Part shown: piece after piece, positions 1 through 64,000 of the stretch | Numbering within the stretch: position 1 is the stretch's first letter | Layout of the letters: every line of letters starts with the position of its first letter | Origin: Gammaproteobacteria bacterium | GTDB lineage: Bacteria; Pseudomonadota; Gammaproteobacteria; SZUA-229 | Direction: 5' to 3' | Length of the DNA stretch: 64,000 nucleotides | Assembly: GCA_026195895.1 (NCBI GenBank) | Contig: JAPHRO010000033.1 | Coordinates: 1 to 64,000, forward strand | Notes under the pieces: generated by a model | Databases searched by the model: none | What the model saw: only the letters and a program-made list of their open reading frames with translations | What the model was told of the DNA's origin: nothing | Translations under genes and position numbers: made by a program

Positions 1-261
1 ATAGGAATATATTCTGTGCGGGACTTAAACGAATTTTAATGAAAACAGTAAAAATTAATCTGGTTGTAAAAAACTTGTGGTTTTTCTACAGCCTCGTTAC
101 AAACGAAAACAAGTAGTATCTGAAAACAGCTCACTGACACCCAGCATGAGACGGGTGTAATTAGTAAATCCAATTTGGATTCACATCGGTATTTTTTATA
201 AAATGTTAATGCAAGTTCTATTTCATTTTCTGATAATACCTGTCAAACAGGAGTGAATCGC

Positions 262-573
262 ATGAGCAGTACCAATAATGACTTTAACGAGCAGTGTTAT
301 GAATTACTCAGGCGGGTTCCTGCGGGTAAAGTAACCACCTATCGAGAAATTGCGCGGGCATTAAATACTAACGCCTGGCGGGCGGTGGGTAGTGCCATGG
401 CTAAAAATAAAAATTTGTTTGTGATTCCCTGTCATCGAGTGGTTCGTAGTGATGGCGCAATTGGACAATACGCTCTGGGTGCAGATAAAAAGGCGCAGTT
501 GTTACAAGAGGAAGGTGTGGCCGTGTCGAATGGTAAAGTTGCCAGCCTTGACAGCTTTATGCACCACTTTTGA
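262..573 (+). CDS. MGMT/ATL-like DNA-binding methyltransferase domain protein
   Basis: A 103-residue protein that corresponds to only the DNA-binding/active-site domain of O6-alkylguanine-DNA alkyltransferases. It has the helix-turn-helix part (VPAGKVTTYREIA), the arginine-finger region (WRAVGSAM) and the active-site motif IPCHRVV. The related non-catalytic ATL proteins usually have Trp in place of this Cys; here the Cys is kept, so alkyl transfer from damaged guanine is possible. The ORF track starts at GTG 253, but AGGAG at 249-253 sits 8 nt before ATG 262, so I take the ATG. The N-terminal domain of Ada/Ogt is absent. It is convergent with the next gene. Family sure; repair activity versus pure lesion recognition unsure. 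Confidence 0.85.
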   Translation: MSSTNNDFNEQCYELLRRVPAGKVTTYREIARALNTNAWRAVGSAMAKNKNLFVIPCHRVVRSDGAIGQYALGADKKAQLLQEEGVAVSNGKVASLDSFMHHF

Positions 574-596
574 AATTTTTATAAACTTTGCTTTTG

Positions 597-1244
597 TTAT
601 TTGTTTTTGTGATCAAAGGCATGCATTTTTTCTGGCAGGGTCTGCCAGTTACAGTCGCGCATGACTTTCGCTACAGAATGCAGCTTGCCCTGCTTAATGG
701 CTTTGCGACGTTCGCCTTTTTTTCTGATGCCATAAAATGGCAGCATGGTGTCAAAGGCTTCATCGGTAAATCGTTTGATCGGGATCATGACGTCTTTCCT
801 GCGGCTGTGAAAAGCATCTTCGCCCTCGGCGCAGGCTTTATCCAGCACGTTGAATTGCCGGCAGGCGATGGGTCGCATTGGATGAATGCTGCAGGCGCCA
901 TCCAGTAAAAACGGACAGGTATTTATCTTCTCAATATTTTCTAATTGCTGTTTGAGTTGTTCACGTAGCGGCGATGCCAGTTTTTCAATGACGTACCAGC
1001 TCATACCCATTAATTCCAGCGGGTAAACGGGAATATCCTGATGAGTGGCACAGCAACTGCTGCAGCCTTTGGCGCAGGCCAGTTCGCGTCCGTTCAACTG
1101 TTCGCTTCTGATGGCAGCGCTGACGCCCTGATCGATAGTGGCGTAGGCGTCCAGTAATGTGACCAGCCAGGGAAAGCGTGCTTCATCGTCAGCGAATGAC
1201 AGGCGTTGCGGCTTGCGGTAGTCGCATTCAGGTAGTTGAGACAT
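597..1244 (-). CDS. YkgJ-type CxxCxxCC cysteine-cluster protein
   Basis: A 215-residue cytoplasmic protein of the YkgJ/UPF0153 family, whose members are thought to chelate zinc or iron. The diagnostic cysteines are visible: CAKGCSSCC in the N-terminal half, then CPFL..ACSIHPMRPIACRQFN, the usual second half of the cluster. There is no signal peptide or membrane segment. The true biochemical role of this family is not established. The start gives MSQLPECDYRK. It is transcribed alone and convergent with the MGMT-like gene, with only 23 nt between them. Confidence 0.8.
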   Translation of the reverse strand: MSQLPECDYRKPQRLSFADDEARFPWLVTLLDAYATIDQGVSAAIRSEQLNGRELACAKGCSSCCATHQDIPVYPLELMGMSWYVIEKLASPLREQLKQQLENIEKINTCPFLLDGACSIHPMRPIACRQFNVLDKACAEGEDAFHSRRKDVMIPIKRFTDEAFDTMLPFYGIRKKGERRKAIKQGKLHSVAKVMRDCNWQTLPEKMHAFDHKNK

Positions 1245-1338
1245 AGTTGTTCCAGGGTTTTGATATGCTGGACTGGATATTCAGGCCAGCAAAGAGACTT
1301 TCGGTGATTATAACAATTTGATTAATCAGGGCCAGTCT

Positions 1339-1459
1339 CAATGCCAGTAAGTTAAGTAAAATCGCGATCTAAAGATGCGCTCCTACAGGATTATTTATGC
1401 AGTAGGAGCGACCTTAAGGTCGCGATTGAATCTGGTAATTCCTTAACTTACTGGCATTG
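1339..1459. repeat. MITE-like nested palindromic repeat
   Basis: A 121-bp element bounded by a perfect 18-bp inverted repeat, CAATGCCAGTAAGTTAAG at 1339-1356 and its complement at 1442-1459. Inside is a second, imperfect palindrome: ATCGCGATCT..GCTCCTAC against GTAGGAGCGACCTTAAGGTC (inner arms about 1361-1386 and 1402-1426). The inner part resembles REP-type repeats common in gammaproteobacteria. There is no coding capacity. It lies between two unrelated genes, as expected for a small non-autonomous mobile element. Which transposase would move it is unknown from this window. Confidence 0.7.
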
Positions 1460-1482
1460 GCGTCAGTCCATGTTTTTTAGTC

Positions 1483-1857
1483 TCAGTAATTTAAAATAGG
1501 AACGGCATAGATAATGCTGCCGATAAAAAAGAAAACAAAAAAAGCGACCGAGGCCCGGTGATGCAGCTTGAAGAAGATAATCTGTTGAATAGATCGTGCC
1601 AGCCAGAATAACGACATTAAAATCGGCAGACTATGGCCGAGGGATGTGCTGAGCAGTTCGTTGGTATGTACCAGTGAAAGATAACTGAAAATAGCAAAAA
1701 CGAACATCAGGCTGATATTTAATACCTGCATGATCGCCCGATTTAGAAAAGTCAGCTTTTGCAGATCTTCGGGCCAGTTAAATATGCGCCAGAACAACAG
1801 ATGAAAAATTATCAGGATGATGTTGTAGATGCCGCCAATTTTTATCAGTAGTTCCAT
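1483..1857 (-). CDS. Small integral membrane protein, unknown function
   Basis: A 124-residue very hydrophobic protein with about four predicted membrane segments (around residues 8-25, 42-62, 70-90 and 102-120). I recognise no family motif. The gene begins 6 nt after the stop of the upstream RND exporter gene on the same strand, so the two are almost certainly co-transcribed, and the protein may act with the exporter in the inner membrane. That is inference from position only. Confidence 0.65.
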   Translation of the reverse strand: MELLIKIGGIYNIILIIFHLLFWRIFNWPEDLQKLTFLNRAIMQVLNISLMFVFAIFSYLSLVHTNELLSTSLGHSLPILMSLFWLARSIQQIIFFKLHHRASVAFFVFFFIGSIIYAVPILNY

Positions 1858-1863
1858 GGCGTT

Positions 1864-4368
1864 TTATGGGTTAGTGTTTTTAAAGGGTTTGAAATAGGCA
1901 ATTAATAAAGGTAACAAGGCCAGGTCTGCCAGCAGTGCGATCAACATGGAAAATCCGGTCAGTAAGCCAAAATAAATCATCGGGATAAAATTTGATAAAG
2001 CCAGTATGGAAAATCCCAGGGTAATGGTGATGGTGGTGTAGTACATGGCGCGGCCAATACTGGCATGGCAACGATTAATGGTTTGCCAGTAGTCCTGGTC
2101 CTGTTTGAATTCTATCTGGTATCTATGGATATAGTGAATGGTGTCGTCAACCGCAATACCAATACATATCGCAGCGATGGTGATGGTCATGATGTCCAGT
2201 GGTACACCGGCCAGACCCATTAAGCCAAGCACCATACTGGCGGCAAACACATTTGGGATAATGGCAATCGCGGCGAGATAAAAAGAACGGAACAGTATGG
2301 CAAACATAATCATGATGGCGAGGAAAACAACGCCAATGGTAAGTATCTGGGAACGATACAGGCTCTGCAGCATATTGTTGTACAACACAACCATGCCGGA
2401 CAGGTGTAGCTGATCCTGTTCCAGACCTATATTTTCGGTTAAATGCGTTTTGATTTTTTCCAGCAGGGCGTCGCGTTGTAGTGATTTATCCGATTCAAAT
2501 ATTCTGACACTGATCCGAATCTGATTACCGTCTTCTGTCATATAAGGATGAATAAGTTCGTTGCGAATTTTATCGGGTACCCGTTTGTAAATTATGGACA
2601 GGAAAAAATCATTCAGATCCTGGTTGTCGCGTAATTGTTCCAGCATGTTCACCGTAGTATAGATGGATAACACTTTACCAGTTTCGGGTAACTGATCCAG
2701 ATAATCATGGATCTCCCTGATCTGATCCAGCATGCCATAGTTGAACCAGTAACTGGTTGCAGTAATGCCCGCTTCGTCATCATCATCGAATTCCAGTTCG
2801 AGTTCCGTTGCTAAGGCTAGCAATTCCGCATCAGTTTCTGGTTGTTCAAAAAAAGACGCGGGTGGGTCAATAATAATGTCCAGCGGCGTGGTGCCGCCAA
2901 GTTGTTGATCGATGAGTTCCATGCCACGGTAAATTTCAGTGTGCTGTTTGTAATAATCAATGAATCTATTTTCAACAGTAAGCGAGCTAATGCCGATAAT
3001 GCTTAACAGGGTGAAAACTGAAAATATAATAATTGTAATGATACCGAAACGACCAATCCATCGGGCCAGATAGCGCGTGATAATGCCGGTTACGTCTCGA
3101 AGGTGAGCCGGTGTGCCCGGTTTTAAAAATAGCAGAGCGGCGGGAAAAAAAGTAAAACTAACAACAAATGCGATAAAAATACCAATGACCATCATCCAGC
3201 CGAAATCAATAACGGGCCTTATGTCGCTCACCAGCAGCGATCCGAAGGCGACCATGGTGGTGATAGCGGTATAGAATGCCGGTAAAAATTTTGACTGGAC
3301 AGTATTTTTGACTAAGGTGTACTGATCAAACTGAGGATGCTGTTCATGTAATTCCCGGTAGCGAACAATTAAATGGATGGTAAGCGACAGGGTAATAATT
3401 AATAACAGGGATAAAAAGTTGGAAGAAACAACGGTAACTCGCCAGTCTAAAAAACCCAGTAAACCCGTCATTATCAACCCGGCGCTGAAGCAGGTGATCA
3501 TGGGTAATATAACCCAGCGGGGTTTGCGGAAGGCCAGTGCCAGAATAAATACAATAAAAAAAACAACACCGATGCCAAATGTTTGCAGGTCATGCTGGAT
3601 ATATTCAAGGGAATCGGCAGCAATCATGGGTACACCGCCAAGATGCAGTTTTGCCAGATGGCGGTGTTTGTGCATCAGTTTGCGTACTTCTGCAATAAGC
3701 TGTTTTTCCTGGTCCATTAAATCATGGCTATATTGTTTAAACTGTTCGCTTAAATCGTCAAGTTGTTTGCTTTCGAAATTGGTGAGTTTTTGAGTTAACT
3801 GCTGTTCACGTAATTGATTTCGTTGTTGAAGCAGTTGGTGATATGTTTCATCGCGTTTTAGATTTAGCTGTAATGCCGTGGTTTTTGCATCCGGGCTAAT
3901 AATTAAATTGTGGTATAGCGGGCTGGATAATAGTTCTTTGCGCGCTAGTGATCGGTCCATGCCCGGTGTTTCAAGGGTGCGAATGCTGTCGCTTAATTCT
4001 GCTAATGATACGGCCGGGCTTTGAGTCAGCGGCACATCCAGGATACTGGTAACGGAATCGATCCGCGGCAGTGCTATTAATTCATTTCTTAGCAGGCGTA
4101 TGTCATTTAATATTTCTTCATCGAATAAATCTTTTTCGGGTGAATAAGTAATTATTAAAAAATCATCCGAGGTGTAGCGTGCTTTAATTGAGCGGTAATA
4201 TTTTAGTGCCTGATCATTTTCCAGTACCAGCGAGTCAGCCGAAGCATCCAGTTTAAAATTGCTGGCAAAGTAGCCAAAAAATACGGTGATTGCAACGCTG
4301 AACAGAATAGCGAACAGGGGTTGTTTTAATAGCAGTCGTTCATAAAGCTGAAACAGGGTCTTAGTCAT
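1864..4368 (-). CDS. RND-superfamily exporter (MMPL/COG1033 type)
   Basis: An 834-residue inner-membrane protein with the repeated RND plan. One N-terminal membrane helix (about residues 17-36) is followed by a large periplasmic domain and a block of five helices (about 255-420). A sixth helix (about 437-460), a second large periplasmic domain and another five-helix block (about 675-830) complete it. Conserved-type elements include VSSNFLSLLLIITLSL and the charged GIAVDDTIHYIHRY in the second block. It belongs to the MMPL/HpnN-like branch, which uses proton motive force to move lipids or hydrophobic molecules, rather than to the AcrB branch: no membrane-fusion or outer-membrane partner gene is near. 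The substrate is unknown. An FNR-type site lies about 117 nt upstream of its start. Confidence 0.85.
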   Translation of the reverse strand: MTKTLFQLYERLLLKQPLFAILFSVAITVFFGYFASNFKLDASADSLVLENDQALKYYRSIKARYTSDDFLIITYSPEKDLFDEEILNDIRLLRNELIALPRIDSVTSILDVPLTQSPAVSLAELSDSIRTLETPGMDRSLARKELLSSPLYHNLIISPDAKTTALQLNLKRDETYHQLLQQRNQLREQQLTQKLTNFESKQLDDLSEQFKQYSHDLMDQEKQLIAEVRKLMHKHRHLAKLHLGGVPMIAADSLEYIQHDLQTFGIGVVFFIVFILALAFRKPRWVILPMITCFSAGLIMTGLLGFLDWRVTVVSSNFLSLLLIITLSLTIHLIVRYRELHEQHPQFDQYTLVKNTVQSKFLPAFYTAITTMVAFGSLLVSDIRPVIDFGWMMVIGIFIAFVVSFTFFPAALLFLKPGTPAHLRDVTGIITRYLARWIGRFGIITIIIFSVFTLLSIIGISSLTVENRFIDYYKQHTEIYRGMELIDQQLGGTTPLDIIIDPPASFFEQPETDAELLALATELELEFDDDDEAGITATSYWFNYGMLDQIREIHDYLDQLPETGKVLSIYTTVNMLEQLRDNQDLNDFFLSIIYKRVPDKIRNELIHPYMTEDGNQIRISVRIFESDKSLQRDALLEKIKTHLTENIGLEQDQLHLSGMVVLYNNMLQSLYRSQILTIGVVFLAIMIMFAILFRSFYLAAIAIIPNVFAASMVLGLMGLAGVPLDIMTITIAAICIGIAVDDTIHYIHRYQIEFKQDQDYWQTINRCHASIGRAMYYTTITITLGFSILALSNFIPMIYFGLLTGFSMLIALLADLALLPLLIAYFKPFKNTNP

Positions 4369-4484
4369 GCTGTAATTAGGGTTTTATTAGGGAAAACAAC
4401 CAGTTTGATTGTACAGATATCTGGATTTAATGCTGTGAAAATTAGCAGCCTGAAAGCATGAGTAAATCTGCTCGTTTTTTAAAT

Positions 4485-4498
4485 TTGATACAGATCAA
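4485..4498. promoter_or_regulatory. FNR/DNR-type operator
   Basis: TTGATACAGATCAA is a perfect TTGAT-N4-ATCAA inverted repeat, the consensus site for FNR/ANR/DNR regulators. It sits in the 270-bp divergent region between the RND exporter gene and the Crp/Fnr regulator gene, about 117 nt from the first start and 140 nt from the second. It could serve either gene, including autoregulation by the neighbouring regulator. Confidence 0.8.
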
Positions 4499-4638
4499 GA
4501 AGCTGTTATCCTGTCAATTAATAGGCATTTAACTGTCGGATGTTCGACTAGAATTACTAACCTTAAGTTTGTAGTTCTGTTGTTCAATTAGAATATTAAT
4601 TAATAATAATAAAGAGCAAATGAATAAAGGATCGAGCA

Positions 4639-5337
4639 ATGAATGTGAATGCCCTTACTCTCCCCAACGCTGAATTAAATCAACTTTCCCTGCTGTCCAA
4701 GCTGGCAGAAAATCAACTGAATAAAATTCAGAAAACCATGAAGCTGATTAACCTGTCGGAAGGTGAACACCTGTTTGAACAGGGGCAGCCAGCGGAACGT
4801 TTTTTTCTGGTGCGCTCAGGGCAGATGAAATTGTACCGTGTGTCTATGGAAGGCAGTGAGCGGGTAATCGAAGTGAAGCAGCCGGGCGATATATTTGCCG
4901 AGGCGGTGCTATTTCTGGATACACGAGAATATCCATTGAGTGCGGCGGCACTGGTTAATACGGAAATCCTGGCGTTTGATTTTATGACCTTTAAAAGTGT
5001 GCTGGAAGAGTCTCGAGAAACCTGTTTTCAGCTCATGGCCAATATGAGCAAGGGTTTGCATCAGAACCTGAATCAGGTCGATTACCTGACCTTGCAAAAT
5101 GCGACATTTCGTCTGGTCAATTATTTATTGCAGCAGATCCCGGCCGATCAGCAAACGGCCGAAAGCTACAGGTTTGAGTTAAGTACTTCCAAGAGCATTA
5201 TTGCATCCTGTCTATCTATTCAGCCGGAGACATTTTCACGCATTCTTCGCAGTTTAAAAACGCGTGAATTGATCATGGTAAAAGGCAAATCGATTACACT
5301 GATGGATATTGCCGGCTTAAAGGCGATGATTGCATAA
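4639..5337 (+). CDS. Crp/Fnr-family regulator, DNR-like
   Basis: A 232-residue transcription factor with an N-terminal cyclic-nucleotide-type sensor barrel (about residues 25-140, including GEHLFEQGQPAERFFLVRSG and PGDIFAEAVLF), a long dimer helix and a C-terminal winged helix (about 165-230) with the recognition-helix region SIQPETFSRILRSLK. It lacks the N-terminal cysteine cluster of FNR, so it should not bind a 4Fe-4S oxygen-sensing cluster. The sequence style is that of the DNR/NnrR group, which senses nitric oxide through heme; that ligand is inferred. AAGGAT precedes the ATG. A perfect FNR-type box lies upstream. It is convergent with pyrC', with 6 nt between the stops. Confidence 0.85.
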   Translation: MNVNALTLPNAELNQLSLLSKLAENQLNKIQKTMKLINLSEGEHLFEQGQPAERFFLVRSGQMKLYRVSMEGSERVIEVKQPGDIFAEAVLFLDTREYPLSAAALVNTEILAFDFMTFKSVLEESRETCFQLMANMSKGLHQNLNQVDYLTLQNATFRLVNYLLQQIPADQQTAESYRFELSTSKSIIASCLSIQPETFSRILRSLKTRELIMVKGKSITLMDIAGLKAMIA

Positions 5338-5343
5338 ATCGAT

Positions 5344-6630
5344 TTAGCCAGAATAAACAATGTCGCCGTTGACAATGGTGTACTGAACTTTGCCTCTGAA
5401 TCCCCAGCCGATAAAGGGCGTGTTTTTACCTTTGCTTTGAATGTTATCCAGTTCCAGTGTCCATTCTGCATCCGGATTGATAATGCATATATCGGCGTTA
5501 CTGTTTATCGACAGGTTGCCTGCGTCAATGCCGAGGATGCGGGCAGGTTCGTTGCTTACACAGTTGATCGCGGTAGTTAAGTCTATTTGGTGTTCTTCAA
5601 CCAGACGTAAGCTGAGTGGCAGCAATGTTTCCAGTGCGGATATGCCAGGCTCAGTCGCCGGGAATGGTGCCAGTTTGGCATCGATTTCATGTGGCTGATG
5701 GTCTGAGCAGATGGCGTTGATGGCACCAGTGGCAATGCCTCGACGTAGCGCCTCCATATCCCGCTGATTGCGCAGGGGTGGAATGACATGGCACTGGGCG
5801 TTGAAGCTATTGATATCCATTTCGGTTAGAAATAACTGGTGGGCCGCGACATCTGCGCTGACGTTCAGACCAGCAGCTTTTGCCTGGCTAATCATTTCGA
5901 CGCTGCGGGCACAGGACAGGTGACTGAAGTGTGCGCGTACTTCGGTTTCAGCAATCAGCTCAAGCTGCTGGGCAATTGCGGCTGTTTCTGCGGCGTAAGG
6001 TATTGCGGGTAAGCCCAGTCGAGTTGCTACCGGGCCGTCATGTGCGCAGCCATTGTCACTGAGATATTGATCATTTGCTTCAATAAAAACAGTAATATCA
6101 TGGGTGGCGGCATATTCCATTGCGCGGCGCATAACAAGCGTGTTTTTAATAGTGTTTTTGCCATTGCTGAGGCCGACGCAGCCCGCGCCTTTGAGTGCCG
6201 CCATTTCACTTAGATGTTCGCCTTTTAGTCTGGCCGTCAGCGCACCCAGCGCAACCACATTGGCATGTCCTGCATTTTCGACTTTACGGTGAATTAATTC
6301 GACCACGGCCGGTTCATCGATAACCGGCTCGGTATCGGGTGGCACACAAAGCGTGGTAATGCCTGCGGTGGTCGCAGCAATGGTTTCCGACGTAATCGTG
6401 CCTTTGTGTTCCAGCCCCGGCTCCCGTAAGCGTGCCGATAAATCGACCAGTCCAGGAATAACCCAGTGATTGCTGGCATCAATAGTTTGCTCAGGGTGGA
6501 AATTTTCCGGCTGTTCACCCAGACCAGTAATTATTCCATTGCTGATATAGAGGTCTGTGACCGTATCCAGTTGATTTGCCGGATCGATAACACGACCATT
6601 TTTTATTAGCAGTTGATTGGAGGAGGTCAT
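5344..6630 (-). CDS. pyrC': Inactive dihydroorotase-like subunit of aspartate carbamoyltransferase (PyrC')
   Basis: A 428-residue protein with the class I dihydroorotase fold but without its metal site. Where active enzymes have the DxHxH pair (typically VDLHVHLREPG), this protein reads VDLSARLREPG. The later HCED-type stretch reads FIEANDQY, so that histidine is lost too; the SDHQPHE loop near the C-terminus keeps the Asp. This is the signature of PyrC', known from Pseudomonas as a non-catalytic partner needed to assemble the PyrB dodecamer. It overlaps the pyrB stop by one base (TAATG), consistent with coupled translation and equal dosage. A functional dihydroorotase must be encoded elsewhere. 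Confidence 0.9.
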   Translation of the reverse strand: MTSSNQLLIKNGRVIDPANQLDTVTDLYISNGIITGLGEQPENFHPEQTIDASNHWVIPGLVDLSARLREPGLEHKGTITSETIAATTAGITTLCVPPDTEPVIDEPAVVELIHRKVENAGHANVVALGALTARLKGEHLSEMAALKGAGCVGLSNGKNTIKNTLVMRRAMEYAATHDITVFIEANDQYLSDNGCAHDGPVATRLGLPAIPYAAETAAIAQQLELIAETEVRAHFSHLSCARSVEMISQAKAAGLNVSADVAAHQLFLTEMDINSFNAQCHVIPPLRNQRDMEALRRGIATGAINAICSDHQPHEIDAKLAPFPATEPGISALETLLPLSLRLVEEHQIDLTTAINCVSNEPARILGIDAGNLSINSNADICIINPDAEWTLELDNIQSKGKNTPFIGWGFRGKVQYTIVNGDIVYSG

Positions 6631-7667
6631 TATTTGTCCTCCTTGTCATCGCTGGTATTTTTATTGCCGATGCTGCCGCTTAATGTCATCGACATGACGG
6701 CCATGCGCACGGCAATACCGTAGGTGACCTGATTCAGAATCACAGAACGATTGCCGTCGGCGACACTGGAGTCAATTTCAACGCCGCGGTTGATCGGACC
6801 GGGATGCATTACGATGGCATCTGGTTTGGCTGACTGTAAGCGTTCTTCGGTCAGGCCATAGAGCTGGAAATATTCCTGTTCACTGGGCAGTAGAGCGCCC
6901 TGCATGCGTTCTTTTTGTAAGCGCAGCATAATGACGACATCAGCATCTTTAATGCCTTCTTCCAGATCGTGAAAAACACTGACGCCCATTTGTTCGATAT
7001 CTTTCGGTAACAGGGTTCTTGGCGCGACTACGCGCACGTCACCGGTATTTAATGTATTGAGTGCGTGGATTTGTGAGCGCGCGACCCGTGAATGCAGGAT
7101 ATCGCCCACAATGGCAACCCGTAAGCCACCAAAGTCAGCGCCTTTGTTGCGGCGGATGGTGAACATGTCGAGCATGGCCTGCGTCGGGTGTGCGTGGCGA
7201 CCATCGCCCGCATTCAATACGCTGATGTGCGGTGCGGCGTGATTAGCAATAAAATGGGCCGAACCGGAGTTTGCGTGACGAACGATAAACATGTCGCATT
7301 GCATGGCTTCGAGATTGCGCAGGGTATCCAGCAGGGACTCGCCTTTACTGGTAGCGGAGGTGCTGATATTAATATTGAGTACATCGGCGGATAATCGTTT
7401 TGCGGCCAGTTCAAAAGTGGTGCGGGTTCGGGTGCTGGCTTCAAAAAATAAATTCACAATGGTTTTGCCGCGCAGCAGGGGAACTTTTTTTACCGATTCG
7501 TTTACCCCGGCAAAGCTCTCGGCGGTATCCAGAATCTGGTTGAGTATATTGGTGCCGAGTCCTTCGATGGTCAAAAAATGTTTCAGCTTGCCATTGGCAT
7601 CGAGCTGGATATTCCAGAGATCCTGTCCAATCAGGAGATCCGTGGGGCGAGTGGCCTTGTTAACCAT
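6630..7667 (-). CDS. pyrB: Aspartate carbamoyltransferase catalytic chain
   Basis: A 345-residue cytoplasmic enzyme that condenses carbamoyl phosphate with aspartate, the committed step of pyrimidine synthesis. The carbamoyl-phosphate motif STRTRTTFE, the HPTQAMLD loop and [11 protein letters not shown] are all intact. The N-terminal extension before the catalytic domain is typical of the class A (Pseudomonas-type) enzyme that pairs with PyrC'. There is no pyrI regulatory gene. It lies in a minus-strand run pyrR-pyrB-pyrC', 25 nt after pyrR. Confidence 0.96.
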
Positions 7668-7692
7668 TGTGTTTACTCATTTCGTTAGCGTG

Positions 7693-8208
7693 TTATTTTG
7701 CATTGTTGATTTTTTTAATTTCCCATGTCAGCGGGTCGGGGCCAGTGAGTTTTATATGTTCATTTTCACCCAGCTCCAGAGACTGGCCAACGACATCGGC
7801 CTGCACAGGCAGTTCGCGACCTGGGCGCTCAATCAGGCAGGCCAGCATGATTGAAGCAGGGCGGCCATAATCAAATAATTCGTTCATGGCGGCGCGAATG
7901 GTGCGGCCAGTCTGTAATACATCATCAACCAGAATAATATGACAGTCTTCTACCTGTGGCGGCAGGCTGGAGGTTTTAACCTGTGGATGCATACCAATAC
8001 GTGAAAAATCATCACGATAGAAACTGATATCAAGTGTCGCCAGTGGTTGTTTCAGTTTGAGTTTTTTATGCAAATGCTCCGCTAGCCAGGCGCCGCCGGT
8101 GTGTATGCCGACCATCAGTGGATCACTGATATTTCTCTGTTCGAGTAGGTTTTCCAGATCGGTCGCCAGTTTTTCCAGCAATTGATCAGGCTGTGCTGCA
8201 TGGGTCAT
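7693..8208 (-). CDS. pyrR: Bifunctional pyr operon regulator / uracil phosphoribosyltransferase
   Basis: A 171-residue type I phosphoribosyltransferase fold protein. The PRPP-binding loop is ILVDDVLQTGRTIRAAMNEL. In Gram-positives PyrR is an RNA-binding attenuator that also makes UMP from uracil. In gammaproteobacteria it commonly sits just ahead of pyrB as here, and its regulatory role is less certain. I saw no obvious PyrR-type anti-antiterminator in the 25-nt pyrR-pyrB gap. Its ATG overlaps the ruvX stop by 4 nt. Confidence 0.93.
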   Translation of the reverse strand: MTHAAQPDQLLEKLATDLENLLEQRNISDPLMVGIHTGGAWLAEHLHKKLKLKQPLATLDISFYRDDFSRIGMHPQVKTSSLPPQVEDCHIILVDDVLQTGRTIRAAMNELFDYGRPASIMLACLIERPGRELPVQADVVGQSLELGENEHIKLTGPDPLTWEIKKINNAK

Positions 8209-8621
8209 GTATTCTGCTCCAGCCAGTTTTGTACGATGATGGCTGCCGCCATTTTATCAATCTCCTGTTTATTGTGCTGGCCTATTTTTTTATTTTGCTG
8301 CAAAAGTTGTTCGGCTTCATATGAGCTCAGCGCTTCGTTGATGGTATGCACCGGTAACTTGAATCGCCCTTCCAGTTGGCGGCAAAAACGTTCGGCTTTA
8401 TCGCTGATGTCACTTTTACCGCCATCAAGCAACAGTGGCAGGCCGACTATCAGGGCGTCCGGTTGCCATTCTTCGATCAGCTTTTTTATCTGATCCCAGT
8501 CAGGTTTATTATTAACCGCATTGAGAGTGATCAGTGGTGATGCATTGCCGGTGATGGTCTGGCCAGTGGCTACGCCGATGCGTTTTTCACCGAAGTCGAA
8601 GCCGAGCACCGACTGCACCAT
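8205..8621 (-). CDS. ruvX: Holliday junction resolvase-like RNase H-fold protein RuvX (YqgF)
   Basis: A 138-residue RNase H-fold protein. It opens with LGFDFGEKRIGVATG, carrying the first catalytic Asp, continues with the LIVGLPLLLDG strand and a glutamate in NEALSSYEAE, and ends with DKMAAAIIVQNWL, carrying the last Asp. All expected acidic residues are present. The family is linked to 16S rRNA 5' maturation and Holliday junction cleavage. It overlaps yqgE by one base (TGATG) and pyrR by four, so this is a tightly coupled operon. Confidence 0.95.
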   Translation of the reverse strand: MVQSVLGFDFGEKRIGVATGQTITGNASPLITLNAVNNKPDWDQIKKLIEEWQPDALIVGLPLLLDGGKSDISDKAERFCRQLEGRFKLPVHTINEALSSYEAEQLLQQNKKIGQHNKQEIDKMAAAIIVQNWLEQNT

Positions 8622-9187
8622 CAGGCGTGTCCTGTGTCTGAGCTAAGCAATTGCAAATCGATGCCAAGCAATTTTGCGGCGGCTTCCCAGCGTTTTTCTG
8701 GAGGGGTGTGGAACAGGATTTCTTCATTGGCCGGGCAGCTTAACCAGGCGTTCTGTGAGAGTTCGTATTCCAGTTGTCCGGGTCCCCAGCCAGCGTAACC
8801 GAGGGTGATGATCACGTTTTCCGGGCCTTTATCCTGGGCAATGGCTTCGAGTATGTCCCTGGAAGTGGTGACGGCTATGGCGTCGGTAACTTTCAGACTG
8901 GAATCCCAGTTACCGTGGGGTTTGTGTAATAAAAAGCCGCGATCCTGCTGCACAGGCCCACCGATAAAAATAAACTGGTCAGCAATTTCAGTATTGGCTG
9001 CTTCGATATTTAACTGGGTAAATATTTCCTTGAGCTGAATATCGATGGGCCGATTGATGGTAATGCCCAGAGCGCCGTTGTCGTCATGTTCGCAAATGTA
9101 AGTTACCGATTGAGAAAAATTGCCATCTTCAAGGCTGGGCATGGCGATCAGAAAATGATTGGTTAAATTGGTTTCTGTGTCATCCAT
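8621..9187 (-). CDS. yqgE: YqgE/AlgH family protein (UPF0301)
   Basis: A 188-residue cytoplasmic protein of the AlgH family. Characteristic stretches are NHFLIAMPSLEDGNFSQSVTYICEHDDNGALGITINRP, IFIGGPVQQDRGFLLH and LGYAGWGPGQLEYEL. Its biochemical role is unsettled (it was first described as an alginate regulator in Pseudomonas), but it is almost always found directly upstream of ruvX as here. It follows the TonB-like gene by 12 nt. Confidence 0.94.
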   Translation of the reverse strand: MDDTETNLTNHFLIAMPSLEDGNFSQSVTYICEHDDNGALGITINRPIDIQLKEIFTQLNIEAANTEIADQFIFIGGPVQQDRGFLLHKPHGNWDSSLKVTDAIAVTTSRDILEAIAQDKGPENVIITLGYAGWGPGQLEYELSQNAWLSCPANEEILFHTPPEKRWEAAAKLLGIDLQLLSSDTGHA

Positions 9188-9199
9188 TTGATAAATCCA

Positions 9200-10075
9200 T
9201 TAGTAGCTTCGAAGTTGGTGGTTGCTAAGAAATTCCCAGCTACGCGTGATGTGAATGATGTCGGCTGTTTTAAGTAAATTTTTTGGAAACGGTTCAAACG
9301 GCGAGGCCATTTTAACAATGCGTTTCGCTGCATCATCAAGTATTTGATGGCCGGATGAACGGCGCAGGTCGACCTTGTTTAAACTGCCGTCTGCATTAAT
9401 AACGACATCGAGTATCAGGGTGCCGCTGAGTTTTTTCCGAATCGCATCATCGGGATAATCAGCATTGCCCAGGCGCTCAACTTTGTCGATCCATTGGCGC
9501 ATATAGGTTGCCGCTACATATTCCCTGGTTCTTGAGTTGAGGAATTTTTCTTTGGGTTTTTGTGAAAACTCCTGGAAGGTCAGGCTGAGTTCTTCAACCA
9601 TTCTGGCTGGCAGTTTGTTCTGTTGCCTGGCTTCGCTGAGCAAGGTGTTGATGTCTTGCTGACTGGTTTTTTTCTGTGTATTTATTTTGTGAGTAGCATT
9701 TTTCCGGGTGAGCAACGCCTGTTTGTTGTTATTTTTTATGCGCGGTTTTGCGGTTGCTGTTTGTTGCATGGCAATGCCGGGCTTTTGCGACAGACTCGGT
9801 GCTGAAAAAAGATCGGTAGGCCTGACTTTTTTATCACTGGTGCCACCGCCGTCCTGTGAAACCTGGGCCAGATATTCTGCCTGTTCAGTTTTGGATGGAT
9901 TAGATGTATTTACCAGGATCACATCCAGCGAAGGTGGAATTTTTTGTCTGGCGAGCGGCGATGAAACAAAGGTAATGCCAAGTATAAGAATGCCATGGAA
10001 TAAAATCGCAAAAAAGAGAGTCATGCCAAGACGATCATTGGCGGTAACTGGCGGGGTTGCGGCAGTTTTCTGCAT
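9200..10075 (-). CDS. TonB-family energy-transducing protein
   Basis: A 291-residue inner-membrane protein. It has a short cytoplasmic N-terminus, one membrane helix (about residues 18-40, LGMTLFFAILFHGILILGITFV), a Gln/Lys/Thr-rich periplasmic stretch and a C-terminal TonB domain (about 190-285, SGTLILDVVINADGSLNKVDLRRSSG). No exbB/exbD or receptor gene is nearby. A tonB-like gene at this spot (before yqgE) is also found in Pseudomonas. It probably links proton motive force to an outer-membrane process, but the partner is unknown. Confidence 0.87.
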   Translation of the reverse strand: MQKTAATPPVTANDRLGMTLFFAILFHGILILGITFVSSPLARQKIPPSLDVILVNTSNPSKTEQAEYLAQVSQDGGGTSDKKVRPTDLFSAPSLSQKPGIAMQQTATAKPRIKNNNKQALLTRKNATHKINTQKKTSQQDINTLLSEARQQNKLPARMVEELSLTFQEFSQKPKEKFLNSRTREYVAATYMRQWIDKVERLGNADYPDDAIRKKLSGTLILDVVINADGSLNKVDLRRSSGHQILDDAAKRIVKMASPFEPFPKNLLKTADIIHITRSWEFLSNHQLRSY

Positions 10076-10083
10076 GGCGTTGA

Positions 10084-11118
10084 TTATAGTGGCGGACTCA
10101 CAATTAGTGTAGTCTGAATTTGCTTATTTAATATTAATTTCTGTTGCATTTCAGGTGATACATGGACGTTTCCATCAGCATCGATCAGCATCACCTTGGT
10201 AATACCCAGATTTTTTGCCATGCGGTGCCAGTGATCCGGGCCCGCAATGAAAAGCGCAGTGGCGGCAGCATCGGCCAGACCTGAATCATGATGTATGACT
10301 GTTACCGATTGTGTACCTTCGGCAGGGTAACCTGTGTTCGGGTCGAGAATATGGTGATAGCGCTTGCCCTCATACATATAAAAACGCTCATAGTCGCCGG
10401 AGGTGAAAATGCTTTCCTCGCCCTGGGGTTCAATGCTGGCAATGATGTCATCTTTTCGTGGATGGCGTATGGCAATTTTCCAGGGACGATCGCCATGATT
10501 TCCCATGGTTTTCAAGTCACCGCCGGTATTGATTATGGCATTATCTATACCCAGTTGTTTTAAGCGCTTAATGCTAAGGTCAATCGCATAACCCTTGGCG
10601 AAGGCGCCAAAACTGAGTTGCACATTGGGGTTGTCGCTATACATTTTTACGCCTTCGAGATGAAGGTTGGACATCTGCGGATTTTGTTGAATCAGCTGGT
10701 CTATTTGCTGTTTATCGGGTGGCGCTATACCGGGCTGGTCGTGTTTGTGAAATTGCCACAGATTAATTAGCTTACCAATGGCGGGATTGAATAAATTGTC
10801 TGTTTTGGCGGCTAATTTTTTTGATTCAATTACCAGAGGGATTACCGAAGGATCCATGGAGAATTTCTTGCCGGTGGGAATCAGAGAATTGACGCGACTG
10901 ACAGAGCTGGGTTCCCAGGGCGTCCAGTTCTGATGCATGTATTCAAAATCTGCGTCGAGTTCTTTGAAGGCCTGTGCGGCAAGTTTTTCATCGACGTCGT
11001 AAAGTGTTACATCAATTATGGTGCCGAATTGTAAAATACTGTGGTGAAACTCTTTCGGGTTGTTATCACAGGCAGTAAGTAGTAGCGCTAGCAGGCTGAA
11101 AATAAAAAATTTAATCAT
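10084..11118 (-). CDS. apbE: FAD:protein FMN transferase, lipoprotein
   Basis: A 344-residue periplasmic lipoprotein that attaches FMN covalently to threonines of flavoproteins such as NqrC/RnfG. The signal peptide ends in the lipobox LLTAC (MIKFFIFSLLALLLTAC). The core shows the flavin/Mg site regions GAFAKGYAIDLSIKRL, INTGGDLKTMG and HHILDPNTGYPAEG. The ORF track starts at 11139, but ATG 11118 overlaps the gshB stop by 4 nt (ATGA) and gives a proper signal peptide, so I use it. No Nqr/Rnf or other obvious target is in this window. Confidence 0.93.
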   Translation of the reverse strand: MIKFFIFSLLALLLTACDNNPKEFHHSILQFGTIIDVTLYDVDEKLAAQAFKELDADFEYMHQNWTPWEPSSVSRVNSLIPTGKKFSMDPSVIPLVIESKKLAAKTDNLFNPAIGKLINLWQFHKHDQPGIAPPDKQQIDQLIQQNPQMSNLHLEGVKMYSDNPNVQLSFGAFAKGYAIDLSIKRLKQLGIDNAIINTGGDLKTMGNHGDRPWKIAIRHPRKDDIIASIEPQGEESIFTSGDYERFYMYEGKRYHHILDPNTGYPAEGTQSVTVIHHDSGLADAAATALFIAGPDHWHRMAKNLGITKVMLIDADGNVHVSPEMQQKLILNKQIQTTLIVSPPL

Positions 11119-12062
11119 GATCTGAGTGTTTCGATGCAATTCATTAATTGTATGCCAATATCAAGCTTGAATTGTGTATCCAGTTCTCGAATACAGGTGG
11201 GGCTGGTGACATTAATTTCGGTCAGATAGTCGCCAATAACATCAAGGCCAACAAAAATGAGTCCCATGTCTTTTAGCGTTGGGCCAACCTGTTGGCAAAT
11301 CCAGTGCTCTCGTTCAGTGAGCGCCATGCCAACACCCTGACCTCCCGCAGCAATATTGCCGCGAGTTTCACCAGCTGCTGGAATGCGGGCCAGTGAATAG
11401 GGTACGGCCTCACCGTTAATCATTAAAATGCGTTTATCGCCCTGGTTGATTTCAGGAATAAACTTTTGTGCCATGACGGTTTTGTTGCCATGCTGGGAGA
11501 TATTTTCCAGTATGACGGAGAGATTGGCATCATCGGGGCGGACTCTAAATATCGATTCTCCACCCATGCCGTCCAGTGGTTTTAAAATAACATCCTGCTG
11601 TTCACTAATGAAGTTGCGCAGTTGTTTCGGCTGGCGAGATACCAGTGTGTCTGTGCAACATTGCGGAAAATGAGTAGTAAAAAGTTTTTCGTTAGCATCC
11701 CGCAGACTGGCAGGTTTGTTGACAATTAAAGTTCCGTGTTTTTCTGCCTGTTCGAGCAGATAGGTGGTATAGATGTATTCCATGTTAAAAGGCGGATCTT
11801 TACGCATCAGAATCACATCAAGTTCGGCTAAAGCGATGTCCTTGACGGGTTCTAATGTAAACCAGTCATCGGCATTGTCTTCAACTTCAAGCTTTTGCAT
11901 CCTGGCGAATGCCTGGCTATCGCGTAAATATAAATCCGACTGTTGCATGTAGTAGAGTGGCCAGCCTTTTTTCTGGGCGGCCAGCAACATGGCGAAGCTG
12001 CTGTCTTTATAGGTTTTGATGGACTCTATTGGGTCCATGACGATGCCGAGTTTGAGTTTCAT
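11115..12062 (-). CDS. gshB: Glutathione synthetase
   Basis: A 315-residue ATP-grasp ligase that adds glycine to gamma-glutamylcysteine. It tracks the E. coli enzyme closely: KLGIVMDPIESIKTYKDSSFAMLLAAQ, DVILMRKDPPF, VNKPASLRDANEKL, ILKPLDGMGG and INVTSPTCIRE. The ORF track starts at TTG 12092, but ATG 12062 aligns with the family N-terminus and is preferred. The neighbour pilG is divergent, the same arrangement as in Pseudomonas. A perfect 14-bp palindrome lies 28 nt upstream. Confidence 0.96.
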   Translation of the reverse strand: MKLKLGIVMDPIESIKTYKDSSFAMLLAAQKKGWPLYYMQQSDLYLRDSQAFARMQKLEVEDNADDWFTLEPVKDIALAELDVILMRKDPPFNMEYIYTTYLLEQAEKHGTLIVNKPASLRDANEKLFTTHFPQCCTDTLVSRQPKQLRNFISEQQDVILKPLDGMGGESIFRVRPDDANLSVILENISQHGNKTVMAQKFIPEINQGDKRILMINGEAVPYSLARIPAAGETRGNIAAGGQGVGMALTEREHWICQQVGPTLKDMGLIFVGLDVIGDYLTEINVTSPTCIRELDTQFKLDIGIQLMNCIETLRS

Positions 12063-12089
12063 GGGCCTATTTTGTGTTGATTTGGTGTG

Positions 12090-12103
12090 CAATTCATGAA
12101 TTG
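12090..12103. promoter_or_regulatory. 14-bp perfect palindrome upstream of gshB
   Basis: CAATTCATGAATTG is its own reverse complement and lies 28 nt upstream of the chosen gshB start, in the 277-bp divergent gshB/pilG region. A near copy, CAATTCATTAATTG, occurs at about 11137-11150 inside the 3' end of gshB, just before apbE. It could be an operator; no known regulator is matched. The rest of the divergent region holds a GCAGGC-TGTT-GCCTGC hairpin (12280-12295) and nothing else I can name. Confidence 0.3.
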
Positions 12104-12339
12104 TGCCTTATTTCAAATAAATAATGCAATAAATATCGTTAAAAATCAAAATCTTACTAGAGCAACCTTAAGGCTGTACATAATATTTTGAGCGTAACTG
12201 TTTTATTTTTGTTGGTTTTTATTTGCGTAAATCAAGTACTTGAGCTACATTCCAAAATAATTAAGTGTTGAGACCTGGAGCAGGCTGTTGCCTGCTGCGG
12301 CAAGAAAAATAGACCTGATTGGGGACGCACAGGACAGTT

Positions 12340-12729
12340 ATGGCAGAAGATTCCAAAGCTATTGATGGCCTGAAGGTCATGGTGATTGATGATAGTAAAA
12401 CCATTCGCCGTACCGCAGAAAATTTATTAAAAAAAGAAGGTTGTGAGGTAGTTACTGCGGTAGATGGCTTTGAAGCTCTCTCCAAAATAGCCGAACACAA
12501 ACCCGATATTATTTTTGTCGATATTATGATGCCACGGCTGGATGGCTATCAGACATGTGCTTTGATAAAACACAACCGCATGTTTAAAAGTACGCCAGTC
12601 ATTATGTTATCCAGTAAAGACAGTATTTTTGACAGAGCTCGAGGTCGGATTGTCGGTTCAGAGCAGTATTTGACCAAGCCTTTTACCAAAGATGACTTGC
12701 TGGGTGCGATTAAAGAGTACACAGGGTAA
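12340..12729 (+). CDS. pilG: Twitching motility response regulator PilG
   Basis: A 129-residue single CheY-like receiver domain. Its sequence is nearly that of Pseudomonas PilG: GLKVMVIDDSKTIRRTAE, phosphoacceptor Asp in IIFVDIMMPRLDGYQTC, and QYLTKPF with the conserved Lys. PilG receives phosphate from ChpA and promotes pilus extension. The ORF track's TTG start at 12319 is unlikely; ATG 12340 with AGGACAG just upstream matches the family. It is the first gene of the Pil-Chp operon. Confidence 0.96.
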   Translation: MAEDSKAIDGLKVMVIDDSKTIRRTAENLLKKEGCEVVTAVDGFEALSKIAEHKPDIIFVDIMMPRLDGYQTCALIKHNRMFKSTPVIMLSSKDSIFDRARGRIVGSEQYLTKPFTKDDLLGAIKEYTG

Positions 12730-12804
12730 AAATAAATAGTCCATTAACTGCTACAGACTGAATGTAGTAGCGATTGTGAAGTAGAAGGTGGTTGGAGTAA
12801 ACGA

Positions 12805-13173
12805 ATGGCAAACATTCTAATAGTTGATGATTCACCGACTGAAGTCCACGTTTTCAAGACGATGCTTGAAAAGAACGGGCATACGGTAAGTGTGGCTGAA
12901 ACAGGTGAGACCGGCATTGAAAAGGCAAAGGAAGTGTTACCCGATCTGGTGTTGATGGATATTGTAATGCCGGGCATAAATGGTTTTCAGGCGACCCGTC
13001 AACTGGCGACAATTGAAGAAACATCGAAAATACCTGTCATTATTGTAACGACAAAAGACCAGGAAACAGACAAAGTCTGGGGTATACGGCAGGGTGCCAA
13101 AGATTACATCGTAAAACCGGTTAAGGAAAAAGATCTGATTGATCGGGTAAATTCTGCGCTGGCAGGTGGTTAG
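12805..13173 (+). CDS. pilH: Twitching motility response regulator PilH
   Basis: A 122-residue CheY-like receiver. It has the acidic pocket ILIVDDSPTEVHVF, phosphoacceptor Asp in LVLMDIVMPGINGFQATR, and DYIVKPVKEKDL with the conserved Lys. In Pseudomonas PilH opposes PilG, favouring pilus retraction or acting as a phosphate sink for ChpA. It starts 75 nt after pilG, with GGTTGGAGTAA before the ATG, and runs almost directly into pilI. Confidence 0.96.
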   Translation: MANILIVDDSPTEVHVFKTMLEKNGHTVSVAETGETGIEKAKEVLPDLVLMDIVMPGINGFQATRQLATIEETSKIPVIIVTTKDQETDKVWGIRQGAKDYIVKPVKEKDLIDRVNSALAGG

Positions 13174-13188
13174 TCATTGGATGAAGTA

Positions 13189-13719
13189 ATGAGTGAACCA
13201 TTCCAGAGGCTGCTTGAGATAGAACAGAAATGTCGTGCCAGCGCCGCTGTATTGCCTGGCCTGGATAGCGACAAAGACGAATGGTCGGGCATCGGCTTTC
13301 GAATAGGCGGCACAGAATTTTTATCAAAAATGGGTGAGGTAACGGAAATACTCGACCCACCAGAATATACCAGAATACCGGGCGTTCAATCCTGGGTTGT
13401 TGGTATAGCCAATGTTCGCGGTAGCCTTTTGCCTTTAATGGATTTGAAAGGTTTTATAACCGGAGAGAGTTTGGCTAACAGAAAGAATGGTCGTGTACTG
13501 GTAATTAACCATAATGGTGTCAATATCGGGCTGATCGTTGATGAAGTGTTAGGAATGAGGCACTTCTTTTTAAGTGAGAAGGCGTATGAGTTGCCTGAAA
13601 TGGAAAATAACATGCGGCCATATATCAAGCAGGCTTTTTTGCGAGATAAACAGTACTGGCCCGTATTTAGTTTTCATTCGCTGGTTGAAGATGAGCGTTT
13701 TTTACATGCTTCATTGTAA
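13189..13719 (+). CDS. pilI: CheW-like adaptor PilI
   Basis: A 176-residue CheW-domain protein (SGIGFRIGGTEFLSKMGEVTEIL, IPGVQSWVVGIANVRGSLLPLMDL) that couples the receptor PilJ to the ChpA kinase at the cell pole. The ORF track begins at TTG 13177; the in-frame ATG 13189 (MSEPFQRLLEIEQ) fits PilI better. It lies 15 nt after pilH and is followed by pilJ. Confidence 0.94.
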   Translation: MSEPFQRLLEIEQKCRASAAVLPGLDSDKDEWSGIGFRIGGTEFLSKMGEVTEILDPPEYTRIPGVQSWVVGIANVRGSLLPLMDLKGFITGESLANRKNGRVLVINHNGVNIGLIVDEVLGMRHFFLSEKAYELPEMENNMRPYIKQAFLRDKQYWPVFSFHSLVEDERFLHASL

Positions 13720-13775
13720 TAGGTATTAAAACGAAATCGATTTATTACGGTGTCGTGCTTGGAGAATAAAAAGAT

Positions 13776-15875
13776 ATGAGTGCAGCAAAACGAAACCCGT
13801 TTGCTATAGGTGCAATCAGCAAGCCAATTCTGATATTGGGTTTTGTCCTGGTGGTGTCTATTTTAGCGATGGGTGGTAGCTTATGGTATGCGGCAACCCA
13901 GCAGGCATATCAACAGCAGTATCTCGAAATAGTATCGGAACAAAAGCTTCTGTCTCAGCGTATTGCAACATCCTCGCTGGAAGCCGCCGCAGGTAAAGAG
14001 ACGGCATTTTTTCAACTGGAGCAATACAAAAGCCGATTCGATGAAACATTAAACATTTTTTCTTCTGGTAACGTAGTGGCAAAGCTTCCGCCACTGCCGT
14101 CTTCAGCACGCAGTGGACTGAATTCGGTGAAAGGTGTATGGGCCGGTGAAACGGGAGGCAGTTTACCGGACGATACGGCTTATCGACAAAATATTCTGCG
14201 TATTCTTGAAGGTAAGGTGGCTATTTCAGAAGTCGGCGAGTTCGTGCTGGTTATACAGGAATTTATACCGCAGTTATTGTCATTCTCTGAAGAAGTTGTC
14301 GATCTTCTGGTAGAGCGTGATGCACCGCCACACCAGGTTTTCATGGCATCACGACAGTTGATGTTGACCCAGCGTATAGAAAATAACATGAACCGTGTTT
14401 TATCGGGCGGTGAAGGTGCGGCAGCGGCAGCTGACAGGTTTGGTCGCGACGCTGCGCGTTTCGGTAGTGTACTGGAAGGCATGCTGAAAGGTTCTAAAGC
14501 GTTACGTATTAAACAAATTAATGATGAAGTGGTGCGGACCAAGTTACGTGAAGTCGCTATGTTATTTAGTTCGGTTAGTGATCACGTAGAAGCGATTCTT
14601 GAATTATCACCTGACCTGTTTGATGTTAAAGGCGCTGCTGACAAGGTAGATAAACTGAGTGCTGAGCTGCTGGCCGAAACTGAAGTGCTGGAAAAACAAA
14701 TTGTTGCACACGGTAAATTCCTTGATGTAGTGAGCTGGATTGGATTTGCTGCTGGTGGCCTGGCGGTAATCGCTATCATCCTGGCCGGTATTCTGATGGT
14801 ACGTGACTCCGGTGAGCGTGAGGATGCAGCACTCGAACAAAATAGAAGAAATCAGCGCGCGATCCTGCGCTTGCTGGATGAAATGGCAAATCTGGCGGAA
14901 GGTGACCTTACCGTGCATGCAACGGTAACCGAAGAAATCACCGGTGCGATCGCCGATTCGGTTAACTACGCGATCGACGCGCTGCGATCCCTGGTAGCCA
15001 CCATTAACACCACCGCCGTGGAAGTGTCGTCAGCGGCAGAAAAAACACAGGCGACAGCATCACGATTGACCGATGCATCGGCGCATCAGGCGCGTGAGAT
15101 TGCCTCGGCCTCGGCAGCAATCACCGATATGGCCGACTCGATGGAAGGTGTATCGAAAGACGCGGAAGGCTCGGTGGATGTAGCGCATAAATCACTGGAA
15201 ATCGCACAGAAAGGTGCGGGCATTGTACGACGTAGTATTCAGGGTATGGATACGATTCGTGAGCAGATTCAGGAAACATCAAAACGTATCAAGCGACTGG
15301 GTGAATCATCCCAGGAGATCGGTGATATCGTTGGACTGATTACTGAGATCGCCGACCAGACGAATATTCTGGCATTGAACGCTGCCATTCAGGCATCGAC
15401 CGCCGGTGAAGCGGGTCGTGGTTTCGCGGTTGTTGCGGACGAGGTACAGCGACTGGCGGAACGTGCAGGTAATGCAACCAAGCAGATTGAAGCACTGGTT
15501 AAAACCATCCAGGCGGATACCAGCGAAGCGGTAAGCTCGATGGAAGCCAGTACTACCAACGTGGTAAGCGGTGCGAAGATGGCTGAAGATGCGGGTGAAG
15601 CATTGATCGAAATCGAAACCGTATCCGATGAACTGGCCGAATTGATCCAGGGTATTTCCCAGTCAGCGAGCCGTCAGGCGTCGGTGGCGATGGATGTATC
15701 AAACACCATGAATGTTATCCAGGAGATTACACTGCAAACATCTGAAGGTACTGAAGAGACTTCAGCATCGATCGGTAATCTAAGCGAGCTTGCGAATGAA
15801 CTTCGTAAGTCAGTAGCCGGCTTTAAGCTGCCAGACAGCGACGAGCAGGTTGAAACAGTTATTTTGAATGGCTAA
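13776..15875 (+). CDS. pilJ: Methyl-accepting chemotaxis receptor PilJ
   Basis: A 699-residue inner-membrane receptor. The first membrane helix is at about residues 15-37, then a long helical periplasmic sensor with PilJ-type modules, then a second helix at about 318-342 ([21 protein letters not shown]). A HAMP-like linker and a cytoplasmic signalling hairpin follow, with the tip near residue 530 ([19 protein letters not shown]). The tip has AIQASTAGE rather than the usual AIEAARAGE, as is common in PilJ. It is thought to sense pilus/surface contact and feed ChpA. No pilK methyltransferase gene follows it. Confidence 0.95.
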
Positions 15876-15894
15876 GGCAACGGCGTATTTATAG

Positions 15895-18800
15895 ATGAAG
15901 ACAGAGGATACTGTTGAATACAATTCGTTACGCTGGGTTAAAAAAGAACTCGATCTGATTCTTAATGAAGCCCAGTCATCCTTGTCTGTATATATTGAAG
16001 ATACGGATGAAGTTGATCGTTTACGTGAATGTATAGAGCATTTGCATATGGTTCAGGGAACCCTGCAGATGGTTGAGCTTTACGGTGCGGCGCAATTGGC
16101 AGAAGAGATGGAGCAGGTGGCGACCGCTGTGCTGAATGGCGCACTGGAAAAAACTGATGACGCCTACGATGTTCTAATGCGCTCCATGTTGCAGCTACCC
16201 GATTATCTGGAGAGCTTGCAGGCAGGTAACAAAGATGTGCCGATGGTGCTACTGCCGTTGCTTAACGATTTGCGTGCTTCTCGTAGTGCAAATTTATTAT
16301 CTGAAAATGTTCTGTTCTTTCCTGATATTGAAGCCAGTGATGATCAGGCAGAATCCGTTGAAGTAGCGGCCGGACAATTACAGGCGCTGGCTAAAAAGTT
16401 ACGACCTCATTATCAAATTGGCTTGCTTGGCTGGTTTAAAGGTCAAAAAATTCGAGCCAGCTTAAAGCGAATTCTGGCGGTACTCACCGAGCTGGAAAAA
16501 AAATCAGCGACTAATTCAATTTCACGCCTATGGTCGGTTAGTGCCGCACTTACGGAAGGTTTGGCAAACGAAGGTATAGATTCAAGCGTTAGTATAAAAA
16601 TGTTACTGGGCCAGGTTGACCGAGCTGTTAAACAGCTTATCGACCAGGGCGAAGAATCGTTTGCTAAAAATATACCAGAAGAGTTACTAAAAAACTTACT
16701 CTACTATATTGCCCGTGTTGAAAAAGAAAGCCCGCGTGTAAATAAAGCCAAAGAGACTTATCGGTTGCAGGAATTATTACCTGCTGATAGTGAGCTGGAA
16801 GAAGCGCGTTCAGGTCTGGGTGGCTTAAATACTGAGCTGCTTCGTACAGTATCTCAGGGGATTCGTGAAGACCTGCTTGAAGTTAAAGATGTTATAGAAA
16901 TATTTGTACATAGTGAGTCACACAATCCTGAACGTTTGTCCGGACTACCTGAGTTATTGAATAAGATAGCTGACACATTGGCTATGCTTGGTTTGGGCGG
17001 TCCGAGAGAAAATGTACTGGAACAGTGCGATAAAATTAAGCAACTGGTAGATGGCAGTATTGAGGCGGTAGACGATGAGGTGATGAACGTCGCCAGTGTG
17101 CTATTGAATGTCGAGTCGCAGCTAAATAACTTTATAGCATCACGTTCTGGTATTGTTGATGATATTGAAGGACAGAAGCGGCGGGTAGGTGATCTTGGTG
17201 AAATGCCAGAAGCCGAATATCTGGAAGTTTTGTCGGCCGTAATCAGAGAGGCGCTGCAGGACTTCAGTGATGCCAGGCAGGCAATACTTGGATATCTTGA
17301 AAATAATACAGATAAAGAATTATTAGACATTATTCTTAAGCGTCTTGATGAAGTTAGCGGCGCAATGTTTATGTTACCAATCCAGAAGCTTGAGCCTCAG
17401 ATTGCAGCTTTGCATGATTATGTGGCAAAAGTTTTGCGCAATGCTGGGCAAGTGCCTGATCAGCAAACACAGGATGATATGGCTGATGTTGTTACCAGTG
17501 TCGAATACTATCTGGAAGCAATTCTTGAAGGGCGGCCTGATCTTGAGTTATCACTAAGTACTGGTGAGGCAGCGGCGCAAAGGCTAAATAAGGTTTCATC
17601 GAAATTTGAAGATGTAGCTGAACCATTGCCTTCGGAAGAAAAATTAGCGGAAGTTAAAGCCGAAGTAGTTGAAGAAAAAAAACCTGCCAAAGAGAAAGCT
17701 GCAGAAAAAACGGCAGCTACTGAATCAACTGATGTAGAGCAACGTTATGTCATACTGGGTGACGATGCAGACGAAGAAATACTCGAAATTTTTATCGAGG
17801 AAGCGCTAGAAGAACTCGCTTCGCTGAATGAGCAGATACCTGTTTGGGCAAATAATCACCAGGATGAAGAAGCGCTAACAACAATCAGACGCTCTTTTCA
17901 TACATTGAAGGGAAGTGGTCGACTTATTGGGGCCGAACTCATTGGCGAGTTTTCATGGGGCTTTGAAAACATGCTAAATCGGATTATCGATAAATCCCGA
18001 CCTTTGAACCAGGAAGTCTTCGATGCGCTCGACGAGGCGCTGGGTGTCCTGCCACAATTGATCGAACAGTTAAAAGGTAACCGCGAACCTATTCCCAATG
18101 TGTATGAGCTCATTGATCGGGTGGAATCGCTGGGAAAGTGGCAAAAGTCTGATGCCACAACCAAGGGCGCAGACTTGGAAACAGACACAAAAAATGAGTC
18201 TGGGTCTGAACAGGAAGAGTTAACGGAATCTATTGAATTAGAGATCACGGAACCAGAGCCAGAAATTGTTCAGCAAGATGTGCAGCTGATTGTCGAAGAA
18301 AAAAATCCTGTTGATGAAATAGACGCGGCTGATGATTTGCCTGATCTGAGTGAGGAAATATCAGAATCTGATATAGATGATGAATTCGATATTGACTTAA
18401 CCGAAGATCTTGAAGCTTTGCAGTTGGCTATTTCCCCAGAAGATGAAGATGCTGGCGAAGAAGAAATTTTACTGGAAATTGAAGAAGAGCCCGTTGTAGA
18501 GGCCGAAGAAACAGAGGCGTTTGAAATTGAAGAAGATGCATCTGCTACTCAATTAGACATCGAAGAAACCGAAGACTTCAATGCTGAAGATGCACTTGAA
18601 ATCCATATTGATCCTGTACTGTTTAAAATATTTAAAGGCGAGTCAGAAAGTCACCTGCAAAATATTCGCGACTTGCTCGATAAACACTATCAGGGCGTTG
18701 AAGCATTATCGGCGAATCAGGAATTAATCAGGGCGTTACATACCCTTTTTGGTAGTGCACGTACTGCCAATGTTGATGAGATAGCAGAGCTTTGTGGGGC

Positions 18801-21687
18801 GCTGGAGAAATATGTAAAACTTTATCAGGAATTCGATGATTTAGTTATCCATGAAGACGGTGTTAAAGTTATTGATGATGTTAGTGCTAAAGTTTCATTA
18901 ATGTTAGAAGCGCTGGCAGATCCAGAAAAACGATTGCATAGCGATCAGGTGCTGTTAGATAGAATTAATTCTTTAAGCGCTAATTTACAAAAACAAGTAA
19001 ACGCTGCAGTAATAGAACCTGTCACACCACCATTGGAAGATCTTCAGAGCCAGGTTGAGCCAGAACAGGATCAAGTCCAGCTGAGCGATTCAGAATCTCT
19101 GGTGTCTTATAGTGATGTTGATGATGAGCTGGTAGATATATTTCTCGAAGAGGCGGAAGAATTACTGGATAGTTGTGAAAATAGTTTGCAACGATGGAGT
19201 AATAATAATGCCGACGTCGAAAGTGTAAATGATCTACAGCGACATTTGCATACTCTTAAGGGTGGCGCAAGAATGGCGGATCTTGCACCTATAGGTAATC
19301 TGACTCATGCTCTTGAGTCACTTATTATTTCAGCAAATGAAGGTCGAATTAGTTTCTCGCGAGACATGTCAAATGCGCTGCATGACTCGATGGATCGTTT
19401 GTCTGATATGTTGGCCAGGGTAAAAAGCAGGGATCCTATTTCGTCAGCAGAAGATTTGATAAATAATATTGAATTATTACGTCATGGCAAAGATATCAAT
19501 ACCAAGCCTGCGGCAGATGATGTTTCTGCGGGAGAAGACGAAGAACCCGAGCCGGAATCTTTTCCGGAAGAATCATTTGAAATCGAAGAAATAAATACAG
19601 GTAATGATCAGGACGAGGCATATTCCCTCGAGTTTGATGAGTCAATAATTGTTGATGACGCAAACGATGTAAGTGATTCGGTTGAGCTGGTCTTTGAGGG
19701 GGCTCCTGATGAAACGGATTTCAAAACAGAGATTGCTGCGCCATCAGATTTAGAAAAATCCATTCCAGAAAAACCCATTCCAGAAAAATCATCTTTCGTC
19801 CTGCCAAAAGAAGAAGCCGGTTCTACAGAAGAACCGGCTCAAAAAGGTGGTATAGCTCACGAGCAGGTTCGTGTTAGATCCGATCTATTGAATGAACTGG
19901 TAAATAGTGCGGGTGAGGTGAGCGTTTATCATGCCCGTATGGGGCAGCAAATGTCCGACTTTTCATTTAACCTGTCCGAAATGGACCAGACGGTTATTCG
20001 TTTGCGTGAACAGCTACGTAAACTTTCTATAGAAACTGAAGCGCAAATTCTGTCGCGTTATGAAAAAGAATCAGACCAGTATGATGAAGACTTTGATCCA
20101 TTGGAAATGGATAGATTTTCTACCATGCAACAAATCTCACGAAGTCTGCAGGAAACCGTAGCTGATATAGACAGTATTAAAAATATACTTGCTGAAGATG
20201 TTCGAGATGCTGAAACGCTGCTGCTGCAGGAGTCGCGTGTTAGTACAGAGCTGCAGGAAGGATTGATGCGAACACGCATGGTCCACTTTGGTGGTCTTGC
20301 ATCTCGTTTGCGTCGAATTGTTAGACAAACGGCACGTGAAATAAGCAAGGATGTAGAGCTGGAAATTACCGGTGAAACGTCGGAAGTGGATAGAACCGTT
20401 CTGGACAGGATCGTGGCGCCACTGGAACATATGCTGCGTAATGCCGTATCGCATGGTATTGAGTTACCAGAAGATCGTGTCGCTGCGGGCAAGTCTGAAA
20501 CGGGTAATATCAGTATAGGTGTAGATCGTGAAGGTGGTGACGTTGTTATCAAGGTTGTCGATGACGGTCGAGGAATTGATGTCAGCGCCGTTCGAAAACG
20601 CGCATCTGAGCAGGGTCTGCTAGAGCATGACAGTAACCTGAGCGACCATGATGTGTTGCAGTTTATTATGCAGCCTGGTTTTAGTACGGCAGAAAAAGTT
20701 ACCCAGATTTCAGGCCGCGGTGTCGGTATGGATGTGGTTGATAGTGAAATCAAGCAACTAGGTGGGGTACTGGAAATAGATACACTGCCAGGTAAGGGTA
20801 CAACTTTTACCATTCGCCTGCCGCTTACGTTAGCTATTAATCACGCGCTATTGGTTAATTCAGGCGAAGATATTTACGCGGTACCATTAAATAGCATTGA
20901 AGGTGTCGTTCGCTTATCAGGGCCAGAGTTACAGCAGTTTTATAATAGCGAGGACAATAGCTATGAGTTTGCCGGTACCCATTATGAATTAAAACATCTT
21001 GGTTATTTGCTGACTGGGCAGCAGCCAGATTATTCAAGAAGCGGTCAATTATTCCCGGTATTGCTGGCACACGTTGGCGATCAACGAGTGGCCCTGCATG
21101 TTGATGATTTATTAGGTCGTCGAGAAATAGTTGTTAAGCCAGTTGGTCCACAAATCAGCACAGTTCGCGGTATATCCGGTGCCACTATTCTGGGTGATGG
21201 GCGAGTCGTGCTTATTCTGGAAATGAATGCGCTGGTGCTGGGTGAATCACTCTTCCATGTGTCAGCAGAAGCAGCAGAACAACCAGCAATAGCGATCGAG
21301 GCAGCGCCGAAAGAAGAGCGTGAAACGGTTGTTATGGTTGTGGATGATTCGATTACCATTCGTAAGGTTACCGAGAGAATGCTGTCGCGTCACAACATAA
21401 AAGTTATTACAGCAAAAGATGGTGTTGATGCTGTCGCGCAGCTTCAGGAGCAGATACCGGATGTTATGTTACTTGATATCGAAATGCCGCGTATGGATGG
21501 ATATGAAGTTGCGACCCATGTGCGCAACGATGAGCGCCTGAAAAACTTGCCAATAATAATGATTACTTCCCGTAGTGGTGCCAAGCATCGTGAAAAAGCC
21601 ATGGAAATTGGTGTAAATAAATATTTAGGGAAGCCCTATCAGGAAGATGATTTAATGGAAAATATCAGAGAGTTAATCGATGTCTGA
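15895..21687 (+). CDS. chpA: Hybrid chemotaxis kinase ChpA (PilL), multi-Hpt
   Basis: A 1930-residue cytoplasmic hybrid kinase. Hpt-type histidines are visible at about residue 51 (LHMVQG, non-canonical), 669 (SFHTLKGSGR), 949 (LHTLFGSAR) and 1119 (LHTLKGGAR). They are joined by a long predicted helical region and very acidic Glu/Asp linkers. The kinase core follows: dimerisation (about 1320-1440), the ATPase with LEHMLRNAVSHGIEL, VVDDGRGID and SGRGVGMDVV (about 1500-1640), a CheW-like domain (about 1645-1790) and a receiver with phosphoacceptor Asp near 1861 (MLLDIEMPRMDG). It phosphorylates PilG/PilH to steer type IV pili. It is shorter than Pseudomonas ChpA because there are fewer Hpt modules. 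It overlaps the next gene by 8 nt. Confidence 0.95.
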   Translation: MKTEDTVEYNSLRWVKKELDLILNEAQSSLSVYIEDTDEVDRLRECIEHLHMVQGTLQMVELYGAAQLAEEMEQVATAVLNGALEKTDDAYDVLMRSMLQLPDYLESLQAGNKDVPMVLLPLLNDLRASRSANLLSENVLFFPDIEASDDQAESVEVAAGQLQALAKKLRPHYQIGLLGWFKGQKIRASLKRILAVLTELEKKSATNSISRLWSVSAALTEGLANEGIDSSVSIKMLLGQVDRAVKQLIDQGEESFAKNIPEELLKNLLYYIARVEKESPRVNKAKETYRLQELLPADSELEEARSGLGGLNTELLRTVSQGIREDLLEVKDVIEIFVHSESHNPERLSGLPELLNKIADTLAMLGLGGPRENVLEQCDKIKQLVDGSIEAVDDEVMNVASVLLNVESQLNNFIASRSGIVDDIEGQKRRVGDLGEMPEAEYLEVLSAVIREALQDFSDARQAILGYLENNTDKELLDIILKRLDEVSGAMFMLPIQKLEPQIAALHDYVAKVLRNAGQVPDQQTQDDMADVVTSVEYYLEAILEGRPDLELSLSTGEAAAQRLNKVSSKFEDVAEPLPSEEKLAEVKAEVVEEKKPAKEKAAEKTAATESTDVEQRYVILGDDADEEILEIFIEEALEELASLNEQIPVWANNHQDEEALTTIRRSFHTLKGSGRLIGAELIGEFSWGFENMLNRIIDKSRPLNQEVFDALDEALGVLPQLIEQLKGNREPIPNVYELIDRVESLGKWQKSDATTKGADLETDTKNESGSEQEELTESIELEITEPEPEIVQQDVQLIVEEKNPVDEIDAADDLPDLSEEISESDIDDEFDIDLTEDLEALQLAISPEDEDAGEEEILLEIEEEPVVEAEETEAFEIEEDASATQLDIEETEDFNAEDALEIHIDPVLFKIFKGESESHLQNIRDLLDKHYQGVEALSANQELIRALHTLFGSARTANVDEIAELCGALEKYVKLYQEFDDLVIHEDGVKVIDDVSAKVSLMLEALADPEKRLHSDQVLLDRINSLSANLQKQVNAAVIEPVTPPLEDLQSQVEPEQDQVQLSDSESLVSYSDVDDELVDIFLEEAEELLDSCENSLQRWSNNNADVESVNDLQRHLHTLKGGARMADLAPIGNLTHALESLIISANEGRISFSRDMSNALHDSMDRLSDMLARVKSRDPISSAEDLINNIELLRHGKDINTKPAADDVSAGEDEEPEPESFPEESFEIEEINTGNDQDEAYSLEFDESIIVDDANDVSDSVELVFEGAPDETDFKTEIAAPSDLEKSIPEKPIPEKSSFVLPKEEAGSTEEPAQKGGIAHEQVRVRSDLLNELVNSAGEVSVYHARMGQQMSDFSFNLSEMDQTVIRLREQLRKLSIETEAQILSRYEKESDQYDEDFDPLEMDRFSTMQQISRSLQETVADIDSIKNILAEDVRDAETLLLQESRVSTELQEGLMRTRMVHFGGLASRLRRIVRQTAREISKDVELEITGETSEVDRTVLDRIVAPLEHMLRNAVSHGIELPEDRVAAGKSETGNISIGVDREGGDVVIKVVDDGRGIDVSAVRKRASEQGLLEHDSNLSDHDVLQFIMQPGFSTAEKVTQISGRGVGMDVVDSEIKQLGGVLEIDTLPGKGTTFTIRLPLTLAINHALLVNSGEDIYAVPLNSIEGVVRLSGPELQQFYNSEDNSYEFAGTHYELKHLGYLLTGQQPDYSRSGQLFPVLLAHVGDQRVALHVDDLLGRREIVVKPVGPQISTVRGISGATILGDGRVVLILEMNALVLGESLFHVSAEAAEQPAIAIEAAPKEERETVVMVVDDSITIRKVTERMLSRHNIKVITAKDGVDAVAQLQEQIPDVMLLDIEMPRMDGYEVATHVRNDERLKNLPIIMITSRSGAKHREKAMEIGVNKYLGKPYQEDDLMENIRELIDV

Positions 21688-22141
21688 TACATCTGCGCAA
21701 ATTAAATGCGTTTTGCTAAACATTAATAATGATAAATTAGTGTTGCCCAATGCGGCAGTTGCTGAAATCGTGCCTATTCGTAATATTATCAACGTGGCGA
21801 ATAAACCGGGCTGGATGCTGGGATATCTGGACTGGCGAGGTAATTCAGTGCCACTGGTATCATTTGAAGCCATGGGCGGTGTTCGTATGCCCAGCCTTGC
21901 CAGCGGTGATGTTAAAGCAGTGGTTATCTATGCGATTGGTGAAGATAAAGATTTTCCGTTTATGTCATTTTTGATGCAGGGTGCGCCGCAGGTTGTAAAC
22001 ATATCGGCTACCGATGTGATCGCAGCAGGCGAAGCATCGCAAAATCCAGCAGTTGATCAGAAATTATTGATAAAAGATGAAGAAGTCAGCCTGGTGAATC
22101 TGGAAACACTTGAATCCATCATCAAGGAAGTAATGACCTAG
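21680..22141 (+). CDS. CheW-like adaptor, ChpC-type
   Basis: A 153-residue CheW-domain protein (KCVLLNINNDKLVLPNAAVAEIVPI, PGWMLGYLDWRGNSVPLVSFE) at the end of the Pil-Chp operon. In Pseudomonas the second CheW-like protein of this locus is ChpC, which couples additional receptors to ChpA. Here it follows chpA directly with an 8-nt overlap, with no chpB methylesterase gene between them. The gene is convergent with rsmE, 7 nt apart. Confidence 0.85.
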   Translation: MSDTSAQIKCVLLNINNDKLVLPNAAVAEIVPIRNIINVANKPGWMLGYLDWRGNSVPLVSFEAMGGVRMPSLASGDVKAVVIYAIGEDKDFPFMSFLMQGAPQVVNISATDVIAAGEASQNPAVDQKLLIKDEEVSLVNLETLESIIKEVMT

Positions 22142-22148
22142 GCCATTT

Positions 22149-22880
22149 TCATGGCTTAAAATCTCCCCATATTGTTTGTATCACAGTAATACCAGCGATG
22201 GCCGCAGTTTCTGTTCTTAATATTCTTGGTCCAAGTCGGATGCCTTTAAATCCTGTTGCTCGAGCATAATTTATTTCATCGTCAGATAAACCGCCTTCTG
22301 GTCCTATGAGTAAGTTAACAGATTGAGATTCGGGTTTTAGTGAATGTATGTTTGTCTGTCCTTCGGGATCAAGCGTCAATTTGAGTCCGTCAAGATTGAG
22401 CTGGTTCAATTCTGAAAGTTTAATTGAGGGTAATAGTTCTGGAACAATATTGCGTCCGGATTGTTCACAGGCATTTATGATAATACCTTGCCAGTGGCGC
22501 ATTTTTTTTCCCTGGCGCTCACCTTTTAAATTGACAACGGTACGCTGACAAACAACAGGCAGAATTTTTTGTGCGCCCAGTTCGACCGCTTTCTGGATGC
22601 TAATATCCATGCGCTCACCTCTGGAAACTCCTTGTAATAAAGTGATGTGTAAATCTGATTCGGTATTGATGTTATGGAAGTCGCCAATATGTGCCAGAAT
22701 TTTTTTGCCGCTATATTTCAGTCGAGCAGAATATTCTCCACCTCTGCCATTAAACAGGTTTATTTGATCTTCATGTTTAAGGCGTAAAACGTTTTTCAGA
22801 TGATGAGTGGCTTCCTTGCCGAGTTCAACCAGGCTGTCTGTTTGCAGATCTATATCCTGATATATGCGAACAGTTCTCAT
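22149..22880 (-). CDS. rsmE: 16S rRNA m3U1498 methyltransferase
   Basis: A 243-residue SPOUT methyltransferase that methylates U1498 of 16S rRNA. It shows the N-terminal PUA-like part (HHLKNVLRLKHEDQINLFNGRGGEY), QKAVELGAQKILPVVCQRTVV and the knotted SAM-binding C-terminus LLIGPEGGLSDDEINYA...RLGPRILRTETA. The track's start at 23006 would overlap metF by over 120 nt; ATG 22880 (MRTVRIYQDI) is the family start and lies 4 nt after the metF stop. It is therefore the last gene of the metF transcript. Confidence 0.95.
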   Translation of the reverse strand: MRTVRIYQDIDLQTDSLVELGKEATHHLKNVLRLKHEDQINLFNGRGGEYSARLKYSGKKILAHIGDFHNINTESDLHITLLQGVSRGERMDISIQKAVELGAQKILPVVCQRTVVNLKGERQGKKMRHWQGIIINACEQSGRNIVPELLPSIKLSELNQLNLDGLKLTLDPEGQTNIHSLKPESQSVNLLIGPEGGLSDDEINYARATGFKGIRLGPRILRTETAAIAGITVIQTIWGDFKP

Positions 22881-22884
22881 GGCT

Positions 22885-23736
22885 TTATAAGGAAAGATTA
22901 TTCCAGATGCGCAATGTCGCTTCGGATTGATTGAGTGTGTAGAAGTGTAATCCAGGCGCACCTGCATCCAGTAAGCGTTGACACATGTCAGTAACGACAT
23001 CGGCACCCAGATCTTTTATGGCATCTATGTCATCACCCAGCCCCAGCAGGCGTTTGCGCAACCATTGTGGTATTTCTGCACCACAGGCACTCGAAAAACG
23101 TGCCAGACTGCTGTAATTAGTAATGGGCATGATGCCCGGCATAATGGGGATGTCGATGCCCATTTTTTCGCAGCTTTCCACAAATCGAACATAGGCATCA
23201 ATGTTATAGAAATATTGAGTAATCGCAGTGTTGGCGCCCGCTTCAACTTTACGTTTGAAGTTTTTTAAATCCTGTTCCGCAGTTTCGGCCTGCGGGTGAA
23301 ATTCAGGGTAGGCGGCCACTTCTAAATGAAAATGATCACCATGCTCCTGGCGAATAAAGCTCACCAGTTCATTGGCATAATTAAAATCTCCCGGCGAAAC
23401 CATGCCCGAAGGGATGTCACCGCGCAAGGCGACAATATGTTTTATTCCCTGGGATTTGTAATTATCAAGAATATCTGCAAGCTGCTGTTTGGTTGAGCCG
23501 ATACAGGATAAATGCGGGGCAACGCTCACACCTGAACTTTGATTAATTTGTGTGACCGCATCAAAGGTTCGATCTCGAGTTGAGCCACCGGCACCAAAGG
23601 TAACGGAGAAATATTCCGGGTTAATTGCGTCTTTCAGTGTGTTGCTGGTGGCAACAAGTTTTTCCATGCCCTGATCAGTTTTGGGCGGAAAAAATTCGCA
23701 ACTGAAACTGCGCTCGAATTTTTTTTGAGATTCCAT
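22885..23736 (-). CDS. metF: 5,10-methylenetetrahydrofolate reductase
   Basis: A 283-residue FAD-dependent TIM-barrel enzyme that makes 5-methyl-THF for methionine synthesis. Family motifs are SCEFFPPKTDQGMEKL, FSVTFGAGGSTRDRTFD, HLSCIGST, IVALRGDIP, TQYFYN and PIMPGIMPITNY. It lies after ahcY on the same strand with an 81-nt gap that contains a strong hairpin and a TATACT motif, so it may be transcribed separately from ahcY. With metK and ahcY it completes part of the activated methyl cycle. Confidence 0.96.
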   Translation of the reverse strand: MESQKKFERSFSCEFFPPKTDQGMEKLVATSNTLKDAINPEYFSVTFGAGGSTRDRTFDAVTQINQSSGVSVAPHLSCIGSTKQQLADILDNYKSQGIKHIVALRGDIPSGMVSPGDFNYANELVSFIRQEHGDHFHLEVAAYPEFHPQAETAEQDLKNFKRKVEAGANTAITQYFYNIDAYVRFVESCEKMGIDIPIMPGIMPITNYSSLARFSSACGAEIPQWLRKRLLGLGDDIDAIKDLGADVVTDMCQRLLDAGAPGLHFYTLNQSEATLRIWNNLSL

Positions 23737-23767
23737 GGCACTAGTCTTTTAAATAGTTGGAGTATAG

Positions 23768-23792
23768 CAGGGCACTGACTTGCAGTGCCCTG
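23768..23792 (-). terminator. Perfect 10-bp-stem hairpin between ahcY and metF
   Basis: CAGGGCACTG-CAAGT-CAGTGCCCTG on the minus strand forms a perfect 10-bp stem with a 5-nt loop, 26-50 nt after the ahcY stop and about 32 nt before the metF ATG. No U-tract follows (CTATACTCC), so it may be a weak or Rho-assisted terminator, an mRNA-stabilising hairpin, or an operator overlapping a metF promoter (TATACT at 23761-23766). Confidence 0.45.
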
Positions 23793-23817
23793 TCACAACT
23801 GGCCAATCAGTTGGCTA

Positions 23818-25227
23818 TTAGTAGCGGTAATGATCCGGCTTGTACGGGCCATCAACAGGGACATTAATATAATCAGCCTGCTCCTGGCTCAGTATCGTCA
23901 GGTCCGCACCAATTTTATCCAGATGCAGACGTGCTACTTTTTCATCCAGATGTTTTGGCAGAATATAAACTTTATTTTCATAGTCATCAGGATTATTAAA
24001 GAACTCGATTTGTGCCATGACCTGGTTAGTGAAAGACGCAGACATAACAAAACTTGGATGACCGGTGGCGCAACCCAGATTAACCAGGCGACCTTTAGCC
24101 AGAATGATAATGCGTTTGCCGTCAGGGAAAATCACGTGATCAACCTGTGGTTTGATTTCTTCCCACTCATATTTTTCCAGTGAGGCAATATCAATTTCTG
24201 AATCGAAGTGACCAATGTTACAAACAATCGCTTCGTTTTTCATGGCAGCCATGTGATCGTGGTTGATTACACTTACGTTACCGGTAGTGGTAACAAAAAT
24301 ATCACCCATGCTGGCAGCATCATTCATATCAACGACTCGATAACCTTCCATCGCTGCCTGCAGTGCACAGATAGGATCAATCTCGGTGACCAGTACAGTC
24401 GCGCCCATGCCACGGAATGCCTGCGCACAGCCTTTGCCAACATCACCGTAGCCCAGTACAACACAGATTTTACCGGCGATCATGACATCTGTTGCGCGCT
24501 TGATACCATCCAGTAATGATTCACGACAGCCGTACAGGTTATCGAATTTGGATTTGGTGACCGAGTCATTTACGTTCATGGCAGGGAACATCAGTTCACC
24601 GGCTTCCATCATCTGGTATAAGCGATGCACACCAGTTGTGGTTTCTTCAGTAACACCTTTAACGTCGTTGACGATTTTGGTCCACTTGTCAGAGCCGGGA
24701 GTGATAGTACGTTTGAGTACATCGATAATGGCTTTCCATTCTTCGTTATCGTTGTCTCTGGCATCGGGAACAGCTCCGGCTTTTTCGTATTCCGCACCTT
24801 TGTGAACCAGTAATGTGGCATCGCCGCCATCATCCAGAATCATGTTGGGTGTGCCGCCGTCAGGCCAGGTCAGTGCCTGTTCAGTACACCACCAGTATTC
24901 GTCGATGGTTTCACCCTTCCAGGCAAATACAGGAATGCCCTGATCAGCAATGGCTGCGGCGGCCTGATCCTGGGTCGAAAAAATGTTGCAGGAGGCCCAA
25001 CGGACTTCGGCACCCAGGGCGACCAGGGTTTCGATCAGTACCGCAGTCTGGATAGTCATGTGCAGGCTGCCAGTAATACGAGCGCCTTTTAGCGGTTTTT
25101 CATTGCCGTATTCCTCACGCAATGCCATCAGTCCTGGCATTTCGGTTTCGGCAATTTTGATTTCCTTGTGACCCCAGTCAGCAAGGGATATATCGGCAAC
25201 TTTAAAATCAGTGAACTCAGCACTCAT
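23818..25227 (-). CDS. ahcY: S-adenosylhomocysteine hydrolase
   Basis: A 469-residue cytoplasmic NAD-dependent enzyme that splits SAH into adenosine and homocysteine, relieving product inhibition of methyltransferases. It shows [40 protein letters not shown], the NAD loop [18 protein letters not shown] and the C-terminal KPDHYRY. The length includes the roughly 40-residue insertion typical of proteobacterial enzymes. AGGAG lies 8 nt before the ATG. An SAH-riboswitch-like aptamer is 39 nt upstream, and metK is the upstream neighbour. Confidence 0.97.
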
Positions 25228-25266
25228 CGTTCATCTCCTGTATCTTTAGTATGGAAATTAATAAAT

Positions 25267-25322
25267 GAGCGCCGTTTTGGATTCTGAGCCTGACAGGATA
25301 GACCTGTTGCAGCGCTCCTCAG
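25267..25322 (-). promoter_or_regulatory. SAH riboswitch aptamer upstream of ahcY
   Basis: On the minus strand the 56 nt reads CTGAGGAGCGCTGCAACAGG...TGTCAGGCTCAG...AACGGCGCTC. These are the conserved blocks of the S-adenosylhomocysteine riboswitch: GAGGAGCGCUGC, CAGGCUC and GGCGCUC. CUGAG can pair with CUCAG, and GAGCGC with GCGCUC. It lies between the metK stop and the ahcY start, with the ahcY Shine-Dalgarno only about 28 nt after it. SAH riboswitches normally turn ahcY expression on when SAH builds up. With so short a platform, control at the ribosome binding site is likely (inferred). Confidence 0.88.
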
Positions 25323-25349
25323 AAATTATGGGTGATTTACACCGGGGGA

Positions 25350-26510
25350 TTAGAGTCCAGCCGCATCTTTCAATGCTGCGGCTTTATCTGTTTTTTCCCA
25401 GGTGAAATCAGCTTCTTCACGGCCGAAGTGACCATAGGCTGCCGTGTTACGATAAATTGGTCGCAACAGGTCCAGCATCTGGGTCAGGCCTTTGGGTTTA
25501 AGGTCGAAGTGTTCACGCACCAGTTCAACTATGCGTGCATCATCAATTTTGCCGGTACCAAAGGTTTCCACCGAAATTGAAGTGGGTTCAGCGACACCAA
25601 TGGCGTAGGACACCTGGATTTCACATTTGTCGGCCAGGCCTGCAGCAACAATGTTCTTGGCCACATAACGACCGGCATAAGCGGCGGAACGATCTACTTT
25701 GGAAGGGTCTTTGCCGGAGAACGCACCACCACCATGACGGGCCATGCCGCCATAGGTATCAACAATGATTTTTCGGCCAGTCAGACCGCAGTCACCGACC
25801 GGGCCACCAATAACAAAGTTGCCGGTAGGGTTAATAAAGTATTTGGTGTCTTTGCTAATCCATTCTTTGGGCAGTACCGGCGTGATGATTTCATCCATTA
25901 CCGCCTCGCGCAACGCTTCCAGCGAAATATCAGGATTATGCTGGGTAGATAGTACCACGGCATCAATAGCCGTAGGCTGGCCATCTTCATAACGGAAAGT
26001 GACCTGGCTTTTCGCATCGGGACGTAACCAGGGCAGCGTACCGTTCTTGCGGACTTCTGCCTGGCGTTTAACCAGTTTATGCGCATAAGTAATGGGTGCC
26101 GGCATCAGTACATCGGTTTCGTTGCTGGCATAGCCAAACATCAGGCCCTGGTCGCCCGCGCCCTGTTCATGGTCTGAGGATTCGTCGACGCCCATGGCAA
26201 TATCTGCAGACTGCTTGTCGATGGAGGTAATAACCGCACAGGATTCCCAGTCGAAGCCCATTTCAGAGCTGTTGTAGCCAATTTCTTTAACGGTTTTACG
26301 TACGATCTCCTGCATATCCACCCAGGCAGATGTAGTGATTTCGCCGGAGAGGATAACCATGCCCGTGTTAACCAGTGTTTCACAGGCAACGCGTGCTTTA
26401 TTGTCCTGTTCGAAAATGGCGTCCAGGATGGCATCGGAAATCTGGTCCGCGACTTTATCTGGATGACCTTCAGAAACCGATTCAGATGTAAATAAATGGC
26501 TATTTGACAT
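25350..26510 (-). CDS. metK: S-adenosylmethionine synthetase
   Basis: A 386-residue enzyme that makes SAM from methionine and ATP. Motifs: [34 protein letters not shown] (the GAGDQG loop) and [19 protein letters not shown]. The track's start at 26549 adds 13 residues; ATG 26510 ([12 protein letters not shown]) matches the family and has GAGGAAA upstream. The 5' leader of about 220 nt carries an SAH-riboswitch-like aptamer, an unusual pairing. ahcY follows 122 nt downstream with its own aptamer. Confidence 0.97.
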
Positions 26511-26663
26511 GGTATAAATTTCCTCGTTGCTATCGTTAACGATTAGCAAATACGCTGTGTATTAAATGTATCAGGATGAGGAGGATCGCTGTTCATGGCA
26601 GTTGGTATGCCAGAAGATTTCAGATCTACGCTCATTCTTTAGCTTTGCTAGAGACTAATAAAT

Positions 26664-26725
26664 GAGCGCCGTTCGTATATAGATGCACCGAGCCTGACAG
26701 AGAAATCTGCTGCAGCGCCCCTCAG
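26664..26725 (-). promoter_or_regulatory. SAH riboswitch aptamer in the metK leader
   Basis: On the minus strand the 62 nt reads CTGAGGGGCGCTGCAGCAGA...CTGTCAGGCTCGG...GAACGGCGCTC. It has the same conserved blocks, in the same order, as the copy before ahcY and as the known SAH riboswitch family. It begins just after a TATAAT box and ends about 150 nt before the metK ATG. The 14-nt string GCGCTCATTTATTA at its 3' edge is shared exactly with the ahcY copy, so the two probably arose by duplication. Confidence 0.85.
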
Positions 26726-26736
26726 TGCGGAGGAAG

Positions 26737-26742
26737 ATTATA
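26737..26742 (-). promoter_or_regulatory. Candidate -10 box for metK leader
   Basis: TATAAT on the minus strand, with the riboswitch-like aptamer starting 12 nt downstream. Transcription would thus begin almost exactly at the aptamer. No good -35 hexamer is seen at 16-18 nt. Confidence 0.45.
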
Positions 26743-26775
26743 GACGAAATGTTTTGAAATGGCTAATAGCCTGAT

Positions 26776-28530
26776 TTAAGGTGACTGGTTCGCCTTCTGT
26801 CTAAGGCATTCCCTGAGTTCTTCTTTTTCTTGCTCAGTAATATTCTCCTTATTAAGCAGGGTCTCGGTTCTCTGGTCAATATGCTGTTTTTGCAGGCCTT
26901 CAATAGAATCTTTAAATTGCTTTAGCCGATTTTGTTCGTCGCTTTTGGGTATATCCCATTGCATCAACTGCGTCAGCGCGTTTTCATCGGGGCTGCCGCG
27001 CCAACGTTCCAGCAGGACGGAAGGGGATATGTTTTCGGTTTGTACAATGGTCTGGTGCAGTTTGAATAGCAGTGGTAGTCCGGGTATGTCGGCTGAATGC
27101 AGGGCTTCAGGTAATGCAGCCTGCTGGGCTATTTCCGGATGTTGTAGTAGCAGCGCAACGGCTAAACGGGTATGAGTGCGTTGAATTTTATGGCGCGGCT
27201 GCGGGCGCGTTTGTTGTTGTGATTGAGGGGGTGCTGGATTACCCGATGGCATATGCTGCTGCAGAAGCCGGCTGGACAGACCGATGCGTTTTGACAGTTG
27301 CTCCAGTAGCAAATCCTTGAATACGCCATCGGCGATTTTTGCGATCAGCGGCCTGGCCAGTTCAGATAGCCGGGCGCGGCCATCCATCGAACTCAGGTCC
27401 ACCTGTTCGGCCAGGTGATCGAGCATGAAATCAGACAGGGGCGTGGCACTGTGTAGTCGTTGTTCAAACTGTTGCTGGCCTTCCTTTCTAATCAGCGTAT
27501 CGGGATCTTCGCCGTCGGGGAGAAATAAAAACCGGGCCTGTACGCCATCGCGCAGCACTGGCAGGGCATTTTCCAGTGCCCGCCAGGCGGCTTTCTGGCC
27601 GGCCGCATCACCATCAAAACAGAAAATAATTTCCGGTACGATTCGAAACAGTTTTGATATTTGATCCTGTGAAGTGGCCGTGCCCAGAGTAGCGACCGCA
27701 TAAGGGATGCCGTGTTGCGCCAGGGCCACCACATCCATATAGCCTTCTACAATGACAATGTGTTTAAGATCGCGTACCGCCTGGCGGGCTTCAAACAGGC
27801 CGTACAGTTCCTGGCCTTTGTGGAATACCGGGGTTTCTGGCGAGTTCAGGTATTTGGGTTCGCCCTGATCGAGGATGCGTCCGCCAAAGCCGATGACCCG
27901 GCCGCGGCGATCACGAATCGGGAACATGATGCGATCACGAAAACGGTCATAATATTTGCTGGCGGTTTTTTCAATTAACAGGCCGGCTTTCAATAATGTC
28001 GTACGGGTTTCTGCCGTTGTGCCGAGCTGGTTCAAGATATAATCCCAGCTATCGGGGGCATAGCCGAGCTCAAAGGTTTTGGCAATTTCACCACTCAGCC
28101 CGCGCCCCTTCAAATAGTCGATGGCTTTCTGTGACGGCTTTAGCTGCTGTTCAAACAGCTTTGATGCTTTTTGCAACACATCGAAAATGGCGGTTTTATC
28201 TTCCTGCTGCTGGGGATTAAAGCCACCGTCTTCGCGCGGCACTTCCAGATGATAGTCGGCCGCCAGTGCTTCAACGGCGTCAACAAAATCCAGTCGTTCG
28301 TATTCCATGATAAAACCGAGGGCGGTGCCATGCGCGCCACAGCCGAAACAGTGATAAAACTGTTTGTTCTGACTGACCGTAAATGAAGGGGATTTTTCGT
28401 TATGGAATGGGCAGCAGGCGACATATTCCTTGCCGCGTTTTTTTAACGCGACGCGCGAATCGACGACGTCGACGATATCGACCCGGTTGATCAGGTCATC
28501 GATAAATTGTTGGGGAATGCGGCCAGCCAT
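26776..28530 (-). CDS. dnaG: DNA primase
   Basis: A 584-residue replication primase. The N-terminal zinc domain has CPFHNEKSPSF and YHCFGCGAHG. The RNA-polymerase core carries the basic RFRDRIMFPIRDRRGRVIGFGGR region and the TOPRIM acids (VVIVEGYMDV-type: IVIVEGYMDVVAL, then CFDGDAAGQKAAWRA). A C-terminal DnaB-interacting domain follows. In most gammaproteobacteria dnaG follows rpsU(-yqeY) and precedes rpoD; here it follows gltB by 100 nt and rpoD is absent, one of two broken junctions in this window. Confidence 0.97.
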   Translation of the reverse strand: MAGRIPQQFIDDLINRVDIVDVVDSRVALKKRGKEYVACCPFHNEKSPSFTVSQNKQFYHCFGCGAHGTALGFIMEYERLDFVDAVEALAADYHLEVPREDGGFNPQQQEDKTAIFDVLQKASKLFEQQLKPSQKAIDYLKGRGLSGEIAKTFELGYAPDSWDYILNQLGTTAETRTTLLKAGLLIEKTASKYYDRFRDRIMFPIRDRRGRVIGFGGRILDQGEPKYLNSPETPVFHKGQELYGLFEARQAVRDLKHIVIVEGYMDVVALAQHGIPYAVATLGTATSQDQISKLFRIVPEIIFCFDGDAAGQKAAWRALENALPVLRDGVQARFLFLPDGEDPDTLIRKEGQQQFEQRLHSATPLSDFMLDHLAEQVDLSSMDGRARLSELARPLIAKIADGVFKDLLLEQLSKRIGLSSRLLQQHMPSGNPAPPQSQQQTRPQPRHKIQRTHTRLAVALLLQHPEIAQQAALPEALHSADIPGLPLLFKLHQTIVQTENISPSVLLERWRGSPDENALTQLMQWDIPKSDEQNRLKQFKDSIEGLQKQHIDQRTETLLNKENITEQEKEELRECLRQKANQSP

Positions 28531-28574
28531 GGCTTAGATTGTGCCACAACAGGCATCAGAGATTTGAACTAACA

Positions 28575-28618
28575 ACGTGAAGAGGCAAAGAAAAATTAAT
28601 TGCCTTGCGTCTTCACGT
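28575..28618. terminator. Long inverted repeat between gltB and dnaG
   Basis: ACGTGAAGA+GGCAA (28575-28588) pairs with TTGCC...TCTTCACGT (28600-28618), giving a hairpin of about 14 bp with a 5-nt bulge on one arm. It lies 12 nt after the gltB stop, so it may end gltB transcription or protect its 3' end. It lacks a U-tract. It sits at the unusual gltB-dnaG junction. Confidence 0.5.
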
Positions 28619-28630
28619 GCTCGCGTCAAA

Positions 28631-31600
28631 TTAAGCCGCTTCCAGCAGTGCGTCCAGCAGTGATTCAAGATCCGCTGCCTTGGGTTTGACCAGCCAGAAA
28701 TCACAGATAAAGGTTTCGAAGTTATCCAGAATTTGCTGACCCCAGGCGCTACCGGTTTCTGCGACATAATCACTAATGATATTCCGCAGGTATTCACGGT
28801 GCGGCTCCATCAGTTCGGTATTCAAACGATGAATGTCCAGCAGTTCATGGTTATAGCGATCAACGAAGTTTTTCTCCTGATCCAGTACAAAGCCAAAACC
28901 ACCGGTCATACCCGCGCCGAAGTTAATACCGGTTTTGCCCAGTACGGTGATAACGCCGCCGGTCATGTATTCGCAACCGTGATCACCAACACCTTCGACG
29001 ACGGCTTTGGCGCCGGAGTTGCGTACGCCGAAACGTTCGCCCGCCAGACCCGCCGCATAGAGCGTGCCGCCGGTGGCACCATACAGGCAGGTATTGCCGA
29101 TGATGGTCGATTCATTGGTTTTGAACGCGCTGCCCTGTGGTGGGGTGATGGTGATCTTGCCGCCGGTCATGCCTTTACAGACGTAATCATTGGCGTCACC
29201 TTGCAGATGCATTTCCAGACCGCCCGCATTCCACACGCCGAAACTCTGGCCACAGGTGCCTTTCAGTTTCAGTTTGATGGGGTTGTCTGCCATGCCCTGA
29301 TTGCCGTGACGTTTGGCTATTTCACCGGACAGGCGTGCACCAATGGAGCGATCGGTGTTGCGCACTTCATAGCTGAATTCACCACCGGATCTGGTTTCGA
29401 TAGCGTTCATCGCATCGGCGACCATTTTTTCCGCCAGTTCGGCTTTATCGAACGGTTCATTGTGGGGCTCAACACAGAACTGGGCTTTATCTGCGGGAAC
29501 ACCGCCGTCAGATAGAATCTGCGATAAATCCAGTTTCGCCTGCTTGCTGGTGGCACCAGGCAGTACCTTGAGTAGATCCGTGCGGCCAATCAGGTCTTCC
29601 AGTCTGGCAATACCCAGTTTGGCCAGCCATTCACGGATTTCCATGCCGATGAAACGGAAGTAGTTCATAACCATTTCCGCTTCACCAATGAAGTGCTCCA
29701 TACGCAGCACTTTGTGTTGCGTGGCGATACCAGTCGCGCAGTTGTTCAGATGACAGATGCGCAGGTATTTACAGCCCAGTGCTACCATTGGGCCGGTACC
29801 GAAGCCGAAGCTTTCTGCACCCATGATGGCAGCCTTGATGACGTCCAGCCCAGTCTTCAGGCCGCCGTCCGTTTGCAGGCGAACCTTATCGCGCAGATCA
29901 TTGGCGCGCAGTGTCTGGTGGGTTTCGGTCAAGCCCAGCTCCCAGGGCGAGCCGGCATAACGAACTGAGGTGAGTGGGCTTGCGCCAGTACCGCCGTCAT
30001 AGCCGGAAATGGTGATCAGGTCGGCATAGGCTTTGGCTACGCCCGCGGCAATCGTGCCAACGCCGGCTTCCGCCACCAGTTTCACCGAGACCAGCGCACT
30101 GGGGTTAACCTGTTTCAGATCGAAAATGAGCTGGGCCAGATCTTCAATAGAATAGATATCGTGATGCGGTGGCGGTGAAATCAGTGCCACCCCCGGTGTT
30201 GCATAACGCAGGGTCGCGATCATCTTGTCGACTTTGTGACCGGGTAACTGACCGCCTTCACCTGGCTTGGCGCCCTGGGCTACCTTGATCTGCAGTACTT
30301 CAGCGTTAACCAGATAATGCGGTGTAACCCCGAAGCGGCCGGAAGCAACCTGCTTGATTTTCGACATTTTATCGGTATTGAAGCGAACCGGGTCTTCACC
30401 GCCTTCACCCGAATTCGAACGACCACCCAGACGATTCATCGCCTGGGCCAGAGCTTCGTGGGCTTCTGGCGACAGAGCGCCCAGTGACATGGCGGCTGAA
30501 TCGAAGCGTTTGAAAATATTTTCCAGTGGTTCTACATCATTGATATCGATGGCTTGAGTGTCGCCTTTGAGCTGGAACATATCACGCAAGGCAGCGGCAG
30601 GGCGCTCGTTGACGTGTCTGGCATAGACCAGGTAATCATCATAGCTGCCAGAGCGCACGGCTGTATGCAGGCTGTTGACCACGTCCGGATTGTAAGTGTG
30701 GTATTCACCGCCATGGACATATTTCAGCAGGCCGCCATGGGATATTTTCTTGCGGTTATCAAATGCCAGTTCGGTCAGCGCGCGGGTATCGGTTTCGAGT
30801 TCTGCAAAACCGGTGCCCTGTACCCGTGAGGTGGTGTCTTTGAAACACAGGCTAACCACTTCATCATGCAGGCCAACGATTTCAAATAACTGAGCGCCAC
30901 GGTAGGAGGCGATGGTCGAAATACCCATTTTTGAAGTGATCTTGAACAGGCCTTTATTGATGCCTTTACGGTAATTTTCACCTAGCAGCTGGATGTCCGT
31001 TTCTTTGATTTCACCCGAGTTCACCAGGTCGACCAGCACTTCATAAGCCAGGTAAGGATAGATGGCCGTTGCGCCGTAACCGAGCAATACGGCGAAGTTG
31101 TGCGGATCACGTGCTGTGGCAGTTTCTACAATAATATTGGCATCGCAGCGCAGGCCTTCTTCAATCAGGCGATGATGCACGGCACCGGTGGCCAGCAGGG
31201 CATGGACCACCAGTCTATCTTTGGCGATATTGCGATCTGATAATACCAGTACCACCTTGCCGCCCTTGATAGCATTAGCCGCCTGCTCGGTGATTTTATC
31301 CAGCGCGGTTTTAATATCGATGCTGCCGTCGAAACACAGATCAATGATCTCGTGACCATAGTGATCGCCATCCAGGCTCAGCAGCTTACGGAATTTGCCT
31401 TCCGATAAAACAGGTGAGCTGATCACCAGGCGATTGGCGTGATCTTCGGTCTCCTTGAATAGATTACGTTCGCGGCCCAGACAGGTTTCCAGTGACATAA
31501 CCACCGCTTCACGAATCGGGTCGATTGGCGGATTGGTGACCTGGGCAAATTGCTGGCGGAAATAATCGAACAATGAACGCTGTTGTGTTGACAGTACCGG

Positions 31601-33097
31601 GAAGGGCGTGTCATCCCCCATGGAGCCGATAGCTTCCTGACCGGCTTCGGCCAGGACCCGGATAACCTGATCCCGTTCTTCGAAGCTGACCAGGAACTGT
31701 TTTTCAAAAGTATTCAGGGTGGACTCATCCATGGGTTCGGTGGACAGGGGTTCACCTTCCAGGGCTGATACCAGATGGCAGCAGTTTTTGGCCAGCCATT
31801 TACCATAGGGTTGAGCAGATTTTAGCCGGTTGTCGATATCTTCCGGTAGCAGCAGTTTGCCGGTTTCGGTATCGGCAGCAATCATCTCACCGGGTTTCAG
31901 GCGGCCTTTGGCAACCACATCTTCAGGCTGGTAATCGTAAACGCCGATTTCAGAAGCCAGAGTAATATGGCGATCTTTAGTGATGACATAACGCGCCGGG
32001 CGTAAGCCGTTGCGATCCATGGCGCAGCAGGCGTGGCGACCATCGGTGAGTACAATACCGGCCGGGCCATCCCAGGGCTCCATATGCATGGAGTTGTATT
32101 CATAAAAGGCACGCAGCTCAGGGTCGAGGTGCTCCACATTTTGCCAGGCGGGCGGCACCAGCAAACGCATGGCGCGGAATACATTCACGCCACCGGCAAG
32201 CAGGGCTTCCAGCATGTTATCCATGGAGCTGGAATCTGAGCCTGACATATTCACCAGTGGACGTAAGGAATCCATCTCCGGCAGCAAATCACTTTTAAAT
32301 TTGAAGGCGCGTGCCTGGGCCCAGTTGCGGTTGCCCTGTACGGTGTTGATTTCACCATTATGGGCCAGATAGCGGAATGGCTGGGCGAGACGCCATTGTG
32401 GCCAGGTATTGGTGGAGAAACGCTGATGGAAGACGCACAGTGAGGTTTCAAATTTTTCGTCGTTCAGGTCTTTATAGAAAACCGGCAGGTTTTCCGGCAT
32501 CACCAGACCCTTGTAAGACATCAAACGAGTCGACAGGCTGGGGATATAGAACATGTCGTCCGATGATTCGATGGCAATTTCAGTGCGACGACGCGCGACA
32601 TACAGCTTGCGCTCCATTTCATCCTGATCCATGCCATCAGCGGCATTAATAAAAATCTGCTGGATATCGGGCAGGGTGCGCAGCGATTCTTCACCACAGG
32701 CTTCTGGATTAACCGGTACTTCACGCCAGCCGGCGATATGCAGTCCCAGCAGTGACAACTGACTGGCCAGTTCTTTTTTGGCAGCATCAGCCAGTGCAGC
32801 ATCGGTATTCAGGAATACCAGGCTGGAGGCATAGATATCGTCCAGGTCGATGCCGGCTTCAGCAGCAACGTTACGGCAGAATGAGTCCGGCTTTTTAATC
32901 AGCAGGCCACAGCCGTCGCCAGATTTACCGTCGGCGGCGATGGCGCCGCGGTGAGTCAGGCGGGCCAGGGCGTGGATTGCGGTATTCAGCAGCCAGTGAC
33001 TGGGCTTGTTGTCCATCTGGGCAATCAGGCCAAAACCACAGGAATCTTTTTCAAAAGCCGAATTGTACAGTCCAGAAGTTGGAATTCTGTTGCTCAT
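28631..33097 (-). CDS. gltB: Glutamate synthase (NADPH) large subunit
   Basis: A 1488-residue enzyme that transfers glutamine amide nitrogen to 2-oxoglutarate. The glutaminase nucleophile is Cys20 in [20 protein letters not shown], so a 19-residue propeptide is expected to be removed. The FMN/synthase domain has [12 protein letters not shown] and [13 protein letters not shown]. The 3Fe-4S cysteines are in [15 protein letters not shown]. The C-terminal beta-helix domain has the Gly-rich [14 protein letters not shown] repeats. Its partner gltD is not adjacent but about 16 kb away on the same strand. Confidence 0.97.
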
Positions 33098-33210
33098 AAA
33101 GTCGTACCGTAACGAAATATTTGGATCATTAAGACGGGTTTCTACCCGGCAAAAGGGCAGAAATTTTACCCTCTTGAGCAGGTATGTTCAACAACGGTGA
33201 AGCAAGGGTA

Positions 33211-34833
33211 TTATTTTCCAGCCACTTTGTGTATCGAGGCGATGCTTTTTACCCAGGGTCTGGCTTTTTGCAGGTCTGCCGGAAGGCGCGTAATCGATTG
33301 GCGGGCGATGTCGCGATCGGTATAAATACGATGCACCAGAACATACCAGGGTTTGCCTTTCAGCCATGTTTTGTACCAGGCACTGTCCTGGCCTAACTTG
33401 TGACGTTTGGCGAATTTAACTAGGGTCGCGGGATCGCGGGCACCGAGAATTTGTAAAGTCCAGTTTTTAGCGTCCTGTTTTTTTAGCCAGTTGACGTCAT
33501 GCACACCCAGTGCTGATAGTGCCGCCAGAGCCGGGTCTTCTGCGACTGCCGTATTTTTTATCGGTTGGACCGGTTCAGGTTTGATAATCGATGCTGGCGC
33601 TGGTTTCACCGGTATCGGTTCCGGGGCGACTGTGTCTTCTAGTACCGGAGCTGGTTTTTCTTTCTGTTCGGTTAGCGTTATTGGTTGCGGCGCTGCTGGA
33701 ACGGGTGGCGATGCGGGTTTTTCAATTTCTGCTTGCGTAGCTGTCTGAATGGTTTCAGCTATTGTTTCTTTAACAGGATCACTTGCTGGTTGTTCGACTG
33801 TCGGAGTCGTATTTTCTGCAGAGTTGATTGTTTCAATAGTTTCATTTGCGCTAGCAATTGGCTCGGCTGCATTTGTGTCTTCTATGACGGTTTGCTCGAT
33901 AATGGGCGTATGTTTTTCCTGTATGATTTCCGGCGGTTGAAAAGCCTGCTGTTCGGCGGTTTGAAAAAACGTAAATGCCATATAACCGAGAGCAGCGAGT
34001 ACAAGCAGTACAGTAACAATGACCAGCACTAATTTAGCGGATAACCGATTCGAGCCTGTTTTCTTTCTGGTCAGGCGTTCGAGATAATTGACGGCAACAG
34101 CCATTATGTCGGCAGGGGTGCCGGTTGTTTTCTTGAATATGGCCTGGACGCTGTCGCTATTCAGTATGGGTTCTTTTGCATATCCCGCTAAAATTAATTT
34201 GTGATTAATAAAAGCATTTATCTGCTTGGGTGTGTATGCCGGTAATTCCAGTAGATATCGCTGATTGGCCTGAATGTCCGTTATTTGTTCAAGCGTTCTG
34301 GTCATGCCGGTGTTGGCCAGCAATAAAATCTTTAATTTAGTTTCATGCTCGATTTCGAGCTGTTTCTGGTAGCGGATCAGTTCCTGCAGGGTTGTGTCGC
34401 TCAATATATGGGCGTCGTCAATAATGATAACCGGTGTCTGATCGAAAACCTGTAAATGCTTTAGATTGTCCTCTAGATGATTGGCATCGCCCTGATCCTG
34501 AAGATGAATGGAAATTTTTTGTTGAATCTGAACCAGGGTATCGTTTGCTTCGGCGTGAATAGATAATAATTTTAAGTTCGGAACTTCATCCTGGATAAGA
34601 TGACGGAACATGGTGGTTTTGCCGCTGCCCAGATCACCCTCAATTATTAGAATCAGATCACTGAACTGTAAATGATGTTTGATGGTTTCAAATAACTGGT
34701 CGAGACTGGCATCGGTGAAAATCGCATCTGCCGATAAAATGTTCGAAGTAAATGGTTGTTGCGATAGACCAAGAAATTCCAGAGCCTGGGGGCTTAGTGA
34801 AAGCGTGTCCTGATTATTTTGATTTTTTGCCAT
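33211..34833 (-). CDS. DamX-like AAA ATPase with SPOR domain
   Basis: A 540-residue inner-membrane protein in three parts. First, an ExeA/DamX-type ATPase (about residues 20-260) with Walker A GDLGSGKTT and Walker B PVIIIDDAHIL. Second, a single membrane helix (about 273-296) followed by a Pro/Glu/Ala-rich periplasmic linker. Third, a C-terminal SPOR domain (about 460-535, NWTLQILGARDPATLVKFAKRH), which binds denuded septal peptidoglycan. DamX-type proteins act in cell division. Position between aroB/dgt and gltB fits the DamX-like gene of Pseudomonas. The full ATPase domain distinguishes it from short DamX. Confidence 0.9.
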   Translation of the reverse strand: MAKNQNNQDTLSLSPQALEFLGLSQQPFTSNILSADAIFTDASLDQLFETIKHHLQFSDLILIIEGDLGSGKTTMFRHLIQDEVPNLKLLSIHAEANDTLVQIQQKISIHLQDQGDANHLEDNLKHLQVFDQTPVIIIDDAHILSDTTLQELIRYQKQLEIEHETKLKILLLANTGMTRTLEQITDIQANQRYLLELPAYTPKQINAFINHKLILAGYAKEPILNSDSVQAIFKKTTGTPADIMAVAVNYLERLTRKKTGSNRLSAKLVLVIVTVLLVLAALGYMAFTFFQTAEQQAFQPPEIIQEKHTPIIEQTVIEDTNAAEPIASANETIETINSAENTTPTVEQPASDPVKETIAETIQTATQAEIEKPASPPVPAAPQPITLTEQKEKPAPVLEDTVAPEPIPVKPAPASIIKPEPVQPIKNTAVAEDPALAALSALGVHDVNWLKKQDAKNWTLQILGARDPATLVKFAKRHKLGQDSAWYKTWLKGKPWYVLVHRIYTDRDIARQSITRLPADLQKARPWVKSIASIHKVAGK

Positions 34834-34850
34834 GGTCTATATGAATCTTG

Positions 34851-36038
34851 TTATGGAATTAAATTAACAAATGATAGCTGCCGGGGATTAAAAATGCGCT
34901 CATATTCAACAATGGCATATCGATCGGTCATGCCGGCAATATAATCCGCAATGCCTCGGGCTATACCTGTGTCGCCCATTTTTTCTTTCAGGTCATTACA
35001 GTGATGTTTGGCGTCGGGGGGTAAAATATTGACGTCATCCATGAAGGCTTCAAATAATGCAGTCAGTACGTTCATCGCTTTTTTAGTCATGCGTGTTACG
35101 CGGTAATGACGATAGAGGTTTTCCCTTAGAAAACGTTTGAGCTCCAGGTTCTGTTGCTGCACGTCTTCACTAAAGCCAATGAGATAATGGGCTTGCTGTC
35201 TGGCTTCATCCGGGTGGCTTAAATTGAGCTGTAAAAGTTTTGCCTTACTCGTTTCAATCAGGTCCACCACCATACGATTGATCATACGACGAATGATTTC
35301 ATGTATCTGTCGGCGTTCATTCAGGTCAGGATAGAGTTGTTTAACTTTATCATGTTGATCACGAAATAATTGCGTATCCAGTAACTGCTTTATGTTGATG
35401 AGACCGTAGCGAATGCCGTCATCAATGTCGTGATTATTATAAGCAATTTCATCGGCGTGATCGCAGACCTGTGCCTCCAGACTGGGCTGGTTTTTTGCCA
35501 GGAAACGCTGCCCGAGTTCGCCCAGGTGTTTGGCGTCTTTGGCCGAGCAGTGCTTAAGAATGCCCTCTCTTGATTCATAAGTCAGGTTCAGGCCAGGGAA
35601 TTCAGCATATTTTTCTTCCAGCTCATCGACCACACGCAGTGACTGCAAATTATGTTCAAAGCCACCGTATTTTTTCATGCAGTGATTTAATGCGTCCTGG
35701 CCTGCATGACCAAATGGTGCGTGACCCAGATCATGGGCAATGGCGATGGTTTCAGTTAAATCTTCATGTAGATTCAGTTCGCGAGAAATAGAGCGTGCGA
35801 TCTGGGAAACTTCTAATGAATGAGTCAGCCGGGTTCTAAATAAATCGCCTTCATGATTCACAAATACCTGCGTTTTGTATTCTAATCGCCGGAAGGCTGC
35901 CGAGTGAATGATTCGGTCGCGGTCGCGTTGATACTGGTTACGATGAACAGGGTCAGCTTCAGCATGAATACGGCCTCGCGAGGTGCTTTCAGTGCACGCA
36001 TAAGGCGCGAGATTTCTGGGATCATAACCACTGTGCAT
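34851..36038 (-). CDS. dgt: dGTPase-like HD-domain triphosphohydrolase
   Basis: A 395-residue HD-superfamily enzyme that hydrolyses dNTPs to nucleoside and triphosphate. Metal ligands are visible: RLTHSLEVSQIARSI (first His), AIAHDLGHAPFGHAG (the HD pair) and a later CDHADEIAYNNHDIDD. N-terminal RDRIIHSAAFRRLEYKTQVFVNHEGD is typical of the Dgt-like (type 2) branch. It starts 8 nt after the aroB stop and ends 17 nt before the DamX-like gene, so it belongs to the aroKB-damX operon. Confidence 0.94.
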   Translation of the reverse strand: MHSGYDPRNLAPYACTESTSRGRIHAEADPVHRNQYQRDRDRIIHSAAFRRLEYKTQVFVNHEGDLFRTRLTHSLEVSQIARSISRELNLHEDLTETIAIAHDLGHAPFGHAGQDALNHCMKKYGGFEHNLQSLRVVDELEEKYAEFPGLNLTYESREGILKHCSAKDAKHLGELGQRFLAKNQPSLEAQVCDHADEIAYNNHDIDDGIRYGLINIKQLLDTQLFRDQHDKVKQLYPDLNERRQIHEIIRRMINRMVVDLIETSKAKLLQLNLSHPDEARQQAHYLIGFSEDVQQQNLELKRFLRENLYRHYRVTRMTKKAMNVLTALFEAFMDDVNILPPDAKHHCNDLKEKMGDTGIARGIADYIAGMTDRYAIVEYERIFNPRQLSFVNLIP

Positions 36039-36046
36039 GTTTCATC

Positions 36047-37123
36047 CTAATAGCTATCAGCAATAGTTTCCATTAATGCTTCCTGGGTGTAATCGCTGGT
36101 GACGACAGCCTTGCCAATATCTTTTAATAAAACCAGCTTCAGTACGCCATCGGAAACTTTTTTGTCTATGGCCATGAATTCCAGAAAACGTTTCGAAGTC
36201 ATTTTCTCAGGCGCCTTAACCGGCAGGTTGGCGCGTTCAACAATATCGATAACTCTATCGACGTCTGTCGGTTTTATCCAGCCGAGTTTTTCAGACATGC
36301 GGGCAGCCATGACCATGCCGCTGGCCACGGCTTCACCATGTAACCAGTTGCCGTAGCCCATACCTGTTTCAATGGCATGGCCAAATGTATGGCCAAGATT
36401 CAGCAGTGCGCGTTGGCCGGCTTCGGTTTCATCGGCGGCAACAACATCAGCCTTATTTTTGCAGCAGCGATCGATTGCGTAGGCAAGTGCGATAGTGTTT
36501 CGGCTAATCAGTTTGTCGATATTCTTTTCCAACCATTCAAGAAATTCGATATCCCGAATCAGGCCGTATTTGATAACTTCGGCAATGCCTGCGCTGAGTT
36601 CTCTATCTTCCAGGGTGTTTAATGTTTCCGTGTCAGCGATGACAGCCCGCGGCTGGTAAAAGGCGCCGATCATATTTTTACCCAGTGGATGATTAACCGC
36701 AGTTTTACCGCCAACGGAAGAATCTACCTGGGAAAGCAGGGTGGTGGGAATTTGAATTAAATGTACGCCGCGTTGATAAGTGGCCGCCGCAAAACCGGTG
36801 ATATCGCCAATCACGCCACCACCCAATGCGATAAGGGTTGTATTGCGATCAAACTGGTTGCTGAGCAGGCAATCATAAATCGTGTTGAGTGTTTCCTGGT
36901 TTTTGTATTTTTCACCATCGGGTAATACCAGGGTTTTGTATTTCAGGCCTGCGAGGGATTTTTCCACTTTATTCATGTACAGCGGGGCAACTGTTTCATT
37001 GCTGACAATAAGTGCACTGTTGCCTGGGATATGCTGGGTCAGTAATTCACTGCGATCCAGCAGGTTTTTTCCGATACAAATAGGGTAGCTCCGCTCACCC
37101 AGATTAACCTTTAAAGTGATCAT
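36047..37123 (-). CDS. aroB: 3-dehydroquinate synthase
   Basis: A 358-residue NAD- and metal-dependent enzyme for the second step of the shikimate pathway. Seen: [71 protein letters not shown], and the metal-site region [14 protein letters not shown]. It overlaps aroK by 4 nt (ATGA), so the two shikimate enzymes are translationally coupled. Confidence 0.97.
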
Positions 37124-37659
37124 CTGTTGTTTTCGTTCTGATATGCTTTTAGTTTGTCAAGGATAACGGTTATTACCGATCGAATCGACTTTTCTCCGGT
37201 ATTTATGATGATATCGGCAGTCTCTCGATATAAAGGTTCGCGGATTTTCATCAGTTCCCTGAGTTTAGCTGCGGGATCGGCTGTTTGCAGCAGGGGGCGG
37301 TTCTTGTCGTGTCGCGTACGATCGATGAGGTGCTTGATATCGCTATGCAGATAGATAACCGTACCCCGTTCTTTCAGGTGTTTGCGGTTTTCTGCACTGA
37401 TAACCGCGCCACCACCCGTGGCCAGTACCAGGCCATTTTTCCGGGTCAGTTCATCAATAATTGATTCTTCACGCTTGCGAAAACCTGTTTCGCCTTCTTT
37501 CTCAAAGATTAACGGTATATCCGCACCCGTATGCTGTTCAATAGCATGGTCGCTATCCAGGAATTCCAGGTTAAGGCGTTTGGCAAGCTGGCGCCCCATG
37601 GTGGTTTTGCCTGCGCCCATAGGGCCGATAAGAAAGATGTTTTTAGTGTGATTACCCAT
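37120..37659 (-). CDS. aroK: Shikimate kinase
   Basis: A 179-residue P-loop kinase that phosphorylates shikimate. Walker A is [15 protein letters not shown]; the shikimate-binding [18 protein letters not shown] and the LID arginines ([12 protein letters not shown]) are intact. In related genomes pilQ is directly upstream; here two lipoprotein genes lie between pilQ and aroK. Confidence 0.96.
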
Positions 37660-37700
37660 GACGGGCGATTGTATCGTGTTTATCTGGATTCACAAATAAT

Positions 37701-39074
37701 CTACTGTGATGCAGTATATATTTGCATATCAGACTCGGTGTCATCTGTTTTCTGGAAATTAATATTTGAATAAAAGGCGGTAATGTTGCCGGTAAGATTT
37801 GCGCTAGGATATGATATGTAATCGGTAAGTGCCAGGGTATCAGCTTCTGTTTCAATGATGGTTGAAATGTTCGATGCATCTGCGTTAACGCTCATAATAC
37901 GGGCCTGGTAATTGGTAGTAGTATAAGCACCCGTGGCAGGCAAAGTATCACAATAAATAATGCGAGAACCATCGCCAGACATGCTGAACATATCACTACC
38001 ATCAAAGGGCCAGCCTGGGCCGGTATAAAAAGCGGGTCGCCAGTCGGTAGTTAATTGGGTAACTGTGGCGCTGCCAATATTTACGCTGAATAATTCCACA
38101 GAATTGTCTGCATTAGAACCTGTAGGGTCACGGTCTGAACGAAACACAACTATATTGCTATCATTGCTAATGAAGATTTTTCCTGTGTCATTTGCGCCTG
38201 CGGTATCTGTGTGTATGGCAAGTCCCGTGCCGCCTGAACCATTGGACTGAATGGTATAAATTTCGGCATTACCATCGGCGTTACTCGCATCATTTAGCCA
38301 GTCTCCCTGACCGGTAAAAGCCAGAAGCCCGGTTGGGCTAACGTCTATCCAGCCAATACCCGTGCCGGTTCCGCCATTGCTGGTTTCCTGTGCAACACCT
38401 GATCCATCGGCATTGATAGAAAAAATCTGTAAATCATTGCCGCCATTGGCGCCTGCGTGATCCCCGGTTGATGCAAAATAAATGGAGCTACCATCGGTGG
38501 CAACGGCAGGCGGTGCATTGGTAATGGTGCCACCAGCGCTGGCAGTGGCAAGCTGGGTTAAGCCTGTACCATCCGAGGCCATAGTAAATATTGAAACATT
38601 GGCCGCGCCATTGGTGCCAAGCGGATCCTGTGTGCCAGCCCACGCGATTTGTGAGCCATCCGCAGATAGAACAAGCTCTGTGTAAGGGAGGCCTGAGCTG
38701 GCGGCTTTCATTCCTGGGTTAGCCAGCGTAAAGGACGAGATTTGTGAAACTGCACTACCGATGATGGTAAAAATTTGTTCAATATTATCTGGATTGCTTC
38801 CGGTGTCCATTTGAGCACTGAAAACAATGATATTCCCATCGTCAGATTGCAGGACATTTCGAATATGGTTTGAGGTTTGTGCGGTAGTAATGCCGGTTTT
38901 GATGACAACATTTGGGAGATCGTTGGGGCCGCTACTGCTGCCGCCACCACCACCGCCACCGCCGCCGCCACCGTCACCACTGCCACCGGAGCCGCCGCTG
39001 CCAATAAAAGGGCTGTCTCCGCTGGCGCAGGCAAGTAAGGAGGCAGTTAATAAGATGAGTAATATTTGACGCAT
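37701..39074 (-). CDS. TolB-like beta-propeller lipoprotein with poly-Gly linker
   Basis: A 457-residue exported lipoprotein: signal peptide MRQILLILLTASLLACASGDSPF with lipobox LLAC. A linker of about 35 residues follows, almost all Gly/Ser and including an uninterrupted run of 11 glycines. The remaining 400 residues carry propeller-like repeats with the TolB/WD40-like pattern (LSADGSQIAWAGTQD, ATDGSSIYFASTGDH, DVSPTGLLAFTGQGD, SGDGSRIIYCD). It probably sits on the outer membrane as a binding scaffold; the ligand is unknown. It lies between aroK and a second lipoprotein gene that shares its mature N-terminus (CAS..DSPF). Confidence 0.75.
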   Translation of the reverse strand: MRQILLILLTASLLACASGDSPFIGSGGSGGSGDGGGGGGGGGGGSSSGPNDLPNVVIKTGITTAQTSNHIRNVLQSDDGNIIVFSAQMDTGSNPDNIEQIFTIIGSAVSQISSFTLANPGMKAASSGLPYTELVLSADGSQIAWAGTQDPLGTNGAANVSIFTMASDGTGLTQLATASAGGTITNAPPAVATDGSSIYFASTGDHAGANGGNDLQIFSINADGSGVAQETSNGGTGTGIGWIDVSPTGLLAFTGQGDWLNDASNADGNAEIYTIQSNGSGGTGLAIHTDTAGANDTGKIFISNDSNIVVFRSDRDPTGSNADNSVELFSVNIGSATVTQLTTDWRPAFYTGPGWPFDGSDMFSMSGDGSRIIYCDTLPATGAYTTTNYQARIMSVNADASNISTIIETEADTLALTDYISYPSANLTGNITAFYSNINFQKTDDTESDMQIYTASQ

Positions 39075-39136
39075 GGTTTATTTTTAGAGTCTGAAAATGA
39101 TTTGACGGAGATGGCCAAAATATTAATGAAAATTAA

Positions 39137-39823
39137 TTATGGTGTTTCAAGCATGTCCATTCGGCTTATATCTAGAATATAGATTCTAGTTTCATTGCCG
39201 CAAAGAGTTGAATGTGCACAGCCATCGCCATTATATGCACCATTTGCAGGTGTGTGGCCGCCACTATTGTCAACATCAATGACAACATCAGTAGCCGGGG
39301 TATAAACGCCATCATGGTTAAGGTCCTCAAACGGCTCTGGCAGGTCTCTAAGGAATGTATTGCCATCACCATCGTCAAAATAACCGTTACCATTCAGATC
39401 GATAAATGATTCTTCGCCGAGAGTATAGGCAGTGACGGAATTGAGTAGATCTCCCGGAATAAAATTAAAATTACCATTACTCGTCCATTTGACCGAGCAG
39501 GAGCCATTGCTTATTTCACAGCTATTTGCATCCAGTGTTCCCCATTGCGATCTAATATGAACGGTTCCGCCTGTAACCAGCGCATTGTTTCTATCAGCGG
39601 CCACAATGGTTATCGTAACTTCAACATCAGCGTGGCCTGCGTCATCCTGGTCAATAACGATTGGATTCGGTTCATCAAAAAATATACTAAAATTTTTATC
39701 TGCAATGATATTGGTTGATGATGATGCGGCACCGGTTCCAAACGGGCTGTCATCCGAACTGGCACAGCCCGCCAGAACAGATGTCAAAAGTAGCGATGTT
39801 ATAATTTTAAGCTGTTGGTTCAT
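39137..39823 (-). CDS. Lipoprotein with Ig-like region and Ca-binding-type loops
   Basis: A 228-residue exported lipoprotein: signal MNQQLKIITSLLLTSVLAGCASSDDSPFG with lipobox LAGC. After a Ser/Thr-rich stretch comes a beta-rich region (ADVEVTITIVAADRNNALVTGGTVHIRSQWGTL) reminiscent of bacterial Ig-like/invasin modules. Two dockerin- or EF-hand-like loops follow, DLNGNGYFDDGDG and DLNHDGVYTPATD. Four cysteines could form two disulfides. I cannot name the family. It lies directly downstream of pilQ and may be co-expressed with the pilus genes. Confidence 0.65.
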   Translation of the reverse strand: MNQQLKIITSLLLTSVLAGCASSDDSPFGTGAASSSTNIIADKNFSIFFDEPNPIVIDQDDAGHADVEVTITIVAADRNNALVTGGTVHIRSQWGTLDANSCEISNGSCSVKWTSNGNFNFIPGDLLNSVTAYTLGEESFIDLNGNGYFDDGDGNTFLRDLPEPFEDLNHDGVYTPATDVVIDVDNSGGHTPANGAYNGDGCAHSTLCGNETRIYILDISRMDMLETP

Positions 39824-39852
39824 TACTAAACTCCAAACTGAATCAGGTGCAG

Positions 39853-42009
39853 TTACAGGCTGAGTGAATCTTTCAGGATCTTAGGTGTAACAAATATCAG
39901 GAGCTCCTGTTTTTCAACTGATTCCAGCGTGTGACGGAACAAAGCGCCGATTAACGGTAGATCGCCCAGTACGGGGACTTTATCAACCTCGTTACGCGAT
40001 TCTGTTTCGTAAATACCGCCCAGTACAATAGTGTCGCCGTTGCTAACCAGTACCTGAGTCGTAACCTGGCGGGTATCTATGCTCGGGATATTGGCAAATA
40101 CCTGGCCTACTGCATCTTTATTCACAGACAGATCCATAATGATCCGGTCATCGGGGGTAATTTGTGGTGTGACTTTAATGCTCAGTACCGCCTTTTTAAA
40201 TTCAACCTGAGTGGCACCACTGGAAGTGGCAGACAAATAGGGAATTTCTACACCCTGTTCAATAAAGGCTTCATGACGATCAGAGGTAACGACGCGGGGG
40301 CTAGATATGATTTCACCCTCTTCTTCGGCTTCCAGTGCAGATAGTTCCAGATCAAGCAGGTTACCGCCGCTCAGTATGGCAAAAGCAATGCTTCCGGTGG
40401 CGCCGATTACTGGCATGTCTACATTAAGTCTTTCGGCGCCGCCGCCTATATCGACCGGTGTGATCTGGCCAGCATCACCCAGATTTCCTAAAGCGCTGTT
40501 AACTGAAGTGTTGGTGCTAGAGAAAGAGCCCGAAGTGACATTGAGACCATCGGCACCCGTTGGGTCGACTGAGTTTGCGCCAAACCGGACGCCCATTTCT
40601 TTTCTGAAGTCATCAACGGCAATTACAATACGCGATTCAATCAGCACCTGGCGTACGGGAACGTCGAGTTGTTTCAGGATGCGTCTGATCTCAGACAATA
40701 CTTCTTCCGTGTCTTTGATGATTAGCGTGTTGGTTCTTTCGTCGACAATTACTTTACCGCGAGGCGATAACAGACTGGGGCTGGATTCTTCATCACCGCT
40801 TTCAAATAGCGCCTGTAATTCAGTGACTTTTGCGAAATTAATTTCGAAAAATGCGCTGCGTAATGGAGCAAGTTCTGTTACCTGTGCCATCGCTTCCAGG
40901 TCAAGTTTTTCCTGGGCTGCGATTTCTTCGCTTGGCGCGATTAACATTACGTTGCCTGCTTCACGTTTGGACAGGCCTTTGGCTTTCAGGATAATGTCGA
41001 GCGCCTGATCCCAGGGCACATTTTTTAAGCGTAAAGTCAGATTGCCATCAACGGAGTCACTAACGACGACGTTTAATCCGGTGAAGTCGGCGATAAGCTG
41101 CAGCACGGCTCGAACGGGAATGTCCTGGAAATTTAGCGACAGGCGTTCACCGGTGTAGCCAAATTTGGATTTTTTCTGTTCATCTAATTCTTCTTTGGAA
41201 ATCGGAATAAATTCAACCGTAAACGTTTTGTCTGTCTGATAAGCCAGATGTTCAAATTCCTTATGGCTGGGTTCTATTTCAATTCGTGCACTGCCTTCCT
41301 GTTTGAAGCTGTCGATGGCTTTTACCGGGGTGGCAAAGTCGAGAACATCAAGTCGTTGGAATAGTTCTTCCGGTAAGTCGGTATCAACAAAGTTAATGAT
41401 AATCTTCCCAAACTCTTCAGAAATATCCATAGGGATACTGGATTCGGTCATTTCAATGATGACGCGGCCTTCGCCTTTTTCGCCACGGCGGAAGTCAATT
41501 TTTGTGATGCCTTTTCCGGTTGCCTGGTATCTGTTTTGTGATGTTAAGGCAGAGCCGCCAGCAGTGCTGGCAGAAGTATCTGATGTTTCACTATCAAGAA
41601 TAATAGATATTTCATCGCGGTTCGTTTCGACCTGATAAGGCACAGTCTCGGTCAGGTTTAGAATGACACGGGTTTTGTTTTTTGCGGTGACCGCAGTAAC
41701 TGATTGTGCGATGCCAATACCAATCAGTTGTTTCCGTTTGGGAAGTTTGCTGATGGTGTCTTCGAAATCGAAGGCAATTCTTGCGGGATTATCAATCGTA
41801 AAACTCAGCGGTTTTTCTGCCGGCTGATTGAGTTTGATATTAATCTGCAGTCGATTGCCGGGCAATGTTGAATAGCTTATTGCTTCAATTGCATTTGACT
41901 CAGCAAAAACATTGCCAGTGTATAAGCAGGGGATAAGTAATAATAAAGAAAATATTTTTTTCATGTTGTTCTTCGCAATATCATGGAATTTAGACTGTAC
42001 GTTATTCAT
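39853..42009 (-). CDS. pilQ: Type IV pilus secretin PilQ
   Basis: A roughly 718-residue outer-membrane secretin through which the pilus exits. Signal peptide core is MKKIFSLLLLIPCLYTGNVFA. Two AMIN domains (about residues 30-280) bind peptidoglycan. STN/N0 (GERLSLNFQDIPVRAVLQLIADFTGLNVVVS) and N1/KH domains follow, then the secretin domain to the end (VPVLGDLPLIGALFRHT). The track starts at 42024; ATG 42009 has GGAG 6 nt upstream and is preferred, though ATG 41964 would give a more ordinary signal peptide. Confidence 0.95.
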   Translation of the reverse strand: MNNVQSKFHDIAKNNMKKIFSLLLLIPCLYTGNVFAESNAIEAISYSTLPGNRLQINIKLNQPAEKPLSFTIDNPARIAFDFEDTISKLPKRKQLIGIGIAQSVTAVTAKNKTRVILNLTETVPYQVETNRDEISIILDSETSDTSASTAGGSALTSQNRYQATGKGITKIDFRRGEKGEGRVIIEMTESSIPMDISEEFGKIIINFVDTDLPEELFQRLDVLDFATPVKAIDSFKQEGSARIEIEPSHKEFEHLAYQTDKTFTVEFIPISKEELDEQKKSKFGYTGERLSLNFQDIPVRAVLQLIADFTGLNVVVSDSVDGNLTLRLKNVPWDQALDIILKAKGLSKREAGNVMLIAPSEEIAAQEKLDLEAMAQVTELAPLRSAFFEINFAKVTELQALFESGDEESSPSLLSPRGKVIVDERTNTLIIKDTEEVLSEIRRILKQLDVPVRQVLIESRIVIAVDDFRKEMGVRFGANSVDPTGADGLNVTSGSFSSTNTSVNSALGNLGDAGQITPVDIGGGAERLNVDMPVIGATGSIAFAILSGGNLLDLELSALEAEEEGEIISSPRVVTSDRHEAFIEQGVEIPYLSATSSGATQVEFKKAVLSIKVTPQITPDDRIIMDLSVNKDAVGQVFANIPSIDTRQVTTQVLVSNGDTIVLGGIYETESRNEVDKVPVLGDLPLIGALFRHTLESVEKQELLIFVTPKILKDSLSL

Positions 42010-42026
42010 AGTGGCTCCACACATGC

Positions 42027-42560
42027 TTAATCAGATCCGATGGCAAGCGATGCGTTACGTTCGATGTAACCACCAATGCCATCTGGAATAATTTCAACAA
42101 TATCAATTTGTTTTTCGGAAACAGCCACTATTTGACCCTCGTTCTGGCCCGCATAATTACCTGTCTGTACTCGATGTACGACATTATTGGGATCTTTTAC
42201 CAGTCCCCAGGTTTGCTGGTTCTGAACCAGGATGCCAACCATTCGAAGCGTATCCAGGGGAAATGTTTCTAATGGTTCTTTCGGGCGACGAGAATCGGGC
42301 CTGAGGCCGGAATCATCTACGTTCTCATTAACTTCGGCTTCAAATGCCGGCTCGAAAGGGTCGCGCAGCTCAGAGGCCGAATAGGTGAAATTCTGATACG
42401 GCTCAAAGGTAGGTAAAGGCTGTACGCTACCTAAATGTTTTGATTTGGTAGTTTCAATAAACTGGTATAGATCAGCATTGTCACGGCTGCATCCACTGAC
42501 ACTAATTGTAATAAGAGCAATGAAGGATATGCTGTATATGTTTTTATACAAACTGCACAT
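42027..42560 (-). CDS. pilP: Type IV pilus lipoprotein PilP
   Basis: A 177-residue inner-membrane lipoprotein of the alignment subcomplex. Signal peptide ends in the lipobox VSGC. An extended region with SELRDPFEPAF precedes the C-terminal HR domain (about residues 95-170, PLETFPLDTLRMVGILVQNQQTWGLVKDPNNVVHRVQTGNYAGQNEGQI) that contacts the N0 domain of PilQ. It follows pilO by 2 nt. Confidence 0.95.
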   Translation of the reverse strand: MCSLYKNIYSISFIALITISVSGCSRDNADLYQFIETTKSKHLGSVQPLPTFEPYQNFTYSASELRDPFEPAFEAEVNENVDDSGLRPDSRRPKEPLETFPLDTLRMVGILVQNQQTWGLVKDPNNVVHRVQTGNYAGQNEGQIVAVSEKQIDIVEIIPDGIGGYIERNASLAIGSD

Positions 42561-42562
42561 TG

Positions 42563-43183
42563 CTAAACACCCTCTTGCTCATCAAGGTATTGATAGGTCA
42601 CAGCGGTTACTTCCATTTCAAGTTTTACACCGGGCTCTTTGTCAGGGTGCTTGATGGTTATATCTCGCATGGTAACGATGCGCGGCAGCGCTGCCACACC
42701 ACTAACGAAGCGACCGAATTGATGATAGCGGCCTGTTACGCGTAATTTAATAGGGAATTCCGCATAGAATTCCTTGGGGCTTAAGCCTTCAGGTCTGAAG
42801 TATTCGATTTCCAGCCCGCTGGCGATACCGGTTTGTGAAATATCGGTGAGTAAAGATTCAATTTCAGTTTTATTTGGGAGCTGCCGGAGTAGTGCGCCAA
42901 AAGAGCTTTTCATTTCTTCTAGTTGTTGTGCATAAGCATCCAGGTTTGCTGCTTTGCTTTGTTTTTCATCAAAAGTTGTGCGCAGTGACAATTCTTCCTT
43001 TTCAGCTTTTTCCAGAACATCCAGTTGTTTCATTGTATCCAGCCAGATGCCGAGTCCGGCCACAATGAGGCAGATAATGACAATAATTATAGCCTTGACC
43101 GGTCCGGGGGCGGTGCCGATTTTTTTGATGTCATTGATGTCAATGTCACTTAAATCGATTTCATTAAGCTTCGATAAATCCAC
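42563..43183 (-). CDS. pilO: Type IV pilus inner-membrane protein PilO
   Basis: A 206-residue protein with a short cytoplasmic N-terminus, one membrane helix (about residues 29-48, PVKAIIIVIICLIVAGLGIWL), a coiled coil (about 55-100) and a ferredoxin-like periplasmic domain (FRPEGLSPKEFYAEFPIKLRVTGRYHQFGRFVSGVAALPRIVTM). It forms heterodimers with PilN. It overlaps pilN by 1 nt. Confidence 0.95.
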   Translation of the reverse strand: MDLSKLNEIDLSDIDINDIKKIGTAPGPVKAIIIVIICLIVAGLGIWLDTMKQLDVLEKAEKEELSLRTTFDEKQSKAANLDAYAQQLEEMKSSFGALLRQLPNKTEIESLLTDISQTGIASGLEIEYFRPEGLSPKEFYAEFPIKLRVTGRYHQFGRFVSGVAALPRIVTMRDITIKHPDKEPGVKLEMEVTAVTYQYLDEQEGV

Positions 43184-43748
43184 TACAGTTCTCCCTCAGC
43201 ATTGTTGTCTTTCGGGGCATCTTGAGAGGCAACAATTGTAAATTCACTGCCACGACCATCTTTGCGTTTACTTTCAATAACTTTGAGTTGCGGGTTTTTC
43301 ATCCATTCAGAAGCATCAATGTTTCTCATGTAAGCAGAAACGCGGCCATTGGATTCTGCTATACCATGAATAGTCAGCGTGCTGCCGCGTTGCTGGATTT
43401 CTGTAACGTGTAAGCCTTCGGGCACGGTTCTTACAACATCATCAAATAAATGAACAACCTGTGGTCGTTTTTGTTGCAAGGATTGAATAATTTCCATTCT
43501 GGAAAGCAGCTTTTCTTTGGTCTCTTCCAGACCTTTTATTTTTAACAGCTCAACATCCAGCCGTTTAATTTCTTCCTGCAGAATACCGTTACGCTGGTTC
43601 TGGAAATCAATCATGCGATTAATATTCACATGAACCAGCAAAATAACGGCTGCAGTTAAGATAACCGAGAAAATAGTCAGCGTAGTGAATTGCCGAGTCT
43701 GGGCTTTGCGCAGTTCTTCGCGCCAGGGTAACAGGTTAATGCGAGCCA

Positions 43749-43749
<1 letters not shown>
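43183..43749 (-). CDS. pilN: Type IV pilus inner-membrane protein PilN
   Basis: A 188-residue protein. The conserved cytoplasmic N-terminus ARINLLPWREELRKAQ binds the groove of PilM. A membrane helix (about residues 22-42), a coiled coil and a periplasmic ferredoxin-like domain (VPEGLHVTEIQQRGSTLTIHGIAES) follow. It overlaps both pilM and pilO by a single base. Confidence 0.95.
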
Positions 43750-45175
<1,426 letters not shown>

Positions 45176-47698
45176 ATGCAAAAATTTTTAAAATTTCTTC
45201 GAATCAGCTCCAAAATACTGATTGGCCTGCTGGTTCTGGTCTTTAGTGGCTTAATCGGTCTGTATCTTTATCTTGAGCCAGAATTACCTTCTATCGAAGG
45301 CTTGAGTGATGTGCAATTGCAGGTGCCTCTGCGTGTATATAGTTCGGAAGGGGCGCTGATAGCAGAATATGGTGAAAAACGCCGCTCTCCTAAAGTCATT
45401 GAAGAAATACCGGAAAAACTGAGGCAGGCATTTTTATCGGCGGAAGATGATCGCTTCTACCAGCATCCAGGTGTTGATTACCAGGGTATTTTGCGTGCCG
45501 TGGTACATTTATTGAAGACCGGAGAACGTGGTCAGGGTGGCAGTACCATTACCATGCAGCTCGCCCGAAACTTTTATTTAAGTCGTGAGAAAACGTTTGC
45601 TCGAAAACTCAATGAGATTTTCCTGGCGTTAAAAATAGAGCAGCAAATTTCCAAAGACGCCATCCTGGAGCTTTATCTAAATAAAATTTATCTGGGCAAC
45701 CGGGCCTATGGTGTGGCGGCGGCAAGCCGAGTTTATTACGGCAAGGAATTGCATGAACTGGACCTGGCGCAAATCGCCATGATTGCCGGTCTGCCGAAAG
45801 CGCCATCTCGCTACAATCCAATCATAAATCCAGATCGTGCGGTGACGCGACGAAATTACGTGCTGAACCGAATGGGCGAGCTGGGTTTTATATCTGAGGC
45901 GGACCAGCGCTGGGCCAAATCGCAGCCGGTCACGGCGGGTCTGCATGATTCGCCAGTGGAAATTTCCGCTTATTATGTGGCTGAAATGGTGCGTTCCGAA
46001 ATTTCCCAGCAGTTTGGCGAAGAGGCTTATACCAAAGGCCTGAAAGTCTACACCACAATTGACAAACGCATGCAGAAAGCAGCCAATAGCAGTTTGCGCC
46101 ATGCTTTGCTGGCATATGATCAGCGCCATGGTTATCGGGGTGCGGAGCAGCATGTAGAATTTGATGATCAAATGACGCAGGCGCCTGAACTTGAAGATAG
46201 CAGGGAAGAGGCGCTGGAAGAGCTGGGCGTTTATGGCAATCTTGTTCCTGCGCTGGTGGTTGAAGTGGGTGATAAGGATGCCAGGGTTTATTTAAAAGGC
46301 GGTCGCCTTATTAGTCTGGACTGGTCAGCATTATCCTGGGCCAAACCCTATATTGATGTGAATCACCAGGGCAAGGCTCCGGAGTCTGCCGCAGACATCC
46401 TTAAGGTTGGCGATATTATTCGTATCTATCGGGATGTGGACGATAACTGGCGTATGGGGCAGGTGCCTGAAGTGCAGGGCGCACTGACTGCGCTGGTGCC
46501 TAATGATGGTGCGATAAAGGCGCTGGTCGGTGGCTTTGATTTCCACCAGAGCAAATTCAATCGCGCCGTTCAGGCCAGGCGTCAGGCCGGATCCAGCTTT
46601 AAGCCATTTATTTATACCTCGGCCCTGGAAAAACAATACACTGCGGCATCGATAATCAATGATGCGCCTGTGGTGTTTCATGACCCTGCGCTGGAAGGTA
46701 CCTGGCGGCCGGAGAATTATAGTGGCAAGTTTTACGGGCCGACTCGATTGCGCGAGGCCCTGGTAAAATCCAGAAATCTGGTGTCTATTCGTTTGTTACG
46801 CTCAATTGGTGTGCGCTATGCGACGCAGTTTGCCGGGCGGTTCGGATTTAATCCTGCTCTATTGCCCAGGGATTTGTCCCTGGCTTTAGGTAGCGGCGAG
46901 GTGAGTCCGTTGAACTTGTCGACGGGCTTTGCGGTGTTTGCCAATGGGGGGTATCGCATTACACCTTATTTTATAGACCGTATTGAAGATCTGGATGGCA
47001 AGGTGCTGTTTAAAGCCGATCCGGCAGTGGCATGTGTAAGTTGTGTGCTGGAGGCCCGAAAGATGGTGCCGCAGTCCAGGCCGGTGGCAATGGCTATTCA
47101 GGCGGAACCGCTGGCGGAGCAGCAAATGCTGGACGCTTCGTTTACCGCGGAAGACGATGGGCAGGTAGTAGAGGAGAATCTGGATACGCATTTGCCCAAA
47201 CAGGCAGAGCGCGCAGTCGAAGAAAGAGTGGTTTATATCATGAATTCGATTTTGCAGGATGTTATCAAGCGCGGAACTGGGCGTAGAGCCAGGGCGCTGG
47301 GCCGGTCTGATTTACATGGAAAAACCGGCACTACCAATGATCAGAGAGATGGCTGGTTCAATGGTTTTAATAGTGCGTTGGTGGCTACCGCCTGGGTTGG
47401 TTTTGATCAGCAGCAGCGCGTACTGGGCAACTATGAAACCGGTTCCAAAGCTGCTCTACCCATGTGGATTGAATTTATGCGTACAGCCTTACAGGGTGTG
47501 CCCGAAAGCACGATGCCACGACCCGAAAATCTGGTTACGGTAAAAATTAATCCGGAAACCGGTGAGCTGGCGGATGTAAATGATAAGGCAGCGATTTTTG
47601 AAATTTTTCGTGCTGAACGCGCCCCAACTCAAAAAGCGGGGCAGCAGTTACCCAGGAATAACAGCAATAATGGTGTAATTCCTGAGCAATTGTTTTAG
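45176..47698 (+). CDS. mrcA: Penicillin-binding protein 1A
   Basis: An 840-residue bifunctional peptidoglycan synthase (ponA/mrcA). One N-terminal membrane helix lies at about residues 13-34. The GT51 glycosyltransferase has SAEDDRFYQHPGVDYQGILRA and QGGSTITMQLARN, with catalytic Glu. An OB-like insert follows. The transpeptidase has SSFKPFIYTSAL (SxxK serine), SRNLVSIRL (SxN) and HGKTGTTNDQRDGWFNG (KTG). All active-site motifs are intact. It is divergent from pilM, as in Pseudomonas, and convergent with hemE. Confidence 0.96.
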   Translation: MQKFLKFLRISSKILIGLLVLVFSGLIGLYLYLEPELPSIEGLSDVQLQVPLRVYSSEGALIAEYGEKRRSPKVIEEIPEKLRQAFLSAEDDRFYQHPGVDYQGILRAVVHLLKTGERGQGGSTITMQLARNFYLSREKTFARKLNEIFLALKIEQQISKDAILELYLNKIYLGNRAYGVAAASRVYYGKELHELDLAQIAMIAGLPKAPSRYNPIINPDRAVTRRNYVLNRMGELGFISEADQRWAKSQPVTAGLHDSPVEISAYYVAEMVRSEISQQFGEEAYTKGLKVYTTIDKRMQKAANSSLRHALLAYDQRHGYRGAEQHVEFDDQMTQAPELEDSREEALEELGVYGNLVPALVVEVGDKDARVYLKGGRLISLDWSALSWAKPYIDVNHQGKAPESAADILKVGDIIRIYRDVDDNWRMGQVPEVQGALTALVPNDGAIKALVGGFDFHQSKFNRAVQARRQAGSSFKPFIYTSALEKQYTAASIINDAPVVFHDPALEGTWRPENYSGKFYGPTRLREALVKSRNLVSIRLLRSIGVRYATQFAGRFGFNPALLPRDLSLALGSGEVSPLNLSTGFAVFANGGYRITPYFIDRIEDLDGKVLFKADPAVACVSCVLEARKMVPQSRPVAMAIQAEPLAEQQMLDASFTAEDDGQVVEENLDTHLPKQAERAVEERVVYIMNSILQDVIKRGTGRRARALGRSDLHGKTGTTNDQRDGWFNGFNSALVATAWVGFDQQQRVLGNYETGSKAALPMWIEFMRTALQGVPESTMPRPENLVTVKINPETGELADVNDKAAIFEIFRAERAPTQKAGQQLPRNNSNNGVIPEQLF

Positions 47699-47731
47699 CA
47701 GTTTTCGAGGTGTTGTTGAGCAGGCCACCGG

Positions 47732-48796
47732 TTAACGATGGTATTGCTCACTCAGCTCATGCACGGCATCGACCAGAGCGGCCACATGTTCCGGGTTGAT
47801 ATCGGGTGTAATACCATGACCCAGATTAAAAACATGGCCAGAGCCATTGCCGTAGGCGGCCAGGATTCTGGCGGCTTCCTGGCGAATCACATCAGGTGAA
47901 GCATAGAGCGTGTTTGGGTCCATATTGCCCTGTAGTGCAACACGGTCACCAACCATCTGGCGAGCTTTCGTTATATCCATGGTCCAGTCCAGCCCCAGTC
48001 CGTCACAGCCCGAATCGGCCAGTTCGTTCAACCACAGGCCGCCGCCTTTGGTGAACAGAATAACCGGTACCTTACGGCCATCGTTTTCACGAGTCAGGCG
48101 TGACACGATATCTTTCATGTAATTCAACGAGAACTCGCTGTACATGTGGTGCGCCAGATTGCCGCCCCAGGTATCAAATATCATTAGCGCCTGTGCACCG
48201 GCTGCAACCTGGGCATTCAGGTAGCTCACCACCGAGTCGGCAATTTTACCCAGGAGCATATGCGCCAGTTTCGGCTCGTTGAACAACATGGTTTTTGATT
48301 TGCTGAAGGTTTTGCTGCTGCCGCCTTCGATCATGTAGGTCGCCAGAGTCCACGGGCTGCCTGAGAAGCCAATTAACGGCACGCTGCCGTTTAATTCGCG
48401 GCGAATCGTGCGTACTGCGTCCATCACGTATTTCAGCTCGTCTTCAGGGTCAGGTATGGGTAAATTCTCGATTTGTTTTGCAGTGCGAATGGGCGTCTTA
48501 AACTTTGGTCCTTCGCCTTCTTCAAAATATAGCCCCAGCCCCATGGCGTCGGGGATGGTTAATATGTCGGAAAACAGTATGGCTGCGTCCAGCTCGAAAC
48601 GTTCCAGTGGCTGCAAGGTGACTTCGCAGGCTAAATCTGGCGTTGAGCATAAGGTCATGAAGTCACCAGCTTTTTCACGGGTGGCTCGATATTCTGGTAA
48701 ATAGCGGCCAGCCTGGCGCATGATCCAGATGGGTGTGCGATCAACAGGTTGTTTCAGCAGGGCGCGGAGGAAGCGGTCATTTTTTAAGTCAGACAT
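47732..48796 (-). CDS. hemE: Uroporphyrinogen decarboxylase
   Basis: A 354-residue cytoplasmic TIM-barrel enzyme that makes coproporphyrinogen III in heme synthesis. Seen: [22 protein letters not shown] (substrate arginines), [15 protein letters not shown] with the catalytic Asp, [17 protein letters not shown] and [16 protein letters not shown]. The track's start at 48814 is replaced by ATG 48796 ([13 protein letters not shown]), with AAGG about 6 nt upstream. It follows gltD, as in Pseudomonas, but gltB does not precede the pair. Confidence 0.96.
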
Positions 48797-48819
48797 AGTG
48801 GCCTTTAAAAGCAAGATTG

Positions 48820-48920
48820 ACCACGGAGGACGCGGGAAGCATAGAGGAAGGTGTTTATTGTGATGGGCAGCTACGCCGCCATTTTAAAAACCTCGGTGTC
48901 CTCTTTAGTCCTCTGTGGTG
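48820..48920. repeat. REP-like inverted repeat between gltD and hemE
   Basis: Left arm ACCACGGAGGAC (48820-48831) and right arm GTCCTCTGTGGT (48908-48919) are complementary apart from one position. Each is followed inward by a second AGAGGA/TCCTCT-type block (48843-48848 and 48899-48904). This CCACRGAGGAC pattern resembles dispersed intergenic repeats seen in many bacterial genomes. It fills most of the 135-nt gap. Confidence 0.55.
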
Positions 48921-48931
48921 AAAAAAATTAA

Positions 48932-50831
<1,900 letters not shown>

Positions 50832-50868
50832 TAAATAGATGCTCTAGTAGAGGTTCAGGCAAATAATC

Positions 50869-51096
50869 TTAGCGACGGCGGCGAGGACTACGGCTTAAAC
50901 GATCTCTTTCTTTAGACAGTTTTTTCAGGTGACGTTTCACTGCAGCAGCAGCTTTACGCTTACGTTCTGTAGTGGGTTTTTCATAAGCTTCGCGACGACG
51001 GATTTCTGTTAAGATACCGGCTTTCTCGCAAGAACGTTTGAAGCGACGCAGAGCAACGTCAAAGGGCTCGTTGTCTTTAACTTTTACTTGTGGCAT
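50869..51096 (-). CDS. rpsU: 30S ribosomal protein S21
   Basis: A 75-residue basic ribosomal protein: [41 protein letters not shown], ending in an Arg-rich tail. The track start (51171) adds 25 spurious residues; ATG 51096 is correct. It is divergent from tsaD, the classic arrangement of the macromolecular synthesis operon. A good sigma-70 promoter lies upstream. Confidence 0.97.
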
Positions 51097-51141
51097 TAAA
51101 ATCTCACTTAAAAAATATATACGGTTCAGTAGAACCGCGGG

Positions 51142-51171
51142 ATTATATATCAGCCCATTAAGGTTTGCCAA
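51142..51171 (-). promoter_or_regulatory. Sigma-70 promoter for rpsU
   Basis: On the minus strand TTGGCA (complement of 51166-51171), an 18-nt spacer, then a perfect TATAAT (complement of 51142-51147). The start point would be about 40 nt before the rpsU ATG. The -35 lies 5 nt before the divergent tsaD start, so rpsU and tsaD expression may interfere. Confidence 0.65.
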
Positions 51172-51176
51172 TTAAT

Positions 51177-52202
51177 ATGATAGTTCTCGGAATAGAAACA
51201 TCCTGTGATGAAACTGGCCTGGCCGTATACGACTCGGACAGGGGCTTGCTTGCCCATACCCTGCATTCGCAAATCAAGCTACATGCCGAGTATGGCGGTG
51301 TGGTGCCGGAACTGGCCTCGCGGGATCATGTGCGCTATTTATTGCCACTGGCGGAACAGGCACTGCAACAGGCGGGGGTCAGTAAGCATGAGCTTGATGG
51401 TATTGCTTATACGGCTGGCCCAGGCCTGATTGGTGCGTTGATGGTTGGAGCTTCCACCGGTCGAGCGCTGGCCATGACACTGGGAATCCCCGCGATTGCG
51501 GTGCATCACATGGAAGGTCATTTACTGGCGCCGATGCTGGAAGACGCGGCTCCCGATTTTCCTTTTATCGCTTTGCTGGTTTCCGGTGGGCACACCCTGC
51601 TGGCGGAAGTGCAGGGCATTGGCCAGTACCAGATACTGGGGGAGAGCCTGGATGATGCGGCAGGTGAGGCCTTTGATAAAACCGCCAAGATGCTGGATCT
51701 GGGCTACCCCGGCGGGCCGATTCTGGCCAAACTGGCCGAGCAGGGTCGCAGCGGACAATATAAATTTCCCCGCCCGATGGTTGATCGTCCTGGCCTGGAT
51801 TTCAGTTTTAGTGGCCTGAAAACCTTTACCCTGAATACCTGGCAGGATGCGAAACAGGCCGGCAGCGATGACGAGCAGACCAGGGCTGATATTGCACTGG
51901 CTTTTGAAGAAGCAGTGGTTGATACCCTGATGATAAAGTGTCGACGCGCGCTTCGAGAAACCGGTATTAAAACGCTGGTGATTGCCGGTGGCGTGGGGGC
52001 CAATTTGCGCTTGCGCGGTGCGTTGCAGGCGATGGTAGAAAAAGAAAATAGTGCGCTGTTTTATCCACGGATTGAGTTTTGTACTGATAATGGCGCAATG
52101 ATCGCGCATGTGGGCTGTTTAAGATTGCAGGCGGGCCAGCAGGAAGATTTGCAGATCAATACCCGAGCGCGCTGGCCTATCGATGAGCTGGAAAAAATTT
52201 AA
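51177..52202 (+). CDS. tsaD: tRNA threonylcarbamoyladenosine synthase TsaD
   Basis: A 341-residue ASKHA-fold protein that transfers threonylcarbamoyl to A37 of ANN-decoding tRNAs, with TsaB/TsaE. Seen: [17 protein letters not shown], the metal-binding [40 protein letters not shown] and the C-terminal [15 protein letters not shown] 51177 matches the family start; the track's TTG 51165 does not. It is divergent from rpsU and convergent with plsY. Confidence 0.97.
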
Positions 52203-52220
52203 TCGTCAATAAATGCTAAT

Positions 52221-52835
52221 TTATTTTTTCGCACCGATTTTATCTTCGGCGCCAGACAGCAGGTTGATTATATTGGTTCGGTGACGCCAGTAGAGCAGTG
52301 CGGCCATGAGCGCCGTTGTTGTTGCGATGACGGCAGAGTGGGTGACCAGCCAGGCGAGCAACGGGGAAAATAATGCCGCGACCAGGGCGGATAAAGAGGA
52401 GTAGCGGAAAGTAAAGGCCATGCTTAGCCAGATCAGAATGGCCCCCAGGCCAATCATCCAGTGAGTACCAATCAACACACCCAGTAATGTCGCCACACCT
52501 TTACCGCCTTTGAAGCCATAGTAAACGGGATAGACGTGACCGAGAAAGGCGGCCAGGCCGGTGACTGCTATCAACATATCGGTCATCGCAAAAACGTGTG
52601 CCAGTGAGACTGGAATCACGCCCTTGAGCATATCGCCGAACAGCGTAATTACCGCTGCTTTTTTGCCGCCTTCACGTAGCACATTGGTGGCGCCCGGATT
52701 GCCTGAGCCGACTTTACGCGGATCCGGCAGGCCCATGGCTTTACAGGTAATGATGGAAGTGGAAACAGAACCCAGCAAATAGCCAAACAGGCTAAAAGCA
52801 AGAATCAGTATAATAGGTTGCTGTAATGTATCCAC
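52221..52835 (-). CDS. plsY: Glycerol-3-phosphate acyltransferase PlsY
   Basis: A 204-residue polytopic inner-membrane enzyme that acylates glycerol-3-phosphate from acyl-phosphate, starting phospholipid synthesis. Motifs: LGSVSTSIITCKAMGLPDPRKVGSGNPGATNVLR (motif 1), HVYPVYYGFKGGKGVATLLGVLIG (motif 2) and a C-terminal YWRHRTNIINLLSGAEDKIG. The track's 275-residue ORF is too long; GTG 52835 gives the usual size and an N-terminal membrane helix, though its Shine-Dalgarno is poor, so the start is uncertain. Location beside tsaD is as in Pseudomonas. Confidence 0.92.
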   Translation of the reverse strand: MDTLQQPIILILAFSLFGYLLGSVSTSIITCKAMGLPDPRKVGSGNPGATNVLREGGKKAAVITLFGDMLKGVIPVSLAHVFAMTDMLIAVTGLAAFLGHVYPVYYGFKGGKGVATLLGVLIGTHWMIGLGAILIWLSMAFTFRYSSLSALVAALFSPLLAWLVTHSAVIATTTALMAALLYWRHRTNIINLLSGAEDKIGAKK

Positions 52836-52883
52836 GCGCGATATCTGAATGTTTAAAAGAAGGCGCAATTTATCACGATTTGA

Positions 52884-53648
52884 ATGGGGCTGCGAATGTC
52901 GGCTAAAAAAGTAAACTGTGTATTTGTGCACGGCTGGGGAATGAATCGAGAAGTGTGGCAGCCGTTGCTGGATAGTTTGCCAGAATGGATTATACCGTTG
53001 GCAATTGATTTGCCTGGTCATGGTCAAAATGCCGCGACAGGTTTTCAAACCCTGGATGATCTGGTGGCCGCATTAAATAATCGGGTCGATGATGCGGCAA
53101 TCTGGATCGGCTGGTCGCTGGGCGGTCTGGCTGTGGCACAGTTGGCGCTGCAATACCCGGAAAAAGTTAACGCGATAATGCTGGTGAGCAGCTCTCCCTG
53201 TTTCGTGCAAAAAAAAGACTGGTCAAGCGGTATGCCGGCCAGTATTTTTGATGAATTTTCCACCCAGCTAGAAGAAGATTTTTCAGGTACAATTCAGCGC
53301 TTTTTATCGCTGCAGGTTCGAGGCTCAGCAAGTGGTCGTCAGTTACTGCGTAGTTTGCGTAAAAAAATACTGGCACAACCGGCGGCCAATATCGATGCCT
53401 TGCGCAGTGGTTTGCAGGTACTGAAAAATACTGATTTACGCACGCATTTATCCGGCGTAAATATGCCTGTCAGCTGGGTGCTCGGCGGCCAGGATGGCCT
53501 GGTTAAAGCCGAACTGGCGCAACAGTTAGAACAGCTGGTGCCTGGCGTAGCAACACATGTTTTTGAAAAAGCGGCACATGCGCCTTTTTTATCTCACCTG
53601 GAGGAATTTCGTGAACAGTTGATAGCGTTCACCAAACGTGTCACATGA
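52884..53648 (+). CDS. bioH: Pimeloyl-[acp] methyl ester esterase BioH
   Basis: A 254-residue alpha/beta-hydrolase that frees pimeloyl-ACP from its methyl ester at the end of pimelate synthesis for biotin. The catalytic triad is visible: Ser in GWSLGG, Asp in GGQDGLV and His in KAAHAPFLSH. FVHGWGMNREVW forms the oxyanion region. ATG 52896 (MSAKKVNC) is an alternative start. It overlaps bioC by 4 nt, so the enzyme that adds the methyl ester and the one that removes it are co-translated. Confidence 0.94.
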   Translation: MGLRMSAKKVNCVFVHGWGMNREVWQPLLDSLPEWIIPLAIDLPGHGQNAATGFQTLDDLVAALNNRVDDAAIWIGWSLGGLAVAQLALQYPEKVNAIMLVSSSPCFVQKKDWSSGMPASIFDEFSTQLEEDFSGTIQRFLSLQVRGSASGRQLLRSLRKKILAQPAANIDALRSGLQVLKNTDLRTHLSGVNMPVSWVLGGQDGLVKAELAQQLEQLVPGVATHVFEKAAHAPFLSHLEEFREQLIAFTKRVT

Positions 53649-54514
53649 CATCTTTAGCTAATAGCAATAAATATAGAATACGCAAACATTTTGATGCAAA
53701 AGCAGATTGTTATGAATCATCTGCGATTTTGCAAAATGAAGTATGTAATCGCATGATTGAGCGCCTGGACTGGGTGACGCTGAAACCGCAGGTGATTCTG
53801 GATGCGGGTAGTGGTACTGGCTGGGGTGTGCAGGGCTTGATGGAGCGTTACAAATCATCAAAACTCATAGCACTGGATCTGTCTGCCCAGATGTTATTGC
53901 AAACCAGAACCAAAGGTCGCTGGTTACGTAAGCCGGGACTGGTGTGCGCCGACGCTGAGGCCATTCCGCTGGCAGACGAATCGGTTGATCTGATATTTTC
54001 AAATTTAATGTTGCAGTGGTGTCAGCCGGAACAGGCGTTCGCAGAATTTCGGCGCATTTTAAAACCTAATGGGCTGTTGATGTTTAGCACCTTTGGTCCC
54101 GATACATTAAAAGAATTACGTCATAGCTGGGCACAGGTGGATGCGGGTCGTCATGTGAATGAGTTTACCGATATGCATGATCTGGGGGATATCTTATTAA
54201 CTACTGGATTTGCCGAACCGGTTATGGATATGGATTTGATAACTTTAACTTATCAGGATGCCAAAGCAGTCATGACTGATCTGAAGGCAATAGGCGCGAA
54301 TACGCCCATGGTGGATCAGTCCAAAGGATTGATGACACCAGGCAAGCTAAAAAAAGTTTTCGAAGCCTATGAAAAATTTAGGAAATCCGATGTATTGCCC
54401 GCGACTTATGAAGTGGTTTACGGCCATGCCTGGAAAATGCCCCAACGTATAAAAAAAATTGATAAAGAAAATTTCTCAATTCCTGTTGATCAGATAATAA
54501 AACCTCATAAATAA
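53645..54514 (+). CDS. bioC: Malonyl-[acp] O-methyltransferase BioC
   Basis: A 289-residue SAM-dependent class I methyltransferase that caps malonyl-ACP so fatty-acid enzymes can elongate it to pimeloyl. SAM site: ILDAGSGTGWGVQGL, then ALDLSAQML and the acidic CADAEAIPLADESVDLIFSNLMLQWC. The late LMFSTFGPDTLKELRHSW is typical of BioC. Other bio genes (bioFADB) are not in this window. Confidence 0.94.
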   Translation: MTSLANSNKYRIRKHFDAKADCYESSAILQNEVCNRMIERLDWVTLKPQVILDAGSGTGWGVQGLMERYKSSKLIALDLSAQMLLQTRTKGRWLRKPGLVCADAEAIPLADESVDLIFSNLMLQWCQPEQAFAEFRRILKPNGLLMFSTFGPDTLKELRHSWAQVDAGRHVNEFTDMHDLGDILLTTGFAEPVMDMDLITLTYQDAKAVMTDLKAIGANTPMVDQSKGLMTPGKLKKVFEAYEKFRKSDVLPATYEVVYGHAWKMPQRIKKIDKENFSIPVDQIIKPHK

Positions 54515-54610
54515 CTTTTGTATTTGATGTTATTAACGGTTGTTCATCTTCGTGTCGGTCTGCGCTATAAATAAATAACCCCCTTTTCTAATCAGATGAA
54601 GGAGATTGTT

Positions 54611-54958
54611 ATGACTCAGGTAGTAGAACACCGTGTTCCCGTGGGTGAAGGCCATTTAAAAGAACTGGCTGACTGGTCTGAAGCGCTGGCGAAACAATAT
54701 GCACGCGAAGATGGAATTGAACTGACGCAGGAGCATTTTAATATTCTGGCTTATTTAAGAAAGTATTATGACAAGTATGGTCAGGGCTACAACGCACGAA
54801 CCCTGTTGAATGTCATGGAATTTGAATTTGGTAACTGGGAAGGAAAGCGCCATTTATATGAATTGTTCCCGAAAGGCCCAGTGAGTCAGGGATGTAAATA
54901 TGCGGGATTGCCCTTGCCGCCTAACTGCAATGATGCTTCATTTGGTTCGGTGCATTAA
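54611..54958 (+). CDS. DsrC/TusE-family sulfur carrier with two redox cysteines
   Basis: A 115-residue small sulfur-trafficking protein. Family body: ADWSEALAKQYAREDGIELTQEHFNILAYLRKYY and HLYELFPKGPVSQGCKYAGLPLPPNC. Two cysteines are spaced CX10C, as in DsrC of sulfur oxidisers and sulfite reducers; TusE of E. coli keeps only the second. Unlike both, the protein does not end one residue after the last Cys but carries a 9-residue tail NDASFGSVH. ATG 54611 has AAGGAG upstream; the track's 54596 start lacks one. No dsrAB, tusBCD or hdr genes are in the window, so the sulfur pathway it serves is unknown. Confidence 0.88.
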   Translation: MTQVVEHRVPVGEGHLKELADWSEALAKQYAREDGIELTQEHFNILAYLRKYYDKYGQGYNARTLLNVMEFEFGNWEGKRHLYELFPKGPVSQGCKYAGLPLPPNCNDASFGSVH

Positions 54959-54986
54959 ATTTATTCAGCAAATTAAAAATCGCAAA

Positions 54987-55018
54987 TAAAAAAAGCGGCT
55001 TAAGCCGCTTTTTTTATT
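54987..55018. terminator. Bidirectional intrinsic terminator (dsrC/rpoH)
   Basis: AAAAAAAGCGGCTTAAGCCGCTTTTTTT: a perfect 9-bp palindromic stem (AAGCGGCTT at 54993-55001, AAGCCGCTT at 55002-55010) flanked by A and T tracts. It works for both convergent genes, the DsrC-like gene and rpoH. Confidence 0.92.
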
Positions 55019-55040
55019 TAAAGTTTTGATGCAGTTGTAA

Positions 55041-55901
55041 TCAGGCTTCGAAAGAGGTTCTAAGTTTTTTCATCGCATTTTTTTCAAGCTGTCGAATACG
55101 TTCTGCTGAAACCTGGTATTTATCGGCCAGATCATGCAGCGTGGCTTTGTTGTCGTCGTCCAGCCAGCGAGACATCAGAATGTCTTTACTGCGCTCGTCC
55201 AGTTGATCCATGGATTCAGCCAGTACCTGCATTTGTTGCTGTTTCCAGTCATCACTTTCCAGTTGTCTTGCCGGGTCGCTGATTGGGCTGGCGACAAAGC
55301 TGGCAGGCGCGGCATAACTATCGTCGTCATCATCGGTGCCAGAATCAAAAGCCATATCATAATTGGCCAGGCGGGCCTCCATTTCGAGAACGGTTTCTGG
55401 CTTAACGCCCAGGTCTTTGGCGACGCCTTCGACTTCTTCCTGAGAGAACCAGCCCAGACGTTTTTTGGAGCTACGCAGATTAAAGAACAGTTTGCGTTGT
55501 GCCTTGGTGGTCGCTATCTTAACGATGCGCCAGTTGCGTAGTACAAACTCATGAATTTCTGCACGAATCCAGTGAACTGCAAAGGATACCAGTCGGACAT
55601 TACGGTCAGGCTTAAAGCGTTTGACGGCTTTCATCAGGCCGACATTACCTTCCTGAATCAGGTCGGCGAGCGGCAGGCCATAACCCTGATAGCCACGTGC
55701 AACACGCACTACAAAGCGAAGATGCGGCATAATCAGTTTCTGCGCGGCGTCCAGTTCATCATGCTCAGCCAGGCGTATACCCAGTTCATGCTCTTCTGCT
55801 GCTGTCAGCATTGGAATGGCATTAATCCGCTGGATATATTGATCCAGGCTACCGCTGCTTATGGGTAGATGATTTTGGGCAAGAATCAGTTCGTTTGTCA
55901 T
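55041..55901 (-). CDS. rpoH: Heat-shock sigma factor sigma-32
   Basis: A 286-residue alternative sigma factor. Region 2: [51 protein letters not shown]. The RpoH-specific box QRKLFFNLR follows directly. Region 4 has an HTH near the C-terminus ([27 protein letters not shown]). It directs RNA polymerase to heat-shock promoters. A perfect CIRCE element lies in its promoter region, so HrcA probably represses it. Neighbouring ftsX/ftsE/ftsY is the classic context, but a double-receiver gene is inserted between. Confidence 0.97.
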
Positions 55902-55934
55902 ATAAACTCAACTCCAATTGTCTCTGTGACTATA

Positions 55935-55961
55935 TTAGCACTCAAACAATAAGAGTGCTAA
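55935..55961. promoter_or_regulatory. CIRCE element (HrcA operator) upstream of rpoH
   Basis: TTAGCACTC-N9-GAGTGCTAA, a perfect match to the CIRCE consensus bound by the HrcA heat-shock repressor, centred about 47 nt upstream of the rpoH ATG. On the minus strand it overlaps a possible promoter (TTAGCA, 18-nt spacer, TAATAT), so binding would block transcription directly. Confidence 0.93.
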
Positions 55962-56011
55962 TCACAATATAAGTTCCTGTTAATAATGAAAAAAGAGACT
56001 AGCTGTAGGGT

Positions 56012-56875
56012 TTATTGATTAGCCGAGATGGCATTTTCCGGATGATGCAACTGTAAATATTGCTGGCGCAGGGTCAGCAGGGTGTTGATGCGAGCAACCA
56101 GCATGGGTTCTCTGATGGGTTTTTCCAGGATGTCATTTGCCCCGGCTGAAAAAATGCGATTGAGTCCATCCGGGTCGGCGTCGTAGTTGCTGGAGGTGGT
56201 GACCAGAATAGGTAGTTGCTCGTAGCCAAGGCCTATACCATAACGAATTTCCCGAATCAGGTCACGGCCCGACATATGACCTTCTAGCTGGATGTCAGTT
56301 AGTATGAGATCAAATGGCTGCACATTGTGCGTCTCATTAAACGAATGCTGGATATTCTGTAGCGCATGTTCGGCGTCTTTTGCCAGTAGATAATTGTGAC
56401 CATGCTGCGTCAGAAAGCTTTTTACCGCCTGGGCCACGGTCGCGCTGTCTTCGACGTAAAGAATATTGCCGGTAATGCTGGCTGCCGGGCCATCGTAGCT
56501 TAGAAATGATTTTATATAGCCGACCAGTTTTTTTTGTCCCAGTTTTTTATCGAAGTAGCCATTCACATACTGGCAGGCGATCTGTTCTTCTAAAACACCC
56601 ATGTCCTCACCGGAAACCACGATCAATGGTGTGCGGTAATTATGCAGTTCAACCCGAATTTTTTTGACCAGGTCGTGGCAGTCGATATCGGGCAGGTTGC
56701 GTGACATGGTGATCAGTTGATATTTATTTTTGATCAGCAGCTCAATCGCCTCGCCTGAGCTGGTGGCAATGTCTACTATGGTATTGCGAATATGCTTATG
56801 GATCAGTTTGGTGATAATAGCCAGGGCCGTGCCCGAATGGTCTATTAACAGAACCCGTTGTTCTTTTTTCGTCAT
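56012..56875 (-). CDS. Double receiver-domain response regulator
   Basis: A 287-residue cytoplasmic protein with two CheY-like domains and no output domain. In the first (about residues 5-125) the phosphoacceptor position reads LITMSRNLPDID, with Ser where Asp is expected, so it is probably not phosphorylated. The second (about 137-265) has YVEDSATVAQAVK, phosphoacceptor Asp in LILTDIQLEGHMSG and ILEKPIREP with the conserved Lys. It ends in a short helical tail. No kinase is adjacent. It lies between rpoH and ftsX, where related genomes have no such gene. Confidence 0.82.
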   Translation of the reverse strand: MTKKEQRVLLIDHSGTALAIITKLIHKHIRNTIVDIATSSGEAIELLIKNKYQLITMSRNLPDIDCHDLVKKIRVELHNYRTPLIVVSGEDMGVLEEQIACQYVNGYFDKKLGQKKLVGYIKSFLSYDGPAASITGNILYVEDSATVAQAVKSFLTQHGHNYLLAKDAEHALQNIQHSFNETHNVQPFDLILTDIQLEGHMSGRDLIREIRYGIGLGYEQLPILVTTSSNYDADPDGLNRIFSAGANDILEKPIREPMLVARINTLLTLRQQYLQLHHPENAISANQ

Positions 56876-57091
56876 CTTGTTTAAACCTGAATATTCCCGA
56901 AAATCCGTGGGCTGTAAGGCATATCTGCAATTTATTAATAATTATTTTTGTTCTGGATAAAATGCCATTAATGCTGTCTGGCTTGAAGGCAGGCTATCCA
57001 GTAAATGCCACATTCCATCTAAATATAGCAGTTAAAGCCAGGTGGTGATGCCACATACGGGGTGATGAATCAATATTGCCGTTGAATTTGT

Positions 57092-58051
57092 TTAGCTGGG
57101 TTCGATTTCGTCGAGATGACGGCCCACGGCGATCCAGGAGCCCAGTAACCCCAGCAGGCAGCTAAATCCGATGAGCGACATGGCTTCGCTAAACGCCAGT
57201 CCGGTAAGCTGAAAAGCGCTGTTATACAGGCTGGCCAGGTTTTCCACTGAGCCGGCCAGAATGCCGATTGACAGGCTGATTAGTATCCAGGCCAGAATGC
57301 CGCCGCTCAGACCGTACCAGAAACCGGTATAGAGAAACGGCCGACGAATAAATGCGTTGGTTGCGCCGATCAGTTTAGTAACTTCAATTTCTGAGCGCCG
57401 ATTCTGGATATCCAGTCGAATAGTGTTGCCGACCACCAGCAATACGGCCATCGCGAGCAGAATCGAAATCACCCATATCCCTTTGCGGGCTATTTCCAGC
57501 ATCGAGTACAGGCGTTTTACCCATTGCAGGTCCAGTTGGGCGATATCCACCTGTTTAAGTTCGCGGAGCTGTTTCATCAGGTGGGCTATTTTATCGGGGC
57601 GCTCAGGGTCAACCACGGGTTGTACCGCCAGAACATGGGGCAGGGGGTTTGAGCCCAGGGATTCGATGGCATCGCCAAACCCGGAGACGCGTTGAAATTC
57701 GGCCAGCGCCTGGTCTTTATGAATGAGTTTTACGCTGTCAATGCCATCATAAAGGCGGAGTTTGCTGGCCAGGGTTCTGGCCTGTTTTTCAGACACATTG
57801 GCTTTTAGAAATAGCGAAATCTGGGCGCTGTTATCCCAGCCAACGCTGACATGACTGGCATTGGATAGCAGTACATATAAGCCGGCGGGCAGTGCCAGGG
57901 CAATGGCAATCACCGCCGTCGTCATCGCCGATGAGGCAGGGCTGCGAAATAATACGCCCAGGCTGGCGATCAGTGTCCGCGCATGGTGAATGAAGTAGGC
58001 GGTAACCGGTGCGTTTCGGGCAGGCTTGTTGGAAGTGTCAGGCTTCGACAT
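57092..58051 (-). CDS. ftsX: Cell division protein FtsX
   Basis: A 319-residue inner-membrane protein with four membrane helices (about residues 43-63, 190-212, 238-262 and 288-310) and a periplasmic domain between the first two. It partners FtsE to activate septal amidases through EnvC-like proteins. Seen: FLKANVSEKQARTLASKL in the periplasmic part and RRSEIEVTKLIGATNAFIRRPFLYTG, typical of the family. It overlaps ftsE by 14 nt. Confidence 0.95.
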   Translation of the reverse strand: MSKPDTSNKPARNAPVTAYFIHHARTLIASLGVLFRSPASSAMTTAVIAIALALPAGLYVLLSNASHVSVGWDNSAQISLFLKANVSEKQARTLASKLRLYDGIDSVKLIHKDQALAEFQRVSGFGDAIESLGSNPLPHVLAVQPVVDPERPDKIAHLMKQLRELKQVDIAQLDLQWVKRLYSMLEIARKGIWVISILLAMAVLLVVGNTIRLDIQNRRSEIEVTKLIGATNAFIRRPFLYTGFWYGLSGGILAWILISLSIGILAGSVENLASLYNSAFQLTGLAFSEAMSLIGFSCLLGLLGSWIAVGRHLDEIEPS

Positions 58052-58724
58052 CTGCCACCTCTTTTAAATCGTCATGGATTAGCATGCCCTGGCTCAGGCT
58101 GATTACCGGGCTGCCCATCTGCTTGATCAGGTCCAGGTCATGGCTGGCGATCAGTACGGACACGCCCACCTGGTTAAAGCGGGCAAACAGCTCCATGATT
58201 TCGCGGGATAATTCAGGATCCAGATTACCAGTCGGTTCATCCGCCAGTAATAATGAAGGTTTGTGTACGATGGCGCGGGCGATGCCGACGCGCTGCTGTT
58301 CACCGCCAGACAGCGTAATGGGCGCGCACTTTTCCTTGTTCAACAGGCCGACCTGATCCAGTGCAGCACGCACGCGCTTGCCAACTTCCCGATGCTGATA
58401 GCCTGCGATTACCAGTGGCAGTGCGACATTATCGAAGACAGTGCGGTCATACAGCAGGTGGTGGTTCTGGAAAATAATGCCAATATTACGGCGGATGTAG
58501 GGGACTTTGCTGTTACGGACGTTGCTCAGATTGACGCCATCCAGCAGTATGTTACCGCGACTGGGGCGTTCAATCAGGGCGATGAGTTTAAGCAGGGTGC
58601 TTTTTCCTGCGCCGGAATGGCCGGTGAGATAGGCCATCTTGCCACGGGGTAAATGAAAGCTGATGTTACTTAGCGCTTCATGGCCACCGGGATAGCGTTT
58701 ATTCACATTGTCGAAACGAATCAT
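58038..58724 (-). CDS. ftsE: Cell division ATP-binding protein FtsE
   Basis: A 228-residue ABC ATPase: Walker A GHSGAGKSTLLKLI, Q-loop IFQNHHLLYDRTV, signature LSGGEQQRVGIARA, Walker B LLLADEPTGNLD and the H-loop SHD. It couples ATP use to FtsX at the septum. It follows ftsY by 77 nt and overlaps ftsX. Confidence 0.97.
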   Translation of the reverse strand: MIRFDNVNKRYPGGHEALSNISFHLPRGKMAYLTGHSGAGKSTLLKLIALIERPSRGNILLDGVNLSNVRNSKVPYIRRNIGIIFQNHHLLYDRTVFDNVALPLVIAGYQHREVGKRVRAALDQVGLLNKEKCAPITLSGGEQQRVGIARAIVHKPSLLLADEPTGNLDPELSREIMELFARFNQVGVSVLIASHDLDLIKQMGSPVISLSQGMLIHDDLKEVADVEA

Positions 58725-58801
58725 GGGTGGTTATTGTGCCGCATCGAAGGATTAAGGCAAGTGCCGGAGCTAACTGATTTTCAATTTATTTTTCAGTGGC
58801 C

Positions 58802-60022
58802 TCAGGTTTCTCGATCCAGCAACGCATCGACAAATTCCCGAGCATGGAATTCGCGCAGGTCGTCGATACCTTCACCAACACCGATGAACCGAATCGGTAT
58901 ACCCAGTTTTTCGGCAATGGCGAAGACGATGCCGCCCTTGGCGGTGCCATCCAGTTTAGTCAGTGCCAGACCTGTCAGTCCCATCGCTTCATTGAATTGC
59001 TGTGCCTGAATCAGACCGTTCTGACCAAAACCCGCATCCATTACCAGCAATACTTCGTGGGGCGCAGTGTCATCGAGTTTTTTCATCACGCGTTTTATTT
59101 TGATGAGTTCATCCATCAGGTTGGACTGGGTGTGCAGGCGGCCGGCAGTATCGGCGATAACGATGTCGATGTTTCTGGCGCGGGCAGAGTCGATGGCATC
59201 ATAGATGACCGAGGCGGAATCCGCGCCAGTGCCCTGGGCGATAACCGGGATGTCGTTGCGTTCGCCCCAGGTTTGTAATTGTTCGACGGCCGCGGCGCGG
59301 AACGTATCGCCGGCGGCCAGCATGACCTTATGTCCCTGGTGCTGGAAGCGCCTGGCCAGCTTGCCAATGGTGGTCGTTTTACCGGCGCCGTTAATACCCA
59401 CCACCAGAATGACGAAAGGTGAACGGGTCGAGTCAATAGTCAGTGGTTGATTGCAGGGTTGCAGGATATTTTCCATATCATCGCAGAGCGCTTCGAACAG
59501 CGCTTCGGCGTTATTCAGTTCCTTGCGGGAGACACGTCGGGTCAGATTGTTGATGATTTTACTGGTGGCCTCAATACCCACATCGGCCATGATTAAACGT
59601 GTTTCCAGCTCCTCCATGAGTTCATCGTCGAGGGTTTTTTTACCCAGTACCAGATCTGCCATGCCATCGGTGAGGCCATGACGGGTTTTGCTCAGTCGAT
59701 TGCGCAGGCTGGAAAATAAGCCCGGTTTTGATGCTTTTTCCTGCTTATCATCGGTTTCGGTTTCGGTTTCGGTTTCGGTTTCGGTTTCGGTTTCGGTTTC
59801 GACTGTAGCGGCTATAGTTTCTTCAGTAGTCGATTCAGCTACTGCTACAGTCGGGACTGGCTCGACCGGTGTGTCGGGTTTTTCTACGGCGTCAATAGCT
59901 TCGGGAGCTTCGGGCGGGGCTTCAGGTTCCACCAGTTCCGTTGCAGGTGACGCATTTTCAGCGGGCAGTTCTTCTGCTTCAGGCTTTGTTTTATCTTTGT
60001 TGCGGCGTAGGAAACCAAACAT
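58802..60022 (-). CDS. ftsY: Signal recognition particle receptor FtsY
   Basis: A 406-residue SRP-GTPase that docks SRP-ribosome complexes at the membrane. The acidic N-terminal A domain (about residues 1-100) contains a pure Glu-Thr dipeptide run encoded by a hexanucleotide repeat. The NG domain follows: GINGAGKTTTIGKLA (G1), AAGDTFRAAAVEQL, IADTAGRLHTQSNLMDEL (G3), LTKLDGTAKGG (G4) and a C-terminal GVGEGIDDLREF. It is the first gene of ftsYEX and divergent from the M16 peptidase gene. Confidence 0.97.
   Translation of the reverse strand: MFGFLRRNKDKTKPEAEELPAENASPATELVEPEAPPEAPEAIDAVEKPDTPVEPVPTVAVAESTTEETIAATVETETETETETETETETDDKQEKASKPGLFSSLRNRLSKTRHGLTDGMADLVLGKKTLDDELMEELETRLIMADVGIEATSKIINNLTRRVSRKELNNAEALFEALCDDMENILQPCNQPLTIDSTRSPFVILVVGINGAGKTTTIGKLARRFQHQGHKVMLAAGDTFRAAAVEQLQTWGERNDIPVIAQGTGADSASVIYDAIDSARARNIDIVIADTAGRLHTQSNLMDELIKIKRVMKKLDDTAPHEVLLVMDAGFGQNGLIQAQQFNEAMGLTGLALTKLDGTAKGGIVFAIAEKLGIPIRFIGVGEGIDDLREFHAREFVDALLDRET
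59751..59801. repeat. Hexanucleotide microsatellite inside ftsY
   Basis: Eight perfect tandem copies of TCGGTT (59751-59798) plus a partial one; on the coding strand GAAACC, i.e. Glu-Thr repeats in the acidic A domain. Copy-number changes would stay in frame. Confidence 0.9.
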
Positions 60023-60141
60023 AATTATCTAATAGGTTGTATATCAGGATGCGCTTATCCTATCATCGCCATTACTCAGGTGAAACTTTTAAGTTATCGT
60101 CTGAGTCCTATGCGCAAGATAACTAACCGTGAGGGAACTCT

Positions 60142-61554
60142 ATGCGATTACTCGCATTACTGGGCGTTGCTCTGCTTACCCAGGGCCTGGTTGCCTGCCA
60201 GACAACAGTCAAACCTGCTACAGAACAGCAGGCATCTGATTCCGATGCAAAAGTGCAGACTTTTATGCTGGATAACGGCATGAAAATACTGGTGCATGAA
60301 AATCATCGTGCACCGGTAGTGGTATCACAGGTCTGGTACAAGGTCGGCAGCAGCTATGAATATGACGGCATTACCGGCGTATCCCATGCGCTGGAACATA
60401 TGATGTTCAAGGGCACGAAAAATTTAAAACCGGGTGAATTTTCAGAAATTATTGCAGCCAATGGCGGTAGCGAAAATGCCTTTACCGGCAAGGATTACAC
60501 CGCCTATTTTCAACGTATAGCCAGTGACCGGCTGGAGCTGTGTCTGAAATGGGAAGCCGATCGCATGCGCAATCTGGTCATGGACGAGGCAGAGTTTAAA
60601 AAGGAAATCGAAGTCATCAAGGAAGAGCGTCGTATGCGTACCGATGACGAGCCGACTTCATTAACCTATGAGCGATTTAATGCCGTCGCATTTTTAAATT
60701 CCTCTTATCACCAGCCCATCATCGGCTGGATGGAAGACCTCGACACCATGACCATGGAAAATTTACGGGACTGGTACGAAACCTGGTATGCGCCGAATAA
60801 CGCAACGTTAGTCGTGTCCGGTGATGTTAAGGCGGCGGATGTTTATCAGTTGGCAAAAAAATATTTTGGTCCGCTCAAACCTTCTGTTATTCCGGAAGTA
60901 AAGCCGCGGCGTGAAGTTAAACAGCAGGGTGAGCGTCGGATTACGATCAAAGCCCCGGCCAAGGTACCGTATCTGCTCATGGGTTACAAAGTGCCGGTTT
61001 TAAAAACGGCGGCTGAACCCTGGGAGGCCTATGCGCTGGAAGTGCTGGCGGGCGTACTGGATGGCGGCGATAGTACCCGGCTGAGTTCCGAGCTGGTGCG
61101 TAATCGGGAGATCGCCTCATCGGCGGGTGCAGGTTACGATTTATATAATCGCCAGGACAGTCTGTTTTTATTCGATGGTACGCCGACCAAAAAAAGCTCA
61201 ATGGCAAAGCTGGAACAGGCGCTGATCAATGAAGTGAAAAGAATTCAACAGACGCCACCGGATGAAGCCGAACTGGAGCGAGTCAAGGCACTGGTAATGG
61301 CGTCTGCGGTTTATGAGCAGGATTCCAGTTTTTACCAGGCAATGCAGCTGGGTATTCTGGAAACCATCGGGCTTGGCTGGGAGCACAAAGCCGAATACCT
61401 GAAAAATATCGAAGCGATTACTGCTGAACAGGTGCAGGCAGTGGCGCAGAAGTATCTGGTGCCGGACCAGTTAACCGTTGCCGTACTGGATCCTCAGCCC
61501 ATAACAGGGCGTCGTGTTGCAAAATCAACGGGAGGGTCGCGTCATGGCCACTAA
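60142..61554 (+). CDS. M16-family zinc metallopeptidase (catalytic)
   Basis: A 470-residue exported lipoprotein-type protease. Signal ends in LVAC (MRLLALLGVALLTQGLVAC). The inverted zinc motif HxxEH is SHALEHMMFKGT, with the downstream Glu about 75 residues later (KEIEVIKEERRMRTDDEP), so it should be active. It cleaves short peptides in the periplasm; natural substrates are unknown. It overlaps the next gene, the inactive partner, by 11 nt. The pair beside ftsY and rsmD is conserved in Pseudomonas. Confidence 0.92.
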   Translation: MRLLALLGVALLTQGLVACQTTVKPATEQQASDSDAKVQTFMLDNGMKILVHENHRAPVVVSQVWYKVGSSYEYDGITGVSHALEHMMFKGTKNLKPGEFSEIIAANGGSENAFTGKDYTAYFQRIASDRLELCLKWEADRMRNLVMDEAEFKKEIEVIKEERRMRTDDEPTSLTYERFNAVAFLNSSYHQPIIGWMEDLDTMTMENLRDWYETWYAPNNATLVVSGDVKAADVYQLAKKYFGPLKPSVIPEVKPRREVKQQGERRITIKAPAKVPYLLMGYKVPVLKTAAEPWEAYALEVLAGVLDGGDSTRLSSELVRNREIASSAGAGYDLYNRQDSLFLFDGTPTKKSSMAKLEQALINEVKRIQQTPPDEAELERVKALVMASAVYEQDSSFYQAMQLGILETIGLGWEHKAEYLKNIEAITAEQVQAVAQKYLVPDQLTVAVLDPQPITGRRVAKSTGGSRHGH

Positions 61555-62875
61555 AATATTCTCGAAAGTTTTGCTGCTGCTGGGTTTGTCTTTTTCAGGC
61601 CAGTTATTCGCGGCGCCTGAAATTCAGAGCTGGCAAACCGACAATGGTGCGCGGGTTAATTTTGTGCCGGTAATGGACTTGCCCATGCTGGATGTGCGTG
61701 TGGTATTCGATGCGGGTAGTGCACGGGATAATGGTATAGGCGGTGTGGCGCTGTTAACTAATGGTTTACTGGCGGAAGGTGCTGGCAAACAGAGTGCGCA
61801 AAAACTGGCGGAGCAATTTGAAGCCGTGGGCGCGGATTTTTCCAATGGGTCATTGAAAGATATGGCCTGGGTGAGTTTGCGTAGTTTGCGTGAAGATCGC
61901 TATTTGCAACCGGCATTAAAAAATCTGAAAAACATTTTAAGCCAGCCTGATTTTCTGCCAGAGTCTTTTAATCGCGAACTGAACCGCATGAAAATTTCGC
62001 GCCAGGCCAGCAAACAGTCGCCCAGCACTATAGCCTCGGAGGCTTTTTATAAAGCGCTGTATGATGATCATCCTTATGCCCTGCCTTCAGGGGGAACGGA
62101 TGAAAGCCTGCAGCGTTTAACACTGGGACACGTAACCGCGTTTTATAAGCAATATTATGTGGCCAGAAATGCGGTGATTTCTATTGTCGGGCAAATGACC
62201 CGGCAACAGGCCGAGGAGATGGCAAACGAACTGGTCTCCGGGCTTGCCAGTGGTGAACGAGCCGAGGCCTTGCCTGAAGTGAAACCACTAACAGCATCGA
62301 AAACGATTCGTATAGATTTTCCCTCGCGGCAAAGTCATGTGCTGGTCGGTCAGCCAGGTACCCGACGTGGTGATGCCGATTATTTTGCCCTGTATGTTGC
62401 CAATCACCCGTTTGGCGGTAGTGGTTTTACCTCGCGGCTGGTAGATGAAGTGCGGGAGAAACGCGGGCTGGCCTACAGCGTTTATAGTTATTTCTCGCCC
62501 ATGCGTGCCGATGGCCCATTCATGCTGGGATTACAGACGCGTAATGATCAGGCCGAGCAGGCACTCGATATCGTTAACAAAGAGCTGCAGAAATATGTTG
62601 CTGAAGGTCCGACAGACGATGAACTCAATGCCAGCTTACAGAATATTACCGGCGGTTTCCCACTGAAAACCGATAGTAATAAAAAAATCATCGAGTATTT
62701 ATCAATGATCGGGTTTTATGATTTGCCGCTGGATTATCTGAATACTTTTATCGGCAAGGTTAAAGCCGTCAATCAGTCAGCCATAAAGGATGTACTGCAG
62801 CGACGTGTTCAACCCGACAGGATGATCACGGTGATTGTGGGTGGCCAGTCATCAGCCGCTGCTGCGGGTGGTTGA
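61544..62875 (+). CDS. M16-family peptidase-like, non-catalytic partner
   Basis: A 443-residue exported protein with a cleavable signal (MATKIFSKVLLLLGLSFSGQLFA). It has the M16 fold but where the zinc motif should be it reads GVALLTNGLLAEGAG, so it lacks HxxEH. The C-terminal domain keeps the substrate-closing RGLAYSVYSYFSPM (R/Y pair). M16B enzymes work as a heterodimer of one active and one inactive chain, as here. ATG 61544 has GGGAGG upstream and is preferred over the track's 61514. Confidence 0.9.
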   Translation: MATKIFSKVLLLLGLSFSGQLFAAPEIQSWQTDNGARVNFVPVMDLPMLDVRVVFDAGSARDNGIGGVALLTNGLLAEGAGKQSAQKLAEQFEAVGADFSNGSLKDMAWVSLRSLREDRYLQPALKNLKNILSQPDFLPESFNRELNRMKISRQASKQSPSTIASEAFYKALYDDHPYALPSGGTDESLQRLTLGHVTAFYKQYYVARNAVISIVGQMTRQQAEEMANELVSGLASGERAEALPEVKPLTASKTIRIDFPSRQSHVLVGQPGTRRGDADYFALYVANHPFGGSGFTSRLVDEVREKRGLAYSVYSYFSPMRADGPFMLGLQTRNDQAEQALDIVNKELQKYVAEGPTDDELNASLQNITGGFPLKTDSNKKIIEYLSMIGFYDLPLDYLNTFIGKVKAVNQSAIKDVLQRRVQPDRMITVIVGGQSSAAAAGG

Positions 62876-62914
62876 TCTTGTCCTGTATCAAAATTTGTCC
62901 TGTTTCGTTCGTGT

Positions 62915-64000
<1,086 letters not shown>

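Follow-up and report, generated by a model that had tools for sequence, protein, structure and literature searches.

The metK mRNA in the window, a stretch of 64,000 nucleotides from an uncultured gammaproteobacterium that was analysed as a whole, opens with a riboswitch of the S-adenosylhomocysteine (SAH) class. It is likely, on the evidence below, that this element turns translation of metK ON by a relay of alternative helices and that the neighbouring ahcY gene is under a second copy of the same riboswitch. The aptamer class is known and the target gene is new; the expression platform is probably new as well.

The metK aptamer and its operon

The promoter, the aptamers and the genes of the operon are, from upstream to downstream:

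26737..26765, minus strand: sigma-70-like promoter TAGCCA-17-TATAAT before the metK aptamer (10/12 matches)
26657..26729, minus strand: SAH riboswitch aptamer of metK (RF01057, 60 bits, gathering score 37)
26715..26720, minus strand: 5' strand of the P4 pseudoknot, GGGCGC (full pairing with 26669-26664)
25350..26510, minus strand: metK, SAM synthetase (TIGR01034, 634 bits; the single match in the genome)
25260..25326, minus strand: second SAH riboswitch aptamer, before ahcY (RF01057, 62 bits)
23818..25227, minus strand: ahcY, SAH hydrolase (TIGR00936, 651 bits)
22885..23736, minus strand: metF, methylenetetrahydrofolate reductase (TIGR00676, 349 bits)

An Rfam covariance scan of the 64-kb window against 4227 families matched the metK leader to RF01057 at 26729-26657 (minus strand) over the whole model (positions 1-78 of 78), with 60 bits against a gathering score of 37 and an E value of 1.5e-8. 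This places an SAH riboswitch directly upstream of metK, as a first-pass annotation had proposed when it named scoring with this covariance model as the check. The conserved aptamer blocks claimed there are all present, namely the core bases GCUGC, CAGGCUC and AACGGCGCUC (alignment and base counts) and the P4 pseudoknot, in which GGGCGC and GCGCUC form six standard pairs out of six; the span it gave, 26664-26742, takes in the -10 box and the aptamer as far as P4 reaches. Only two matches in the whole window exceeded their threshold, both to RF01057. The second lies between metK and ahcY, 1.4 kb downstream of the first, and was absent from the annotation; the two copies are the only SAH riboswitches of this genome.

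The six P4 pairs are likewise all standard in the metK aptamers of the window's own bacterial family (f1, 13/13) and of two others (f3, 46/46; f75, 16/16), with compensatory changes across families (GAGCGC/GCGCUC to GAACGC/GCGUUC). When the window is compared with its three nearest metK-type relatives, identity amounts to 90-96% in the aptamer as against 54-69% in the distal leader, which indicates that the aptamer is under selection. The element occupies the sense-strand leader of a SAM-cycle gene. Judged by aptamer and target gene, its assignment as a full-score SAH riboswitch is well supported, and we infer that it binds SAH.

The TATAAT box noticed ahead of the aptamer is found at 26742-26737 with TAGCCA 17 nt upstream. 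Taken alone, this promoter site is no better than chance in a shuffle test; a -10 box with a TTAGCCATTT-like -35 box is seen again in most f1 metK leaders. The genes follow in the order metK-ahcY-metF. The end of metF is overlapped by a frame at 22149-23006 (minus strand), which we take to be an rsmE-like 16S rRNA methyltransferase gene. This frame may be set beside the COG1385 gene that has been reported within SAH riboswitch operons of Moraxellaceae (PMC4239095).

Distribution of the metK placement

The placement before metK is conserved and not isolated. In f1, whose order has no second family in the genome set, RF01057 matches are present in 47 of 54 genomes. With downstream genes identified by tblastn, the riboswitch precedes metK in 13 of them, and in the other f1 genomes examined its sole position is the interval from metK to ahcY. 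A second copy before ahcY accompanies the metK copy in four of the 13 (the window genome, G002, G005 and G014); in the remaining metK-type genomes the metK copy was found alone. A class-wide sample gave matches in 154 of 369 genomes, and among the 146 matches placed relative to metK, a count that excludes f1, 112 lie in the gap after the gene, 31 away from it and 3 before it. Weaker matches added further cases before metK: G212, G414 (f3), G396 (f178) and G411 (f154). Within f3, 46 of 57 genomes have matches, and 46/46 lie before metK. In the order to which G127 (f75) belongs, a spacing of about 1.3 kb separates the two copies present in many genera, and all 17 two-copy f75 genomes examined have one copy before metK and the other before ahcY. 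With one genome each in f154 and f178, the metK placement is seen in five bacterial families; the count of metK-associated matches in relatives, which the first-pass annotation had suggested, thus stands at 13 in f1, 46/46 in f3, 17/17 in f75, and 1 each in f154 and f178.

The f1 genomes in which the riboswitch precedes metK form part of one weakly resolved group in a MetK tree; this group also includes a genus with ahcY copies only. Lineages without an observed arrangement of this kind separate f1, f3 and f75, and f3 groups with a Piscirickettsiaceae MAG. Several recruitments, or one old recruitment followed by many losses, are both possible histories. That the metK leader gained its riboswitch by recent duplication of the ahcY one was considered and rejected: the f1 metK aptamers resemble each other (0.77-0.96) more than they resemble the window ahcY copy (0.65-0.71), so that any duplication must be old.

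Two variations were observed among the aptamers of the other families. The f3 metK aptamers (L142-L144, L187-L231) have UAGG for CAGG and AACYGCG for AACGGCG and reach lower scores (35-59 bits), and their ligand specificity may differ. In one f75 genus (L238-L241, L246) the ahcY copy has lost bases of P4 (ACGCUA) and scores near or below threshold, and the metK copy is intact; control in this genus appears as if shifted to metK.

Expression platforms of the ahcY and metK leaders

The elements that take part in the predicted switching are:

26661..26669, minus strand: segment 1, GCGCTCATT, the 3' strand of P4 and also the switch strand (from the sequence)
26629..26636, minus strand: segment 2, AATGAGCG, the complement of segment 1 (anti-aptamer hairpin), extending to GATC at 26626-26623 (hairpin 1-2 compared with shuffles)
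26576..26587, minus strand: segment 3, GATCCTCCTCAT, a possible partner of segment 2 or of the metK Shine-Dalgarno sequence (predicted folds)
26529..26547, minus strand: small hairpin GCTAATCGTTAACGATAGC, lying a few bases upstream of the Shine-Dalgarno sequence of metK (from the sequence)
26521..26525, minus strand: segment 4, metK Shine-Dalgarno sequence GAGGA (predicted access)
25228..25239, minus strand: ahcY Shine-Dalgarno sequence and ATGAACG, the latter complementary, with one mismatch, to CGCTCAT in the second aptamer (direct platform)

In ahcY leaders, the P4 3' strand GCUCAU lies opposite AUGAGC, which adjoins the Shine-Dalgarno sequence and the start codon, and segment 1 pairs better with its cognate start region than with swapped ones (p=0.0002 over 32 ahcY leaders). 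The f75 metK leaders have segment 1 opposite the opening codons of metK, as where CUCAGUCAU faces AUGACUGAG, again with cognate partners better than swapped ones (p<0.0002), and the short f154 metK leader likewise shows direct pairing of segment 1 with the start region of metK. In the long f1 and f3 metK leaders, segment 1 instead lies opposite a downstream AAUGAGC-like segment 2. The hairpin 1-2 formed by these segments beats shuffled sequences in the window leader (p=0.003) and in 59/59 of the long f1 and f3 leaders of metK (p 0-0.08), where, as for the other tests given here, the p values overstate independence because the sequences are related. The first-pass annotation had put the distance from aptamer to metK at about 150 nt (146 nt to the ATG as found here) and considered it long enough for a platform different from that of ahcY. 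By sequence the two platforms do differ: in ahcY the P4 3' strand itself pairs with the start region, whereas in metK a distinct hairpin is used, probably together with a relay.

For the later steps of this relay, the pairs between segments 2 and 3 covary by eye (AGUC/GACU versus UGUC/GACA, UGUAG/CUACA versus UGAAG/CUUCA, GUUG/CAAC versus CUUG/CAAG). Cognate 2-3 partners exceed swapped ones in f1 group a (p=0.025) and in both f3 groups (p<0.0002); the same test gives no significant result in f1 group b, to which the window belongs (n=8). Pseudoknots fall outside secondary-structure prediction, and P4 was imitated by masking both of its strands. The lowest-energy folds of the window leader show the switch: in the free fold UCCUC pairs with GAGGA, whereas with P4 masked the 2-3 helix forms and GAGGA is open, the predicted unpaired probability of the Shine-Dalgarno sequence rising from 0.12 to 0.42. 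Across f1, occupying segment 3 raises mean Shine-Dalgarno access from 0.11 to 0.40, as compared with 0.27 for control windows (p=0.024). In f3 the effect does not exceed that of control windows (p=0.52), and in the leader analysed here a masked segment 3 (0.24) has no advantage over other masked windows (0.28). The stem of the small hairpin GCTAATCGTTAACGATAGC is apparently kept, by eye, despite base changes in several relatives. Whole-leader equilibrium folding was rejected as sole evidence, being too blunt: in f75 and ahcY leaders it leaves Shine-Dalgarno access almost unchanged despite clear pairing in the start region. A leader peptide beginning in segment 2 (ATGAGCGTAGATCTG..., 30 codons, AhcY-like start) was also rejected, since it varies in length, has no visible Shine-Dalgarno sequence and is not conserved; mean lengths of the segment-2 frame are 18.8 versus 16.2 expected in f3 (near random) and 24.7 versus 15.9 in f1 (somewhat longer).

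The comparison of leaders supports the first switching hairpin 1-2 well, and the 2-3 helix and the 3-4 sequestration partly. Because the segment-3 step is significant in f1 but not in f3 or in the window alone, the relay is the best model for the long metK leaders and is not proven. According to this model, segment 1 (GCGCUCAUU) would pair with segment 2 (AAUGAGCG) when SAH is lacking, and segment 3 would be left free to mask the metK Shine-Dalgarno sequence, segment 4. In the presence of SAH, segment 1 would be taken up by the P4 pseudoknot, segment 2 would then pair with segment 3, and the released Shine-Dalgarno sequence would allow translation. The second riboswitch would control ahcY by direct pairing with the ahcY start region.

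SAH binding could instead control metK at the level of transcription, for example if Rho-dependent termination took place within the 146-nt leader in the absence of ligand. Such control would fit a leader of this length, in which hairpin 1-2 is distant from the start codon and the Shine-Dalgarno relay is supported only partly. We consider it unlikely, since the metK leader has no intrinsic-terminator-like site, for which reason an intrinsic terminator was also rejected as platform, the metK leaders that were read show no clear U-run behind their hairpins, and in the short leaders of f75 and f154 the start region itself is the partner of segment 1.

The sign of the switch could also be the opposite one, the metK copy binding SAH yet acting as an OFF switch, unlike the ahcY copy. 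Segment 2 is purine-rich like a Shine-Dalgarno sequence and could not mask it, predicted Shine-Dalgarno access increases when P4 is formed (0.12 to 0.42), and the direct f75 metK leaders are compatible only with ON control. These observations make an OFF switch quite improbable, even though repression of metK is the action of many SAM-type riboswitches and the sign depends on the number of relay steps, one of which is weakly supported. A metK copy that has switched its ligand, for example towards SAM, is more improbable still: the window copy retains CAGGCUC and AACGGCGCUC and comes close in score to the genome's ahcY copy, and no match to RF01727 (SAM/SAH) or to other SAM families occurs in the window. 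SAM would suit a metK gene, and copies in other families do vary in the core (UAGG for CAGG, AACYGCG for AACGGCG), but identical core variants are also found before ahcY. For translational control by SAH, we infer that the direction in the cell is ON.

Relation to known systems and significance

The remark in the first-pass annotation that known SAH riboswitches mostly sit on SAH-recycling genes agrees with a 2014 survey of about 200 proteobacterial genomes, which explicitly states that metK is not controlled by SAH riboswitches (PMC4239095); PMC3766115 makes no mention of metK. The placement described here conflicts with this published generalisation. The metK element shares with RF01057 the full-length covariance match, the P1/P2/P4 layout, the core bases and the position in the 5' leader of a SAM-cycle gene, whereas the published targets are ahcY, metF, metH and few others, and the metK leader is longer and has a separate anti-aptamer hairpin. 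Similarly, the SAM/SAH riboswitch RF01727 lies directly before metK in Rhodobacterales (PMC2864571), but it has another, smaller aptamer that does not discriminate between SAM and SAH; RF01727 gave no match in the metK leader, and only RF01057 reached threshold in the window. The SAM-Chlorobi motif RF01724 is also an RNA of metK and ahcY operon leaders (PMC2864571), but it is a separate family with no match in the window. The core SahR regulon includes metK together with ahcY, metF and metH (PMC4239095), and an increase of metK by SAH therefore has a protein precedent, although SahR is a regulator acting on DNA and the sensor here is RNA. A limited literature search found no SAH-responsive control of metK by SAH riboswitch RNA, SahR being the only precedent.

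SAM-dependent methyltransferases are strongly inhibited by SAH, and the SAM:SAH balance therefore sets the methylation capacity of the cell. An increase of SAM synthetase by SAH through an RNA would amount to feed-forward control and run counter to the repression that SAM usually exerts on metK. The metK placement corrects the published statement on the reach of the SAH riboswitch class and provides natural pairs in which the same aptamer is joined to different platforms in one operon. More tentatively, and with the case close to balance, SAH riboswitches may have been recruited to metK more than once in Gammaproteobacteria, the long leaders using an undescribed two-step relay of anti-aptamer and anti-sequestor hairpins, and SAH may drive both SAM production and its own removal from one operon with two sensors. 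With two such sensors, SAM production and SAH removal would rise together, and the cells would probably make more SAM as SAH builds up.
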